Source: Prosopocoilus inquinatus (lineage: Eukaryota; Arthropoda; Insecta; Coleoptera; Lucanidae). From it: a DNA stretch of 64,000 nucleotides. The notes under the pieces were generated by a model that was not told the origin of the DNA, did not search any database, and saw only the letters and a program-made list of their open reading frames with translations. Every line of letters begins with the position of its first letter. The stretch's first letter is position 1. Of the stretch, positions 1 through 64,000 are shown one piece after another. The translations under genes were made by a program, and so were the position numbers. The stretch is from the NCBI GenBank assembly GCA_036172665.1, contig CM069870.1, positions 27,564,001-27,628,000 of the forward strand. The letters run 5' to 3'.

Positions 1-530
1 GAAAGAAAAAGCAGTATCAGTCTTTTCCATAATTATGACAGTGATTCCTCGTGGACTAAGAGAAGAGATTATGACTAATCACCACCGTGATCCGATGAGT
101 GGTCACTTAGGCTTAACTAGAACATTGGACAAAGTCAGGAAAAGGTACTTCCAGGAGGGCAAGAAACAACGTATCACGAGATATTTCAGAGGTTGCCCAA
201 TTGTCAAATTAGAAAGGGACCTACGAATCGGAAGCCAGCGGGGTTACTGCGCCCATTTCTCAGAAGCTCGGCAGGAGCAAAATTTGTGGTTGTAGCAACC
301 GACTACGCAACACGATGGGCCGAAGCCAAAGCTTTTCCAAGCGGGATCTTCGGCTCAGAAGATAAAACGGCGTCAACTTCCCACTGGACTACGTACCCCT
401 TTCTTTTTAGTAAAGCGCCGCTATCTTTCGAGGCGAGCGTGACAATATACAGTGTTTTTTCTACAGCAGTGGTCGGCAACCTTTTACATACTAAGGGCCG
501 CACCATAATTACGGAGACTTTTGCGAGTCA
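1..530 (+). pseudogene. Ty3/gypsy-type integrase fragment, decayed
   Basis: This is a relic of the integrase part of a Ty3/gypsy-type retrotransposon polyprotein, which would insert cDNA into the genome. The frame from 35 reads through an H2C2-like zinc-binding region (SGHLGLTRTLDKVRKRYF, then GCP). Around 195 the reading moves to the next frame, giving NCQIRKGPTNRKPAGLL, so about one base is lost at the Cys pair. The frame continues into KFVVVATDYATRWAEAKA, typical of the start of the catalytic core. Some residues normally found between the zinc finger and the core are missing, and nothing recognisable as the second Asp and Glu follows. The element enters from the left window edge; no LTR is visible. 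The family call rests on motif recognition. Confidence 0.8.
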
Positions 531-660
531 CATTATTATAAATCGAATCAGAAATTATATTTATGTTATATTAATACATATATAAAAAATTAACCTTCAA
601 TTCAAAAACTACAGACGAAAATGTTTTTTATCTAAAAGTTTCTCGGGCCGCAGAAATAAT

Positions 661-704
661 ATAATTGATATACAGTGTGGAAGTATAATTGATATACAGT
701 GTAG
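661..704. repeat. Tandem duplication of a TIR end
   Basis: A 20-bp motif ending in ATACAGTGTGG/AG occurs twice, at 661-680 and 685-704. The second copy is the left terminus of the TIR element that follows. The duplication could be a slippage event or the remnant of a second copy of the same element abutting the first. Confidence 0.6.
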
Positions 705-806
705 ATCCAAAGTATCGAACAATGACTGTAACTTTTTTATTTGAAAAATTATAAAAAAATATTTAATACAAAAGTACTTTGGATGTATTCCTAATATTCT
801 GATGTA

Positions 807-2308
807 CAGTGTGGTCCATTTTTGATGGTTTTACAGGGTTTCTCAGTTATTTATAGGAATAAAAGAAAACCGTTTTCGCGACCCAATGCTACTTTTTCAA
901 GAAAAACTCAGTGGAGAAAACAAAAGTTCGCTATCTCAATTCGTTCGGGAAGTATCGGCCGAAAACGAATTTTTCCGAAAAATTATTTTTCACAATATCT
1001 CAGTTGTTTGACAAGATATTTTGAAAATTTAAAAACTATTTTATTCAGAAATTAATACTGATTTTACTGGCAGTATTATCTTTTGTAGAAATTGCACAAA
1101 TTCTGCGAAACAGACTGTAACTTTCTAATTTTAAATGGAAACCGCAGTTGGCTATGACACGAATGAATTGCTTGTTTAATGAGGTTTTCAAAAATGTAAA
1201 GTTTCATATAATTATTTTTTCAAATAATAAAGATACTAATTATTTTTTCTTTTCCACAAGCCATCCATGACACCAAAAACAAAAAAAAATGGTTCAATTG
1301 TTTTCCCTAAAAATCAATTATTTTTAAGTAAAACAGCTAATTTAATTCAATAACTAAATAAATAGCTTCGAGATAGATAGATCATAGGCTGACGTAAAAC
1401 CACAAGTATGTAAAAACGAATTAACTCTATTTGAACATTTCTTTATTTATTAATGAGAATAGTTAAGAGATTTCTATAAATTTTAAATTGTATATATTAA
1501 TGCATTTCTTTAAGGAATTATTGAAATGTCGGATATCTTTTAAGTTTAATAATGCTTTCGAGAACTTTTGTATATTAATAAATGTAATCGCGGATAGAAG
1601 TGAAATATCTAAGAAGTTTTGATAATATAAAATTTAAGATTTAATAATTTCAACGGAACATACAACGTATAATTCTTCAAAACTGCATTCACAGTTAATC
1701 CACATTTACATTACTTGTAGTTTTATGAGTTTTCTAATAGTATTACATATTTATTTTGTTAAATTTAATTACCTGTATTATTTATTCTAATAATAGTTTT
1801 TTGAAGAAAACAACTGAATTTTCTTTTGTTTCCATTGTCATAGATAGTTTGATAGGTACTGCAATATAAGGAAAGTTAGTATCTTTGTTATTTATAAAAA
1901 TAATTATATCAAACTTTATATTTTTGAAAACCTCATTAAACAAGCAATTTATTTGTGTCATAGCCAATTATGGTTTCCATTTAAAATTAAAAAGTTACAG
2001 TCTGTTTTGCAGAATTGGTGCAATTTCTACAAAAGATAATAATGTCAGTGAAATCAACGTTAATTTCTGAATAAAACAGTTTTTGAATTTTCAAAATATC
2101 TTGTCAAACAACTGAGGTATCGTGAAAGATAATTTTTCGGAAAAATTCGTTTTCGGCCGATATTTCCCGAACGAATCGAGATAGCTAACTTTTGTTTCTC
2201 CCACTGTGTTTTTGTCGAAAAAGTAGCATTGGGTCGCGAAAACGATTTTCCTCTATTCCTATAAATAACTGAGGAACCCTGTAAAACCATCAAAAATGGT
2301 CCACTCTG
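807..2308. mobile_element. Long-TIR foldback element nested in family A copy 1
   Basis: Two arms of about 450 bp (807-1262 and about 1855-2308) are inverted copies starting CAGTGTGGTCC / CAGAGTGGACC. A TA target duplication sits at 805-806 and 2309-2310. The site is occupied here but empty in the related copy near 36265, which confirms the insertion. Both arms keep a similar open frame reading outside to inside (822-1055 plus; 2060-2304 minus, containing VIYRN, SRPNATFS, SIRSG.IGRKRIFPKNY). I do not recognise the frame as a known protein; it may be open simply because both arms share a recent origin. Confidence 0.85.
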
Positions 2309-2738
2309 TACACAGTTTCTTCGTGTTCTCTTTTGTCTTGTTGCTATGGCAACCAACTTTGGTTTTTTAAATGGTACCTGTAATAACTTTTACTGAATTT
2401 CAAATGAGCGTATTTTTTTCGTTTCAGTAATATAATTTTGTTGAAGAAAATAAAAATAAATCAGCGAGAAAAAATATTCAGTACGTTCCAATCATCAGTT
2501 TTAACCAAGAATTCTGTGTAAATATCACAAACAAAAGTAACACTTAAATCTTGTTTGTCATGTATAACTTCAATTGATAAATTTCCACAGCATGCTTGAC
2601 CAAAAATGATAATCGTGTTTTATTACTAAATCAATTTTTTCTCCCTTATTTTATTGTATTGCCCATAATGACTAAATTGTATCACTGAATGGAGAAAAAT
2701 ATCCTTGTTCCAAACTTTTTAAAACTAAGTATAGGTAC

Positions 2739-3229
2739 AGATAAAATAGCGACATCTTCATCTTACTATCGCTTTTTGACCAGACATTGCAGTAGGATAG
2801 ACAAATTGAAGCGGGATTTGCTCCTAATAAGTCCCCCATGCAAGGCGGCCATGCATGTACAGAAGCTGCTCGAGGTTTTCACTGCAATCAAAAACGATTT
2901 GTACAAAATTTTTCTAAAAACTTTCATTATACTTTGACAGCAAGCATGGCCGCCTTGCATGGGGGACTTATTAGGAGCAAATCCCGCTTCAATTTGTCTA
3001 TCTACTGCAATGTCAGGTCAAAAAGCGATAGTAAGATGCCGCTATTTTATGTGTTCATCACTCTTACATTGCAATTGCGAATAAATTGGACAAGTCGTTT
3101 TTGTTTGCAGTGGGAATGTCGAGCTACGTCTCTGCTGAAGAAGCCCCAAGCAGGGCTGAAACAGCTGTACAGGCTGCTCGAGGTTTTCACTGCAATCAAA
3201 AACGATTTGCACAAAATTTTTCTAATAAA
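2739..3229 (+). mobile_element. Hammerhead-ribozyme retroelement (retrozyme-like), insertion 1
   Basis: An insertion flanked by the 9-bp direct repeat TATAGGTAC (2730-2738 and 3230-3238) and absent from the related element at 36169-37316. The first ~115 bp (2739-2852) are an inverted copy of 2943-3055. Sense sequence then runs from about 2855 to the 3' end ACAAAATTTTTCTAA. The sense part begins within a few bases of the predicted cleavage site of the monomer, passes through one full monomer, and includes a hammerhead at 3107-3193. No protein is encoded, so mobilisation would need enzymes supplied in trans. The short target duplications fit a target-primed retrotransposition mechanism. Confidence 0.75.
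3107..3193 (+). ncRNA. Type I hammerhead ribozyme, damaged in stem I
   Basis: Core CUGAAGA at 3135-3141, a stem II hairpin AGCCC/GGGCU, then GAAA, the loopless palindrome ACAGCUGU as stem III, and A as the cleavage-site residue. The outer stem I pairs GCAGUG with CACUGC, and UCGAGC with GCUCGA. Compared with other copies, about three bases are lost just after the cleavage site, which removes part of the inner stem I (CUCUG/CAGAG). Activity is therefore doubtful. Confidence 0.7.
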
Positions 3230-3418
3230 TATAGGTACGATTAAAAAATAACAAAATTGGTTGTCATAGCAACAGAACAAAAGAAAATAAAAAGAAACTG
3301 AAAAGGTTACAACATGCGTGGCAATAAACCAAACAACCTTTATATTACACATTTTTTCATAACTTATCAAACAAAAAAGTTACAGTCATTATTCGAAACT
3401 TTTATTCCACACTGTATA

Positions 3419-4898
3419 AAGTCATTAGCATTAGAGAATCATTTCTTAACGCAATTACCAGTCAAGGGTCTATAAGCGCCAATCGTCTAATAATGAACAA
3501 TTTAAGCAATTTAAAAGATGCACCCCCACTGTTAACAACACTGAATTAGGTAAGTCATAGTAAGCTATATAATACTTGGTTTTCCCTAACATTAAATTTT
3601 TGAATCGGTTATGCCTAACTTGCAAAGTGCCCGTTCATCATTGTCAATTTTGATTTATGTAAATTGCCTTCTTTGTTTGACCATAAGATTAAATGTACCT
3701 TTGTCATCTGTAATTTTAGATATACGGGTTTTCCCTAACATTAAAGTGAGGAGGGAGATTAATTAGATGGCAGGTACATTTCATATATGTACTGTGCACT
3801 CAATCTGTTTAATCTTCTTATTTTGTAGGCTTACAGAAACTAAAAAAAAAGCCTACACGAATAGCATCCGATGTATATTGTCGGATTTCAAAGATGCAAA
3901 AAATCAATCAAATGGCAAAAGGCAAAACTACTACAATATAGCGTTTCTTGGGTCTTTAAAATATTTAAGATAACTGCATGATAGCTGTCACCTTTTGATT
4001 TTTAAATGTCATGGTATGATTATTGGAACAAATTTTTAAAGAACTTTTTTTATGCGTTTATAATATCCAATAAGGATTTTCTTTTAAAATTATTAGAGAT
4101 TATCGAAAAATATAAATTCCTTGTTAACATGAAATAACGTAATAATTTTTAAAATTACTAGAAAGAAATAATTTTTTTATGATATTTTAAATTAAAAGTT
4201 GACAGTGTATTTCAGTTGTTTTAAATTTAAATTTGATAAAATAAACACCAACGCTATTCATGTAGGTGTTTTTTTTTTGACTCAGGCTGTAAACTATTGT
4301 CTTTCAAAGTTTCATATTAACGTTTATTAAGAGAAATAGAAATTTTCTAAAAATTGTTATTACTAGAAGTGAAAGTGATAAACAGTAGGTAAAAAAAGTA
4401 TTTACTTTTAATGATCACCACATATTCATTAATAAATTAAAATGTAACGACTTTAAAGAGTCTTCGCAGCAGTTAACATTGAAGTTTCAAACCGTCAACA
4501 TGTAACTTAATAATACGCATTTATCTGACGGGTTCGAAATATAAAAGTGAAAAATGTACGTATATCTAAAGTTTATTAAATTTACCAGGGGAATTAAATT
4601 AAATTTTATGAAAAACATAGTCGACTAAAAATTATGAATAAAATACATATACAGTGCGCGACTATTTGCTTAAAATTACTTTGTTAAACTCAAAAAAATT
4701 CTTAGAAATTTTAGCTCAGCGATTTTAAGTTTAATATCAAAAAATATATATAATTGATACAAATGAACACATTACGATTTATTCAGATAATGCACAACAA
4801 GAAAGAAAACAGAAAATTTGCTATATTTTGTGCGACTCTCATAAAGAAGTTATGAAAGAAACATAGAAAAATGGAAATTGTTTCATATTAATAATGAC
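3419..4898. other. AT-rich intergenic sequence, no gene seen
   Basis: No coding feature is supported. GGTTTTCCCTAACATTAAA occurs twice (about 3578 and 3726) in direct orientation. Poly-T and poly-A runs and a short hairpin around 4246-4272 are present, but neither forms a recognisable element. Confidence 0.5.
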
Positions 4899-5075
4899 TG
4901 TAGCAAGTCTACTCAGATTGCAGTGGGGCCCTCAAGCATCCTCTGTATGGCGCTATTTCGGCTCTAAATGGGGCCTCATCAGCAGAAGACTAGTTCGAGC
5001 AACTCCACCGCAATCTGAACGACTTGCCCGATGTTCGTTTGAGGGCCCCACTGCAATCTGAGCAGATTTGCTACA
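4899..5075 (-). repeat. 37-bp inverted repeat enclosing a hammerhead
   Basis: 4899-4935 and 5039-5075 are inverted copies with about 35 of 37 positions matching. Read on the minus strand, the 5' arm is an inverted copy of the sequence that ends the ribozyme unit. This repeats the fold-back plan of the other ribozyme family in this window. No clear target duplication was found. Confidence 0.7.
4916..5015 (-). ncRNA. Type I hammerhead ribozyme with fully canonical core
   Basis: Read on the minus strand, all conserved core positions are present: CUGAUGA (plus-strand 4982-4976), a stem II hairpin with GGC/GCC next to the core, GAAA (4959-4956), stem III AUAGC/GCCAU with no loop and one A-C mismatch, and A at the cleavage position. 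Cleavage would fall between 4946 and 4945. Stem I is long: CUUCUG pairs with CAGAGG, CUCGA with UUGAG across an internal loop, and the outer 11 bp pair GAUUGCGGUGG with CCACUGCAAUC. The internal loop in stem I and the stem II loop are where the tertiary contact of natural hammerheads would form. Self-cleavage is predicted, not shown. Confidence 0.85.
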
Positions 5076-5169
5076 GCATAAAATTGCGATGACACACAAA
5101 TGTGTACGCAATGGCCGCTTTGTGCATTGCCATTTGCTACACATTTTCGCAGAGTACGAGGGTGCGGCC

Positions 5170-5385
5170 TTAAACGACTCTGTCCTTTACTTTTACTGAA
5201 ACCTCGACGACAGTGTGGACCCGGCTTTCAGCGTTCCTGTTCGTTCCGGTGTCAATTGCGGTAGGCGTCATCACACGTCCAGAATTGGAAGTTTGCCATG
5301 CTTTTCTTACGGCCATTTCGCTGGAATTTTGCGTTACATTTATTCCGTTTACGGCCTTACGCAGATTGTTAATTTGTTGATTCAT
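5170..5385 (-). other. Compositionally distinct open frame, unrecognised
   Basis: A 71-codon frame (start MNQQINNLRKAVNGI, end VSVKVKDRVV) lies in a block visibly richer in G+C and CpG than its surroundings, just upstream of the canonical hammerhead when read on the minus strand. The frame stays open for some codons upstream of the Met. I recognise no domain. It could be a remnant of a retroelement gene next to its ribozyme (Penelope-like elements carry hammerheads, for instance) or an unrelated exon. A chance frame is also possible. Confidence 0.25.
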
Positions 5386-5395
5386 TTTTGGGCAC

Positions 5396-5995
5396 TTAAT
5401 GCCAATGATTTTATTTGAAACGCTGTAAAGCTTGTTGTTGGATCCGCCAATTTTGATTCATTTTCGAGTTAATTTTGTAATCTGATTTATTACATAAAAT
5501 TTAATTGTTAGTGTGTTTGCAAATTTTAAGGCGCAGATACACTTTTGGGGTGTCAAGCCCATTATACATAAAAATTGAGTAATTTCCTTTTCCGTTGATC
5601 ATCTTCTGATCTCCGGTTAAGATTAGGTGGCGCTCATTTGTTTTCGCGTTTAACTAATACTCACTACCGTCGCGACTGTAGCTGCCGGCGGTGCTGCAAG
5701 TTAATTTCCTCAGCACCACGCTTGCTGATCTGCAAAGGAAGGTAGCAGATGGACTTTTCAGTTTTTAATAATTATTTTATACATTTTGTTCTGTAAACCT
5801 GGCCATTTGTCGCACAAATAATATCAGTAATAATTTTTCACTTTTTTTCTAGATGTCCATTGTTTAAATGTTTTTTTCTTTTTACATTAGTGATTATAAT
5901 ACTTGAAATTAAACAAGAAAGTAGAATTTATAAGCATATTGTTGAATTTATGACGTGATTTTAAGTGAACGTAAACTATTGTCTCGAACTATATG
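5396..5995. other. Intergenic, no gene seen
   Basis: Mixed AT-rich sequence. It has a short GC-richer patch around 5600-5750, but no TIR pair, RNA gene or coding frame I can support. Confidence 0.4.
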
Positions 5996-6003
5996 TACTA
6001 GTT

Positions 6004-7534
6004 CAGCGTTTCCCAAACTGTGGGGCGCGCCCCCTTGGGGGGCGCCTAAGTCTTCAAAGGAGGCGCAGGAGAATAAATATAAAAAAATTGAACGCAAATT
6101 GCAACTAATTTATCAACTTATTTCTTACAAGAAATTGTTATGCACCCCTTCCCACCCCCTTTAACTTCTTTATTGGTATTTTTTTAATTATTCGATATCT
6201 GAAATAATAATCGCCTTTCTTTTTCTTAAATAAATTTTATCTTTTAAAACTTTGTTTAATTAAAATATAACATTGTATTTAAGGGACGATTATTCATATT
6301 CTATAGCATAAGGTATATTGACCATTTGAAGGTCGATGAAGACTTGAAAGGGGTCGATGAACCTTTATTAATGGTCCGCTCGTGTCTTTCAGGGTGTCGG
6401 AGTTGTTAACTCTTGTGTAATGAAGGTCTTGTGCAATAGTTTATAAAAAAAGTAAAAAAATACTAATTTTTGGGCAATTCTTGCTCGTGAGAATTGCAGA
6501 GAATATTCACTTTTGATAAAGCAAATAATTTTATTTGCAAAACGTCAAGTAAGTTAATAAATTACCCTTTTAGCTCGTTTTAAGAAAGTTTTTTTTATTT
6601 GTTTCATATTATCTAAAAAAAAATACATATAATATTAAAAGAATTTGAATTAGCTCGTATAAAGGAGAAAAAAAAGACCTTCAATCGATTATCAAAATCA
6701 AAACACTCCTAAAATAGGAATAAAATCGAATGAAATAAAAACAAAACAAACAAGACAGGACGAAAATAAAAATTGTGTGAAACTCATTAACTGAAATCGA
6801 TATAAACTGACTTTCACCAGAACCAAAAATTTAATTCAATTTAATAATTAAAAAATAAAATAAATTCGCCGAAAATAGCGATCATTCGGCGGAATTAAAA
6901 TGTAAAATTAAAATAATCTTAAATCGTGTAAAAAAAGAAACAAAAGACGTTCAATTGATAATTAAGAAAATCAAGAGTCATACCAAATAAAATCAAACCT
7001 AAGAGAAAACAAGTAACAAGATGATTAGTTGTTAATTTAAAAATAAAAACCAAACGAATGAAATCGATTAAAAGAAAAAACAAAGTTCCATCAATTGATT
7101 ATATTAAAAGTTAAATAAAATAGAGTCAAATGAGGATTGCATAAAAATAAAGGGTGATGATAATAAAATAAAAATTATATAAAACTAGCAATAAGTCAAG
7201 TTGATTTAAAAATTGACAATTTTTGTCACGATCCAAAGAATAATCTGTAAATTTTAACAAAAGTGGGCGATCAGTAAATAATTTAAGAAGAGAATAAAGT
7301 CAAATCAAATAAAGGAGAAAATAAAATGGCAATCAAACGACTGGATTAATGTGTAAAATAAATTCACACTCAATAAGTGAAAATCAAAACAAATCAGGGA
7401 AAAAGTAATGGTAAATAGTAGTTAAAAAATAAAAACAAAACGAAGAAAATATATTAAAAGAAAGGGAAAGGGGGGCGTGAATCATAATACAGCTCAAAAG
7501 GGGGTCGCGAAACCTAAAAGTTTGGGAAAAGCTG
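6004..7534. mobile_element. hAT-type non-autonomous transposon (family C), copy 1
   Basis: The ends are CAGCGTTTCCCAAACTGTGG and, inverted, CAGCTTTTCCCAAACTTTTA. An exact 8-bp target duplication TACTAGTT is at 5996-6003 and 7535-7542. Both the TIR style and the 8-bp duplication are typical of hAT elements. The interior (about 6600-7480) is strongly purine-rich on this strand and made of short degenerate variants of AAAATAAAATCGATT-like words. There is no transposase. A half copy of a hairpin MITE that recurs near 61.6 kb sits at 6536-6608. Confidence 0.9.
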
Positions 7535-7542
7535 TACTAGTT

Positions 7543-8585
7543 AGAATAAACTTCCATCTATAAAAAAAACAAGTGAAATGCTGTTTCTTTCTATTATGAC
7601 ACTTTGGGCGTAAATGAATAATTTTATTTATTTATAATTATTATCAATGCACGTAAACAGCGCTGCGTATTTGTAACAGCTTTTCTTAAATTTTTGTTAT
7701 ACGCATCACGTTTATTCTGATATACAGAAAATAAATATTAGCAAGTGCCAATTGTCGAAATTTAGATTTTGTTCACATCAATTTTTTGGCAGACGCACTT
7801 TATTCATTCGGTTAGAGAATATTTGCGATGGAATATTTTAACGGTGCACTTTACAAGAGAAATGGACCAAGGCCTGACTGAGAGTGTGTTGAGATTGTAT
7901 AAGGCTTTCTTTGCAGAAGTTACCATTTATAGTAAACCGTGAGACGGTTTCCATACACAGTTAGTTGTACTGTCGACGAGATCCTACCAAATCTCGATCA
8001 ACTTGATAAAACATTGCGAGTACGTTGTCACGTGATGAAATTTAATTCACAGTCTGGCACAACTTCCTACCGAAAATATTAATAATATCGCAGTGTCATC
8101 GTTCGGCAACTTCCCGAAAAACATTTTACACAAGAACGTTCAAATTAAAGCGTATGAATATTTATGTGTGTGTTATAACATTGGCTGTAATATCATTTCT
8201 GTCTCGACAGTAACATCAAAGTATAATGTATTTTTTGCAGAGAATAAAGGAGCTATTTATAAAACAAGATTTATAACATTGTAATTATATTTATTGTGTT
8301 AATCATTACTGGTAAAAAACCAAAGCTTGAATAAACTTTAATAATGAACATATTATCTGATTTACTAATATATACTTCACGTTTTTGTTTTATTATTAAA
8401 TAATAATTGGATATTTATTCTAGCTGCTTCTTAATACATATCTTTTTCGCTTGTTATTAAAAGCAAAATAATACTGTCACTAAAATTTTCTTTAATACGC
8501 TTTTTTATTCTTTTTTATTCTAATTTCAATTCTATGCTAATTATTAAATTTTAATTATTTAATAAATTTAATTACCTGCACGTAT
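7543..8585. other. Intergenic, no gene seen
   Basis: AT-rich sequence between two transposons. No TIR pair or credible coding frame. The 63-codon frame at 8093 has no recognisable motif. Confidence 0.4.
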
Positions 8586-8904
8586 GATTCTGTGAATCCG
8601 GGACACTTGCGCCGCGCACATTTGCGCCACCAACACATTTGCGCCCTTCCAAGAAAAGGTGTTCAATAACCGCACAGGTAAAGATTTAAAGTTGAACATT
8701 TGCGCCTCCGTTCTGTGAAATTATTTATTTCTTTCATAGATGAAAATTTACTTGTAAACTTCTTATTTCGTGAGGAAATTTATCTGAAACCTTATTTCTT
8801 ACACATCAAAAATAATCATATGTATCAATTGTGTGGCACTTTGCTATTGTTATTATTACGCTCCCAAGTTTTGTCCTCACTTTTGATCCACTGTAAACCA
8901 AAAT

Positions 8905-9075
8905 GACTTGTCCAGGTATATTCGCAATTGCGATGTAATAGTAATGAATAGTTTAAACAGCAACATCCTACGATCGCTTTTTGACCTAGCATTGCATTGG
9001 GATGACAAATTGAAGCCAGTGGGCTGCATAATAAGTCATCCCATACAAGGCGGCCATGCTTGCTGTCAAATCATA
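8905..9075 (-). mobile_element. Old remnant of the hammerhead retroelement
   Basis: Read on the minus strand, this matches the ribozyme-element monomer with many substitutions (AAGCATGGCCGCCTTG, CAAAAAGCGATCG, CGCAATTGCGAATA). The ribozyme core itself is lost. A related remnant at about 48640-48790 lies at the same place in family B copy 2, so this insertion predates the spread of family B. Confidence 0.7.
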
Positions 9076-9260
9076 AGTTTTAAACTAATTTTTGCAAATA
9101 ATTTTTTTTCTTCAAAAATTTATTTATATTTATTAGCATATAAAATAGCGACATCTTACTATCGCTTTTTGACCTAACATTGCAGTAGGATAGACAAATT
9201 GAAGCGGGATTTGCTCCTAATGAGTCCCCCATGCAAATTTTGTGCAAATCGTTTTTGATT

Positions 9261-9349
9261 GCAGTGAGAACCTCGAGCAGCCTCTGGACAGCTGTTTCAG
9301 CCCTGCTTGGGGCTTCTTCAGCAGAAACGTAGCTCGACATTCCCACTGC
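9261..9349 (-). ncRNA. Type I hammerhead ribozyme (inverted part of array)
   Basis: The reverse complement reads GCAGUG...UCGAGC, CUGAAGA, AGCCC/GGGCU, GAAA, stem III ACAGCUGU, cleavage triplet GUC, then CAGAG...GCUCGA...CACUGC. All conserved core residues are present (CUGANGA, GAAA, A-U closing pair, C at the cut). Confidence 0.8.
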
Positions 9350-9462
9350 AGACCAAAAACGACAATGTTAGGTCAAAAAGCGATAGTAAGATGTCGCTAT
9401 TTTATATGTTCATCACTCTTACATCGCAATTGCGAATAAATTGGGCAAGTCGTTTTTGGTCT

Positions 9463-9551
9463 GCAGTGGGAATGTCGAGCTACGTTTCTGCTGAAGAAGC
9501 CCCAAGCAGGGCTGAAACAGCTGTCCAGAGGCTGCTCGAGGTTCTCACTGC
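9463..9551 (+). ncRNA. Type I hammerhead ribozyme, array unit 1
   Basis: CUGAAGA at 9491-9497, stem II AGCCC (9498-9502) with GGGCU (9509-9513), GAAA at 9514-9517, and the palindrome ACAGCUGU as stem III. C is at the cut (9525). Stem I: UUCUG/CAGAG, UCGAGC/GCUCGA and GCAGUG/CACUGC, separated by internal loops. A stem III with no loop is usually inefficient alone and works best as a dimer, which fits a tandem array. Position 7 of the core is A, which the family tolerates. Confidence 0.82.
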
Positions 9552-9774
9552 AATCAAAAACGATTTGCACAAAATTTTTCTAAAATCTTTCATTATGCTT
9601 TGACAGCAAGCATGGCCGCCTTGCATGGGGGACTCATTAGGAGCAAATCCCGCTTCAGTTTGTCTATCCTACTGCAATGTTAGGTCAAAAAGCGATAGTA
9701 AGATGTCGCTATTTTATATGTTCATCACTCTTACATCGCAATTGCGAATAAATTGGGCAAGTCGTTTTTGGTCT

Positions 9775-9863
9775 GCAGTGGGAATGTCGAGCTACGTTTC
9801 TGCTGAAGAAGCCCCAAGCAGGGCTGAAACAGCTGTCCAGAGGCTGCTCGAGGTTCTCACTGC
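9775..9863 (+). ncRNA. Type I hammerhead ribozyme, array unit 2
   Basis: An exact-spacing repeat of unit 1 (312 bp downstream), with the same core (CUGAAGA at 9803-9809), GUC cut site and long stem I. Confidence 0.82.
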
Positions 9864-10226
9864 AATCAAAAACGATTTGCACAAAATTTTTCTAATAATA
9901 TATTTATTAGGTTTATAATTTGAAAGGCATTGCTAATAATTAATATAATTTTTTAAAAGTAAATACCTTTCCAACTTTCAATAAATTCTAAGAAAGAATT
10001 ATGCATCTTCTTATTAATAAATAGCACGTTGAATAAAATTTACTAAAACACAAAAATTTGAGAAATATAATTTACCAAGTGATCGGAAATTTCGAAATAT
10101 ATTATTAATGCTGAACCAGCGGCGCAAATGTAAAATTGCTAATGACATTACCTGACCGTTCCCCGTAAATTTAACCCGAGCAGCGCAAATGTATCGGTGG
10201 CGCAAATGTTCCGACACCGATTCTGT

Positions 10227-11393
10227 TTGTTAATTTCTTGAGCGGAACCTTGTAATAACATACCGTAATTTGTATGGGCTTAAATTTTTATTTATGTATT
10301 TTTTTGTTCTTATTGCATTTCGTCGGTTTTCTCTATTTTGGAGAAAACCTTGCAATTAGATTCATATAGATACTTTTGCTCAAAAATTACTAACTGATTT
10401 CTCTATAATAACAAACAATTGGTAAGATGTTATTACCTATTAATTTCACTTGTCTGGAAACTTTAGCAAAATTATAACACAGACGGATAATAATAAGAAA
10501 AGCGCGTACTTACACGCGGAATTCCCTAGCTCGAGTGGAGATTTGGGTCATGGATCTATCATTGACGATAATTGTTTAAGTACAAAACACTTATCTCTAC
10601 GAATGAATCGTCTTGATAACAAGTCTTTTCTTTTACTAATACGCTAAAAGATAGTGGGCCGCATAAATTCAACAAAGAAACTAAAATACTGGCAAATTTT
10701 TTGTCTCAAAATGAGTAAAATGTGGTTGAAATTTAGTTGTTTAATATTTAACTGTAAATCAAACTTTCACGATTTTAATAGCTATTCGAGGGCCTAACCT
10801 AACAGTGAAATTTAAATTATAACAAATGCACTTTAATTAAATCCACGAACGTTAAAAAACATGAAATGAAGAGATTTCCAGCAAGAACCAGTTCGCTGTT
10901 CGGATTAAGGCGTTGTTGAGCTTATAGCATCGAATTACCACTGTTCGGATTACTGGGGGTTCGGATTAGGGCATGTTTGAATTTTAGAGGTCCAACGGTA
11001 ATTCAGTTCTTCTTGACCATTTCTTGTAATATTCCTTGTTTGGAGCTTCTTAGACTAGTAAGACGACGTTTGGAGAACCATTTATTACAATATGTTAGAT
11101 GATTGGTAGTATTTTATCAAAAAGCAAATGTGTTAAAAACAATTTTCTGAACAATTAAATCAATGGCGCTTATGTTTTGCCTTGAACATGTCAATATATC
11201 AGAAATTTACTTTAATTGTCTTTATATAGTATCTTTTCTCCTTTTTTTGAGTTCATTTTTAATCACAAGTTAGCTTAAACTTTCAGTTTATTCCCATAGT
11301 AACAATTAAGAAAAATTTGGTTAGGCAATAAATTGATTGTTGTTGATTGAAAAAGCATGCGTTAGTAATATAAAAATTCTATGGAACTCTTAT
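10227..11393. other. Intergenic with two small repeat traces
   Basis: No gene seen. Around 10900-10970 GTTCGGATTA-type words occur three times with mixed spacing, resembling the end of an old pogo/Tc1-type element. 11268-11310 matches one arm of the Harbinger-type hairpin at 13114-13241 (TTTATTCCCATAGTAACAAT). Confidence 0.4.
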
Positions 11394-12386
11394 GTACTAC
11401 GCCCGCCAAAAAAAATTGGGACATATAATATGTCCCATTGTAAATACAGGCTGTTCTTTTACTGTGTGCAAATATATAAACCTGTAATATATCACCATAA
11501 ATGGCAACGATTGAACTCATATGTTCTTAACTCAAATTTAATAGTTTTCGAGAAAAATGTAGTGGCACATTTTCACTAAAACGTTTGAAAACTGCTGGCA
11601 TAGCTAAAAGTGGAACGCGGCCAGCGCTTCAATTAAGACCCGCAGCCGAAGTGGGCCAGGGTCAGTGCGTTACTTGCTCTTGAGCACGAACGACGTAACT
11701 CAGCGCTCCGATCACAGCTGATCGGTCAAAACGTTTACAATTTAAATTAACTTCACTGCAAGTAATTACTTATAAAAATTTAGTTTTTTCCATGGACCGT
11801 AAGTAGTAATACTTTCATAGCTAGCAGCGAGATTAGAGTAAAAATTTATGAACGTAAAAGAGTGAAGGAAGGACATTTTTAACGCGCTTTCCGAATTGGT
11901 GCATAAATTTTAAACTTATTCGTCGTTTGTTGATATCATTAAACGTATTACTTCGCTCAGTGAATTAAAATTTTAAATGAAATAATTAATAAACGATATC
12001 GGTGATTATTATAGCGAAACGCTACGAAATGGGTTTGACTGTGGAACTCAGCGCGGGTCAATGTGTAGGAAGGCGTTGCGACCTTGCAAGTATTTCTCTC
12101 CCGCACGTATCAACGGTTCCAAACAAGTGGAACCTCCAAAATTTTTTGGCTATAGCACGGTAACCACCGGAAAATACGCACAGTAAGTAGTATTTCATGT
12201 ACTTATACTGAGGTTTTTTTATTTGCACACAGTAAAAGAACACCCTGTATAACGAAATGCTTTTACATTACCATAGAAACAAGGTCTAAATAGCAAGATA
12301 AATGGCCTAAAGCTGCGTTTAAACTAATAAAATAACCCATAAATGGACGTAAAGAGTTGTCCCAGATTTTTTGGCCGACATAGTAC
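11394..12386. mobile_element. TIR element with GTACTA..GGCC ends, outer
   Basis: The left end (GTACTACGCCCGCCAAAAAA then TTGGGACA) is inverted at the right end (GTACTATGTCGGCCAAAAAA, TGGGACA). It encloses a second TIR element at 11447-12247. No coding frame. Superfamily not assigned. Confidence 0.7.
11447..12247. mobile_element. TIR element, inner (TA target)
   Basis: Ends CAGGCTGTTCTTTTACTGTG and, inverted, CAGGGTGTTCTTTTACTGTG, with TA on both sides. TIRs are about 30-40 bp. The centre holds a GC-richer block (about 11600-11730) with no coding frame. The CAGGGTG-type end and TA target fit a Tc1/mariner-like MITE. Confidence 0.8.
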
Positions 12387-13110
12387 AGGTTCAAATAAAA
12401 ATAAACGACTCCTAAGGATATTTTGCGTCACTTTAATTTTGCAAAACCAGTTTCAGTATACTTTTTGTCAAATATTTGCGACTCCGTTAAGTATTGACAA
12501 ATCAGACATACGAGTACAATAGCGAGAAAAATCGTTTACTTTTCTTTGCACCCGATAGTATCTATTAATAATGTAATTTTGTTTAAGTAAGATATTCATG
12601 TTCCTACAATTAGTTTGAATCACCTTGTACCTGCTTGAGCTTCTGTTATTTTTTCCCTTTATTTAATTAAATGCTTCATACTCGCACCCTTGTCTTATTT
12701 CATAACTTAAGTAAACTGTAGATTACAAGGTATTATGTTAGCCAGAGTGTTTGGCTAGCAAGATTAAAAGCGCAAAGAAATATAATGATCTAATCAAGTA
12801 GAAGAAGAAGAATTGTTGTGTACATAACCACTGATCGGATAATCTGAAACCCTAAAATATTACACCTGTTAGTGTAAATGTGTTTTTTTAGGTAGCGTAA
12901 CGGTGTACTTTGTAATACATAAGTGCAATATATGAAAATCTTTCATTATAATTTTCAACGCACAAAAGATATAATTTTGAATTAACGTAACATATTTTGT
13001 ATAAAATTATTATTAAAATTTTTTATCTAATAACATTTTAAATTAGAAACATTTTAAACTGTATTTTAAGTAGGTGGAATTTAATCGTATTTTTACTCAA
13101 AATATACTAT
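12387..13110. other. Intergenic, no gene seen
   Basis: AT-rich, without a recognisable repeat or coding frame. Confidence 0.4.
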
Positions 13111-13113
13111 TTA

Positions 13114-13241
13114 GGCCCGGTTTCACCATCACAGTTTAACTTTAAACTTCGCTTTATTCCCATAGTAACAATTGCAAAGATAATTGTTTCCATAGGAATA
13201 AAACGGAGCTTAAAGTTAAACTGTGATGGTGAATCCGGGCC
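13114..13241. mobile_element. Harbinger/PIF-type hairpin MITE
   Basis: A near-complete 128-bp palindrome starting GGCCCGGTTTCACCATCACA and closing with its inverse, flanked by TTA at 13111-13113 and 13242-13244. A 3-bp TTA duplication and GGSCCGGTTTCACCA ends are characteristic of Harbinger/PIF-like MITEs in insects. Confidence 0.88.
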
Positions 13242-13244
13242 TTA

Positions 13245-15554
13245 GTACAGCTTTTTAACTGTTACTTTTTTGTTTTATTATTATTTCACCTTACTATTCT
13301 TAATTTGTAATATTAGTAATAGATTTATTTCTAGTATGTAAAGCAGAGGAGAAAATTCTGTTTAATATATCGACCAAAATAATAAATTCTGTTAAGTTTA
13401 AAAGATTAATGATAATCAGAGAAAACAGAACAGGGGAAGCTATTTTGAAATCTATTTTCTAACTCCATCGAATACTCGTGTTATATTTATTATTAAGTCT
13501 TAATATCAGACGAAATTCTAAGTTAGCTCCGACTTGTTTGTATAAGCTCTGCTGATGAATTAAGCTCAAAAAAACAGTTCCCGGTAACCGGTGGTGATAA
13601 AAGTAGTCAAAACATTTAGTCATTTGAATGAATGACACCGTTAATGTTTCCTCAGAGCCGGCTAGATAATAACTTTATAACATTCGTAAGTGGTGTGATC
13701 TTGTTTATCAAGTTATCTAAGATACGACGTAGACAATAGTGCAGATATAAAAATAAACAATAATTATCTGTACAGGCCAGGAGAAGTACATGTTGTAATC
13801 TCATTTATTAATTGGGTTAAGTAATTGTGCTATTTTATTAAATTTTAAAATTATATGTATATTTAAGTGCGAGGAAGATATTCGAAAATTGTAAGTTTCA
13901 AATGACCTAAATGTTTGGATTGAGTCGTGCGATGAAAATCATGTTTGATTTTCAACGATCTTATAGGAATTTCTAACTAAAGACCATGATATTTTGAACG
14001 AGGTTAAAGCAGGTTTATAACAGACGTCGAAAATTATGTAACTTGACTTGCACATTTTCATTTTTTATGTTTTAGTAAATTGTTTCCACATTGCTATGTG
14101 ACTTTTTCATGTATAACTCGACACTTTCTTATTACTTGCCCTTTCAATGTAAGTTGCAAAACTAAATAAGTCGCTGTGCATATTTGTGTCAACACTTGAA
14201 TGAAATATGAAAAAATATCTCTTAAATCTGTAATGTAATTAGTTGTAAAAATTTGAAGTGGTAATATATTTGCGTTACCATTTTTATGGCTACAGTGAAA
14301 ATTTTTATTCATCTACTGAAACTGGTTATCTCAATTTATTCGTTAAAATTATTTATAATTAACAAACGATAAAATAGTAATTATTATTATTCACAAATTA
14401 AATATACATATACATATTTTAAAATGTTATATGAAGTAATATGCTAATCAACTCGCAATGGCATCTGTGATATTAAAGAGTAAATAGTATAAAATATATA
14501 TTTATTCTCGGGTGTAGATAAAACATTGCAAAAATACAGAAATAAGCACTAAGTTATCACTTTTTAATTTTTGTAATTTTAATCACATTGTGGCGCCGCT
14601 GTACTCACAAACGATTATAAGAAGTCGAATTCTCACGCCTTGATATTAATTTGTGTGTACATTAATTTGTATTTATGGCTCTAATGCCAGCGTCTAGTTT
14701 TGCAGAGTGCATTGGTGCTAATAGATTTTTGTGTATCAATAACTAATTAGTTTCCGCATCTGCAGGTTTCCCAACAATCATTATAATTTTATTTCCGCGT
14801 TGGAATACTTCATAAAATTATGCAAAGTAATTCTCAGCTAATTTCCTCATTGCATGTGCTATCATTAACTTCAGACATACGTGTACATATACGCGATGAA
14901 AAAGAGGTGATCGATCTCGTTTTTATCATTCAGGGAAATGCTCCGGAGGTATTCAGACAAATATGTGAAGTCTCTGAAAACGAATATATCGCATTTAAAA
15001 TCTAATTTAATTAATGAAAATGATAGACAGTAGTATTACTCTAATAACATAGCCATAAACATAGTTTTAAAAAGTACTGAAAATAAAACAAGAACTTAAC
15101 ACACACAACTAAATTAAATAATTACTTCACCATCAAAGATTAATAAAGTTAAATTTGAAATATAAAAATACTGAATTTTTACAGACACCATATGTTCTTA
15201 TCTAACTTTGTATCTTCATGGTTTTAAATTTCATTTGTCTAAATATTTTCCGAAACGATTCTTGAACTTAAATTTCGTTACTCATGACCTCTGAGATGGT
15301 CAACACCGTTTTACGTAAACGATGTTTGAGGTTCAGTGAAAATCTACTAGTTATTACTGGATCCTCTTAAAAACTCCTAACTGGCAAGTGCACAACTGTT
15401 GAAGTTATTTACCATTGTGTTAAACCCAGTTGATCATCATTCATTGATTTTTTTATAATTCATAGTCTCATCAAAAATAGCTTATTTTTTCAGCCTCTCG
15501 TAACTGAAATCGCAATACCTTGAAAAAAATTTTTTATTGGATGAAATAGTAACT
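13245..15554. other. Long intergenic or intronic stretch, nothing supported
   Basis: AT-rich sequence. No TIR pair, RNA gene or credible exon found. A slightly GC-richer patch lies near 14590-14720. Confidence 0.4.
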
Positions 15555-15562
15555 GATTAAAG

Positions 15563-18048
15563 CAGCGTTTCCCAAACTTTTAGATTTCGCGACCCTCTTT
15601 TGAGCTGTGTTATGATTCACGTCCCCCTTTCCCGTCGAATCTATTTTTTTTTAATATTTGAGACTCGTCCTTGCATTTTATGACTGACAATAAACAGTAC
15701 ATTTGCTTAATTGAAACTTGTTTGCATATTCTGACACGTTCTTTTTCGAAACCTGAACATGGGAATATTTACATTGTATGTTCAAAGTAAAAAAAAAAAA
15801 CTCACGGTATATACAGTAGCGAGTATTAAATTTTGGTCGTCACTGTCACAATTTATTGCTTGCAACTGTATGTACAGGCTGGCTACGTGAGAATTCCCAC
15901 CCCCTTCAACTTTTTTATCAGAAGGAAACGTTTGACATAAAACTTATACAGGCTGATTAAAAGTTTTTACTGATGTTTACCGCATAACAAATGCACATGG
16001 AATAACCGAGATATACTCTGACATTTTGTTTTCTGAAATGGATCACCCGGTATATCTGTTAACATTTGGATCCCAAATTAAATTCTGATAACAATCTCTC
16101 TAAATCATTTTTAAACAAAACGAAAAGTTTTCGAGATATTCGTATTTAATGGTATAAGTTCTGACACGTGCGTATAAAGCAGGAGTTTCCAACCTTCTTT
16201 TTAAGCACCCATCCCTTACAAGAAAATAAAAATTTCCGTTGAATCTATTCAGATTTAAATAATATTGAAAAAAAAGTGTAGATATACTAATAATGTTTTG
16301 GTGCAGATATAAAATTTTTTTAAATCGTGACAATTTATTTTTCTATTTGTCTTTATTTTATTTTACTTTTTAATAATACGATAGTCTTTTTTCTTTTCTT
16401 GATTCGATTTCAGTTTGATTCTCTTTTAATCAAACTCAAGTTAAAAATTCGGCAATGTCAATTTCGATTTGTTTTTACATAAATTTTATAGAATATTTCT
16501 TTTCGTCGTCTCATCTTCGTCAACGATCTTCTTTTTTAATTCCTTATTCGACTTTATTTAATTTAATTTTCAATATGATCAATTGATCGAGTTATGTTCT
16601 TTTTTCAATATATTTCATTCGTTTTGTTTTTATTTTTTAACTACCATTTACCTTTATTTTTTCACTGATTTGTTTTAGTTTTCGTTTATTTGTGTGAATT
16701 TATTTTACCCTTCCATTGATCGCCATTTTATTTCCTCTTTTATTCGATTTTACTTTGTTTTGTTTTTAAATTATTCACTGATCGCCCTGTTTTGTTAAAG
16801 TTTAGATTATTCTTTGGATCGTGACAAAATTTGTCAATTTTATATCAACTTGACTTATTGCTAGTTTTATATAATTTTTATTTCGGTCTTAACTTCATCA
16901 GTTTTTATTTTAATACAATCCCCATTTGACTCTATTTTATTTAACTTTTAATGTAGTCAATTGACGGACCTTTGCTTTTTCTTTTAATCGATTTCTTGTC
17001 TCTTACTTTTAAATTAAAAACCAATCATGTTGCTTTTTGTTTTCTCTTCGGTTTGATTTTATTTGACATGACTTTTGATTTTTTTAGTTACAATTGAACG
17101 TATTTTGTGTCTTTTTTACACGATTTAAGATTATTTTATTTTACATTTTAATTCCGCCGATTGATCGCCATTTTTGACGAATTTGTTTTATTTTTTAATT
17201 ATTAAATTGAATTAAATGTTTGGTTCTGATGAAAGTCAGTTTATGTCGATTTGACTTAATGAGTTTCACACGGTTTTCATTTTCGTCCTGTCTTGTTTGA
17301 CGATCGTCTTTTATTTTTGTTTTATTCGATTTTATTCGTATTTTAGGAGTGTTTTGATTTTGATAATCAATTGGACGTCTTTTTTCTCTCTTTTTTATTC
17401 GAGCTAATTTAAATTCATTTAATATTATACGTAAGTTTTTTACATTTTTTATAAACTATTCAGCAAGAACTTCAATAGAGAAGACTTAACAACTCCGACC
17501 CCTTGAAAGACCCCTAGTGAACCCCTAATAAAGGTTCATCGATCCATTTCAAGTCTTCATCGACCTCCAAGGAGTCGATACCGATTCCGTTGAAAACCCG
17601 TAGTATAAAATATGAATAATCGTCTCTTAGACAAAATGTTAGGTTTTAATTAAAAAGAATTTTAAAAAATAAGAAAAAGAGAGGCGATTACTATTTCAGA
17701 TTTTAAATAAGTATAAAAATACCAAGTGTTTCGTTTAAAAAATAAAAATTTCAGTTTATATCTCAGTTATGCGATGTTCGTTTGTTTTTCTGTAAACAAC
17801 AGCAAAAACTATGAATCAGTCTATATAAGTTTTATACTAAAGACTTCTTTCTAAAACAAGAAATAAAGAAGTTAAAGGGGGCTGGGAATTCTCGCGTAAT
17901 AATCCTGAATAAGCAATTTTTTGTAAAAAAATTATATAATAAATTAGTTGCAATTTGCATCCAATTTTTTATATTTGTTCTGCTGCGCCCCCTTTGAAAA
18001 CTTATACGCCCCCCTCAGTGGGGCGCGCCCACGGTTTAGGAAACGCTA
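15563..18048. mobile_element. hAT-type transposon (family C), copy 2, inverted
   Basis: Exact 8-bp duplication GATTAAAG (15555-15562, 18049-18056). Ends CAGCGTTTCCCAAACTTTTA and, inverted, TAGCGTTTCCTAAACCGTGG. It is in the opposite orientation to 6004-7534: the pyrimidine-rich interior (about 16380-17450) is the reverse complement of the purine-rich interior there. It is about 950 bp longer. The extra sequence begins near 15877 and runs to about 16380, where further TE fragments lie (for example the hAT-like end CAGGAGTTTCCAACC near 16182). No transposase. Confidence 0.88.
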
Positions 18049-18194
18049 GATTAAAGTGTCAAACGAAATTTCAAACAAAAACTCAGTAATATAGGCCCTT
18101 ATATTCACAACAGCAGTCTTGCGAAGCATACTCTGTATTTGACCGGCGATAAATTCTTCAGTTGCAGCTAATCAAGCTTGGTCTACAGAATGTT

Positions 18195-18930
18195 CTAGTT
18201 AGACAGTGCCTTTAGAGGCCGAGCCAAATTTTTAATGAAGCAATCCATCTTATCTATTATTTTCTCACTTGACGATAAACTGGCAAATCGTGATGGCCAC
18301 GGTAATACTGCTATCTCTTCCTCCTCGAAAAATCTTAGAAATGCCCTGGAAATTGGGATTGCACATTCTTGAAAAAATTTCACTTCGATGCCTCCAATAT
18401 ATGCATTACGTTGGACTGTCGTTGTACTAAGAATCAGAGTTAAGGAGGTTCACTTTTATGGGCAATAGTACCTCTGACCATTATAAATTTAGTTGCACAC
18501 TGTCTAGTCGTTTGATCCGTTGTCTCTATTATGGGCTGCTAAATAAAACTTTCAATTATCCGAAGATACAATCTTATACCACTGTTCCCTACAATTCTGT
18601 GACGTTCTATTAACAATTCCAATGGTGACTTGATGTCAATGGCAGCACCATATGCGGGCAGAAATGGGCTTTATACTACTAGAACTTTTAGGTCGCAATG
18701 TTTGCCCTTCTTCATCCCATACGTGATACATTGCCACCGTATAAGCTACATCAGGCCCAACACGTGTCACGGGAATAGTTGAGTAAAATTGACTTGTTGC
18801 TGTCTGTGAAGTATTTATTAGTTGTTGGAGGTCTATAATTGCATCTGACGCAAATAACAGGTATCTATTAAGAAAACAAGTTATTGCCGTTGTTTTTTCA
18901 GAGCGGTCTTGATTAAAATTCACAAGCCCG
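18195..18930 (-). pseudogene. Tc1/mariner-type transposase relic
   Basis: The minus-strand frame at 18383-18195 contains FLRFFEEEEIAVLPWPSR followed by a degraded version of the SPDLNPIE motif, then DKMDCFIKNLARP. This is the region around the second to third catalytic acidic residue of Tc1-type DDE transposases. Upstream (minus, about 18400-18480) broken frames still suggest the preceding strand of the catalytic core. The frame at 18923-18636 may be more of the same gene but I could not place it. Stops and frameshifts make it non-functional. TIRs were not identified. Confidence 0.65.
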
Positions 18931-19764
18931 TATCCAGTTTAATCAGTTCTTACACTTGAGAATTAAGTTTAGAATTTCATAATAAAATTGTAGTTTGCGG
19001 AATAAGAACTAAGAAAACAAGCTTTATGTTGATCTCATGTAGCTGCCTGCTGCCTTTTTAATCTCCTCCGTACGTTGTGGGACACCCGGTACAGCAACTT
19101 CAGACAACTTCAGTGACTTTCTTAAGTCACGACTGTAAATACCACCCTAAGTAATGGCCTTTTGTGTCTTAGTAGATAATAATCTTGAAATTTTAATCCA
19201 TTAATCCATTTCTCTGTATTTGATAATGAGTAAAACTTCACTTTATAAAAACATTTTTAAGCTTTTTAAATGTCAAATGCGAGTGCTATACAATACCAAA
19301 ATCAAAGTTCTTTAGAAACGAAAACATAATATAAAAAGATTCAATGTGGCTGCCATTTTAAATAAATAAAATTTTCCTAGTAAAACAAAAGGAAGTCGGT
19401 TAACTCCGTCAAATATTTCTTACCATCTTGTTTCGCTAATTATTAATCATTTTGACAGCTTCTTATTTCTCGAATTAATAATTTTTTCTCGTTGTTCTTT
19501 CTGTTGTTGTCGTTGTTGTCTTTTTTTCTTGTCTACATGATTTCTTCTGTGCATATTTGTACATTTCTTTATTTTACGTATTTATTGATGTACTGTACTT
19601 ACTTTAATTTTAGTTTAATTTTTTAAAGTAGCTTATGGCATAAATCAAGCAGCCTGGAAGTATCTATTAATTATATAAATTTGTATTTGTAAATTACTTT
19701 TCCTTTAAAAGTAAACAGAGCTTCTTTACATCCCGAAGAAGTTGTTAGCGGATATAGAAATATG
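18931..19764. other. Intergenic, no gene seen
   Basis: AT-rich sequence with a short GTTGTTGTCGTTGTTGTC run near 19502. No exon or mobile element supported. Confidence 0.4.
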
Positions 19765-19774
19765 TAGGAAAATT

Positions 19775-19900
19775 AAATGTAGACGTAGACGTAAAAAAAC
19801 AAATCGTTTTTACATCTATGTCTACGTCTACGTTTACAGTGGGAATTGTAGGTAAAAGAGATTTGTTTTGTTGCGTCTACGTCTTCGTCTACGTTTAAAT
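19775..19900. repeat. Inverted (GTAGAC)n-like simple repeats
   Basis: GTAGACGTAGACG at 19779 is followed by TCTACGTCTACG near 19822 and GTCTACGTCTTCGTCTACG near 19876. The hexamer runs are in opposite orientation and can fold on each other. This is probably microsatellite growth around a short palindrome. Confidence 0.6.
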
Positions 19901-21297
19901 GGATTTCCGCCATGTATCGGCCAAACCAGTCAAATAAATTATTAGAAAAATTACAAATTTCCTGCACAAGACACATAAAATGGCAACAAGATGGAACTTC
20001 GATAAGAATAATTCAATAAATTTCGGGTTTATGAAATAAAATTTCACATCTTATAGACTTATAGCGTTTTCAATTCCTTGCTCCACAGCACCCTAAGAGT
20101 AATAAGTTAAACAAGGTGAAAATATTCGGAGAGCCCTCTAGATCACATTATTATATGTGACAATTCTCTGATAACTAAATATTTAAAATGTTATTCATTT
20201 AATAACAAATAAAATTGTATTTCTGTATTATGCAGTGCGATTTTAAAATTTCCCTTCGATGGCGACAATTAGAACCGATTTATGATGAAGGATTAAAATC
20301 TAAAAGTTTCAAGTGGATGATGATCATTCTTAGGACACTTGTATGGATATTCACGGTCACTTCGTCTCCTAAATGCAACGCGTACGCTTGTCGAAAGTTA
20401 ATGCGCTGAATACGCGGTAACAAACGCAAGGAACGCGATCGGGAAATCGCCTACCTAACCTACCTAACGTGCTGCTTATGAGAGTGACATTGAATTCCAT
20501 ACTTTCATTCGATATTTGATGATGACAGACATCAAAGACAAAATTATCGTTATAGCTGGATTACCAAAATAGCACCACCTCGAATGTTCTTGTTAATTAT
20601 TTTCTTCAAATATAAGCTGCCTTAAGTCTTAAATTTTTGTTTCAAAATCTTAAACCTTCAGATGATAGAAATTCTTCATAAAGTAAATTTACTTTCACAT
20701 ACGAAGAGTCGTATGACTTCTCTGTCAGTTTTTCACAAATTTTATGTAAGAAATATCACGTAGAAGGATATTTCAGTTTGCAGAATGTATTTCTAAAAAC
20801 AATAAAACACATAAGTTAATTTTTTGGAGGCTTATTTTCTTTTATACAAGTTTAGACAAAATGAAGTATCCCCTTTGGAACTCAAATAACTCCGAATCTA
20901 TTTTAGATTTAGATTTAAAACGAAACAGACGGCAATAAGCAGAGAAGGCTCGGCGAATTTATTTTATGCAAATCTAAATAACACTATATCCTGTGTCCAG
21001 AAAAGAATGGATCATACTTGGTAGCTTCTTTTAGCCATTAATCTTAGTACAATTTCGTTAAAAAGTTACGACTCTCAAGATCTATTTTTAATTTAATTTT
21101 TTTACACTAACTCGGTCATTTTTTAAATCATTTAATCGCAATTTTATATTGAGAGGTTATTTCAGTTGCTATACACACTGACATTCTTTTGTTTCTTGTC
21201 AAATTTATTTGTATTTGGAAATTTTTTATTTTTGCTGAAACACTAATCAATTTATCTCGGTGATTTGTTGCAACCACAAATTAATGAATTTATTATA
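19901..21297. other. Intergenic, no gene seen
   Basis: No supported element. A GC-richer patch at about 20340-20470 has CpG-rich words and an ACCTAACCTACCTAACG run, but no coding signal I trust. Confidence 0.4.
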
Positions 21298-21368
21298 GGA
21301 TGTGTCAAGGTTTGTAAAACGAAGAACGGTGTTATTATGTTCCTCGTTTTAGAAACCTTCACACATCC
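21298..21368. other. 71-bp imperfect hairpin
   Basis: The arms GGATGTGTCAAGGTTTGTAA and (inverse of the 3' arm) GGATGTGTGAAGGTTTCTAA continue through AAACGA.GAAC, leaving a short loop near 21332. About 30 bp pair with a few mismatches. It could be a tiny MITE or a small-RNA precursor. No target duplication is obvious. Confidence 0.5.
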
Positions 21369-21429
21369 TCCAATGAACTTACTAATCAATTTACTTTAAA
21401 AATGGCATACCTACACTTGTTATAAATTA

Positions 21430-21563
21430 TAGCGTTTTTCGCTGGCTGCACCAGTGTGCACTGAGTGTATCTCTATCTCGTTTTATTACATAAAGCTGAA
21501 CCGGGATGGAGATACACTCAGTGCACACTAAGTGCAAGAAAGTGCGACCAATGGAAAACGCTA
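21430..21563. mobile_element. 134-bp palindromic MITE (family D), intact copy
   Basis: Ends TAGCGTTTTTCGCTGGCTGC / TAGCGTTTTCCATTGGTCGC, with an inner palindrome built on CAGTGTGCACTGAGTGTATC. The other copy (29699-32914) has the same sequence split by a hAT-type insertion, so this copy documents the empty site. Confidence 0.8.
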
Positions 21564-22971
21564 TTAGTGAAACACAATTGTTTGATTATGTATTATTTAT
21601 AAGTTGGAAACACTTGTCACAATGCGCGGAAAACAAAGTTGGCAACAGTGCTTTGAAACACATGCGCGTAAGATTACGATTGTGTATGCGTGACAAAATG
21701 AACGCAAAATAAAAGTTCTATAAAATTGTAATTAGTGGTTTATTTCAATCGTCGACCAGCAAACCCAAAAATAAGTGTTCAACGCCAAGGCAAACAATCA
21801 AACCAAGTGAAAACACAATACAATAGTTTAAGAAAAATGGTTTTGAATGTATGTTACACGGTGAAAGATGCAGAGGTAATCTGATGTACTCGATGCGGGC
21901 AAATTCAGTGCGCAAGAGGGGTATCACATTGCGAGACTACATCGTATTAGGAAAGACCGTTTACCATAAAATATTTGATGATGAGTCAATAGTGTTTACA
22001 CCACGGGTTTTTCATGACGTAACATCTCGTACTTGCGACAAAAATAAAAACGCAAGTGTTCGACTCTGACGATGAAAGAAGGTACAAATATTTTAAAATA
22101 AAACTAACTATATTCGTAACTTGTGCTAAGATAAATTATTCTAAATACTTTTATTTTGACCCAAAGATGGCAACCTTGTAGTATGGCTGGACACTCGTTG
22201 TACAAGACAATAAAAAAACCTTGACTTGTGTAAGAAACAATGTGAATGTTGCGAATAAGTAATTAATCTTAAAATTTAAAAATACATATGTAACTTCTTT
22301 GAAGTGTATACCTTGGTTTTGTATGTAATTATTTTTAGTAATTTTTAAATATTTAGAAGTATTAAACCAAGGGATGTATGCCAACCCATAATTAATGAAT
22401 TAAAAAATAAAGATTTCTGAAAAAATTCGGCAATCTCAACTGTTGTGTCAAAAAGACCGACATTTAAACTATACAGAAACTGAACTATGCAAAAAATAGC
22501 CGCCTTTAAAACAAGGCAAAAGTTATTTCTAAATTTAAATGTAATTAATGCAAGCATTGTTTCTTACAGTTGTTACAATTGTTATCAAGTTATTCACTTA
22601 CAAAGTGCTGCTTCGGTTTGCATAAGAAATAAAATTGCTAAGCCTTCTTGGCAGTTTCCGCTCTAAAATTTAAAATAGAATCGGAGTTATTCGAGTTCCG
22701 AAGTAGATACCGCATTTGTCTAATCCTGAACATTAGTGGTTATGGTTTATGTTACTACCGCCCCCTTTGAAAAATGTTTAAACTTGGCACCTTCCGTTCC
22801 TGCTTTTTGCATAAAATAATATAGAAGTTTATTTAAATGTACATTTTTTTTTTATTAAAGGTTTTCTTGTTACACTTTTCGCACCACCAGTCTGCACCTC
22901 CCAGTTTGGAAGTCTCTACTGTACAATAAAATAAACTTAGCCCAATGTGTTTCAGTAAGGAAAAGGGCTTT
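21564..22971. other. Intergenic, possible eroded hAT end
   Basis: No gene seen. Near 22870-22910 the reverse complement reads CAGTAGAGACTTCCAAACTG, in the style of a hAT terminus, but I found no convincing partner end. Confidence 0.35.
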
Positions 22972-23096
22972 TTCGGATTCTCACAAGGACAGGCGTAGAA
23001 CCATTAGGAACACAATAATCACTTTATTTTTTGTTGTGAGGAACGTGCCCTCGCGGTTTCTAGGACGGTTCTGGACTATCCTTGCGAGAATCCGAA
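22972..23096. mobile_element. 125-bp MITE
   Basis: TIRs of about 30 bp: TTCGGATTCTCACAAGGACA and, inverted, TTCGGATTCTCGCAAGGATA, both continuing to a GAACC. GGCTT-like sequence on both sides may be the target duplication. Confidence 0.7.
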
Positions 23097-24225
23097 CAGG
23101 CTTATTAAAAATGAACACCATTATACAAGAACTTGCACAAAATGAGAGAGACAGACTACAACTGTGAATGTTCATTGGTTGTTAATACTTCTTCGTCGCT
23201 TTGTGCAAGATTTATATTAAATCTTGCATGATATCAAACGGACCTTAGTTACAGTTAACGTATTATGTGAGATGTCATTTTATATAGTGTGTTCGTGAAA
23301 CCGACAAATATGTCGTAGGTTTACGTCAAATCAAACATAACAAATATAAAATTCTCTTATTATGTGTGAGGGTGAACATTTGTTAAAGTCTCGTTACCTC
23401 ACAAAAAATATATTTCAAATGATCAAACGTATTTTATTGATCAGAACAGATTTTTTGAAACAGGTAATCGTTTCCTTGAAATAAAAAAAAAATATGAACA
23501 AATACAAATAAAACTGATGTAATTTGAGTGAGAAATACATCTAAGATTGCAATAGATCACAAGACAATTCTAAAAACAATTCTTTATAGTATTTCTTCAT
23601 TGATAGGCGAAACGACTCACTATGCCCATTTATGTATGTATACGTTTTTTATTAAGCCGCATTTCTTTATGACTTCTAATGAAAATACATAAAGTTGGCA
23701 GTTTCTCTGTTAAAAAAGTTATTTGCGAAATATATTTCCCGTTTTTTTTTACATAAAAACAGCTACATGCGAAACAGTAAATTTTATTCCAGTTTTTGGA
23801 ATATTTAATTAATCATGATCATCTTATATCGGTAAATGTCGAATTTTTAGGGGCGCTTTGCGTTGATTAAGTTTATAATCGTAATTGAATCAAACCTTGT
23901 TGAAGAAAAAGCGTCGGCAGGAAATGAATGCAGGCCGCATTTAATTATGAAAATTTTCAATTTCATCGATGCATTCTAGATCAAGTTATATACTTAGTTT
24001 TATTTGTTTACGCATATAAATAACAGTATTTATTGCTCAAAATATTATTATATGTCTTAATCAATATGGAAATCAAGGTGATACATCCGGACATGTGGGT
24101 ATTTCTATTTTTTTGAATTTGTTCTCGGTTTAATTTATAGTTTGGTTTGACACGGACGTATGATGTAAAAATGTAATTCTGACTTAACTCCTTTAATAGC
24201 CGCAAGCTCTAAGACATAAGTTATA
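23097..24225. other. Intergenic, no gene seen
   Basis: AT-rich sequence with no supported exon or element. Confidence 0.4.
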
Positions 24226-24681
24226 CAGGGTATTAATAAAAAAAAAAACTTACACATTCTGGCAGGTAGTAGTACAGATAAAAACAGGAAGAAACCTAAT
24301 AAATCCAGGTCCAATACTCAATGGTTTTTGAAATACGGTTTAATTAAAAAAAACTCACAGAATCAATAACGCATTTAGCACACTTAAAGTTACCGAAAAA
24401 CATTTATAAACTATTAGATGAAGTGGAACATGCCTCAAAGCTCATAGGGTACATTCGTATTGCCTCACATACTTTTGATTAATTTGGCAAGTTCCGCTAA
24501 AGTAAATTTACCTAAACGTGCGGACTAATAAATAATTTCCCTGTCAATATTTGTCATTACAGGACAACCTTTGTCTTTCTTTCAATAAGCTGTAAATCAA
24601 AATTTCAAAATCCTATACCTTGAAAACTATTGAATACTGGACCTGCGTTTGTGAAGTTTTCTTTTTTTATTCAACACCCTG
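24226..24681. mobile_element. TA-target MITE, 456 bp
   Basis: Ends CAGGGTATTAATAAAAA and, inverted, CAGGGTGTTGAATAAAA. Both are followed further in by matching CCAGGTCCAATACTCAATGG / GCAGGTCCAGTATTCAATAG. TA is on the left; the right-hand TA has changed. Non-coding. Confidence 0.75.
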
Positions 24682-25165
24682 AATTTTTAATATTTTATTT
24701 ACCTTCCTTCCTTCCTTCCGTTTTTGAAAGAATTAATCAAACAATATTTGTTCTAAAAAAAAACTGTTATTATACAGGCTGGAGCTAGGAGAAACGGAAC
24801 AAACGGCGCGAGTGTATTTTACACACGAAAACAAATTATAATCTGACTTAAAATAATAATTAGATTAAATCTATCTATCTATTAAATAAATTTTAATCTA
24901 AGTGGTAAGAAAATATATTTACCTTGTTTTTTTGGTATTTTTTAGTATCTATCGTTTATGCTTGTCATGGTTTTCAGTAAACGATTAAAAATACTATACA
25001 TTTACTCATCTTCCGAATATGTAAAAATAGTATTTTTTTATGGTTTTTATATTGGAAATGTTACAGTTGCGGTTAAAGAGTGTCGTCATCGGTTTCGCCT
25101 CTACAGAATTCAGAATAAAAACGTATTTACGTATTTATCAAAATAGTTGAAAGTCAGTTTCGATT

Positions 25166-25249
25166 GCAGTGGACATTCTGAGCAAATCCTGGACAGCTGT
25201 TTCGGCCCTTTTTGGGACCTTCTCAACAATAGAGTAGCTCGTATGACAT
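25166..25249 (-). ncRNA. Eroded hammerhead ribozyme (third family), copy 1
   Basis: Reverse complement: CGAGCUAC, a degraded core UUGAGAA in place of CUGANGA, a good stem II (GGUCC/GGGCC), CGAAA, stem III ACAGCUGU, cut triplet GUC, then CAGGAUUUGCUC. The GAAA and stem III side is intact, but the CUGANGA side has lost C3 and G8, so it is likely inactive. 25255-25310 is shared with the copy at 29241, and 25330-25460 is shared with 45990-46145. The ribozyme thus belongs to a longer repeat. Confidence 0.6.
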
Positions 25250-25309
25250 AAATCGTTAATAAATATTTTAATTCAGAATGCTTATGTTGCACAAAGTGTA
25301 TGAGACGAA

Positions 25310-25470
25310 AGAGTTAAGAAGAATTAAAAATTTGACAAGTTATTTCTAACACTAGTAAATTAATTATAAGGGAAACAACCGTCACCAAGGAAACATCACG
25401 TTATCGCAATAATACAAAAATTCGTTAAAAGACTTGCTGCTTTATGATTTCGCAACTATACATTCAAGCT
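25310..25470. repeat. Dispersed repeat shared with 45990-46145
   Basis: The two segments share TTGACAAGTTATTTCT, ACCGTCACCAAGGAAAC and AATTCGTTA/TTCGTTATAAGACTTG in the same order. Ends are not defined. It follows the eroded hammerhead at 25166-25249, so it may be another part of the same element. Confidence 0.6.
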
Positions 25471-25560
25471 CTACAGTTTTTGAGACCTAATTGCAGCAAG
25501 CGCTTTTGCATTATCCTGGTAGAAGATTATAATTTATCGTAATATCGTAAGCGAAAATAT

Positions 25561-26339
25561 CACACTCTGCACTCTGCAAAGTTGAAAACAAAAAAATTCA
25601 TCATTAACCACACAGCCATTTCGAACTAATCTTCTGAATGTTACTTGCTTTTCACTACAGCACTATTCATAGTATTCGTCACTCCACGATAATATTTTGT
25701 ATAAAGTAAGTTGGTTCACTCCCGGTACTTTTACAAAAAAGAAATTGCTCCATTCAATCCAGAAAATAGTGTCATAAACAATATTATATCTTTCAAGGTT
25801 TATATATAAATAGAATCAGCCAAAAAGAATAATAATGATTAGTTTATGTGTAACTAACAGAACACTAACAGAAATCATGAACTTTCACAGGAAGAGGAAG
25901 ATACTCGACATGTTGAAGCAATTTTTTTTTCCATTGTGACTTAAATTTTGTTTTGTTACAAATATTTTTTTTTAATTCATAAGGGATGAGATTATAACAT
26001 TTTAACGACCGACATGCTCAAGTTATTATTCGATGTAATATCATAGTTATGATTATATAAAACAAGTTGAATATGCGTACGGTATAATATATGTATCGAC
26101 TGATCACTATCATTATCCCCAGTTCCATAAAAGCTTGTCTACAAGATTGTCTGGAACACAGTTCTGCCAAGATACAAACTTCTTTTTTCTTAAATTAAAA
26201 TAATAAATTAATTAAAGTGTTTTCCTGTTGCGTAGCGGTTTACATATTCGCAAACAAAATACAGCTTCGTTTAATCTCTTTTTAAATCATTATTACGACA
26301 ATCATCAATCATTACTGTCAATATGCAAACCTAAAAATT
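25561..26339. other. Intergenic, no gene seen
   Basis: AT-rich sequence upstream (plus sense) of the LINE relic. It could include the decayed 3' part of that LINE. Confidence 0.35.
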
Positions 26340-27240
26340 TAACAGATACACGACTTTTTATATAATTATCATCGGAATTGTTTGTTTAAACTGTTAATAG
26401 TTTTAAAAATAATTACTTCGGTTTTATGTGTATTTATAATTATTGGTCTACTTGAATGATACCAAGCAGTTATCTCAGTTAAAGCTAGTTTTATATCTGT
26501 CAAAACATTTTGCAAGTTAGTTAAACAAATGCAAGTATCATCGGCCCCAGAAATTAGTTTAAACTTAGAATTTTGCAAAATACCATTACAATTAAATAAT
26601 GAAAATTATAAGGAGAAATATCGAATCCTGCGGTACACCACATGTAATACATTCAAAATTATATACCATGCGTTTTTTTTATTTGTCTTTATAGCAACTG
26701 TGTATGCTTTTATAAAAAAAAGCGCATTGTTGGTTGCCTACAGATTGAGTAAAACAATGCGTTGACATATCTTTTTATAAAAGTATACACACGCATGGTA
26801 TATACTCATTCATTTGTCATGAATCAGTTACAGCTTGACTGCGATTATTCAAATAAGATTTTAAAAATAATCATTCATTAGTTGCTAGGAATACCGTATT
26901 CCTTTAATTTTTTTAAAAGCAGTGAATGATCAACTAAAGCTTTTGATAAATGGCAATTAACTAAAGCGGAACTTTTGTTCATATTCCTAAACAAAAGCAA
27001 AAGTCTACTGCAAAACTGTTATTGTAGATAAATTGGATCTGTACCCACGCTGCGACATGAGAAAGATATTAAAATATTCAAAATAATTTACTAGCCCGTT
27101 TTTTTCTGTCAATTTCGAAAATTTTTGAGAAAGTTGTTAAAATTGAAATGGGTCTATAACTCTGAATAAGTAATTTTCCTTTATATGGGGGGAATTACAT
27201 TAGATATTTTAAAGGTTTTAGGAAATTTTCCATTGGATTC
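26340..27240 (-). pseudogene. Non-LTR retrotransposon (LINE) reverse transcriptase relic
   Basis: Read on the minus strand from 27240, motifs of a LINE reverse transcriptase appear in the correct order in drifting frames: SYRPISILTTFSKIFE, then LSKALVDHSLLLKKLKEYGI, then a LNNRSQAV piece, then GVPQDSIFLLI. The catalytic ADD box follows in GADDTCICLTN, ending with a HKTEVIIF motif near 26400. The second position of the usual YADD box is kept while the Tyr is changed. Stops and frameshifts are frequent. A hairpin MITE (26662-26803) interrupts the gene just before the GVPQ motif. Clade not resolved (CR1/Jockey-like in style). Confidence 0.82.
26662..26803. mobile_element. Hairpin MITE inserted in the LINE relic
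   Basis: Inverted ends TATACCATGCGT / ACGCATGGTATA enclose inner inverted words (TGCTTTTATAAAAA / TTTTTATAAAAGTATAC and GCGCATTGTT / AACAATGCG). It sits between the LNNRSQAV and GVPQ parts of the reverse transcriptase. This shows insertion into an already resident LINE. Confidence 0.75.
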
Positions 27241-28095
27241 AAACTTCGTTAATAACGTACGCTAATGGTTTTTCTAATATATGACTTGAACCTTTCACCA
27301 TTTTATTACGTACGTCATCTACTCTAGCAGCATCGTAGAAATAGAAATAGTAGATAATAGTAGAAATGATATCCATTATTTTCATTTCCGAGACAGATGC
27401 AACAACAAATGTGGTATTCATATTCATGTTAAAACTAATTTGTTCGGTAGATAATTTGTTTAGCAAATCTTGCGGAAGATTAAAAAAAATAGTTATTAAA
27501 TTGATCAGCTATGGCTGTATTCCTGTAACATTGCTAAGAAAAAATAGCACAATATTGCAAGAAGCATAAAAAGACAAACAAGAAAGCAGTTGTTGAAATG
27601 TTGGTTACATGAATGCTAATAGAGCATTTTTGGAAATTCCACATAATTTATGATCTCGCCGATGACAAACTGTATGATATACTTTATACAAATTCGCTAT
27701 CTTGACCATCTAGGAAGTTATGGAATACGTTTTTACTGCACATGTAAATTGCACTAGAAAAGCGAAAATGCTGAAAAAAGTTAAAAATGTCACTTTAAGC
27801 AAAATGAAAGAAAAATAAGGAAACTTCCCGATACGAAGAAAGCAAAAAATCGTAGTATCTCTTAGTAGATGTTGAAACTGTCAACCGTTTTGTAAGTGAC
27901 AATATCCTCCACTAAATAATACTTATGTAAAAATCTAAAATGAAATAAATAAGCAAATAGAAAAAATGCTTTTTTAGAATAAAAAAAATGGTGATTGCGG
28001 TTGAGCCATGACTCCTTGGCTCCGTTCAGAAAGCCGCCACTGATGTATTTTCTGCTATAATTTACTGATGCTACCATGAGCGTTCTTTTGTTATA
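27241..28095. other. Intergenic, possibly more eroded LINE
   Basis: The minus-strand frame at 27466-27239 precedes the LINE motifs and may be its upstream part, but I recognise no motif in it. The rest is featureless AT-rich sequence. Confidence 0.35.
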
Positions 28096-29103
28096 CGGGG
28101 TGTAATCAAATTAGTTTCACATATTACTACTGTAAGTTCCTCGTCATGTAAGAGAATTAATGCCGCAATTATCAAAGGTATAACTCAAAAATAAAAAAAT
28201 TACCTACTAAGAGAGCGCAGGTACATTTGCTTGAGAACTTCTGGTCGATCGTGCGTAAAGAAATCATAAAATAAAACTCCAGCAAAAGTCAAGGTCAAGT
28301 CCTTGATCGCATTTTTAAAAGCTGTGATGTTTTATGTAAACATAATATCAAATTCATAATGTCCCGGTGGTTGCCCACGTATGCAATTTGATTAAAGAAC
28401 ACCATTTTAAATCTACTCTCATTGACTATAGAATTAAATTTATTTTATTAGACAATCGACAATAATTAGGTCTTAGTTTGAATCACATAAAATAAACTTT
28501 ATTCAATAACTAAAGAGTCTTCAATAACGACAAGACTAAATATATAAATACGTAAAATGTATTCAACAATAATTTAAGTAAAAAATAGTTTCTTTTTCAG
28601 ATACTCCTCGATGTCATTTATCTGTACAATGTAAGCAAAACAAAATAATCAAACCATAAATGAAGGGACGATGAATACCGACGTGCGTTGTTTACGATAA
28701 TTTTTAGAACGTTTCCTTAAATGTTTTTGTTTCCTAACTTTTACTTATTGTTACACTTTTGTCAGCAGAAAATTAACTTAATTAATCCAGTAAGTAATGC
28801 CACAAACGTGATGAATGTTTACTTTCTTTTGTTATGGAATTGCTGAGCGAAGATTTTATTGACTCAGTGCGCTTCATTTCGATGACGCTTTATTGCTTTA
28901 TGTTTTGTTTATAATGTAATGTTTTGCTTAGAAAAATTCACACACGATCGGTCAGAGGTTCTCAAACAGAAAGACTCCGGGCTCTTGTGGGGCTTTAATT
29001 TCTTTCATTTTTTACCAAAAAAATTAAGATATGCAGAATTCGTTTTTTTAAGTCACGAAGAACTTACAGTTTTAATACGTAAAACTTATTTGATGACACC
29101 CTG
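28096..29103. mobile_element. TA-target MITE, about 1 kb
   Basis: Ends CGGGGTGTAATCAAATTAG and, inverted, CAGGGTGTCATCAAATAAG. Similarity continues inward (CTGTAAGTTCCTCGT / CTGTAAGTTCTTCGT), giving TIRs of about 60 bp. TA is at 28094-28095 and 29104-29105. Non-coding. A CAGAGGTTCTCAAAC word at 28955 looks like an eroded hAT end inside it. Confidence 0.8.
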
Positions 29104-29240
29104 TATAAGTAATAAGCAAAATTAATTTCCTTTTTTCAAGAACTTATTCACGCATTTCACAGACATTGGCTTCCCTATAATACTTTTTATAATTTTCTTG
29201 AAATGTAAATGTACATAAATTAATTGCAGTCAGTTTCGTT

Positions 29241-29322
29241 TACTGTGCATTTCCCGAGCATCTCCTGGACAGCTGATACGGCCCTATTTGAAGCCTCCTC
29301 TGCAAGGGAGTAACTCAATCAT
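29241..29322 (-). ncRNA. Eroded hammerhead ribozyme (third family), copy 2
   Basis: Reverse complement: GAGUUACUCCCUUG, core CAGAGGA (one change from CUGANGA), stem II GGC/GCC, GUAU in place of GAAA, stem III and cut site CAGCUGUC, then CAGGAG...GCUC. The loss of GAAA should abolish cleavage. It shares ATTTTAATTCARAATGCTTAT with the copy at 25166. Confidence 0.55.
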
Positions 29323-31091
29323 CATAAACTCTGTTAATATCTACATATTTTAATTCAAAATGCTTATATTACACAAAGTATATGAATTTTAATGAAAGTA
29401 TATTGTCGAAAATTGCCAACTTCTTTTTAGCAATTTATTCCTCGGTGATACCAGCCAACTTTACTTGAATCAAACAATTCATGTCACACACCACGAAGTT
29501 CTCGTAGCTCAAGAACTTCACTGGAATCAATTTTATACGCATATTTTTCAAAACTTTTATGCTTTTTGAAGGGCTTATTTTTGCTATTTTTCTTTTTTTT
29601 AAATCCACACTTTAAACACCGTTCACGTAAACGTCAGGTGCTGTCATACGACGTTTCTTTAAAAAAAATATTCGCCTGTTATTTCAGACATCAATTAATA
29701 ACATTTTCCGCTGACTGCACCAGTGTGCACTGAGCGTACCTCCACCTCGTTTTATTACATAAAGCTGAACCGAGATGGTAATACACTCAGTGCACACAGG
29801 GGCGGGCGAAACGGGCGATTGCCCTGTGCCCCAATTTTGAGGCGCGCTGAACTAGGATATTTTTTATGAATAATAATTTCAGAAACTATAAATTAATATT
29901 ATTTCTACTTGTAATAAAACAGTAAATTTCTGATATTCTAACCTCAAATATCTCATAAACTGCTTTTCCAAATGTTCCAAATTCATGATAAACAATACAA
30001 AGGAAGAATGCGATCTGTTAATTAAAATTATTAAAAAAAAATGCCAAGAGAAAAGCTGAAACTAAAAAAAAAGAAAAGAAAAAAAAACAAAAAATGATCG
30101 ACTACTTTTCCGGCAAAATGTAAAAAAAAAAAACAGGAGAAGAGAATCAAACAAAATCCAAACATGAAGCAGACGGTGAACAGAAAACAAAAGAAAGTCA
30201 ACGATTTACCGGTGAAATTTGAAAATAATTTAAAAGAAAAACAGCAATATGTATGTAGAAAGAAGTAATTGTGCGGAGCGGAACGCCTTGCAAGACAATA
30301 TTTCGATGAAAGAAAAAAATAGTAAAAATAAATACAAAAAATAAAGCCAGCAATGAAAAAGCGATGAAAATTTAGTAGAAAGAAACTGAAAAATAATTAA
30401 TTCCAATAAAAGCAGCAAAAGAAAATCGATCAAGAAAAAACTATCACGTTTTCTTTTGCTGCATTCATGTGTAGCGCGAGTGCGTAAAACTTAGATTATT
30501 TTTTTTTGTTCGTCTGATATAGTAGAGTTGATGGCAGACAGAAAAATCGAGTATCTATACCGAAAATATCAAGAATATCAAGGACGAGAGATTTTACAAA
30601 ATTTTTGTTGATGTAAATTTTTCGAATTCGGTCTTATTTTGGTAACTTCACACAAATACGTTTCAATTTTTAACTGCGGTAGTCGTCATTTGTTTTTCTC
30701 ATTTTCTTTAAGAGTTTTATTTTATTTTTTTTTGCAATTCCAATCTTGTTAGCCAAAAATGCTGTCTTTTATTGTTTTTGATTTTTACAGCCTCTTGACG
30801 AATTTGATAAGGAACCAAAATGTCTTCTTTGTTTATTAATTTACGATAAAATGAGAAAGGAGAATTTGAAGTAAGAATTTTATTCCCTATTGTTTGGTAA
30901 AATAATATACAGGTGCTCCATGTCTTTTTGTCCACCGTAAGCACGATATTCAGTTGTTTTTCTTTCAGACTATATCGTTGCAATTCAATCGTGAGAAATA
31001 CTGTTCACTTCTATTTGTTTGTTAATTTAACCAAATTTGTAGCTTCTATAAACAAAGTTAGCAATAATACAGATTTGTATTTGATAGTATA

Positions 31092-32808
31092 CATTGTGTC
31101 CACATTTCGACGCTCACCATTGGCATCTCGTTTATTAGAAGACATAGAGCAACGGTTAAATGAGGAATGTTTTCCAGAATTCAATGCTCGCAACAGATCT
31201 CATTTCAAATTGACCATAACTTTTTTAAATTTTAAGATAATTTAAGAAAACCCAAATTTGACGATTTCAATACTCCTCAATAACTCAATAACACCTGATG
31301 TGACCTCATCTAAACCTTTACATTGTTCAGACACTTTTTTAAGACAAAGTTTTTGATGCAAACAGAAATCTCCGATTGTCGTTCGTTTTCAAGTTGTTAG
31401 CGCTGACTTTTATTTTTCAAATGGCACCCATATTAGGTTTTTGGTTAGTTAGACAGTTTGTAAAAAGAGCCTTTCAATGATGTATAACATACCCGAAATT
31501 TTTTATTTTTAGGGGAAATATTAATAAAAACATAAATTAATCTCTTATGAAATTAGTAGGCTATGATATTAAACACTTAGTACTGTAAAATAACGAAACG
31601 ATATTGACGTAACAGATATTTGGAAGTACTAACAAACGAAAAATACCTGCTTCGAGACAAATTATAAATCCTGACGACATGCAAAACATCTGGTTCCAGC
31701 AGGATGGTTACCTGGTCCATAACACTCGTGAGGTACACTTTTTGGGAGAAAACATTAATGAGAGTGCTTTCAAATAATGGACCAGTACAATTGTTTGCGA
31801 GATCACCCGACCTTACCCCCCTTGACTTTCATTTATACCACTAAAAACGAAGTATTTAATTTTGCACCGCCAAAAGCTCGAGGAATTTTAGAACAAAGAA
31901 TTCTGAATGTGCTGAGATCATTAAATGAAAACACATTTTGTAGTGTCTGAAACTCTGTTAGAATAAAATGTCAAAAGTGTGTGGAACAGAATGGTCGTCA
32001 TACTGAACACTTTCTTTAAGTCACCCTGAACTTTTAGTACGCTTTATTTACTTTTTTTTTCTTTTATGACTTTTATTATCATTTCGTTATTTTACAGCAA
32101 ATTTAGCATTTCTTTAAGCTTTCTCACTGGTGTTTAATTCCATTACCTACTAATTTCATAAGAGATTAATTTATGTTCTTGTTAATATCTTCCCTAAAAA
32201 TAAAAATTCTTCGGGTATGTTATACATCGTTGAGAAGCTCTTTTTAAAGACTATCTAACTAACCAAAAACCTAATATGGGTGCCATATGAATAACAAAAG
32301 TTAGCGCTAATAACTTGAAACAAATGACAATCGGAGTTGCTGTTTGCCTCAAAAACTTTGTCTTAAGAAAGTATCGGTTTGTGAAATGATTCCGGTGTTT
32401 GTATGCATGTCAGAATTAGCACAAATACTGTCGACGGCATTATGAATACACTCCTCTGAAATGCTGTTCTCTCACCGTTCGTGAATTGCGGTATTTTATT
32501 AAGTAATAATACTGTGTAGATAGTAATCATATTTAGCGTTAACGCGTTCAATAATTACTTTTCACAAATTAAACTGTTGATCCCAAGAGAAGAGGTTACA
32601 TCAGGTGTTATCGAGTTATTGAGGAATATTGAAATCGTCAAATTTGAGTTTTCTCAAATTATCTTAAAATTTAAAAAAGTTATGGTGAATTTGAAATGAG
32701 ATTTGTTGCGAACATTGATTTTTGCAAAACATTCCCCATTTAACCGTTGCTCTATGTCTTCTAATAACCGAGATACCAATGGTGAGCATCGAAATGTGGA
32801 CACAGTGG
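31092..32808. mobile_element. Long-TIR IS630/Tc1-mariner-like element, about 1.7 kb
   Basis: The arms at 31092-31560 and about 32140-32808 are inverted copies (CATTGTGTCCACATTTCGAC / CCACTGTGTCCACATTTCGA at the ends), flanked by TA. Its size is close to the other IS630-like element here (about 1.72 kb without its insertion). The right arm holds about 190 bp (32388-32580) not present in the left arm. That segment recurs at 34355-34770. Confidence 0.8.
31670..32030 (+). pseudogene. IS630/Tc1-mariner-like transposase relic
   Basis: Between the two arms the plus strand encodes a broken DDE-transposase C-terminus. NIWFQQDGYLVHNTRE corresponds to the catalytic QDG.xxH segment. A degraded RSPDLTPLDF motif follows near 31800, and a QNGRHTEHF-like tail lies near 31995. 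Several stops and frame changes are present. This is the same general family as the relic at 55136-55960. The arms carry no further coding sequence, so the element is defective. Confidence 0.75.
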
Positions 32809-32914
32809 TATACATTATCGTATATAAAGGGCGCTGAAAATTGTTTAGCCCGTTGTGCTGAAAACCCTAAATCCGACTCTGAATGCACACTAGTGTAGCC
32901 AGTGGAAAACGCTA

Positions 32915-34354
32915 AGTTAATTTACTTCTGGAATTTTGTTCTCTAATCTCTTATTTACTCCAAATGCCGAAAATAATTTCTTCAAACAAGAAAGGATACG
33001 TTAAAAGCCGTTTTGATGAATACAAGAAAGTTTTGGTTATCACTTACTATATCCTAAACTAAATTTATTTTGAAGAATGACGATACTGCCAACTAAAATG
33101 TTAGATTTTCATAGATAGTCGGAATTTAAAATAATCGTGAACTGTTTAGTTATTTTTTTATTATCTGGGTATTTTGTGTAATATATTTTCAATTTTTTTT
33201 TGTTTAGTATTCCATACGTACATTCCGGAAAAGTTTAATACTAAGCTAAGCCAGATTAAATTTTAGATAATAGGATTTTATTGTTGATTGATTTGACACG
33301 AAATAATAGTAACATTCATTCAAAAAGTGATTTTTAACAGGGAATATTAATTTTGCTTTTTATGAAAGCGAGATCTTTGTTTTATTTTAATCTCGCAGCT
33401 TTTAACGCTCGACTTAAAAACAAGGCGTAAATGTCTTCAATAACGACAATAATTTCAAAAATTTGCGCCATGTTCTCGGTGCAAATGCGAAATTTTCTTG
33501 AGACGTCGTCGTATTTTAGGGAAATTGGAAGAGCAAGCCGACATAACATCAGGTGATATACGGAACACAGACGCGTCGCGTTGTAATCGCCGATACGTTT
33601 CGTCTGCTATTAACGCCGGAGGCCTTCATGACAATTATTACAGTTTGTTTGTTTAGATGTTGCCGATTACTCGTGCGATAAATTCGAATTTAATTTTAAT
33701 ACAAATGTTGTCGCGCTTATCTCCACGCCGCCGTGCACAAGAATCTTGTTAACGTTGATGGAGTTTCCTTAAACGTATGTACGGCCAACACAGCGTGATG
33801 TTTTTAATTATTTTTTATATCTAGGACTTGTTTATAATTGGTATTACTGACGTGTTCATAAAAAAAATAATAAACAAATTAAATGCTCTGACGAAAAACG
33901 TTTGTCAAAATCGAAAGTTCATTCTTGCGACGGCATGGACTACGTAAATTCACCATCTGTTTATTATGTATAATTTGCTCACATACCTTGTCCCTTATGA
34001 ATTATTCTGAAAAATTGATTCCTAAAATTAATTATGTCATTAAATGTATACACATTAAAATGTAATACCGTGACGATATTGCCACAATTTATTAGGCAAG
34101 GATTAATATACAGTGTGTTTCACAATTTCATACAAAAATGTAACTTATGAAAGTAGTCTAACTTGTTTCTTTGACCGTAGACAGTAAACATCGCGGGAAT
34201 AATTAATACGCAAGACACTCACCGAAAATCATCTGTGCGGAGGATCACATTCAAACAAACGTTCATTATTAAACATTTAGAAATGTTTATAACAATTGTT
34301 CGACGTGGCGTTCATCATTAGCGACACACAAACGAGCTACGCAAAAAAGTGATT
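32915..34354. other. Intergenic with a GC/CpG-richer block
   Basis: 33440-33800 is richer in G+C and CpG than its surroundings, has no repeat partner in the window and no long frame. It contains TGTTTGTTTAG and several ATTA/TAAT homeodomain-type words. This is a candidate conserved regulatory segment, an inference from composition only. The rest is AT-rich. A TATACAGTGTGTTTCACAAT end-like word at 34111 has no clear partner. Confidence 0.35.
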
Positions 34355-34770
34355 CTTATGTTTGTGTGCATGTCAGAATTAGCTCAAATACTCTCGACGG
34401 CATTATGAATACCCTACTCTGAAATGCTGTTCTCTCGCCGTTCGCGAATTGCGGCATTTTAATAAGTAATAATCCCAAGCAACACGTTTAATAAAGGATA
34501 AAGTGTCCGCGATGTTGAAAAAACGTGTTCCATATACTAAATACGATGTTTCTGTATCAAAGTGGTATAACGTATACGTTTATTAAAAAACTTAAAACAT
34601 TTACGTTGACAGTAACCGTTTAATAAATGTAAAAGTGACTAACCAAAACCAAAATATGGTTGAATACCCGAAAATTAAACCAAAGCGTGTTGCTTGGGAT
34701 ACTATGTAGATAGTAATCATAATTAGCTTTAACTCGTTCAATAACTTTTCATAAATTACACTATTAATGC
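34355..34770. repeat. Paralogue of the 32388-32580 segment, split by a MITE
   Basis: GTGCATGTCAGAATTAGC and CTGAAATGCTGTTCTCTC-like sequence, followed by GCGGCATTTTAATAAGTAAT, matches 32390-32510. After the MITE the match resumes (ACTATGTAGATAGTAATCAT). The comparison gives a clean empty site. Confidence 0.8.
34474..34698. mobile_element. 225-bp MITE with CCCAAGCAACACG ends
   Basis: TIRs CCCAAGCAACACG at left and CGTGTTGCTTGGG at right. The paralogous segment at 32501-32520 lacks it, so the insertion is exact. The target duplication appears to be AT (34472-34473, 34699-34700). Superfamily unassigned. Confidence 0.85.
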
Positions 34771-34805
34771 CAAAGAAAACGCAGCAATAAATTGTATGTT
34801 ATAAT

Positions 34806-35691
34806 TAGTGATGTAAAATGACGGTCATTTAAAATTGTGACGTCATTTTGGTCATTTAAGTATAAATGACGGTCATTATCAAGCGTTTAACTTTTATGTA
34901 TGCGCTTATTAAATGAAATAAAAACAATTTTTTTACAAAACTACAAAGATAATACTCTACAATTTCATAAATTCTTACAATTTATAGATAAGGCATACAA
35001 CATACCCACAACTGAAATTGAAATCTTTTAGCTAAATAAGCTTATTGAAATTTATTTTATTTAACACCTGAACGGTCCAAGTGGTAAGGCAACCGGTCTC
35101 ACAATCGAAAGGTCGTGGATTCGCACTACGCTCAATGGTGGTCGGTATCCACTTCAGGTACCCTTCAGTGTTGAAGATACAATTCGACACTGCTTCCCCT
35201 TTAATGGCAAATAGGTTTGAAAGTAACAAAGCAAACAAAATTGAAGAATAAACAAATAATTATTTAAAAAAAAAGATATTGGAGAAATTTCAAAATAAAA
35301 AGAGCTATTTAGTAAATCATATTGTTAGTTTTTTTTTTTAATTTTATTTCCCTTTGACATTAGTATTTGAATCTTCATCAGTGTCGAGTGTCGGTATATC
35401 TGAACTTGTTAAGTAGACCTCATCACGTTTCACAGTTAATTTGATTTGTTACTATTTTGTGGGAATATTACCATAAACACTGAAGTACCTTGTTTATATT
35501 TTCCTTGAGGTATTTTTTCCAACAACAGTACATGCCCATACGCGTATTTACATGTGTCTATGACAGTCATTTATGAAAATTACGTCGTGTATAGTTCACA
35601 GGGTCATTTTTAAAATGACCACTCATTGTGACGCGACCGTCATTTTGATTGTGATCACTGTCATGACCGGCGTCATCAACTTACATCACTA
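34806..35691. mobile_element. hAT-type MITE with TAGTGATGTAA ends
   Basis: Ends TAGTGATGTAAAATGACGGT and, inverted, TAGTGATGTAAGTTGATGAC. 8-bp target duplication GTTATAAT / GTCATAAT (34798-34805, 35692-35699), one mismatch. Repeated TGACGGTCATT / AATGACC words lie under both termini. It contains a tRNA-derived SINE-like segment. Confidence 0.82.
35065..35235 (+). mobile_element. tRNA-derived SINE-like segment
   Basis: GGTCCAAGTGGTAAGGCAAC resembles an A box with its neighbourhood. CACAATCGAAAGGTCGTGGATTCG resembles an anticodon-arm to B-box stretch (GGTTCGAATCC degenerate). A unique tail follows. The order and spacing fit a tRNA head of a SINE, but the arms are too eroded for a working tRNA. 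No poly-A tail or clean target duplication was found. Confidence 0.6.
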
Positions 35692-35699
35692 GTCATAAT

Positions 35700-36164
35700 C
35701 ATAAAAAATTGCAAACAAATTCTTTCGCTCAGCTGTAATACGACTTATAGCGACGTTAAAAGCAACACTCTTATTGGCCTTTGGACATCGGCAAAGGTCA
35801 CTGTTCAATCGCACTTCTGTTTCTTGTTATAATAAAATTTTCGTTTCTTGACCTACCTCAAAGAAACAGATGTTCGATTATTTCTTGCTCGAATTTCAAC
35901 TGCGATTTTTCCGAAATGTGTAATAACGTAATTTGTTAAGGATATGTTAGTTCAATTGTTCCCATTTATGGTAACGTATTACATGTTTAAATTTCTGCAC
36001 TTATTTGACGAACACCCGGTATTTATTTGCTGTGATTTGGTTTTTGTTGGATTTTCGTACTTCATTTTGTTTCAAAATTAACATGGACGCTAAACGACGA
36101 CTTTAGATGAACCCAAATTTCCTGTCATTAACTCGAAAATGAAAACTGACAACCTGTATTTGGA
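35700..36164. other. Intergenic, no gene seen
   Basis: AT-rich. It ends with a CACCCGGTATTTAT word near 36013 that could be an element terminus but has no identified partner. Confidence 0.35.
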
Positions 36165-36168
36165 TATA

Positions 36169-37316
36169 CAGGGTGGAACAAAAGTATCGAATAATGACTG
36201 TGACTTATTTATTTGTAAAGTTATGAATAAATATTTAATGCAAAAGTTCCTAAGCATGCTTTGACGTACATAGTTTCTCCGTGTTCTCTGTTGTCTTGCT
36301 GCCAAGGTAACCAACTTTGGTTTTTTAAATAGTACCTATAATAACTTTTACTGAATTTCAAATAAACGTATTTTTCTCGAATAAATAATATAATTTTGTT
36401 GAAGAAAATGAAAATAAAAAAATTAAATCAGCGAAAAGTAAATACATATTTAGTATGACTCAATCATCAACTATAACCAAGAATGCTGTGGAAATATCAC
36501 AATTAAAAAATTATACCCAGATCTTTCGTCATGCTTGACCAAAAATGATAATTGTATTTTATTACGTTATGCATTACCCCCAGAAGTGAAACATGAAACA
36601 GAATTCAAAAGATTCAAAGACAAATGTTACACTTACTTTCTAGAATGGCCTCTGTACTCGGTAAATGAACACCTTATCACATAATGTTGGACATGCAGAT
36701 TGGAATACCAGGAATGTTTTGATTCACCAGGAATAAAATTGACTTTTATCATTAGATGATCTCTGAACCTAAAAATAAAAACCACAATATTAAAAATACT
36801 TACCTAAAAAAGACGGAGATATACATCTTCATGGATTCTCCTTCCAAAAGTACTTTCTCACATCGCATCGTCTGTAGCTGATCCAACCCTGGAATTACTT
36901 TAATCTGAGTGTTACATTTAATTTTATTTTAATTTTGATTTTAATTATGTTTACCTAAAGTTGTCATTGATACTTACTTTTACTTTATTTTTTTGTACTT
37001 ATTAGTTAGTTGACTAAGTCTCATGATTATTTTTATAATCGTTGACTAAATAAATATATATTCACTATTCACCAATTTCCTCTTGAATGGAGAAAAATAC
37101 ATAAACTTGTTTCAAAATCGCTAAAAATAATTATAAGACTATTTAAAAAAAAACAAAGTTGGTTACCATAACAATAAAACAAAAGAAGATAAAAACAAAC
37201 TGAAAAGGTCACAATATGCGCGGCAGTAAACTAAACAACCTTTATATTAAACATCTTCTCATAACTTTTTAAATAAAAAAGTTACAGTCATTATTCGATA
37301 CTTTTGTTCCACGCAG
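36169..37316. mobile_element. TIR DNA transposon (family A), copy 2
   Basis: TIRs of about 80 bp: CAGGGTGGAACAAAAGTATC and, inverted, CTGCGTGGAACAAAAGTATC, both running into GAATAATGACTGT, with TA on both sides. This is the simpler copy and gives the empty sites for the two insertions in copy 1. It has about 500 bp of its own central sequence (about 36560-37080) not seen in copy 1. Non-coding. Confidence 0.87.
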
Positions 37317-37801
37317 TATAATTCAAATTCCTTTAAAATGATATACCGTGCAAGTCCACTTGTAATTTAAAATTTTAAAGCTCGTCATGCACACAGCGCC
37401 ACCTAACAGATGTTCTAAAGTAATTGTACCTCAAATATTAGGATTTTTATGTACTTTGATTCTGTTTTTGCCTGAAAGATTACAGTAAGTTTGAAATTGA
37501 TGGAACCACTTGCAGTAAATTTTTTATTTTTTTAGAAAAGCAATCTTCAAGGCTCTTTAAAGTATATGACATATCAATTCAGATGGCTTAGGTTTCGCTG
37601 TACACACTATGGAGGTTTTAAAAATATTTTAATTCTGTATCCAAGGACATTATCAGTTTTCACTTTCTACAACTTTTCTAATTATGTAACAGTACCTCTA
37701 TTTTCATCAGTTATATTTTTGGTGTAACACCTTGTATAATTAATATAATAAATCACAACAATAAGTTACAACAGGCTTCCTGGTTAGCTGTCTCAGCTCT
37801 A
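37317..37801. other. Intergenic, no gene seen
   Basis: AT-rich. ACACCTTGTATAATTAAT near 37729 looks like a lone TIR end. Confidence 0.35.
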
Positions 37802-38995
37802 TACCGGGTGAGTCATATTTCTGCATTTCTGTAATAACTGTTTTATCAATGGAGATAGATTAAAAAACTTTTGAGAAAAATTGTCTGGCATGTCAAGGAC
37901 TAAAACACTGTTAAATCAGTTAATGTCAATCTGCAATTCTTTTCGAGCGGTCATGCCTCCTTTATCTTTTTAAATTGAATAATACATTTGTAGCGATGGA
38001 TTTTGATAGGAAATTACTTTCTCTTTGTGATGGTGTATGAGTTTTGCCAGCTTAGATATATTTTTTTTTTTGAAAAAATGACCACAATCTTTTCCATCTC
38101 AGCGAGCTACGGATTATTGTGCAAAAGACTTTATCTCTTAAATATCACTTTTAAGGAAGGTGCGTAGAATTTTAAAGGCTTCTTTACTAATTTTGAAATC
38201 TATATTTTAATAGATACGTTTTGTTTCTAAATCTATTAACTCATGACGAAGAAAACCAAGAATATTCCTTCCTTCATTGTTTACTAACTGACGGAATTTG
38301 TATCAGACTTTAGAACTTCTAAACTTAAAAGCTACGGTTCCAACTCAAAAAGTAGGTTGGAATCATTAACAAGAATTATCTTTATGAAGAATTAATCAGT
38401 ATGATATTTATCACTGGAGGGTATCCAAGCGACAATGTTTTTGTAATTTCGTTAAAAAGGCGAAGAAATGCATCGCGTCGTACATTTGAACATTTACTTA
38501 ACTGATTTTTTCCTAAAATATTATTCCATGTGATAAATTAGAATTTTGTTACAAGTGGTTTTGTTTATTAACTTTGCAGGTATTAGTATTGTTTCTGCAG
38601 TGAAATGCTTAGTTAAACACACCCTGTGTGGTCATCTCCAACGTGATTGGGTAGGTTTTGGTTTTGTTAAAGTGGTTTTGTTGGTTAACTTCAGCAGGAA
38701 TTAAAGTAATTTAAAAAAAATAAAAAGGAATGATTATAAAACAGAAGATAGCAAAACCCTTACCTCATCACAAAAAGAAAGAAATTTTCTATCAAAATCC
38801 ATATTGTTAGAAATAGACCATGTAATTAAATGAAATGAAGAAGGCGTGGCCGCTCAATAACAATTACAGATCGACGTTAATTTATTTAACAGACAACAGT
38901 CCTTGACATGTTAAATAATTTTTCTTAAATTTTTTTCCCTATCTCCCTTAATACGAAAGTTATTACAGAAATGCAGAAAAATGAAACACTCTGTA
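37802..38995. mobile_element. Foldback MITE, about 1.2 kb
   Basis: Ends CCGGGTGAGTCATATTTCTG and, inverted, CAGAGTGTTTCATTTTTCTG, both continuing to GCATTTCTGTAATAACT. The arms reach about 250 bp inward (matching ATGTCAAGGACT, TGGATTTTGATAG and AAATTACTTTCT words), with TA targets. Non-coding centre. Confidence 0.83.
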
Positions 38996-41900
38996 TACAG
39001 TGTGTGCCCAAATTTACTTAACATATGGAGGCTTTTTTATTTTAGTTTTTCGAAGAAATCAATTATGAAAATGTTTTGCTTGCTTCAAATCAAACCATCT
39101 ATATTAGACAAATCAAGACGAAGAGTAAATTGTAAACAACCGAAACAATAATGCACGCGCATAAACTCACTTACCTAATTGTAATATACTGAAAACAAAA
39201 TATTATTTGCCTAGAAAAATAGTAGTTGCCTAGTGAAAAGCTATTTGCTTAAAGTAACCACTTCCCTGCGAAATATATTATACATACACATCTTTATATC
39301 ATTTTTGCATTGTCGTGTGAAAGACCATGTGAACCACTAGAAGTATGTATATGTAATGATAACACATTTAATTGAAAATTTGTTTAAACAGTTGCAGTAT
39401 CAATTTAATTAATTATTACAACGTTTGTTGCAACGAGTCTTATTTCATTGCAAAAATAAACTGAAAACTTCTTCCACGAAATGAAACGTTCAAATTGGGT
39501 TATCGAGTATTTGTTTTGATATTTAATATAACTTAAATTAATTATACATTCAATGCTAATCTTTGTCAGCCTGTATCTGTCTAATCCTAACATATTTATG
39601 ATTCATCATGTGTTCATATTAATTTGGTGGAAGAAATTGGTAATTGAATACAGAAACACGTTCTTATTCACTAACCTATATTTGATTTGTTATTAAATAC
39701 AAACGTTATTGGAATTTTTTTCTTATACGGGCAAACAAAATTTCCTGCTATTTTAGAAACTTAGGTAAAAATATGAAATACTTCTCTTGTTCCTTTTTTG
39801 TAAGTAGATGTACGTTATCAGTAATACCTACTTTAATATCTGTAAGAAATTTGGTTTAAACTTTCGATGGCCAATAAGCGATAATTGCGTAAAATGATGC
39901 TAAGTAGTTATATTCCAAATTCTTCCACCACTGATTCAGAGAATTTAATGAGGAACGAAATTCATCTAAATAAATTAATAAATCAACAAGCATTGTCTGG
40001 CGGATAATTACTAATTAATATTTTAAACGTTTGTGATAATGACGGATAATTAGATTTGACATACTAACGAGAAAATTCCAGGGAATGTTTGCTTAAGATA
40101 TTGTAGTAATGAAAAAATTTGATACTGTCTAGTTAAAAGTTCGCAAAAATTATTCTACAGATACAGTTCATTTTTTTATCAGACGCTGATTGGATCAATC
40201 TGAGTTAAGAAAACAACATGACTTCCATGTGCAAACAACAAAGCTGTTTCATTAAAGTAAGAAGGAGATAACTACGTAGACGTTCTAAATTTATTAATCT
40301 AAATTAATATAATGAAAAAGTAAACTGAAATCTGATTATTTTAGTATTAACGTCGAAGTACATTCAGAATTAGAAATAATGTCTCCTCAATAAAATATTA
40401 ATATGTGGTCTTATCCATTCTGATCACCATAGCAAGTGGGAGGCCAAGCAAATATTAGTGATAGGCGTTAGTGTGAGATTTATTAGCGAAACGTACAGTC
40501 TGTATTACTTAAAACAGCTGCATAACACAAGAAGACACTTGCTGCCAGAAAAATCAAATGAACACAAAAGATACCGATCTTTAATGCTTAAAGCGGATAA
40601 TGCAGGTCGTTTTCAAACTACTAGGAAAGATGTACAATAATAACACAATAATGAAACAGTTTGTTCACTTCATTTTTGAAGTAAGGCACTTCTTTCTAAT
40701 TATTCGGTCGCTAATTACACGTCTCCAACAAACATGGAAAAGAATTCGATAGGTGCCTTACTCGTTATAACTGTCAGAAGTGAATAGAATTATGTCTATT
40801 ATTATAGTAGTCTGCATTTTATGAAGTCGCACTTTCCGATGCAATTTAAACGAGAAACTGCAACTTCATAAAGTTAGGCAGGCTAGTGTACTCCTATCAT
40901 TTTAAGTCAAAAATGAATGGGCATCCCCTGTACAACTGTATTGATATCCTGAGCAAGGAAGCAGCACGAAAACTCCACTACATTCTAACTCACTTGTCCT
41001 AATCATCTCGGAATCGAGTACACAAGTTCACCATAGTTTAGATCGCGACATCGCATGGCTAATTTTGGCTTGAAATTGTGTCAGAATGAAAAATAGTAAC
41101 CAGTGTGTTACCTAAAATGTTCTCCAAATTCTCTCTTGAGAAAATAGGAAAACAGGCACATTGTGTGATGGGACGGTGAAAATAATTTACGGCGTTCTTA
41201 CTGTATGATGCAATGTCGCAATAAATTCCGTCGGTCAAGGTACAACTGGTCAACTAATTACTCTGAAAATCTTTACACATTTAAACAAGAAGAGTTGATT
41301 ACACAACTGTAATTATTTATTGCAGCAATATTACTCTGTTTTTTGTTATACTGAGTAACACCATTGCTGTAGCGGCGTTAATTGTCTCCGCAGCCCTCGC
41401 GTTTGTTTACACGCTACGGTCAAATATTTTATATTGCCCGCTTCACTAAAATTTGAACCGCGCAAAATATATTTCCCCGACCCATACATATGAATAACAA
41501 CTTTCTCTGAAATCATTTGCTACCATGATTCTTGATGAATTAAAAAAAGAGAATGTTTAAGGAGGAATTACTTCACAACTTTAAAATAATAGAAAATTGA
41601 ACACAAGCTTCATCGAAATGCACAGAGTATTTTGGGCAGTACTTGAGGTGTAGGTAAACGACGTAAGTTTTGGTAAGCGTTATAAACGCTCCGAACTATT
41701 TTTGTTAACCATAAATGAATAAAAATGCACCCCAAATGACTTTTCGTAAGTGCCTTATAAGAGACAACAATTAAAATTTCACAAAAAAACAGAAAATTGT
41801 GTACAGGCTAATTTCAGCAACTTTTTGACACCCTATACAATAAAAAAATTATTCAATTAAGTACTTCGTTTTGCTGTGTTAATAACTTTTTTAGGTTTCT

Positions 41901-42741
41901 GCATATTAAGTCATTTTTACAGTCTTAAAAGTAATTATTAATTTCCGACGCTAAGTTATATTACAAAAAAGTCTCATTTACCTGCCCTAGAAATTTGGCA
42001 GAGGTATTTTTCAACACCCTGTATAAATAACTGCCTGCCTACCTTATTTCTACGTGTCCTTATTTTTCTATATCAACCAAATCCAAAAGATCATTCAATT
42101 TTGTAACAAGGTTTTATTTATTAAGAACTTTTTGCATAGCAAAGACGGGAAATTATACAAATTTACAAAAATAATTATTCTTAATAAGTTGCAATTAGTG
42201 CAATAACGATTAACGCATCTACCATTCCTGTAAGGGAATTCGCTTATTTAAAGCAATAAGAAAACAAGTTATTTTTTTTAATAATTTTGAATTTTTTAAT
42301 TAACAATTTGTTTCGTATACATACTTCAAAACATACATACTTAAAAATTTTGTGTTGAAGCTCGATTTAAACTTAAATAATCATGATTTCGTAGACCAAA
42401 TGTGAGATACCTAAGACTGGTTGTCTGGATAAAAGTTTGTAGAGGACTGCGGAGAGGGGGGAGGAAATAAAAATGTAGCTGTTTTAAAGAAGAAATTTTA
42501 TTATTAACGCTTAATACAAATAAACTTTAAATTTTTTTTAATTTTTCGGAGTTATGAATCTGCTTCTGTTTATTATTATTTAAATGATGACAGAAATAAT
42601 TCAAGTTAAATTTCACTCTTTTTAACGTAGTGATTCCTTTAAACAAGTCAGTGGATATATTAAAATATAAAATACAAATCATGCTATGAATGTGGTATGT
42701 AGTGATTTAAAAATATGTTTCTTTTTGTAAAGTCCTTGATG
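38996..42741. other. Long stretch without recognised genes or repeats
   Basis: The longest block in the window in which I see no mobile element with two good ends. Short CpG-richer patches occur near 41370-41480. Isolated CACCCTGTATA-type words (42013-42023) suggest unpaired TIR remnants. No exon with convincing splice signals or protein motif. Confidence 0.4.
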
Positions 42742-43069
42742 CTGTCGCCGCCAAAAAAAGTGAACACTACTTGACGCAAATTTAATTTTAAATTTAATAT
42801 AAGACTTTTGCTGAGTTGCTGTAATTATAAACTGTAGTTTACAAATAAATTAACTTTTTTAGAGATAAATTCATTTTCTATTTTTGCCTTAGCTGTATGG
42901 CTGATGTGAGCTAATATTTTTCAAAATGAATTAACTGATCTGACCTTTATTAATATTAATTATTGTCTGTCATCGGTAAATGTCAGTTCATAATTACAGC
43001 CATCCAGCAAAATTTTTAGCACTATTAAATTTACGTCAAAAAGGTGTCCACTTTTTTTGGCGGCGACAG
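42742..43069. mobile_element. 328-bp MITE with CTGTCGCCGCC ends
   Basis: TIRs start CTGTCGCCGCCAAAAAAAGT at both ends and stay similar for about 100 bp (GACGCAAATTTAA / GACGTAAATTTAA; CTGTAATTATRAACTG). TA flanks the right end and TG the left. Tc1/mariner-like MITE. Confidence 0.82.
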
Positions 43070-43629
43070 TATAATATGTATTATTTACACCGTACTTTAT
43101 CCTAACTATATCCCGAATTTTTAGACGCTGAGAAAGACTGAATTAGGCAGGCAAATAGGCAGTTAATTTCTAAAAAATAGGCACACTTTTAGGCGGCCTA
43201 AAAAATTTAGGCGTTTAAAAATTTCTTCTTTTCCATCGTTTTATAATTAAAAAGTAACATATTCTGCGTAGTGACCAAACAGTTTATTAGAAAAAAATTA
43301 TACCTTAAATTATTTTAACAACAGATTTTTATTGTAAAATCGTTACTATACTTTATTTTTTTATTTATTATTTTACAGATTGGTATAATTTATTCCATAA
43401 CTAACGGACAAAAATTTCAAAGTGGACCCCAGTCTTACTAATTAGTTGCTATTTTAATGAATTAAAAAAAGAATATGATTAAGTGACTAATAGCAGAACA
43501 ACATTCTTTTATGACTTCGGATTTACAGCCTATCAATAAAAAATAGATTATGTTATGGATAAGTAATCAAAAAATCACGCACAGTTTGCACTAATAATAT
43601 CTAAAACTCAAAAATTGTAGAGTATAACC
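43070..43629. other. AT-rich, TAGGCA-type words
   Basis: Several TAGGCA / TAGGC words at 43144-43214 recur in the other orientation at about 46525-46620. They may mark the ends of a large eroded element spanning both, but the pairing is too loose to call. Confidence 0.3.
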
Positions 43630-43674
43630 TATTTTTACAGCTTTAAAAAATTTTGTTGCAAATCGTTTTTGATT

Positions 43675-43763
43675 GCAGTGAAAACCTCGAGCAGCCTCTG
43701 TACAGCTGTTTCAGCCCTGCTTGGGACTTCGTCAGCAGAGATGTAGCTCGACATTCCCACTGC
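43675..43763 (-). ncRNA. Type I hammerhead ribozyme, CUGACGA core
   Basis: Reverse complement: GCAGUG, UCGAGC, CUCUG, then CUGACGA, stem II AGUCCC/GGGCU, GAAA, stem III ACAGCUGU, A at the cut, then CAGAG (perfect 5-bp inner stem I), GCUCGA and CACUGC. All conserved core positions are present. Cleavage would fall between 43701 and 43700. Confidence 0.82.
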
Positions 43764-44012
43764 AAACAAAAACGAGTTGTGCAATTTATTCACAATTGCG
43801 ATGTAAGAATGATGAACAGATAAAACAGCGACATCTGCTTTGACAGCAAGCATGGCCGCCCTGCATGGGGGACTTATTAGGAGCAAATCCGCTTCAATTT
43901 GTCTATCCTACTGCAATGTTAGGTCAAGAAGCGATCGTAAGATGTCGCTGTTTTATCTGTTCATCATTCTTACATCGCAATTGCGAATAAATTGGACAAG
44001 TCGTTTTTGTTT

Positions 44013-44101
44013 GCAGTGGGAATGTCGAGCTACGTCTCTACTGAAGAATCCCCAAGCAGGGCTGAAACAGCTGTACAGAGGCTGCTCGAGGTTTTCACTG
44101 C
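44013..44101 (+). ncRNA. Type I hammerhead ribozyme, partly mismatched
   Basis: CUGAAGA at 44041-44047, GAAA, stem III ACAGCUGU, A at the cut. The base before the core breaks the first stem I pair (CUCUA against CAGAG), and stem II has one mismatch (AUCCC/GGGCU). It is inverted relative to the element's sense 3' end. Confidence 0.7.
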
Positions 44102-44595
44102 AATCAAAAACGATTTGCACAAAATTTTTCCAAAAACTTTCATTATGCTTTGATAGTAAGCATGGCCGCCTTGCATGGGGGACTTATTAGGAGAAAATCC
44201 CGCTTCAATTTGTCTATCCTACTGCAATGTCAGGTCAAGAAGCGATCGTAAGATGTCGCTGTTTTATCTGTTATTTTTACAGCCTTAAATATTGTCTGTT
44301 TTGTCTACCACTTCTACCCCAATCACTTGGTTTACTTTATTCTGCAGTGTTAGCTATTTCGATTCATATACATACATACCGGGTGCTTACTTTGATTCCA
44401 CCATAGAAATTTGAATACATTTTTTTTAATTGTAAATTCCCGCGTCTCTATTGAAATTATTGTTAAAAAAAGTATCACACTGAATGCAGAGTTGTATTTT
44501 TCAGCCAACACTAAATTACCTGTTTGATTAGCTTCTTGAGGCTTTATTAAGATCAAAAACTTTCAGACTCCTGTCCGTAATTTAATAAGTTAAGA

Positions 44596-44965
44596 CAGCG
44601 TTTCTCAAACTTTTAAGTTTCGCGACTCTTTTTGAGCTGTGTTATGATTCACGCCCCCCCCCCCCCCTTCCTTGTCATATTATTTTTTAAATATTTGAGA
44701 CTCATCATTCCATTTCATAACTGTCAGTAACAGCACATTTGTTTTATTGAAGCTTGTTTGCATCGGTAAGTTTTAATTCCAAAAACTAGAAATATTCATG
44801 TGTGTTTTACCACGAAAGTGTCAAAATAAATTAAATATTTAAGAGACTGTTCCTGCCATTCAAAATTAAGACATGAATTTCCTTAGTTTCAATAAAATAT
44901 AAATTAGCTCACCACAATTAATGACGCCAAAATTTATTGCTCGCGATTGTATGTATCTGTAATCT
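44596..44965. mobile_element. hAT-type element (family C), truncated copy 3
   Basis: It begins CAGCGTTTCTCAAACTTTTA and follows the 15563 copy (TTGAGCTGTGTTATGATTCACG, then TTTATTGCT...TGTATGTA) for about 370 bp before the match ends. The other terminus was not found. A run of 14 C at 44654-44667 has expanded within it. Confidence 0.72.
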
Positions 44966-46963
44966 ATTGTAAAGCTATTGTAAAAAGTAGTAATACTTAT
45001 TAATTTATGAATAAATATTTCTTAATACGAATTACGTTTGATGTTTCTATTTTCTATTATAAAATTTAAAAAATCAGTAAAGCTTGTCAACGAAAAGTTT
45101 GCCTGCTCATTCAAAGTTGTGGAATTAAGTGTCTGTAAATTTAATTATTTTTTATTTTTATCTTTAAAATCTCTGAAGAAAATACCGAAAGTAGTCTTAT
45201 CGAATATGTAAAGCCTAGTTCGGACGCATCTGGACACGCAAAATATTTATTACGGATTAATTTCTGATTGATTCTTTAAACCTTACTTCTAAATTTCGGT
45301 AAGTATAGTAATTTATCAACTTTCATATTAAATAAAATGAATAATAATTCCGTTTATAATTAAAAATTATAATGACTATTTAATTCATCTCTCATTTAAT
45401 GTTCATTAGCTAACGAAATAACTTAATTTTAAACATTTATATGGTTACAAAAAAATTGTACTCGTACAAATTACAGGGAATATTGTACTAGTACTTTAAG
45501 TGATAATTTTAGACAAATGAATATGTTTATTTAATTTGCGTAAAAAGGGATTGAAACATTTGATTCATTAAATAGTCTCCCGAATACGATTCGTAGCCTA
45601 TGATGCTATTCATGTCAACGACGCGGGTGCTGCCGAATTTGACTCGTGCTGCGCACTCGTAGCATCCGTTGACGTTCGTAGCATCACCAAAAAAATAATG
45701 GGCTTAACCTTGACTACTCATCGTATTACATCTGAATATTTCATGTACAAATGTAATAGTTATTTTAAAATGAAACACAATAACGGTTCTTAATATTTGG
45801 TTATGCAGCCTCTCGATCTTCCGATTGAATTATTGAATGCAAATGTTCGGGCGTTGATTGAATTAAGAATCCTAATACATTCTATATTCAGAATGCCATG
45901 TAGTTCTTCTACAGCTTCACTATTTCCATTTGATTCACCGGTCGAAAATTTCCTTACATTTTCGTTAGAATAAGGATACATTCTTAAGAACCCAAATTGA
46001 CAAGTTATTTCTTACATTATTAAATTAATTAGAAAGGTCACGACCGTCACCAAGGAAACTTCACACTACCAAAATAATCCAAAATTTCGTTATAAGACTT
46101 GTCCCGCTTTTTGTTTCCACAACTGTACCTGAAAATTTCAGGCTGGAATACTTCTGGACTAAACTTTGAACAAGACTTATTACTTGTTTAATGCGATAAT
46201 AGGAAAGAAAAATTTAAAAAAATGGTACGCAGCCAAAGTGTACTCTAGTATACAACATTTTTGTTGTAGAAAGAACCTCAGTTAATTTTGCTACATTATA
46301 TGAAAATGTATAAGTATTGTAAAACCTATCGAATTTTGGATAATTATTTACTACAATAGCTACAAGTTAACGTTTGAAAATGTAATACTGTGGACGAGCG
46401 GCGCTTCTGCAGCGAGTGTTAGAGCTTTAAAATGTTTTGGAAAGCAAGTAAATATGTTCACACACAGCAAACATAATTTTAAAAAATTAATTATATAAAA
46501 ATGACCCAAAATGACTCATTTTAGGCATAAAATACAAAAATACAAAAAATTTTGTAGGCGCTTAAATTATAAAATTAGGCAAGTATTTAAACTAACGTAA
46601 AATGGGCATTTAGGCACGAAATAATATGTCTCATTCTAATTGAAGATATAATCTAAATATTTAAAATTTAATTGCCGAGGTTTTTTCTTAAATAAAATTT
46701 TAGACAACTGCCTAAAGATCCGAGGTCTAATCCTAACTTTTACCCTTTATTAACCGACAGTACTAAAATATGTAAAATACATATGTAGCTTAACACAGCC
46801 AATAAAAGAATTGTATTATTTTTTAATTCTTCTTTCTTTCGTATCAGATACGTTATTAATTTTAATTTATTTAAATAAAGATTTCCATTTTTGCAGAAGC
46901 AGTAGAGAATTAAAATAACAATAGCTACAAGTAGTTTATTGACTGCACTAGATAGCACTAACT
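44966..46963. other. Intergenic with one repeat trace
   Basis: 45990-46145 matches 25330-25460. 45560-45690 is a CpG-richer patch with inverted GTCAACG / CGTTGAC words, perhaps an old palindromic element. No gene seen. Confidence 0.4.
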
Positions 46964-46995
46964 TATTTAATATTATTATTATTATTATTATTAAA
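46964..46995. repeat. (ATT)n microsatellite
   Basis: Uninterrupted TTA/ATT trinucleotide run, followed by a GAATT pentamer run. Confidence 0.85.
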
Positions 46996-48639
46996 GAGTT
47001 GAATTGAATTGAATATAATGTACTTTACTGCTTTACATGATTTCAGACTCGAATGGGATATTTCAGACACAATGTTAGAGATTTTGGGAGACATTGAGCT
47101 TGGGGTAAACTCTAATGCGGGACAAAGTTCCTCTTGAGGGACGCTTGGTTACTTATACTAGGGATGACGACGGGTAACCGATACCCGATAATTACCCGTA
47201 ACCCGATGTTCGGAAAGTGTCCAACAACCGAGTATCCTTTACTACATTTTGCTTGATGTGACTGACCTTCATTAACATTTTGGTCGAAGGAGCATCAATT
47301 ACTTCAGATAATCCTATATTGGTTTTTTAAATTGTTAGTCGGTACTTATCGGATATCCAAGTGGGTATCGGGTACTTATCGGGTAACTACCCGGGTATCA
47401 ATAACACTTGCGCCGCGCACATTTGTGCCGCCAATACATTTGCACCCTTCCAAGAAAAGGTGCTCAATAACCGCACAGGTAAAGATTTAAAGTTGAACAT
47501 TTGCGCCTCCTATCTGGGGAATTATTTATTTCTTAGATGAAAACTTATTTCTTGCTGATCAAAACTAATCATATGTATCAATTATGTTGCACTTTGCTGT
47601 GATATCACTTACTGGTTGTTATTATTAGGTTCCCAAGTTTTGTCCTCACTTTTTATCCACGCACAAGTTTAGTTTTGTGGATTATTTATATTTATTACCT
47701 ATTTTAATCTTAATAATTTTTAACACAAGATTACTTTTCTAGTTTAACTATGATTTATATGTATTCTTCTGTTGATTGTACTTCCTTAAATAATAATTAT
47801 AGGAAAGAAGCAAACAACTCTGCAACTTCCAGTTTTTTAATTTATAAATGAAACAATTCAAATCGAGAAAGAAGATAGTTTCAGTTGCTTTTTTATGTAA
47901 TTTCCGTTTAATCCCACAAATATTACTGAATGTTCGGGCAACTTAAAATCAAATCACTTCAGCCTAAGTACAACTGGTACTTCATCTGTGCACAATATGA
48001 CACTATTATTTTATTTTTTTCTTGCGTTTTTTGGTCGAAACATTTTTATCAACTCTTCTTTAATTATGAACCCCTCTGTTGAAAAAATGCTCCATATTTT
48101 TTCACTTTTCTTAAATTTGTGATAATTATTCAAATTTCTTTGTTTATTTAAAATTGTTAGAATTCAATGCCTGTTGTAATTTTTTTATTTGATTCTTTGG
48201 AAAAATGATTTTGACACAAATACTATGCTCCTCGACTGCTGGGAAAGCCATATATTGGAAAAAAATTCCGGATACTTTCTAGACGGTCTATATATTTATT
48301 ATATTTCATATTTACTTTTATTTATGTCTACTTCTATTTTGGGGAAATAAACATTATTATTGTATTCTAATAGCTAAAAGAGCGAGACACTTAGAAAATT
48401 TGTAAGCGTTTTTCCAGGCCATCTTTCTTTTTTAAACTCAATTATTATATTATGAACGGTTCATGTAAATATTGTTTTTCTACAATTGGTCAAAAAATGG
48501 ATGTTTACGAATTAATTTTAGTGCGCAAAACACGCGTTTTTTCACCGTTCAAATGACAGAAAATCTTTTTTTCGAATTTTTTTTTTAACGGTAAAAAAAG
48601 CAACGCGTGTTTTGCCACGGAAATTAGTGTAAACACCTA

Positions 48640-48790
48640 TCCTACGATCGCTTGTTGCCTGACATTGCCAAATTGAAGCCAGTTGGCTACATAATAAGTC
48701 ATCCCATATAAGGCGACTACGCTCGCTATTAGAGCAATCAGAGGTTTGTTTTACAAAAGTTTGTTGCAAATAGTTTTTTTTTTTCAAAAA
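48640..48790 (-). mobile_element. Eroded remnant of the hammerhead retroelement
   Basis: CCTACGATCGCTTGTTGCCT, TTGAAGCCAGTTGGCT and ATAATAAGTCATCCCATA match 8960-9050 in family B copy 1. It was therefore already inside the ancestor of both copies. The ribozyme core is gone. Confidence 0.65.
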
Positions 48791-49114
48791 TTTATGGTTA
48801 TATTTATTACCTAGGTTTACAATTGAAAATCATTGCTATTAATTAAAATATGTTTTTTAAAGTAAATACCATTCGAGCTTTCAATAAATTCCAAATACAA
48901 ATAAGCAATTGCGTATTATACATACAGTGAGAATCTTGTAACGCTGCACATAGACGAAAATTACGTGACCAGATAATATATTTCTGAGTTATATAAAATT
49001 GCACATAGGGGTTTCAATATTACGTTGCTAATGTTACTACTCAATGTTCAATGCTGAATCATTTAAAAACTGCACATAGTAAGTATTATGGAAGGTTTAT
49101 TACTTTGCATGTGT

Positions 49115-49208
49115 TTACAAAATTGTACTGTATAAATATAAATATTTCATATTTAACTTATTTTCAAAAATTCCACCATTACTTAAAAGGCAGTATCCTA
49201 ATCTATTG
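49115..49208 (-). pseudogene. C-terminal end of the IS630-type transposase, cut off by BEL/Pao
   Basis: On the minus strand this flank continues the transposase frame interrupted at 55136. It begins with a short RLGYC motif and an NGG.FEN-like tail that typically closes this family, then runs into a stop at 49117-49115. The BEL element lies between this piece and the rest of the gene. Confidence 0.8.
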
Positions 49209-49376
49209 TGTTAACACGATTTTTACGTTCATTTTAATGAATCACATACACTTGTAAAAAAAAAAAAACAATTGCAATATAAATAAAAAACTTTCATATA
49301 AAAAAAGGTAATTGTACCAGCGAAATTTTTCTGCAAACAAACACAAAGAAATACAGTCCACTATATCGAATCAACA
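49209..49376 (+). repeat. BEL/Pao 5' LTR
   Basis: Starts TGTTAACACG and ends AATCAACA, giving the TG...CA ends. It contains a 13-A run and AATAAA at 49282-49287, the likely polyadenylation signal. It would carry promoter and R region. Confidence 0.95.
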
Positions 49377-49385
49377 TATTATTTT

Positions 49386-49406
49386 TGGTCCGATCGAGCC
49401 GGATTC
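49386..49406 (+). promoter_or_regulatory. Primer-binding site, tRNA-Tyr-like
   Basis: TGGTCC, then a one-base discrepancy, then CGAGCCGGATT. This is close to the complement of the 3' end of insect tRNA-Tyr as I remember it (...AATCCGGCTCGAAGGACCA). The mismatches near the acceptor leave the primer assignment uncertain. Confidence 0.6.
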
Positions 49407-49676
49407 AAGATTTACAAGAACTAAGCGCATCAGCGAAGAAGAGAAACACCGCATAGAAAACTATCGTTCAGGACTACAGATAAGGCTCTAGAACAGTTCT
49501 AGAATTTGTAGGCTGCTATCTGTGTTAAGGTAGTACACATTTATAAAACACATTCATACTTTTATACATTTATTTGCAAAAGAAAATATTTTGACAAATA
49601 TTTTTACACATTAACACAATTTCTTTGTAACTAGGTTACAATAATTCAATTCATAGTTTTCTGAATTTGAAAAGTC

Positions 49677-52600
49677 ATGCAAGACGTCACATCTACTGAA
49701 AAACTTGTGCGTAAACGAGGTACTATTAAATACAAACTAACAAATTTTATAAAATATTTACGCACAGTTCAAGATGCATATGCAAGTGATCAAGTTTTAG
49801 CAGAAAAAACAATCATTGAATTGCAAGATCGTAGTAGCAAGTTTGCATCGTTGTTTGAGGAATTTGATGAAACTCAGAGTAAAATAGAATATATTTGCGA
49901 TGAAGATGACTTAGAAAGGCAATATTTAGAGAGAGAAGATTTCACTGAAAAGCATTCATCCGCAATCACAGACGCAAAATTTATTTTAAAGCAAGTCTGC
50001 ACACCTGTCATCCAAATTCAAAGCGACAGTATCACTGGCATATCAGATTCCTCAAAACAAAACGGTATTTCTCACAACATTAAACTTCCAACAATTAAAC
50101 TTGCAAAATTTAACGGTGCATATGATAATTGGTTGGAATTCAAAGATACTTTTGAGTCACTAATTAATTCAAACAAATCAATTGACAATGTTCAGAAGTA
50201 TCATTATTTACGTGCTTCACTAGAAGGTGACGCACTAAAGGTTATACAGTCTCTAGAATTCTCATCCGAAAATTACATAATCGCATGGGAACTACTTTGC
50301 AATAGGTATAATAACATCAGATTGTTAATTAATAATCACATCAAATCTCTGTTTGAATTAAATTCACTTACAAAGGAGTCCTCAAGAGGAATAAGAGACT
50401 TGATAGATACCATTTTTAAACATTTAAGAGCTCTTCAAACACTAGAACAACCAACAGAACATTGGGACACTTTGTTGATATTTTTAATTACGTCAAAATT
50501 AGACAAATTTACTGTTCGGGAATGGGAAAAAGTTAAAACAGGCAATAATTTCCCAACACTTTCTGAATTCAAGAGTTTTTTGAATTCAAGAGCAGATTTT
50601 CTAGAAACACTTGAAATCAATCATAATAAAATTGCCAAAGAACATAAACAGTTACATAATAATATCAAACAAGTTTCGTTAATATCCTCAAATGTGAAAT
50701 GTCCTGTATGTAATGGGGCACATTTAATTTATTATTGTGAAAAATTCTTAAAATTAAATTTGTCAGATAAATTAAAAACAGTAAAGCAGCTGAATCTTTG
50801 TAATAACTGTTTACGTTCAGGCCACACAACTAAAAACTGCAGATCTGGATTTTGTAAAAAGTGCAAAGCTAAACATAACACTTTACTTCATCCAGAATTA
50901 TTATATACACGTGAACCAATTACATCAAAAACAATTCATCCAAATGCATCAACAACAATTTCGCCACAAGTTAGTTTCACAAGTCATTATCCTAATCAAC
51001 ATGTTCTGCTTTCCACTGTATCAATTTTAGTTCCAGATGTTTTTGGCAACATTCATACTGCAAAAGCTTTACTTGACTGTGGTTTTCAGTCAAATTTTCT
51101 TACTTTAAAATTTTGCAAAAAGTTAGGATTAGAAGAACATTCAACAAACATGACCATTGGAGGAATCAATGGCGTTTCATCAGTCATTAAAAAAAAATGC
51201 AACATTGTGATATATTCACTCAATTATGAATTTTCTACTAATCTTTGTTGTTTTATTTTGCCCACAATTACAGGTAATTTGCCTTCATTCACTATCAACA
51301 CCAGCTCATGGAATATTCCAGCCAACATTCAATTGGCAGATCCTCAATTCACCGAGCCTAGTGAAATAGATGTACTTATTGGTGCAGGTATTTTTTGGAA
51401 TATTCTTCATCATCAAAGAATTCAGTTGGGTAAGAATATGCCAGTTCTTCAAAACACAGAATTCGGTTGGATTATATCAGGTACCATCTCAGAATCCATT
51501 TCAAAAATTCATTGCAATTTTTCTAAAACTCACAGCAATCTTGATTCTGAATTGCAGAAATTTTGGGAGATAGAGGAAATTAATAACGAGCATTCTATGT
51601 CTTCAGATGATGTTTATTGCGAAAAACATTTCCTAGAAACGTTTTCTAGAAATGAAGAAGGACGGTTCATTGTTCGAATACCACTAAAACATTCTGCTTC
51701 TAATTTAGGTAACTCAAAACCATTATCAATTAAACGTCAACAACAATTAGAACGTAAATTTTCATACGATTCTAATCTAAAATTTCAATATTCTCAATTC
51801 ATAAAAGAATACATAGATTTAAACCACATGTCTCAAGTAAATTTAATTCCTTCCAATACAGCATATTTTTTGCCACATCATGGTGTTTTTAGACAAGAAA
51901 GTTTGACTACTAAACTAAGAGTAGTCTTTGATGGATCAGCGAATTCTGATTCAGGTTGGTCAGTTAATGATTTACAATTTACAGGGCCACCCATTCAGAA
52001 TGAAATATTTTCTATACTCATAAAATTCAGACAACATCCTTTTGCAGTTTCGGCAGATATAGAAAAAATGTATAGGCAGGTCGTCATTCATCCTGATGAC
52101 AGACATCTTCAAAATATTGTTTGGAGATTTAGTTCAGACGATCCAATTTCCATTTACACTTTAAATACAGTTACCTACGGCACTAGATCTGCTCCGTATT
52201 TAGCCATAAGATGCTTAAAGCAGTTGGCTCATGAATATCAAACAAAATCTTCTTTCGCATCTTCAATAATAAAAAATGATTTTTATGTTGATGATCTCAT
52301 AACAGGTTTTGATTCTGAAACAGTTGCAATCAATGTATGTAAAGAAATTGCATCAATTCTAAATTCAGCATGTTTCCCATTAAGAAAATGGAATTCTAAT
52401 AGTCAGCTTTTCTTGCAAGAGTTTCAAAATGAAAATGAACCTGTGAGTGTTTTAAATTTAGGAGATAATGAGTTTTCAAAAACTTTAGGAATAAAATGGT
52501 ACAGTAAATCTGATACATTAGGTTTTCAAATCAAAAATTTTGAAAATTCTTTATCAATTAATAAACGATCAATCTTATCTGACGTAGCAAGGATTTTTGA

Positions 52601-54866
52601 TCCATTAGGTTTGTTAAGCCCATGCACTATTTTCTCAAAAATAATTATTCAAAAACTATGGTCTCTTAAATTAGATTGGAATGATCCTATTCCAGACGAT
52701 TTGAAAGCTACGTGGGTACGATTCAGAAATAATTTAACAAAATTAAATCAACTCAAATTAGATAGGCACGTCATTTGTAAAAATTCTACAGAAATCGAAT
52801 TACATGGTTTCTGTGACGCGTCACAAAACGCATACGGTGCGTGTGTATACGTTCGCAGCATCGATCAAAAAGAAAAGATTTTAATTAATCTCTTATGCGG
52901 AAAGACAAAGGTTGCTCCACTGAAATGTTTAACTATGCCAAGATTAGAATTGTGCAGTGCTTTGTTGTTAAGTCAATTAATTAACAAAGTACAAAAATCA
53001 TTCACTATCGAATGCTCATATCATCTATGGTCAGATTCTCAAATAATATTACACTGGATTAACTCTCCATCTCATTCATTACCAATTTTTGTAAGAAATC
53101 GCATTTCTAAAATTCAAGAATTAACACAGATTAGTAATTGGAAGTACATAAACACAAAAGATAATCCTGCCGATCTTACATCACGAGGAATTTCTCCTGA
53201 AAATTTACTCAAGTCTCAATTGTGGTGGAACGGCCCTTCATGGTTGTCTCTTCCAACTAATCATTGGCCATCATCCGCATTCTCAATTTCAATTAAATAT
53301 TCTAAAAATAATGTTTGCTCAGCTACTGTTGAAAATAATTTTCAGATATTCGAAAGGTTTTCTAGTTTGAATAGGTTGAAAAGAACAATGGCATACATTT
53401 TACGATTCATCTTAAACATTAAGAAACAAAAATCTAAACGGCCGTACGGATATTTGACTATTGCAGAATTAGATCTCAGTATGAAACAATTAATAAAATT
53501 GTCACAACAAGACAGTTTTCCTCAAGAAATTAATTTATTACTAAATAATAAAAATTTAAAGCCAAAACACAATTTATTATCCCTTGCTCCGTTCATTGAT
53601 ACTGAAGGTTTATTAAGAGTCGGTGGTCGATTAAAAAACTCTTATTTAGATTTTGCTCAGAAACATCCTTTGATTTTATCGGGAAAACATCGTTTAGCAA
53701 AACTAATTTTTGAAAATACGCATATAACATTACTTCATGCAGGTCCACAATTGTTATTATTTACAGTAAGACAGCATTTTTGGGTTACATCTGGAATGAG
53801 TGTGGCTAAGTCAGTAGTGCGAGGTTGCATCAGATGTTTTAAATCTAAACCAAAATCTTTTGATCAAATAATGGCAAATTTGCCAAAAGAAAGAGTTACA
53901 GTTAATAATCCATTTTATATCACGGGAATAGATTATGCAGGGCCTTTTAATATAAAAGATCGCAAAGGTCGAGGTTCAAAGACTATAAAGGGCTACATTT
54001 GTCTTTTCATCTGCTTTTCTACTAAAGCTATGCATCTTGAACTTGTGACAGATTTATCAAGCGAAACATTCCTTGCTGCTTTGAGAAGATTTGCATCACG
54101 AAGAGGCAAACCAGCTCATTTATATTCAGATAATGCAACAAATTTTATCGGAGCAGCTAAGAAACTATCTGCCTTGCATGAATTTTTCTCAAACTCTAAA
54201 ACAGAAATAACAAATTATTGTACAAATGAAAATATAACCTGGCATTTTATTCCCCCAAACTCACCTCATTTCGGAGGGCTTTGGGAATCAAACATAAAAA
54301 ACATAAAACATCATTTATCAAGAGTAATTAATGACACAAAATTAACATATGAAGAATTTTACACAATCTTAACACAGATAGAAGCAACTTTAAATTCTAG
54401 ACCTTTATACCCTCTGTCATCGGATGTTGATGATCTGCAGCCACTAACTCCAGCTCATTTCTTGATTGGCAAACCATTGACTGCTATTCCAGAACCGCAA
54501 TTGCTGGACACACCAACAAACAGGCTGTCGCGTTTCCAGTTACAGCAACAGTTGGTACAAAGTTTTTGGAAGCGGTGGTCACAAGAATATTTGTATCATC
54601 TGCAAGAAAGAAAGAAATGGAAGAGCAAAAATCCAGGGCTAAAGATTGGAAGTTTGGTAATAATCAAACAGGATAACTTACCTCCTTCCCAGTGGCTCCT
54701 TGGAAGAATAGTAGAGCTTCATCCCGGTGACGACAACGTAGTTCGAGTTGCTACAGTCAAGACTCATAAAGGCAATTTCAAGCGAGCAGTAGCGAAGTTG
54801 TGTCCCCTTCCAGTACCTGAAAATGGCAGTAGTGACAGTGAAATTGTGCATGTTAAAAACAGTTAA
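49677..54866 (+). CDS. BEL/Pao gag-pol polyprotein
   Basis: A single 1729-residue frame encodes all retrotransposition functions. The N-terminal third is Gag-like: the DUF1759-type motif LPTIKLAKFNGAYDNW is near residue 136 and a CCHC knuckle (CNNCLRSGHTTKNC) near 373. An aspartic protease follows near 464 (LLDCGFQSNF, with Cys where Ser or Thr is usual after the catalytic Asp). The reverse transcriptase has LRVVFDGSA and the catalytic YVDD box near 870. RNase H follows (HGFCDAS near 1042, LWSDSQ). The integrase has an H2C2 zinc finger (about 1337-1395) and a D-D-E triad near 1418 (GIDYAG), 1483 (YSDNATNF) and 1536 (GGLWES). The C-terminal domain (about 1615-1718) resembles DUF5641. No stop or frameshift is present. 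The Met at 49677 is the first in frame after a 300-bp leader. Confidence 0.96.
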   Translation: MQDVTSTEKLVRKRGTIKYKLTNFIKYLRTVQDAYASDQVLAEKTIIELQDRSSKFASLFEEFDETQSKIEYICDEDDLERQYLEREDFTEKHSSAITDAKFILKQVCTPVIQIQSDSITGISDSSKQNGISHNIKLPTIKLAKFNGAYDNWLEFKDTFESLINSNKSIDNVQKYHYLRASLEGDALKVIQSLEFSSENYIIAWELLCNRYNNIRLLINNHIKSLFELNSLTKESSRGIRDLIDTIFKHLRALQTLEQPTEHWDTLLIFLITSKLDKFTVREWEKVKTGNNFPTLSEFKSFLNSRADFLETLEINHNKIAKEHKQLHNNIKQVSLISSNVKCPVCNGAHLIYYCEKFLKLNLSDKLKTVKQLNLCNNCLRSGHTTKNCRSGFCKKCKAKHNTLLHPELLYTREPITSKTIHPNASTTISPQVSFTSHYPNQHVLLSTVSILVPDVFGNIHTAKALLDCGFQSNFLTLKFCKKLGLEEHSTNMTIGGINGVSSVIKKKCNIVIYSLNYEFSTNLCCFILPTITGNLPSFTINTSSWNIPANIQLADPQFTEPSEIDVLIGAGIFWNILHHQRIQLGKNMPVLQNTEFGWIISGTISESISKIHCNFSKTHSNLDSELQKFWEIEEINNEHSMSSDDVYCEKHFLETFSRNEEGRFIVRIPLKHSASNLGNSKPLSIKRQQQLERKFSYDSNLKFQYSQFIKEYIDLNHMSQVNLIPSNTAYFLPHHGVFRQESLTTKLRVVFDGSANSDSGWSVNDLQFTGPPIQNEIFSILIKFRQHPFAVSADIEKMYRQVVIHPDDRHLQNIVWRFSSDDPISIYTLNTVTYGTRSAPYLAIRCLKQLAHEYQTKSSFASSIIKNDFYVDDLITGFDSETVAINVCKEIASILNSACFPLRKWNSNSQLFLQEFQNENEPVSVLNLGDNEFSKTLGIKWYSKSDTLGFQIKNFENSLSINKRSILSDVARIFDPLGLLSPCTIFSKIIIQKLWSLKLDWNDPIPDDLKATWVRFRNNLTKLNQLKLDRHVICKNSTEIELHGFCDASQNAYGACVYVRSIDQKEKILINLLCGKTKVAPLKCLTMPRLELCSALLLSQLINKVQKSFTIECSYHLWSDSQIILHWINSPSHSLPIFVRNRISKIQELTQISNWKYINTKDNPADLTSRGISPENLLKSQLWWNGPSWLSLPTNHWPSSAFSISIKYSKNNVCSATVENNFQIFERFSSLNRLKRTMAYILRFILNIKKQKSKRPYGYLTIAELDLSMKQLIKLSQQDSFPQEINLLLNNKNLKPKHNLLSLAPFIDTEGLLRVGGRLKNSYLDFAQKHPLILSGKHRLAKLIFENTHITLLHAGPQLLLFTVRQHFWVTSGMSVAKSVVRGCIRCFKSKPKSFDQIMANLPKERVTVNNPFYITGIDYAGPFNIKDRKGRGSKTIKGYICLFICFSTKAMHLELVTDLSSETFLAALRRFASRRGKPAHLYSDNATNFIGAAKKLSALHEFFSNSKTEITNYCTNENITWHFIPPNSPHFGGLWESNIKNIKHHLSRVINDTKLTYEEFYTILTQIEATLNSRPLYPLSSDVDDLQPLTPAHFLIGKPLTAIPEPQLLDTPTNRLSRFQLQQQLVQSFWKRWSQEYLYHLQERKKWKSKNPGLKIGSLVIIKQDNLPPSQWLLGRIVELHPGDDNVVRVATVKTHKGNFKRAVAKLCPLPVPENGSSDSEIVHVKNS

Positions 54867-54953
54867 AATAATTCATTTTCATTATTACAATCAGTTCATA
54901 CTTACCTGCAATTTATGAATATTTGAACACTTTCTTAAAAAAAAAAAATGTTC

Positions 54954-54967
54954 AAGGCGGGGAGCTA
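54954..54967 (+). promoter_or_regulatory. Polypurine tract of BEL/Pao
   Basis: AAGGCGGGGAGCTA lies immediately before the 3' LTR, after an A-run. It is the expected plus-strand priming site, interrupted by one pyrimidine near its start and by CT before its last base. Confidence 0.8.
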
Positions 54968-55135
54968 TGTTAACACGATTTTTACGTTCATTTTAATGAA
55001 TCACATACACTTGTAAAAAAAAAAAAACAATTGCAATATAAATAAAAAACTTTCATATAAAAAAAGGTAATTGTACCAGCGAAATTTTTCTGCAAACAAA
55101 CACAAAGAAATACAGTCCACTATATCGAATCAACA
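54968..55135 (+). repeat. BEL/Pao 3' LTR
   Basis: Identical by eye to the 5' LTR over all 168 bp, offset 5759 bp. It is followed by the target duplication TATTG. Confidence 0.95.
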
Positions 55136-55960
55136 TATTGTATAAATCGTTTAATACATTCGCAGACTGTAGAGCAGTTATTTCCCCTGAAGCAGTAATG
55201 ATTCTTTGTTTAAGTTCTTCGATGTCCCTTATAGGGGTTGAATTGTAGACTGATGATTTTAATTTTCCCCAGTAAAAAAAATCCATGGGTATAAGACGAT
55301 CTTTGTGGCCACCCGATTGCTCCACCCCTGGCGATCCACCTTCCAGGAAAATGGAGATTTAGAAACTCTCTTACTGGCAGAGAATAGTGGGCTGGAGCGC
55401 CATCGTGCTGATACATATCTGACCTTCTAAGTGGAGGTCATTGAATGCAGGAATAATTCACTCTTCTAGCAGTTGCAGATAATCTCCATTGGTTAGCATG
55501 CCTTGAATAAAAGATGGACCAATAATAAGCGTGTCAATCATTCCTGCCCACACGTTGACTTTCTCTGAATATTGCGTCCTAGTGCTAAGATATCGGTGTA
55601 AGTTTTCCCTAGCCCAATATCTACAGTTTTGTGATTTTGGCTCTCCATGCTTCACAAACGTACTTTCATCTGTAAAAAGGGTTTTTTCGCAAATCAAGGA
55701 CATTTCTGTTGATGTTTTCAAACATCCTTTCACAATGCATCGTTATCGTTCAAATCTTGATGCTTTTCAAATTTAAAAGATTTATACCGATGCTTTTTCA
55801 GGACGCGAATAACTGATGACTGACTGATACCACATTCAGCTGCTATTTTTCTGGTTGATATCTCCATATCATTCTGCATTAAAGCCAATCCATTTAATTC
55901 CAGTTCTTCTGTTAATATACTAGACCTTGAGCGTTTATTCGTATGATCAATGCGTCTTCA
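55136..55960 (-). pseudogene. IS630/Tc1-mariner-type transposase, broken
   Basis: Read on the minus strand from about 55960: a helix-turn-helix segment (STRKIAAECGISQSSVIRVL near 55860-55800), LKKHRYKSFKFEKHQDLND, then the first catalytic Asp in LFTDESTF, NCRYWARENLHRYL and VNVWAGM. The second catalytic Asp is in MYQHDGAPAHYSLPVREFL, and the C-terminal part contains FFYWGKLKSSVY and IEELKQRI. At least one stop (near 55457) and frame changes near 55420 and 55330 disable it. The N-terminus is not found. The BEL element removes the last ~30 codons. The motif set matches insect transposases of the DDE_3 type. Confidence 0.85.
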
Positions 55961-56579
55961 AGGTCTTCAATAATTGAAGAGAACTTGAACACGAATTGAA
56001 GAGATGCACAACTTATGGATTACGCGTGCGTTGCCAATTTTAAGGTTATCATGATTTATTTATACTTATAGCGAGAAATAGAAAAACGAGTAACAATTTG
56101 ACCTTCCAAATCCTTGCTAAAATCACGCTTCTTCTAATCTTTCACTTGTCTACAACCCGACGACTAATTATGGACAAATTTTTATTTTTTAATCCTACAC
56201 GGTTACGCATTTTTTTAAAATGCATTTACATTGACACCCGGAAAATGATATTTCTGCATACGTAAAAACAGTGATTATTTTTGTGACAGCGTTTCAATTT
56301 GCTAGACAGCACGGCCTCTTCAATTAATTGATACGCTTAGCAAGTGACTTTGCAAGGTCACGTCCCATATCAATAATTGTTACGTTTCAAGTCCATATCA
56401 ATGTTACAGAATAGACCCCAATGTGTACATTTCTACTTTTTTGGCGGTTGTATACATTATTTTACAGTAAATCAAAAGACGCACGGTAACCTTAGCGAAT
56501 AATATAAATTTCGGAATAATAATGTAATAAAGCTTCAATTGAAAATTACTATGTGCAGTCTTATAAGGTTCTCAGTGTA

Positions 56580-57389
56580 TATTATGTGCACGTGCGGAAT
56601 AAAAAGTGATGGAAATAATTTTATTTAAAATTTGCAGAAATATAATTTTCGAAGAATATTATTAACGCATGGGGCAGCGCACAGTGCGTCGAATGATAGG
56701 CGTAAATGGACAAAAATCATAATTCTCCTTTCTCTTATTTTTTGGTCTTGGAAATATCTTCTAAACAGTTGCAGTAATTGAAAATAGTATAGTATCACTA
56801 GAATATACAGGGTGTGTCATTAGTATTGATTTCTTCACCAGCATCTTAACTATTAATTATAAAAGAAAATGTCTTATACAAAAGTTATTGTCTATAATTA
56901 GTTCTATATCAGAAAATTATTTTCACATGTACAGCATGTTCCATAAGTAAGTTATCTACCAAGCTTTTGCTTTCTTAAATGGAATATACCAATTTCGATA
57001 GATCTCGTACAAACTTACAACTGCAGCATTAAATCGAAACTACAGCTCTTCCATTGAATTAAAGAGCTAAAACGTAGAAGTATTTTATCAGTAATCAGCG
57101 ACGAATTTTTACCTAACTAATTATAAATATTGTGTAGAATATTTCCTACGAGTAAACATTTTTGATATACAGTCGTGCGCAGCTAAAATGTACCAACTAC
57201 ACAGAAACTTCACCCTTAAGACCTTATGCTACAAGGCTCATAGAAATGTCAAATCATAGCACCTAAGGTGCGCACAGCTGTCCATTTACATAGAAAAAAT
57301 TGAAACTTAAAAGTTTAAATTTTACAAGAAAATTAAATGGAACGCCCTATATACTTTGACATAACTAAATAGCTATAGTATGATCTAAC
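56580..57389. other. Interior of family B copy 2, no gene seen
   Basis: AT-rich. CAGGGTGTGTCATTAG at 56809 and, inverted, AGGGCGTTCCATTTAA near 57352 might be ends of a small TA-target MITE, but the match is short. Confidence 0.35.
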
Positions 57390-58010
57390 TTCTGACGAAG
57401 AAAAGAAAATGAAGAAAAAAGAGAAGGCATAATTAGATTTATTAAATTTCAACGAAGTATTGACATTTATAAGTAATCCGAGAACGTAAGTTCACTACAA
57501 GGAATTTTTACAACTAAAATTTATTAATTGCTAAAGTTCAAATAAAAAACTTTCAAATATTATTTTTATCTAATGAAATTTTATTTTCAACATTTAATCG
57601 ATATCTTGGGAACTGTTGAATATCGGCTAATGATTTTTAGCTGATTTTTTTGCAAACGCATGTTTTACCTTTTTTAATATTCAATCGTATTTTGTCGAAT
57701 TAAAAAAAAAATAAGTAATACTAGAGGCTAAAACATTTTCAATAACAAATCATTAGCGTTGGATATCGATTAGACGTTGAAAATAAATTAAGTATTAATA
57801 TAGTTAAATTTTCATTAGATAAAAATTACATTTTTAATTTTTTTTTCAGTAGTAATTATGTATACCTATAGTTCATTTCAGTTGTAAGCAGTTTTAGTAG
57901 CGAACTTATGTTCTCGGATCACTCATAAATGTCAATATTTCCTCGAAATTTAATAGTGGAACGTAATTGTGCCCTTTCCTTTTTGTTTATTTTCTCGAAA
58001 GATGGTTCTT
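57390..58010. mobile_element. Foldback element with about 250-bp arms
   Basis: The arms at about 57390-57640 and 57735-58010 share, in inverted order, TATTGACATTTATRAGT, ATCCGAGAAC.TAAGTTC, TTTTTATCTAATGAAA and ATTTTCAAC.T.TAATCGATAT. Precise ends and target duplication were not resolved. Non-coding. Confidence 0.7.
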
Positions 58011-58847
58011 CACCTCCAGTCGATGTAGGAAGCTCCGTAGGTCTTTCTTCACCAAACTCAACAAACTTTATTCTAAATTAAATTGCCTTTCTAAGAAAAT
58101 ATGGTAACGCAGTGTGAATAAAATTCGATTTCGAGAACATCGCCTCCAAAATCTACTACAATTCAGGTAAAAATAAGAACAAGTTTGAATTAATTCACCG
58201 TTTACACTATCCAGACATTCTGATATACTTAATTTTTTAAAACATATCTTTTGCGTTTGATTGTATCGATTTTGATATTTCCCTGACAGGAAATTCACTT
58301 GTTAAAAATTTGTCTATTGGTGATATGGGAAACGTTGCTAAAACAAATTTTTCGTTGAATTACCAGCGTATTAGCAGGTAGTAGCAGGATAATTTCTTGT
58401 TTTCGTAAAACGCGTGGATGAAGGAATCAGATATTAAAAAAATATTCGATTTGTTTCTTTACGTATTTTTGTAAAATTTGATTAAACTTTATTTTTAATT
58501 CTTGAAATAAGATAATTTTCATTTGCAGTTTTAATGTTAAAATATCCTCACAAATTACTTTGAAAATATTCATATCTGTAATAGAAGACTCCATTGTTAG
58601 GATTAATAGTCAAAATTATTTAGACTTTTATTTTAGTTGATTATGTGAGGTAACATTCATAGAATCGTAAATGTCACTCTGGCATACGGTCCTTGAACTT
58701 TCAAAAACTATATCGTAAATAGTTACAAAAAACAAAGAAATCAGAGAAATAGTAATTTTATTTAATTTTTAGACATTATTTGGTGACTGAAATCTTATTG
58801 TCCCTTAAGAAAAATATTGCATTTTCGATTTTTGTCCACAGCTCGAC
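58011..58847. other. Interior of family B copy 2, no gene seen
   Basis: AT-rich, without supported features. Confidence 0.35.
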
Positions 58848-59021
58848 GCACTGTGCAGCGGTGCAAATCTAAAATTATAATGCCATTACCTGACCATTCC
58901 CCGTAAATTTAACCCGAGCGGTACAAATGTATCGGTGGCGCAAATGTTCACGGCGCAAATGTCCCGACACCATCAATAACGGGTATCCAGTTATTAAAAT
59001 TATCGGGTATCGGTATATCTA

Positions 59022-59859
59022 GTTTACACAGAACTATACAGTGTTTGAAAGTTAGAGTTGTTAGGGGGCTCATAAAATATAATCGGCGTAAGACAAGGAA
59101 GAAACAAAATTTCAGATTTTTACTTTTATTTGTTTTCGAATTGAATACGAAATTCAGGGTGTTTGCGGAAATTTATCAGGTTGGCCTTGTAAATTACGCC
59201 GGTGCTCCAGATACCGCATACAAGGACAATAATGTGGCAATGTCATGACTTTAAAACAAGGTCCTGTCTGAATGTAATAACGGCTTTACGTTACCAAAAA
59301 AGGCGACGTTAAAAATCATTTTTCTATCTTTCCGTTTAACGGTTTGACAATTTAATTAAAAACTCGGCGGGTGTTTATTTTATTTATTACATTGTGCAGA
59401 AGAATAAATTACACGTATTTGTTTTGCATTATTGCGCGGAATATCCGAGTGTAACGAATGTAAACGGAAGCGGTAATTTTTTTTTTTTTTTATTTAATTT
59501 CGAGGCTTATGCAATAATTTAATATTGAACATTATTATTATTGCAAGTGACGTAGTTTATGTATGGACTGTTGTGACGAAAGCGTGAAAGTGGATGTGCA
59601 TACGGTAGCGCACACACGCTCACACATTAAAAAAGTGTTCCTTATTTATTAAATAAACATAACACGATGATAAGTAGATTAGACTTCGTAGAGGTAACCT
59701 AGAAAGCGTCACATATTGTTGAGGTTTCACCTATAAGGTAGGAAAAAAAGCGCATAGTGCGATAAGATACGGCGAGAGCCTCGGAAGTGGAAGAACTTGG
59801 AAAGAAAAAAGAAAACGGCGTGAACAATGTAAACGCAGCAACATCTCTCTACCTAGAAG
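59022..59859. other. Upstream region of the 60-kb gene
   Basis: From about 59050 base composition shifts toward more G+C and CpG, with little repeat content. A poly-T run is at 59479-59491. Dispersed CACACACGCTCACAC words lie near 59613. It probably contains upstream regulatory DNA of the gene starting at 60194 (inference). Confidence 0.4.
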
Positions 59860-60010
59860 ACGACGCAGTGTGATTGGTCGATTGAGTTGAGAAAAGTTCA
59901 CGGTTATCCTTGGGACGAGGGTGGTGTCCCACAGGATTAGGATTATTTGAGCTAGAGTAGGGAGACGATACATAGAGCGACCGTGCTTTCGTTACAATCA
60001 GTTTACACTA
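59860..60010 (+). promoter_or_regulatory. Candidate core promoter
   Basis: GATTGGTCG (inverted CCAAT box) lies at 59871-59879 and TCAGTT at 59998-60003 fits the arthropod initiator, with +1 at 60000. No TATA box is seen at -30. Position and composition agree with a promoter about 190 bp before the start codon at 60194. Confidence 0.45.
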
Positions 60011-60193
60011 AGCCGCTGATACGTTCGCGTATATGTCAGAGTGTCACCTTATTACATAAATATACATGTATCTCAAGATGTACATGAAGTAAAATAACGT
60101 ACTAGTACTTAACATTTTAAACTAAGAAAGAACCGAAACAGTGCTGGTGTAGTGATTCTGAGTGCAGGTTTTCTCAAATAAACAAAATTCAAC

Positions 60194-60308
60194 ATGAGAC
60201 TCGTACTGAACATCATCTTCTTTATAATATTTTTCACCTTTTCTCATGTTATTGCTAGATCGCCAGTGATTCACGAAGAGACCCCGAGAACGAGAAATAA
60301 GGCAGCAG
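60194..60308 (+). CDS. First coding exon of a putative secreted protein
   Basis: The frame starts with MRLVLNIIFFIIFFTFSHVIA, a clear signal peptide (charged start, long hydrophobic core, small residues before the likely cut), followed by RSPVIHEETPRTRNKAA. The start lies in CAACATG, a good insect start context, downstream of a CpG-richer promoter-like region. The exon probably ends at 60308 at CAG|GTTCGT, an acceptable but not strong donor site; reading on past it gives only chance codons and a stop at 60377. The rest of the gene would lie beyond the window, after an intron filled with tandem repeats. I do not recognise the protein. A secreted peptide precursor or extracellular protein is plausible. 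Confidence 0.55.
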
Positions 60309-61070
60309 GTTCGTTACAAATACATATTTTATTTTGTATAAAAATTCTCAATGACACTCAACGCGAATTAAACACATGACACCGTTTAGATATAACTTAT
60401 TAAATCGTTATTTATGTTTGATAAATAGTCGTACATCTTGCTTATTTTTTAATTTAAGTCGCAATTAAATATTGTTTGCGTGTGTGATGTTATTTTTCGA
60501 AAAACTTGCACCAGTTCGAATACAGAAAAATAATAGAATTAAGCGAACGCTGTTAGATTAAACAGCCGAAAGCACTATCATACGTCATTCTAATATAAAT
60601 GCATTAGTTTCGTAGTGAAACACAAGCGTTTAAGTATCTTATTATTTCGTTGCTCAAAGCGGTTTAATTGCATATGCCGCAGAATTACTTGTTGCATGCA
60701 CATGTACAGCATGACCTGTAAGTTACTGTTCCTGCAGAATCTATGATTTTACGTACAAAATTTACTATTGAAACAGATTTACAATGTCAATAACCTAGAT
60801 ATCTGTGGAGTGTAAATAAGCGTATCTTACTAATACGCTGCACTGATTGATCTCCGCGGATGTGCGTGTGTAAGTAACTTAAGGTGATAAATAATTCATT
60901 TTGTCAACACCATTATGTTACCAAAATTTGACATAATGTGGCACGGACTCAAAAGATATTTCCGTTTTCGAATAAACAAAATTTCCGTCTTGAATTACAA
61001 TCTAATTTTATTTAGTTATTTCTCAATTAATACGAAAACCGTTCGAGGTAATTTAGTAGGTATTAATTAA
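60309..61070. other. Presumed intron 1, unique part
   Basis: AT-rich non-repetitive sequence following the putative donor site. Nothing else supported. Confidence 0.4.
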
Positions 61071-61614
61071 TACAAGATTTTTAATAAATTTGAAAGTGTT
61101 GGCAAATGTACATGCATAAATTTATTGTAAATTTCAAAACGTAGGAAATTTTGGTTGCACAATTTGCATTACAACACGTGAATAATACATATTGTATCTC
61201 CGCATAACCTTGAATTTTTGCGTAATAAAAATTATAGAAAATAATTAAAAAGACTTTTTAAGAGAACTTGTGAATCCCGGAACGTTAAGTCCAAATTAGA
61301 GGAGGGAGGGAATTCTTCATATAAGAATAACGAAAAAAGTTTTTTATCCAACACCTGTTTATTATGAAGTCATAATACTGCTGATTTTGAATATATTATG
61401 AGGTCTATAAAACACTAGTGGAATTATGAACCCATAATTAAACTGTTATTCCAAATCGGCATTATTATGACTTCCTAATAAATAGGTGTTGGATAAAACT
61501 ATGCATTGCACTCGTGCCTTAACAGCAAATAAGTCACTTGTATAATAAATAGCTATTATTAAAGCTAAAATTTGTATTTTTTGGATATTTCTTGCTTATG
61601 ATAGTTGCAGAGGA

Positions 61615-61763
61615 TATGAAACAAATAAAAAAGCTTTTTAAAAACGAGCTAAAAAAAGTAATTTATTGACTTACTTGACGTTTCGCAAATAATTATATTT
61701 TTATATTAAATCAATAAATTACTCTTCCAGCTCGTTTTTAAAAAGCTTTTTATTTGTTTCATA
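61615..61763. mobile_element. Hairpin MITE inside repeat unit 1
   Basis: TATGAAACAAATAAAAAAGC and GCTTTTTATTTGTTTCATA are inverted, with AACGAGCT / AGCTCGTT inside. The centre carries TTACTTGACGTTTCGC. A half copy occurs at 6536-6608. Confidence 0.75.
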
Positions 61764-62443
61764 ATCCTTAAAATTTGTAAATTATGTTCACTAAAAAAAA
61801 ATATTGAAAATACAAGTGTTCAAGAAAGACAAAAAAGTGCGATGCCGGGTGTCCAATTTAAATACGCACGTTCGAGATAATTTATTATTAATACAAGATT
61901 TTTAATAAATTTGAAAGTGTTGGCAAATGTACATGCATAAATTTATTGTAAATATCAAAACGTAGGAAATTTTGGTTGCACAATTTGTATTACAACACGT
62001 GAATAATACATATTGTATCTCCGTATAACCTTGAATTTTTGCGTAATAAAAATTATAGAAAATAATTAAAAAGACTTTTTAAGAGAACTTCCAAGTCCAA
62101 GTTAGAGGAGGGAATTTTTTTTGAATCCATCGGATTTTTCGAATTCTTCATATGAGAATAACGAAAAGTTTTTTATTCACCACCTGTGTATTATGAAGTC
62201 ATAACACTGCCGATTTTGAATATATTATGAAGTCTATAAAACACTAGCGGTATTATGAACCCATAATTAAACTGTTATTCAAAATCGGCATTATTATGAC
62301 TTCCTAATAAATAGGTGTTGGATAAAACTATGCATTGCCCTCGTGCCTTAACAGCAAATAAGTCACTTGTATAATAAATAGCTATTATTAAAGCTAAAAT
62401 TTGTATTTTTTGGATATTTCTTGCTTATGAGAGTTGCAGGGGA

Positions 62444-62591
62444 TATGAAACAAATAAAAAAGCTTTTTAAAAACGAGCTAAAAAGTAATTTATTGACTTA
62501 CTTGACGTTTCGCAAATAATTATATTTTTATATTAAATCAATAAATTACTCTTCCAGCTCGTTTTTGAAAAGCTTTTTTATTTGTTTCATA
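62444..62591. mobile_element. Hairpin MITE inside repeat unit 2
   Basis: Same hairpin as at 61615, at the equivalent place in the next unit. It was therefore present before the unit was duplicated. Confidence 0.75.
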
Positions 62592-63452
62592 TTCTCTAAA
62601 ATTTGTAAATTATGTTCACTAAAAAAAATATTGAAAATACAAGTGTTCAAGAAAGACAAAAAAGTGCGATGCTGGGTGTCCAATTTAAATACGCACGTTT
62701 GAGATAATTTATTATTAATACAAGATTTTTAATAAATTTGAAAGTGTTGGCAAATATACATGCCTAAATTTATTGTAAATTTTAAAACGTAGGAAATTTT
62801 GGTTGCACAATTTGTATTACCAACACGTGATTAATACATATTGTATCTCCTCATAACCTTGAATTTTTGCGTAATAGAAATTATAGAAAATAATTAAAAA
62901 GACATGTGAATAGGACTTGTGAATCCCGGAACGTTAAGTCCAAGTTAAAGGAGGGATTTTTTTTTGAATCCATCGGATTTTTCGAATTTTTCATATAAGA
63001 ATAACGAAAAGTTTTTTTATCCAACACCTGTTTATTATGAAGTCATAATACTGCCGATTTTGAATATATTATGAGGTCTATAAAACACTAGTGGAATTAT
63101 GAACCCATAATTAAACTGTTATTCAAAATCGGCATTATTATGACTTCATAATAAACACATTTGTATAATAAATAGCTATTATTAAAGCTAAAATTTGTAT
63201 TTTTTGGATATTTCTTGCTTAAAACTATTTAATGCACTCCTGCCATTACAGCAACTAAGTCACTTGTATAATAATTAGCTGTTATTAAAGTTAAAATTTG
63301 TAAATTATGTTCACTGAATAAATATTGAAGTGTTCAAAAAAGAGAAATAGTTGCGATATCGGGTGTCCAATTTAAACACGCACGATAAGAATCTTATTTT
63401 ATTAGTTATTTTTCAATGAACACGAAAACTGTTCGAGGTAATTTATTATTAA

Positions 63453-63958
63453 CCCATTTCTGGCCAGATACAGACTAAGAAGAAAAACTTTTAATTTTTA
63501 TAAATATTTATTGCTAAAGGAACACTGATAATACACTAAAATGAAAAATAATCAAAATGAATATCAATTGTTGCAAATAAATAACGTTGCGTATAACCAA
63601 CATTGATCGAAAATGTTTTCTGAAAAAATGATGCCGAAAAATTTTTTCAAATAATTTTTAATGAAATGGAAATTTTGATAATTGTTATTTCTTGCATACT
63701 GTAGGAAGTAATTGACAATCATCGTCAACAGATCGTCGTCAAAAAACATTTTTCATACATCTGCATACATTCCATATTTAAGGTCTTTTCAATTTTTTGT
63801 GAATGACCTATCAAACGCGATAAATATTTTTTTGTGTAGACGCGAATTCCTAATTAAATGATTCTTAACTAGATTTTCGTGATTGGATGTCTTCTAATTA
63901 TTATTAAAAAAAAAAATAAAATGAAGGTTGCGTACACCCAACCTTAGCCGGAAATGGG
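63453..63958 (-). mobile_element. piggyBac-like mini-element
   Basis: TIRs CCCATTTCTGGC and, inverted, CCCATTTCCGGC, with TTAA on the left and TTTA on the right (TTAA expected). It interrupts the tandem repeat at its ATTATTAATACAAG segment, which supplies the TTAA target. The 506-bp length shows a large internal deletion. Confidence 0.82.
63564..63749 (-). pseudogene. piggyBac-type transposase fragment
   Basis: The 61-codon frame begins MFFDDDLLTMIVNYFLQYAR, resembling the N-terminal part of the piggyBac transposase domain (a D-LL--IV---N-YA pattern). This agrees with the TTAA/CCC termini of the surrounding element. The catalytic Asp residues are absent because the interior is deleted. Confidence 0.65.
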
Positions 63959-64000
63959 TTTACAAGATTTTTAATAAATTTGAAAATGTTGGCAATACGT

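Follow-up and report, generated by a model that had tools for sequence, protein, structure and literature searches.

Head-to-head retrozymes with two fixed, unlike ends in the beetle Prosopocoilus inquinatus suggest insertion by a Penelope-type enzyme

Introduction

A stretch of 64,000 nucleotides from the lucanid beetle Prosopocoilus inquinatus (assembly GCA_036172665.1, contig CM069870.1, positions 27,564,001 to 27,628,000; hereafter, the window) contains at positions 9137-9898 an insertion that an earlier note had described as a retrozyme-like tandem array of hammerhead ribozymes (HHRs) with a 312-bp monomer. The locus raises the question of how such a non-coding element came to be inserted, and by which enzyme. 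Penelope-like elements (PLEs) have been named a strong candidate for the mobilisation of retrozymes because both have HHRs and tandem copies and because the two co-exist (Cervera and de la Pena 2020, PMC7229834), a candidacy repeated in a 2020 review (PMC7761336). Here, we examine the layout of the element, its relatives in the window and in a sample of the same contig, and the PLEs of the same genome.

Results

Layout of the element

The element contains three HHR cores and is bounded by an exact 12-bp target duplication, TATATTTATTAG, at 9125-9136 and 9899-9910, both as previously noted. The core CTGAAGAAGCCCCAAGCAGGGCTGAAA starts at 9491 and 9803 on the forward strand, at a spacing of 312 bp, and recurs in inverted orientation at 9295-9321 on the reverse strand (CTGAAGA..GAAA, with the predicted cut between 9286 and 9287); each of the three is followed by CAGCTGTC. 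The first sense HHR (9491-9525, forward strand) comprises the core, stem II, GAAA, a short palindromic helix III and GUC, with the predicted cut after 9525, and the second (9803-9837, forward strand) would be cut after 9837. The 312-bp unit between these two predicted cut sites (9526-9837, forward strand; 44% G+C) is taken as monomer 1-312, so that numbering starts at the predicted cut site (9526 = 1).

The sense units make up only one of two arms. The sense arm (9363-9898, forward strand) covers 1.7 laps of the unit, from an inner end at monomer 150 to an outer end at about 58 (E2), and is followed immediately before the right duplication by a TAA that the monomer does not account for. Its two laps are identical over 221 bp (9363-9583 versus 9675-9895, offset 312), and they are best read as a single reverse-transcription product rather than as a satellite array. 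The inverted arm (9137-9362, reverse strand) runs from an outer end at monomer ~195 (E1) to an inner end at ~237, and holds the inverted HHR and an internal deletion of ~45 bp; over 129 bp (9235-9363) its complementarity to either sense copy is complete (100%). The reading as a non-coding element of the retrozyme kind, with a 312-nt unit, a target duplication and HHRs of type I, is thus supported, whereas "tandem array" leaves out the inverted arm, which is joined head-to-head to the sense arm. Release of a 312-nt RNA from this locus, as the earlier note had suggested, is plausible.

The element contains two open reading frames (ORFs), of 104 and 111 aa, neither with a Pfam match, and no ORF with reverse transcriptase (RT) and GIY-YIG domains. 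Elsewhere in the window, positions 49671-54866 (forward strand) hold an uninterrupted 1731-aa BEL/Pao polyprotein frame with Peptidase_A17, RVT_1 and Integrase_H2C2 domains.

Hammerhead ribozymes

The core CUGAAGA, stem II (AGCCC/GGGCU), GAAA and helix III (AC[AGCU]GU) are followed by GUC^CAG, and a long stem I opens toward the flanks, which defines a type I HHR; this core and these helices are found at all three sites of the element. The same core type is present at 3135 (forward), 43709 (reverse) and 44041 (forward), with a diverged one at 4956 (reverse). A loose pattern, CTGANGA..GAAA, has 13 matches in the window (shuffles: mean 2.65, maximum 8), and a strict pattern with paired stem II has 5, compared with a mean of 0.045 and a maximum of 1 in 200 first-order Markov sequences. 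Position 7, the free position of the core, holds A, C or T wherever the core of a copy is intact, and the cut site is GUC or GUA in most of the family.

Recognition by a covariance model, which the earlier note had named as a check, did not follow: nothing in the window reaches an Rfam gathering score, and the best-scoring hammerhead family, HH9, attains 14.5 bits where 52 are required. This miss says little, because the HHR-like motifs of the Penelope elements of this genome (loci L031, L034 and L036) likewise fall below the Rfam gathering cut-off. In an alignment of 16 copies, 93.1% of the pair cells hold standard pairs, compared with 35-46% when the partners are slid by 1-3 columns, and stems I, II and III all contain pairs changed on both sides. 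The covariation score was equalled by 26 of 500 shuffles and the number of cells with a both-side change by 27 of 500, whereas the number of pairs with such a change was equalled by 271 of 500 and that of further pair types by 495 of 500; since two of five measures stay within the shuffles, covariation lends support to the ribozyme without amounting to proof.

Helix III, as read from the sequence, has only 2 bp, closed by a palindromic AGCU loop, and for a single molecule the active fold has a predicted energy of -41.3 kcal/mol compared with -53.6 for the best predicted fold, a gap of ~12 kcal/mol that is explained in part by five outer pairs given to the best fold beyond those of the active one. 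Given this short helix and the energy of the active fold above that of the best one, cleavage in a dimeric mode appears more likely than cleavage by a single motif. The same is suggested by the HHRs of axolotl retrozymes, which also have a short helix III and are described as performing better as dimers (PMC7229834). If the retrozyme HHRs cut, they would thus probably do so as dimers.

A dense family in the window and along the contig

Two other copies in the window repeat the head-to-head layout, with different inner junctions. The second copy (2726-3238; insert 2737-3228) consists of an inverted E1 arm and a sense E2 arm with an HHR at 3135-3161 and a GUA cut site, between duplications at 2726-2738 and 3226-3238 that are alike in 12 of 13 letters. 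The third (43630-44289; insert 43642-44272) has the opposite polarity, with an inverted E2 arm (HHR at 43709-43735, reverse strand), a sense E1 arm (HHR at 44041-44067, forward strand) and duplications at 43630-43647 and 44272-44289, alike in 17 of 18 letters.

More divergent pieces, all on the reverse strand, include a one-armed relative with an HHR of the form CTGATGA..GAAA (4903-5032; 70%), a relative with a decayed HHR (25134-25241; 72%) and a fragment at 29212-29304 (66%). Directly to the left of the 9137-9898 element lies an older relative (8888-9106; 79%, monomer 256-31), and a fragment of the same type is found at 48639-48778 (68%). Additional sequence flanking the older relative also occurs at 48625-48924, and the element lies within this common part. 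Aligned as a pair, 8888-9106 plus 9911-10100 and 48625-48924 are 76% identical over 316 columns; this older repeat contains the middle part of the retrozyme together with extra sequence, and the element was inserted into one of its two members.

In BLAST searches, 7 family rows were found in the window, including six further pieces beyond those listed in the earlier note, and 19 in a sample from the same contig that comprised 25 stretches, each of 10 kb (L001-L025; 250 kb in total). A rough extrapolation from the density on this one contig gives ~50,000 pieces for a 650-Mb genome. A search of the whole-genome DNA with 150 bases of the element returned no match, a search that skips very common words. 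The 26 rows correspond to 27 pieces, one row merging two neighbours, and 13 of these are two-armed; arms and junctions were delimited manually on the basis of the sequence and BLAST, and monomer positions were then computed. Excluded as one-armed, unclear or cut off were 8888, 4903, 25134, 29212 and 48639 in the window and L001 7610, L004 (two), L008, L010, L012 9834 (which runs off its locus), L013 1612, L014 and L016 in the sample. The two pieces in L004 (2384-2438 and 4094-4148) are like one-armed copies, 1710 bp apart with like flanks, probably through a local duplication.

Two fixed ends and variable inner junctions

All 13 two-armed copies from the window and the 250-kb sample are head-to-head, and the head-to-tail arrangement occurs only inside arms longer than one lap, so that at the family level, too, "tandem array" is an incomplete description. 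In every one of them, one outer end lies at monomer 189-207 (E1) and the other at 42-73 (E2), both pointing outward; no copy has two like ends, an outcome with a chance of 2^-13 under a free and even choice at each end. By contrast with these fixed outer ends, the 13 pairs of inner ends are all different. One piece outside the 13, L016 8180-8419, goes against the two-site rule, with an outer end near monomer 307. This end lies close to the ribozyme cut site, and the copy may have made use of the 3' terminus of a cleaved linear RNA.

Target duplications of 12-18 bp with at most one mismatch score 10 or more in 9 of the 13 copies; among 156 mismatched flank pairs that served as a control, 7.1% score 9 or more, with a maximum of 11. 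The remaining 4 lack a clear duplication, in a comparison where mismatched controls score up to 11.

Template of the arms

The 26 arms bear on the form of the RNA that was copied. As many as 18 of them cross the ribozyme cut site, which excludes a fully cut linear monomer as their template. No inner end lies within 2 nt of the cut site, where ~0.4 of 26 would be expected by chance, so this absence is weak evidence and indicates only that inner ends do not pile up there; one arm, in the copy at 2737, starts just 4 nt before the cut site. Four arms exceed one lap, and in two of these the laps are identical (219/219 and 61/61 positions), the other two showing 94.7% and 96.0% identity. A circle and an uncut transcript of identical units account for identical laps equally well.

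Compared with each other, the two arms of a given insertion match at 397/398 and 231/231 shared positions in two copies with few changes, and at 91/95, 105/108, 199/207 and 65/73 positions in the four other copies compared. For the copies with 4 mismatches in 95 (L017b) and 8 in 73 (L005a), the arms may derive from two RNAs or have diverged by later mutation.

A Penelope-like element of the same genome with a similar anatomy

A search of the genome for the GIY-YIG family yielded 2232 candidates, of which 150 places were scored. One element, PLE-A, carries in copy L031 a 785-aa ORF with RVT_1 and GIY-YIG domains, and of 57 scored matches, 12 span 779 or more residues of this ORF with no stop, at 98-100% identity. 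Among the matches listed, relatives of the protein are named from Allacma, Chrysoperla, Aedes, Tribolium and Molorchus. One GIY-YIG match, in a G+C-richer stretch (L033), appears similar to a host nuclease gene of the SLX1 type. An HHR motif, CTGAAGATGGTAACTTCGTTACCGAAATACGTATTCGC, lies upstream of the PLE-A ORF.

Among the scored places, neighbouring GIY-YIG matches within 10 kb are arranged as reverse-forward pairs in 47 of 48 cases and never as forward-reverse pairs (0/48), that is, head-to-head with the 3' sides outward, at distances of 322 to 4171 bp and, in one case, 9171 bp. Relative to the presumed cut, PLE-A copies end either 45-49 nt (short end) or 84-93 nt (tail end) downstream, and all 10 two-ended copies combine one short with one tail end. 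The head-to-head layout of loci L026-L031 is by choice, because they were picked for close reverse-forward pairs; the unlike ends are not. PLE-A duplications score 11-15 in all nine copies tested, compared with a control maximum of 11, with 5.6% of 72 control pairs reaching 9. Excluded from the 10 copies were L030, L042, L046 and L048 (cut by the fetched stretch), L041, L043 and L047 (one-armed), and L032, L037, L038 and L039 (only the 3' side fetched).

Other Penelope sequences were met alongside PLE-A. The second family, represented by L034, L035 and L036, has the HHR motif CTGATGAAGCAATAAATACATTGCGAAATATTGACAG in L034 and L036 and an altered form in L035, and all three fetched copies adjoin an (AT)n run, as if the family targeted AT microsatellites. 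A further Penelope-like region, L011 4061-5375, shares 62% DNA identity with PLE-A over 1336 columns.

Shared scar, separate sequences

The retrozyme and PLE-A have in common head-to-head arms, unlike ends and similar target duplications. The two start sites are ~140 nt apart in the retrozyme and ~40 nt apart in PLE-A. A hairpin, AGCGAUA..UGUCGCU, lies about a dozen nucleotides before E1 of the retrozyme, and hairpins of similar appearance occur just before both PLE-A ends; as a lead only, these may be a recognition feature for the protein. The motif TCGAGG..TTCTCACT, present in both elements and suggestive of homology by eye, was dropped (p = 0.06).

Mixed insertions were not found: ten PLE loci without a listed endonuclease partner, at least four of which are two-ended PLE copies, contain no retrozyme match at E 0.01. 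When pieces of four Penelope families were compared with the window and L001-L025, matches were obtained in L001, L003, L005 and L011, none of them touching a one-armed retrozyme copy.

Could the retrozyme simply be a non-autonomous Penelope derivative, a solo pseudo-LTR that lost the ORF and kept the HHR and start sites of some Penelope family? The HHR design is alike by eye, with a 2-bp helix III and a palindromic tetraloop (AGCU in the retrozyme, ACGU in PLE-A), the head-to-head anatomy is common to both, and a solo copy of this kind does exist: L001 2099-2331, a 233-bp head-to-head PLE-A copy ~100 bp from a retrozyme copy, follows the insertion plan of the retrozyme, with a 13-bp repeat recognised by eye. 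However, the score of the whole 312-bp unit against PLE-A falls inside the range of 10 shuffles, the region after the cut shows no significant similarity (p = 0.06), a comparison of the unit with the 3' parts of L032-L039 (eight GIY-YIG loci, three of them from another Penelope family) gave nothing at E 0.1, and the retrozyme start sites are further apart than those of PLE-A. We therefore regard descent from a Penelope element as unlikely.

Still less probable is mobilisation by a LINE reverse transcriptase with an inverted arm from ordinary twin priming. Twin priming does yield inverted 5' parts; it is not known, however, to fix the inner priming site, whereas in this family the second arm also has a fixed outer end, unlike that of the first in all 13 two-armed copies. 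Moreover, neither poly(A) nor a simple 3' tail was seen at the retrozyme ends inspected. In favour of LINEs, HHR repeats of Nematostella have 15-bp duplications that were at one time likened to those of LINEs (PMC4918200). Finally, satellite or MITE-like DNA amplification with no RNA step, the hammerhead being incidental, would suit a dispersed, dense and foldback-shaped family and is nevertheless very improbable, given that E1 and E2 come from different parts of the unit and are not inverted copies of each other, that no inner junction is common to any of the 13 copies, that duplication length varies (12-18), and that each arm is either a 5'-truncated piece of one unit or extends over more than one lap of it.

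Discussion

Comparison with known retrozymes and PLEs

The family resembles metazoan non-LTR retrozymes as described by Cervera and de la Pena (PMC7229834) in its type I HHR, its unit within 150-450 bp, the lack of noted LTR features, a G+C content under 50%, target duplications of more than 4 bp and many copies, and it shares with the axolotl retrozymes of that paper a short helix III with a palindromic loop. It differs in layout, the metazoan retrozymes being described there as tandem repeats, whereas the copies studied here are head-to-head with two fixed, unlike ends; in the main text of that paper, as distinct from its figures and supplements, the word "inverted" is absent. The head-to-tail-only layout is an observation of earlier retrozyme papers rather than a definition. 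Plant LTR retrozymes are likewise non-autonomous HHR elements and differ as described in their type III HHR, LTRs, primer-binding and polypurine sites (PBS/PPT) and 4-bp duplications (PMC4918200, PMC7761336), compared with type I and 12 bp here.

The closer parallels in insertion are with PLEs. In the rotifer Adineta vaga, copies of Pen2a are described that can bear a pseudo-LTR in inverted orientation and, at one of their ends, a tail (PMC3846280); the retrozyme offers an analogue in its unlike ends (13/13), at a different spacing. As in the Adineta PLE, the inverted copy lies at the 5' side, a tail is optional at one inverted end, and the target is duplicated, over 8-10 bp in the Adineta cases seen (PMC3846280). 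The purified PLE protein of Anolis (PAc) cuts and extends both strands in vitro and prefers AT-rich sites, and its reverse transcription starts internally on the RNA, at two sites that bound the tail (PMC11167929). The PAc HHR is dispensable for insertion in vitro, and this HHR cuts only in the presence of the protein (PMC11167929). In the retrozyme as in the Adineta (PMC3846280) and Anolis (PMC11167929) elements, the HHR lies upstream of the ends. Unlike PLEs, the retrozyme has no ORF, its end sites are ~140 nt apart compared with 30-40 nt, and no significant sequence similarity to PLE-A was found. The retrozyme thus resembles a PLE in its mode of insertion, yet is not itself one.

Proposed mode of insertion

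We consider it probable that the 9137-9898 element is a non-coding, non-LTR retrozyme and that it was inserted through two-sided reverse transcription of the Penelope type, started at two fixed sites on the RNA; the inserting enzyme is most likely of the PLE type, and a Penelope protein would be its source. The template would be a circular or multi-unit RNA of the 312-nt unit with its type I hammerhead, copied straight into a cut target site, in most cases an AT-rich one. An enzyme of the Penelope type would prime both DNA strands, starting at ~197 (E1) on one and at ~55 (E2) on the other, the two cDNAs would be joined head-to-head, and a staggered cut of 12-18 bp would give rise to the target duplication.

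More broadly, and with less confidence, we lean toward the view that animal retrozymes are satellites of PLEs, as SINEs are of LINEs, with an RT dimer gripping two fixed RNA sites, one for each target strand. Both target strands would be opened, and an uncut circular or multi-unit RNA would be copied for up to more than one lap.

Significance

In searches of the open-licence literature, no title or first part of an abstract among the papers listed describes this scar for retrozymes. The combination of head-to-head arms, one end for each fixed RNA site and a staggered duplication provides a direct genomic test that can be applied to any animal genome. The 18 of 26 arms that cannot stem from a fully cut linear monomer bear on whether a putative circular RNA is the true intermediate. 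The scar fits the in vitro biochemistry of the Anolis PLE protein (PMC11167929) and bears on the question of which enzyme spreads animal retrozymes. If retrozymes are indeed satellites of PLEs, a head-to-head scar with unlike ends would be a diagnostic fossil of PLE-type insertion.
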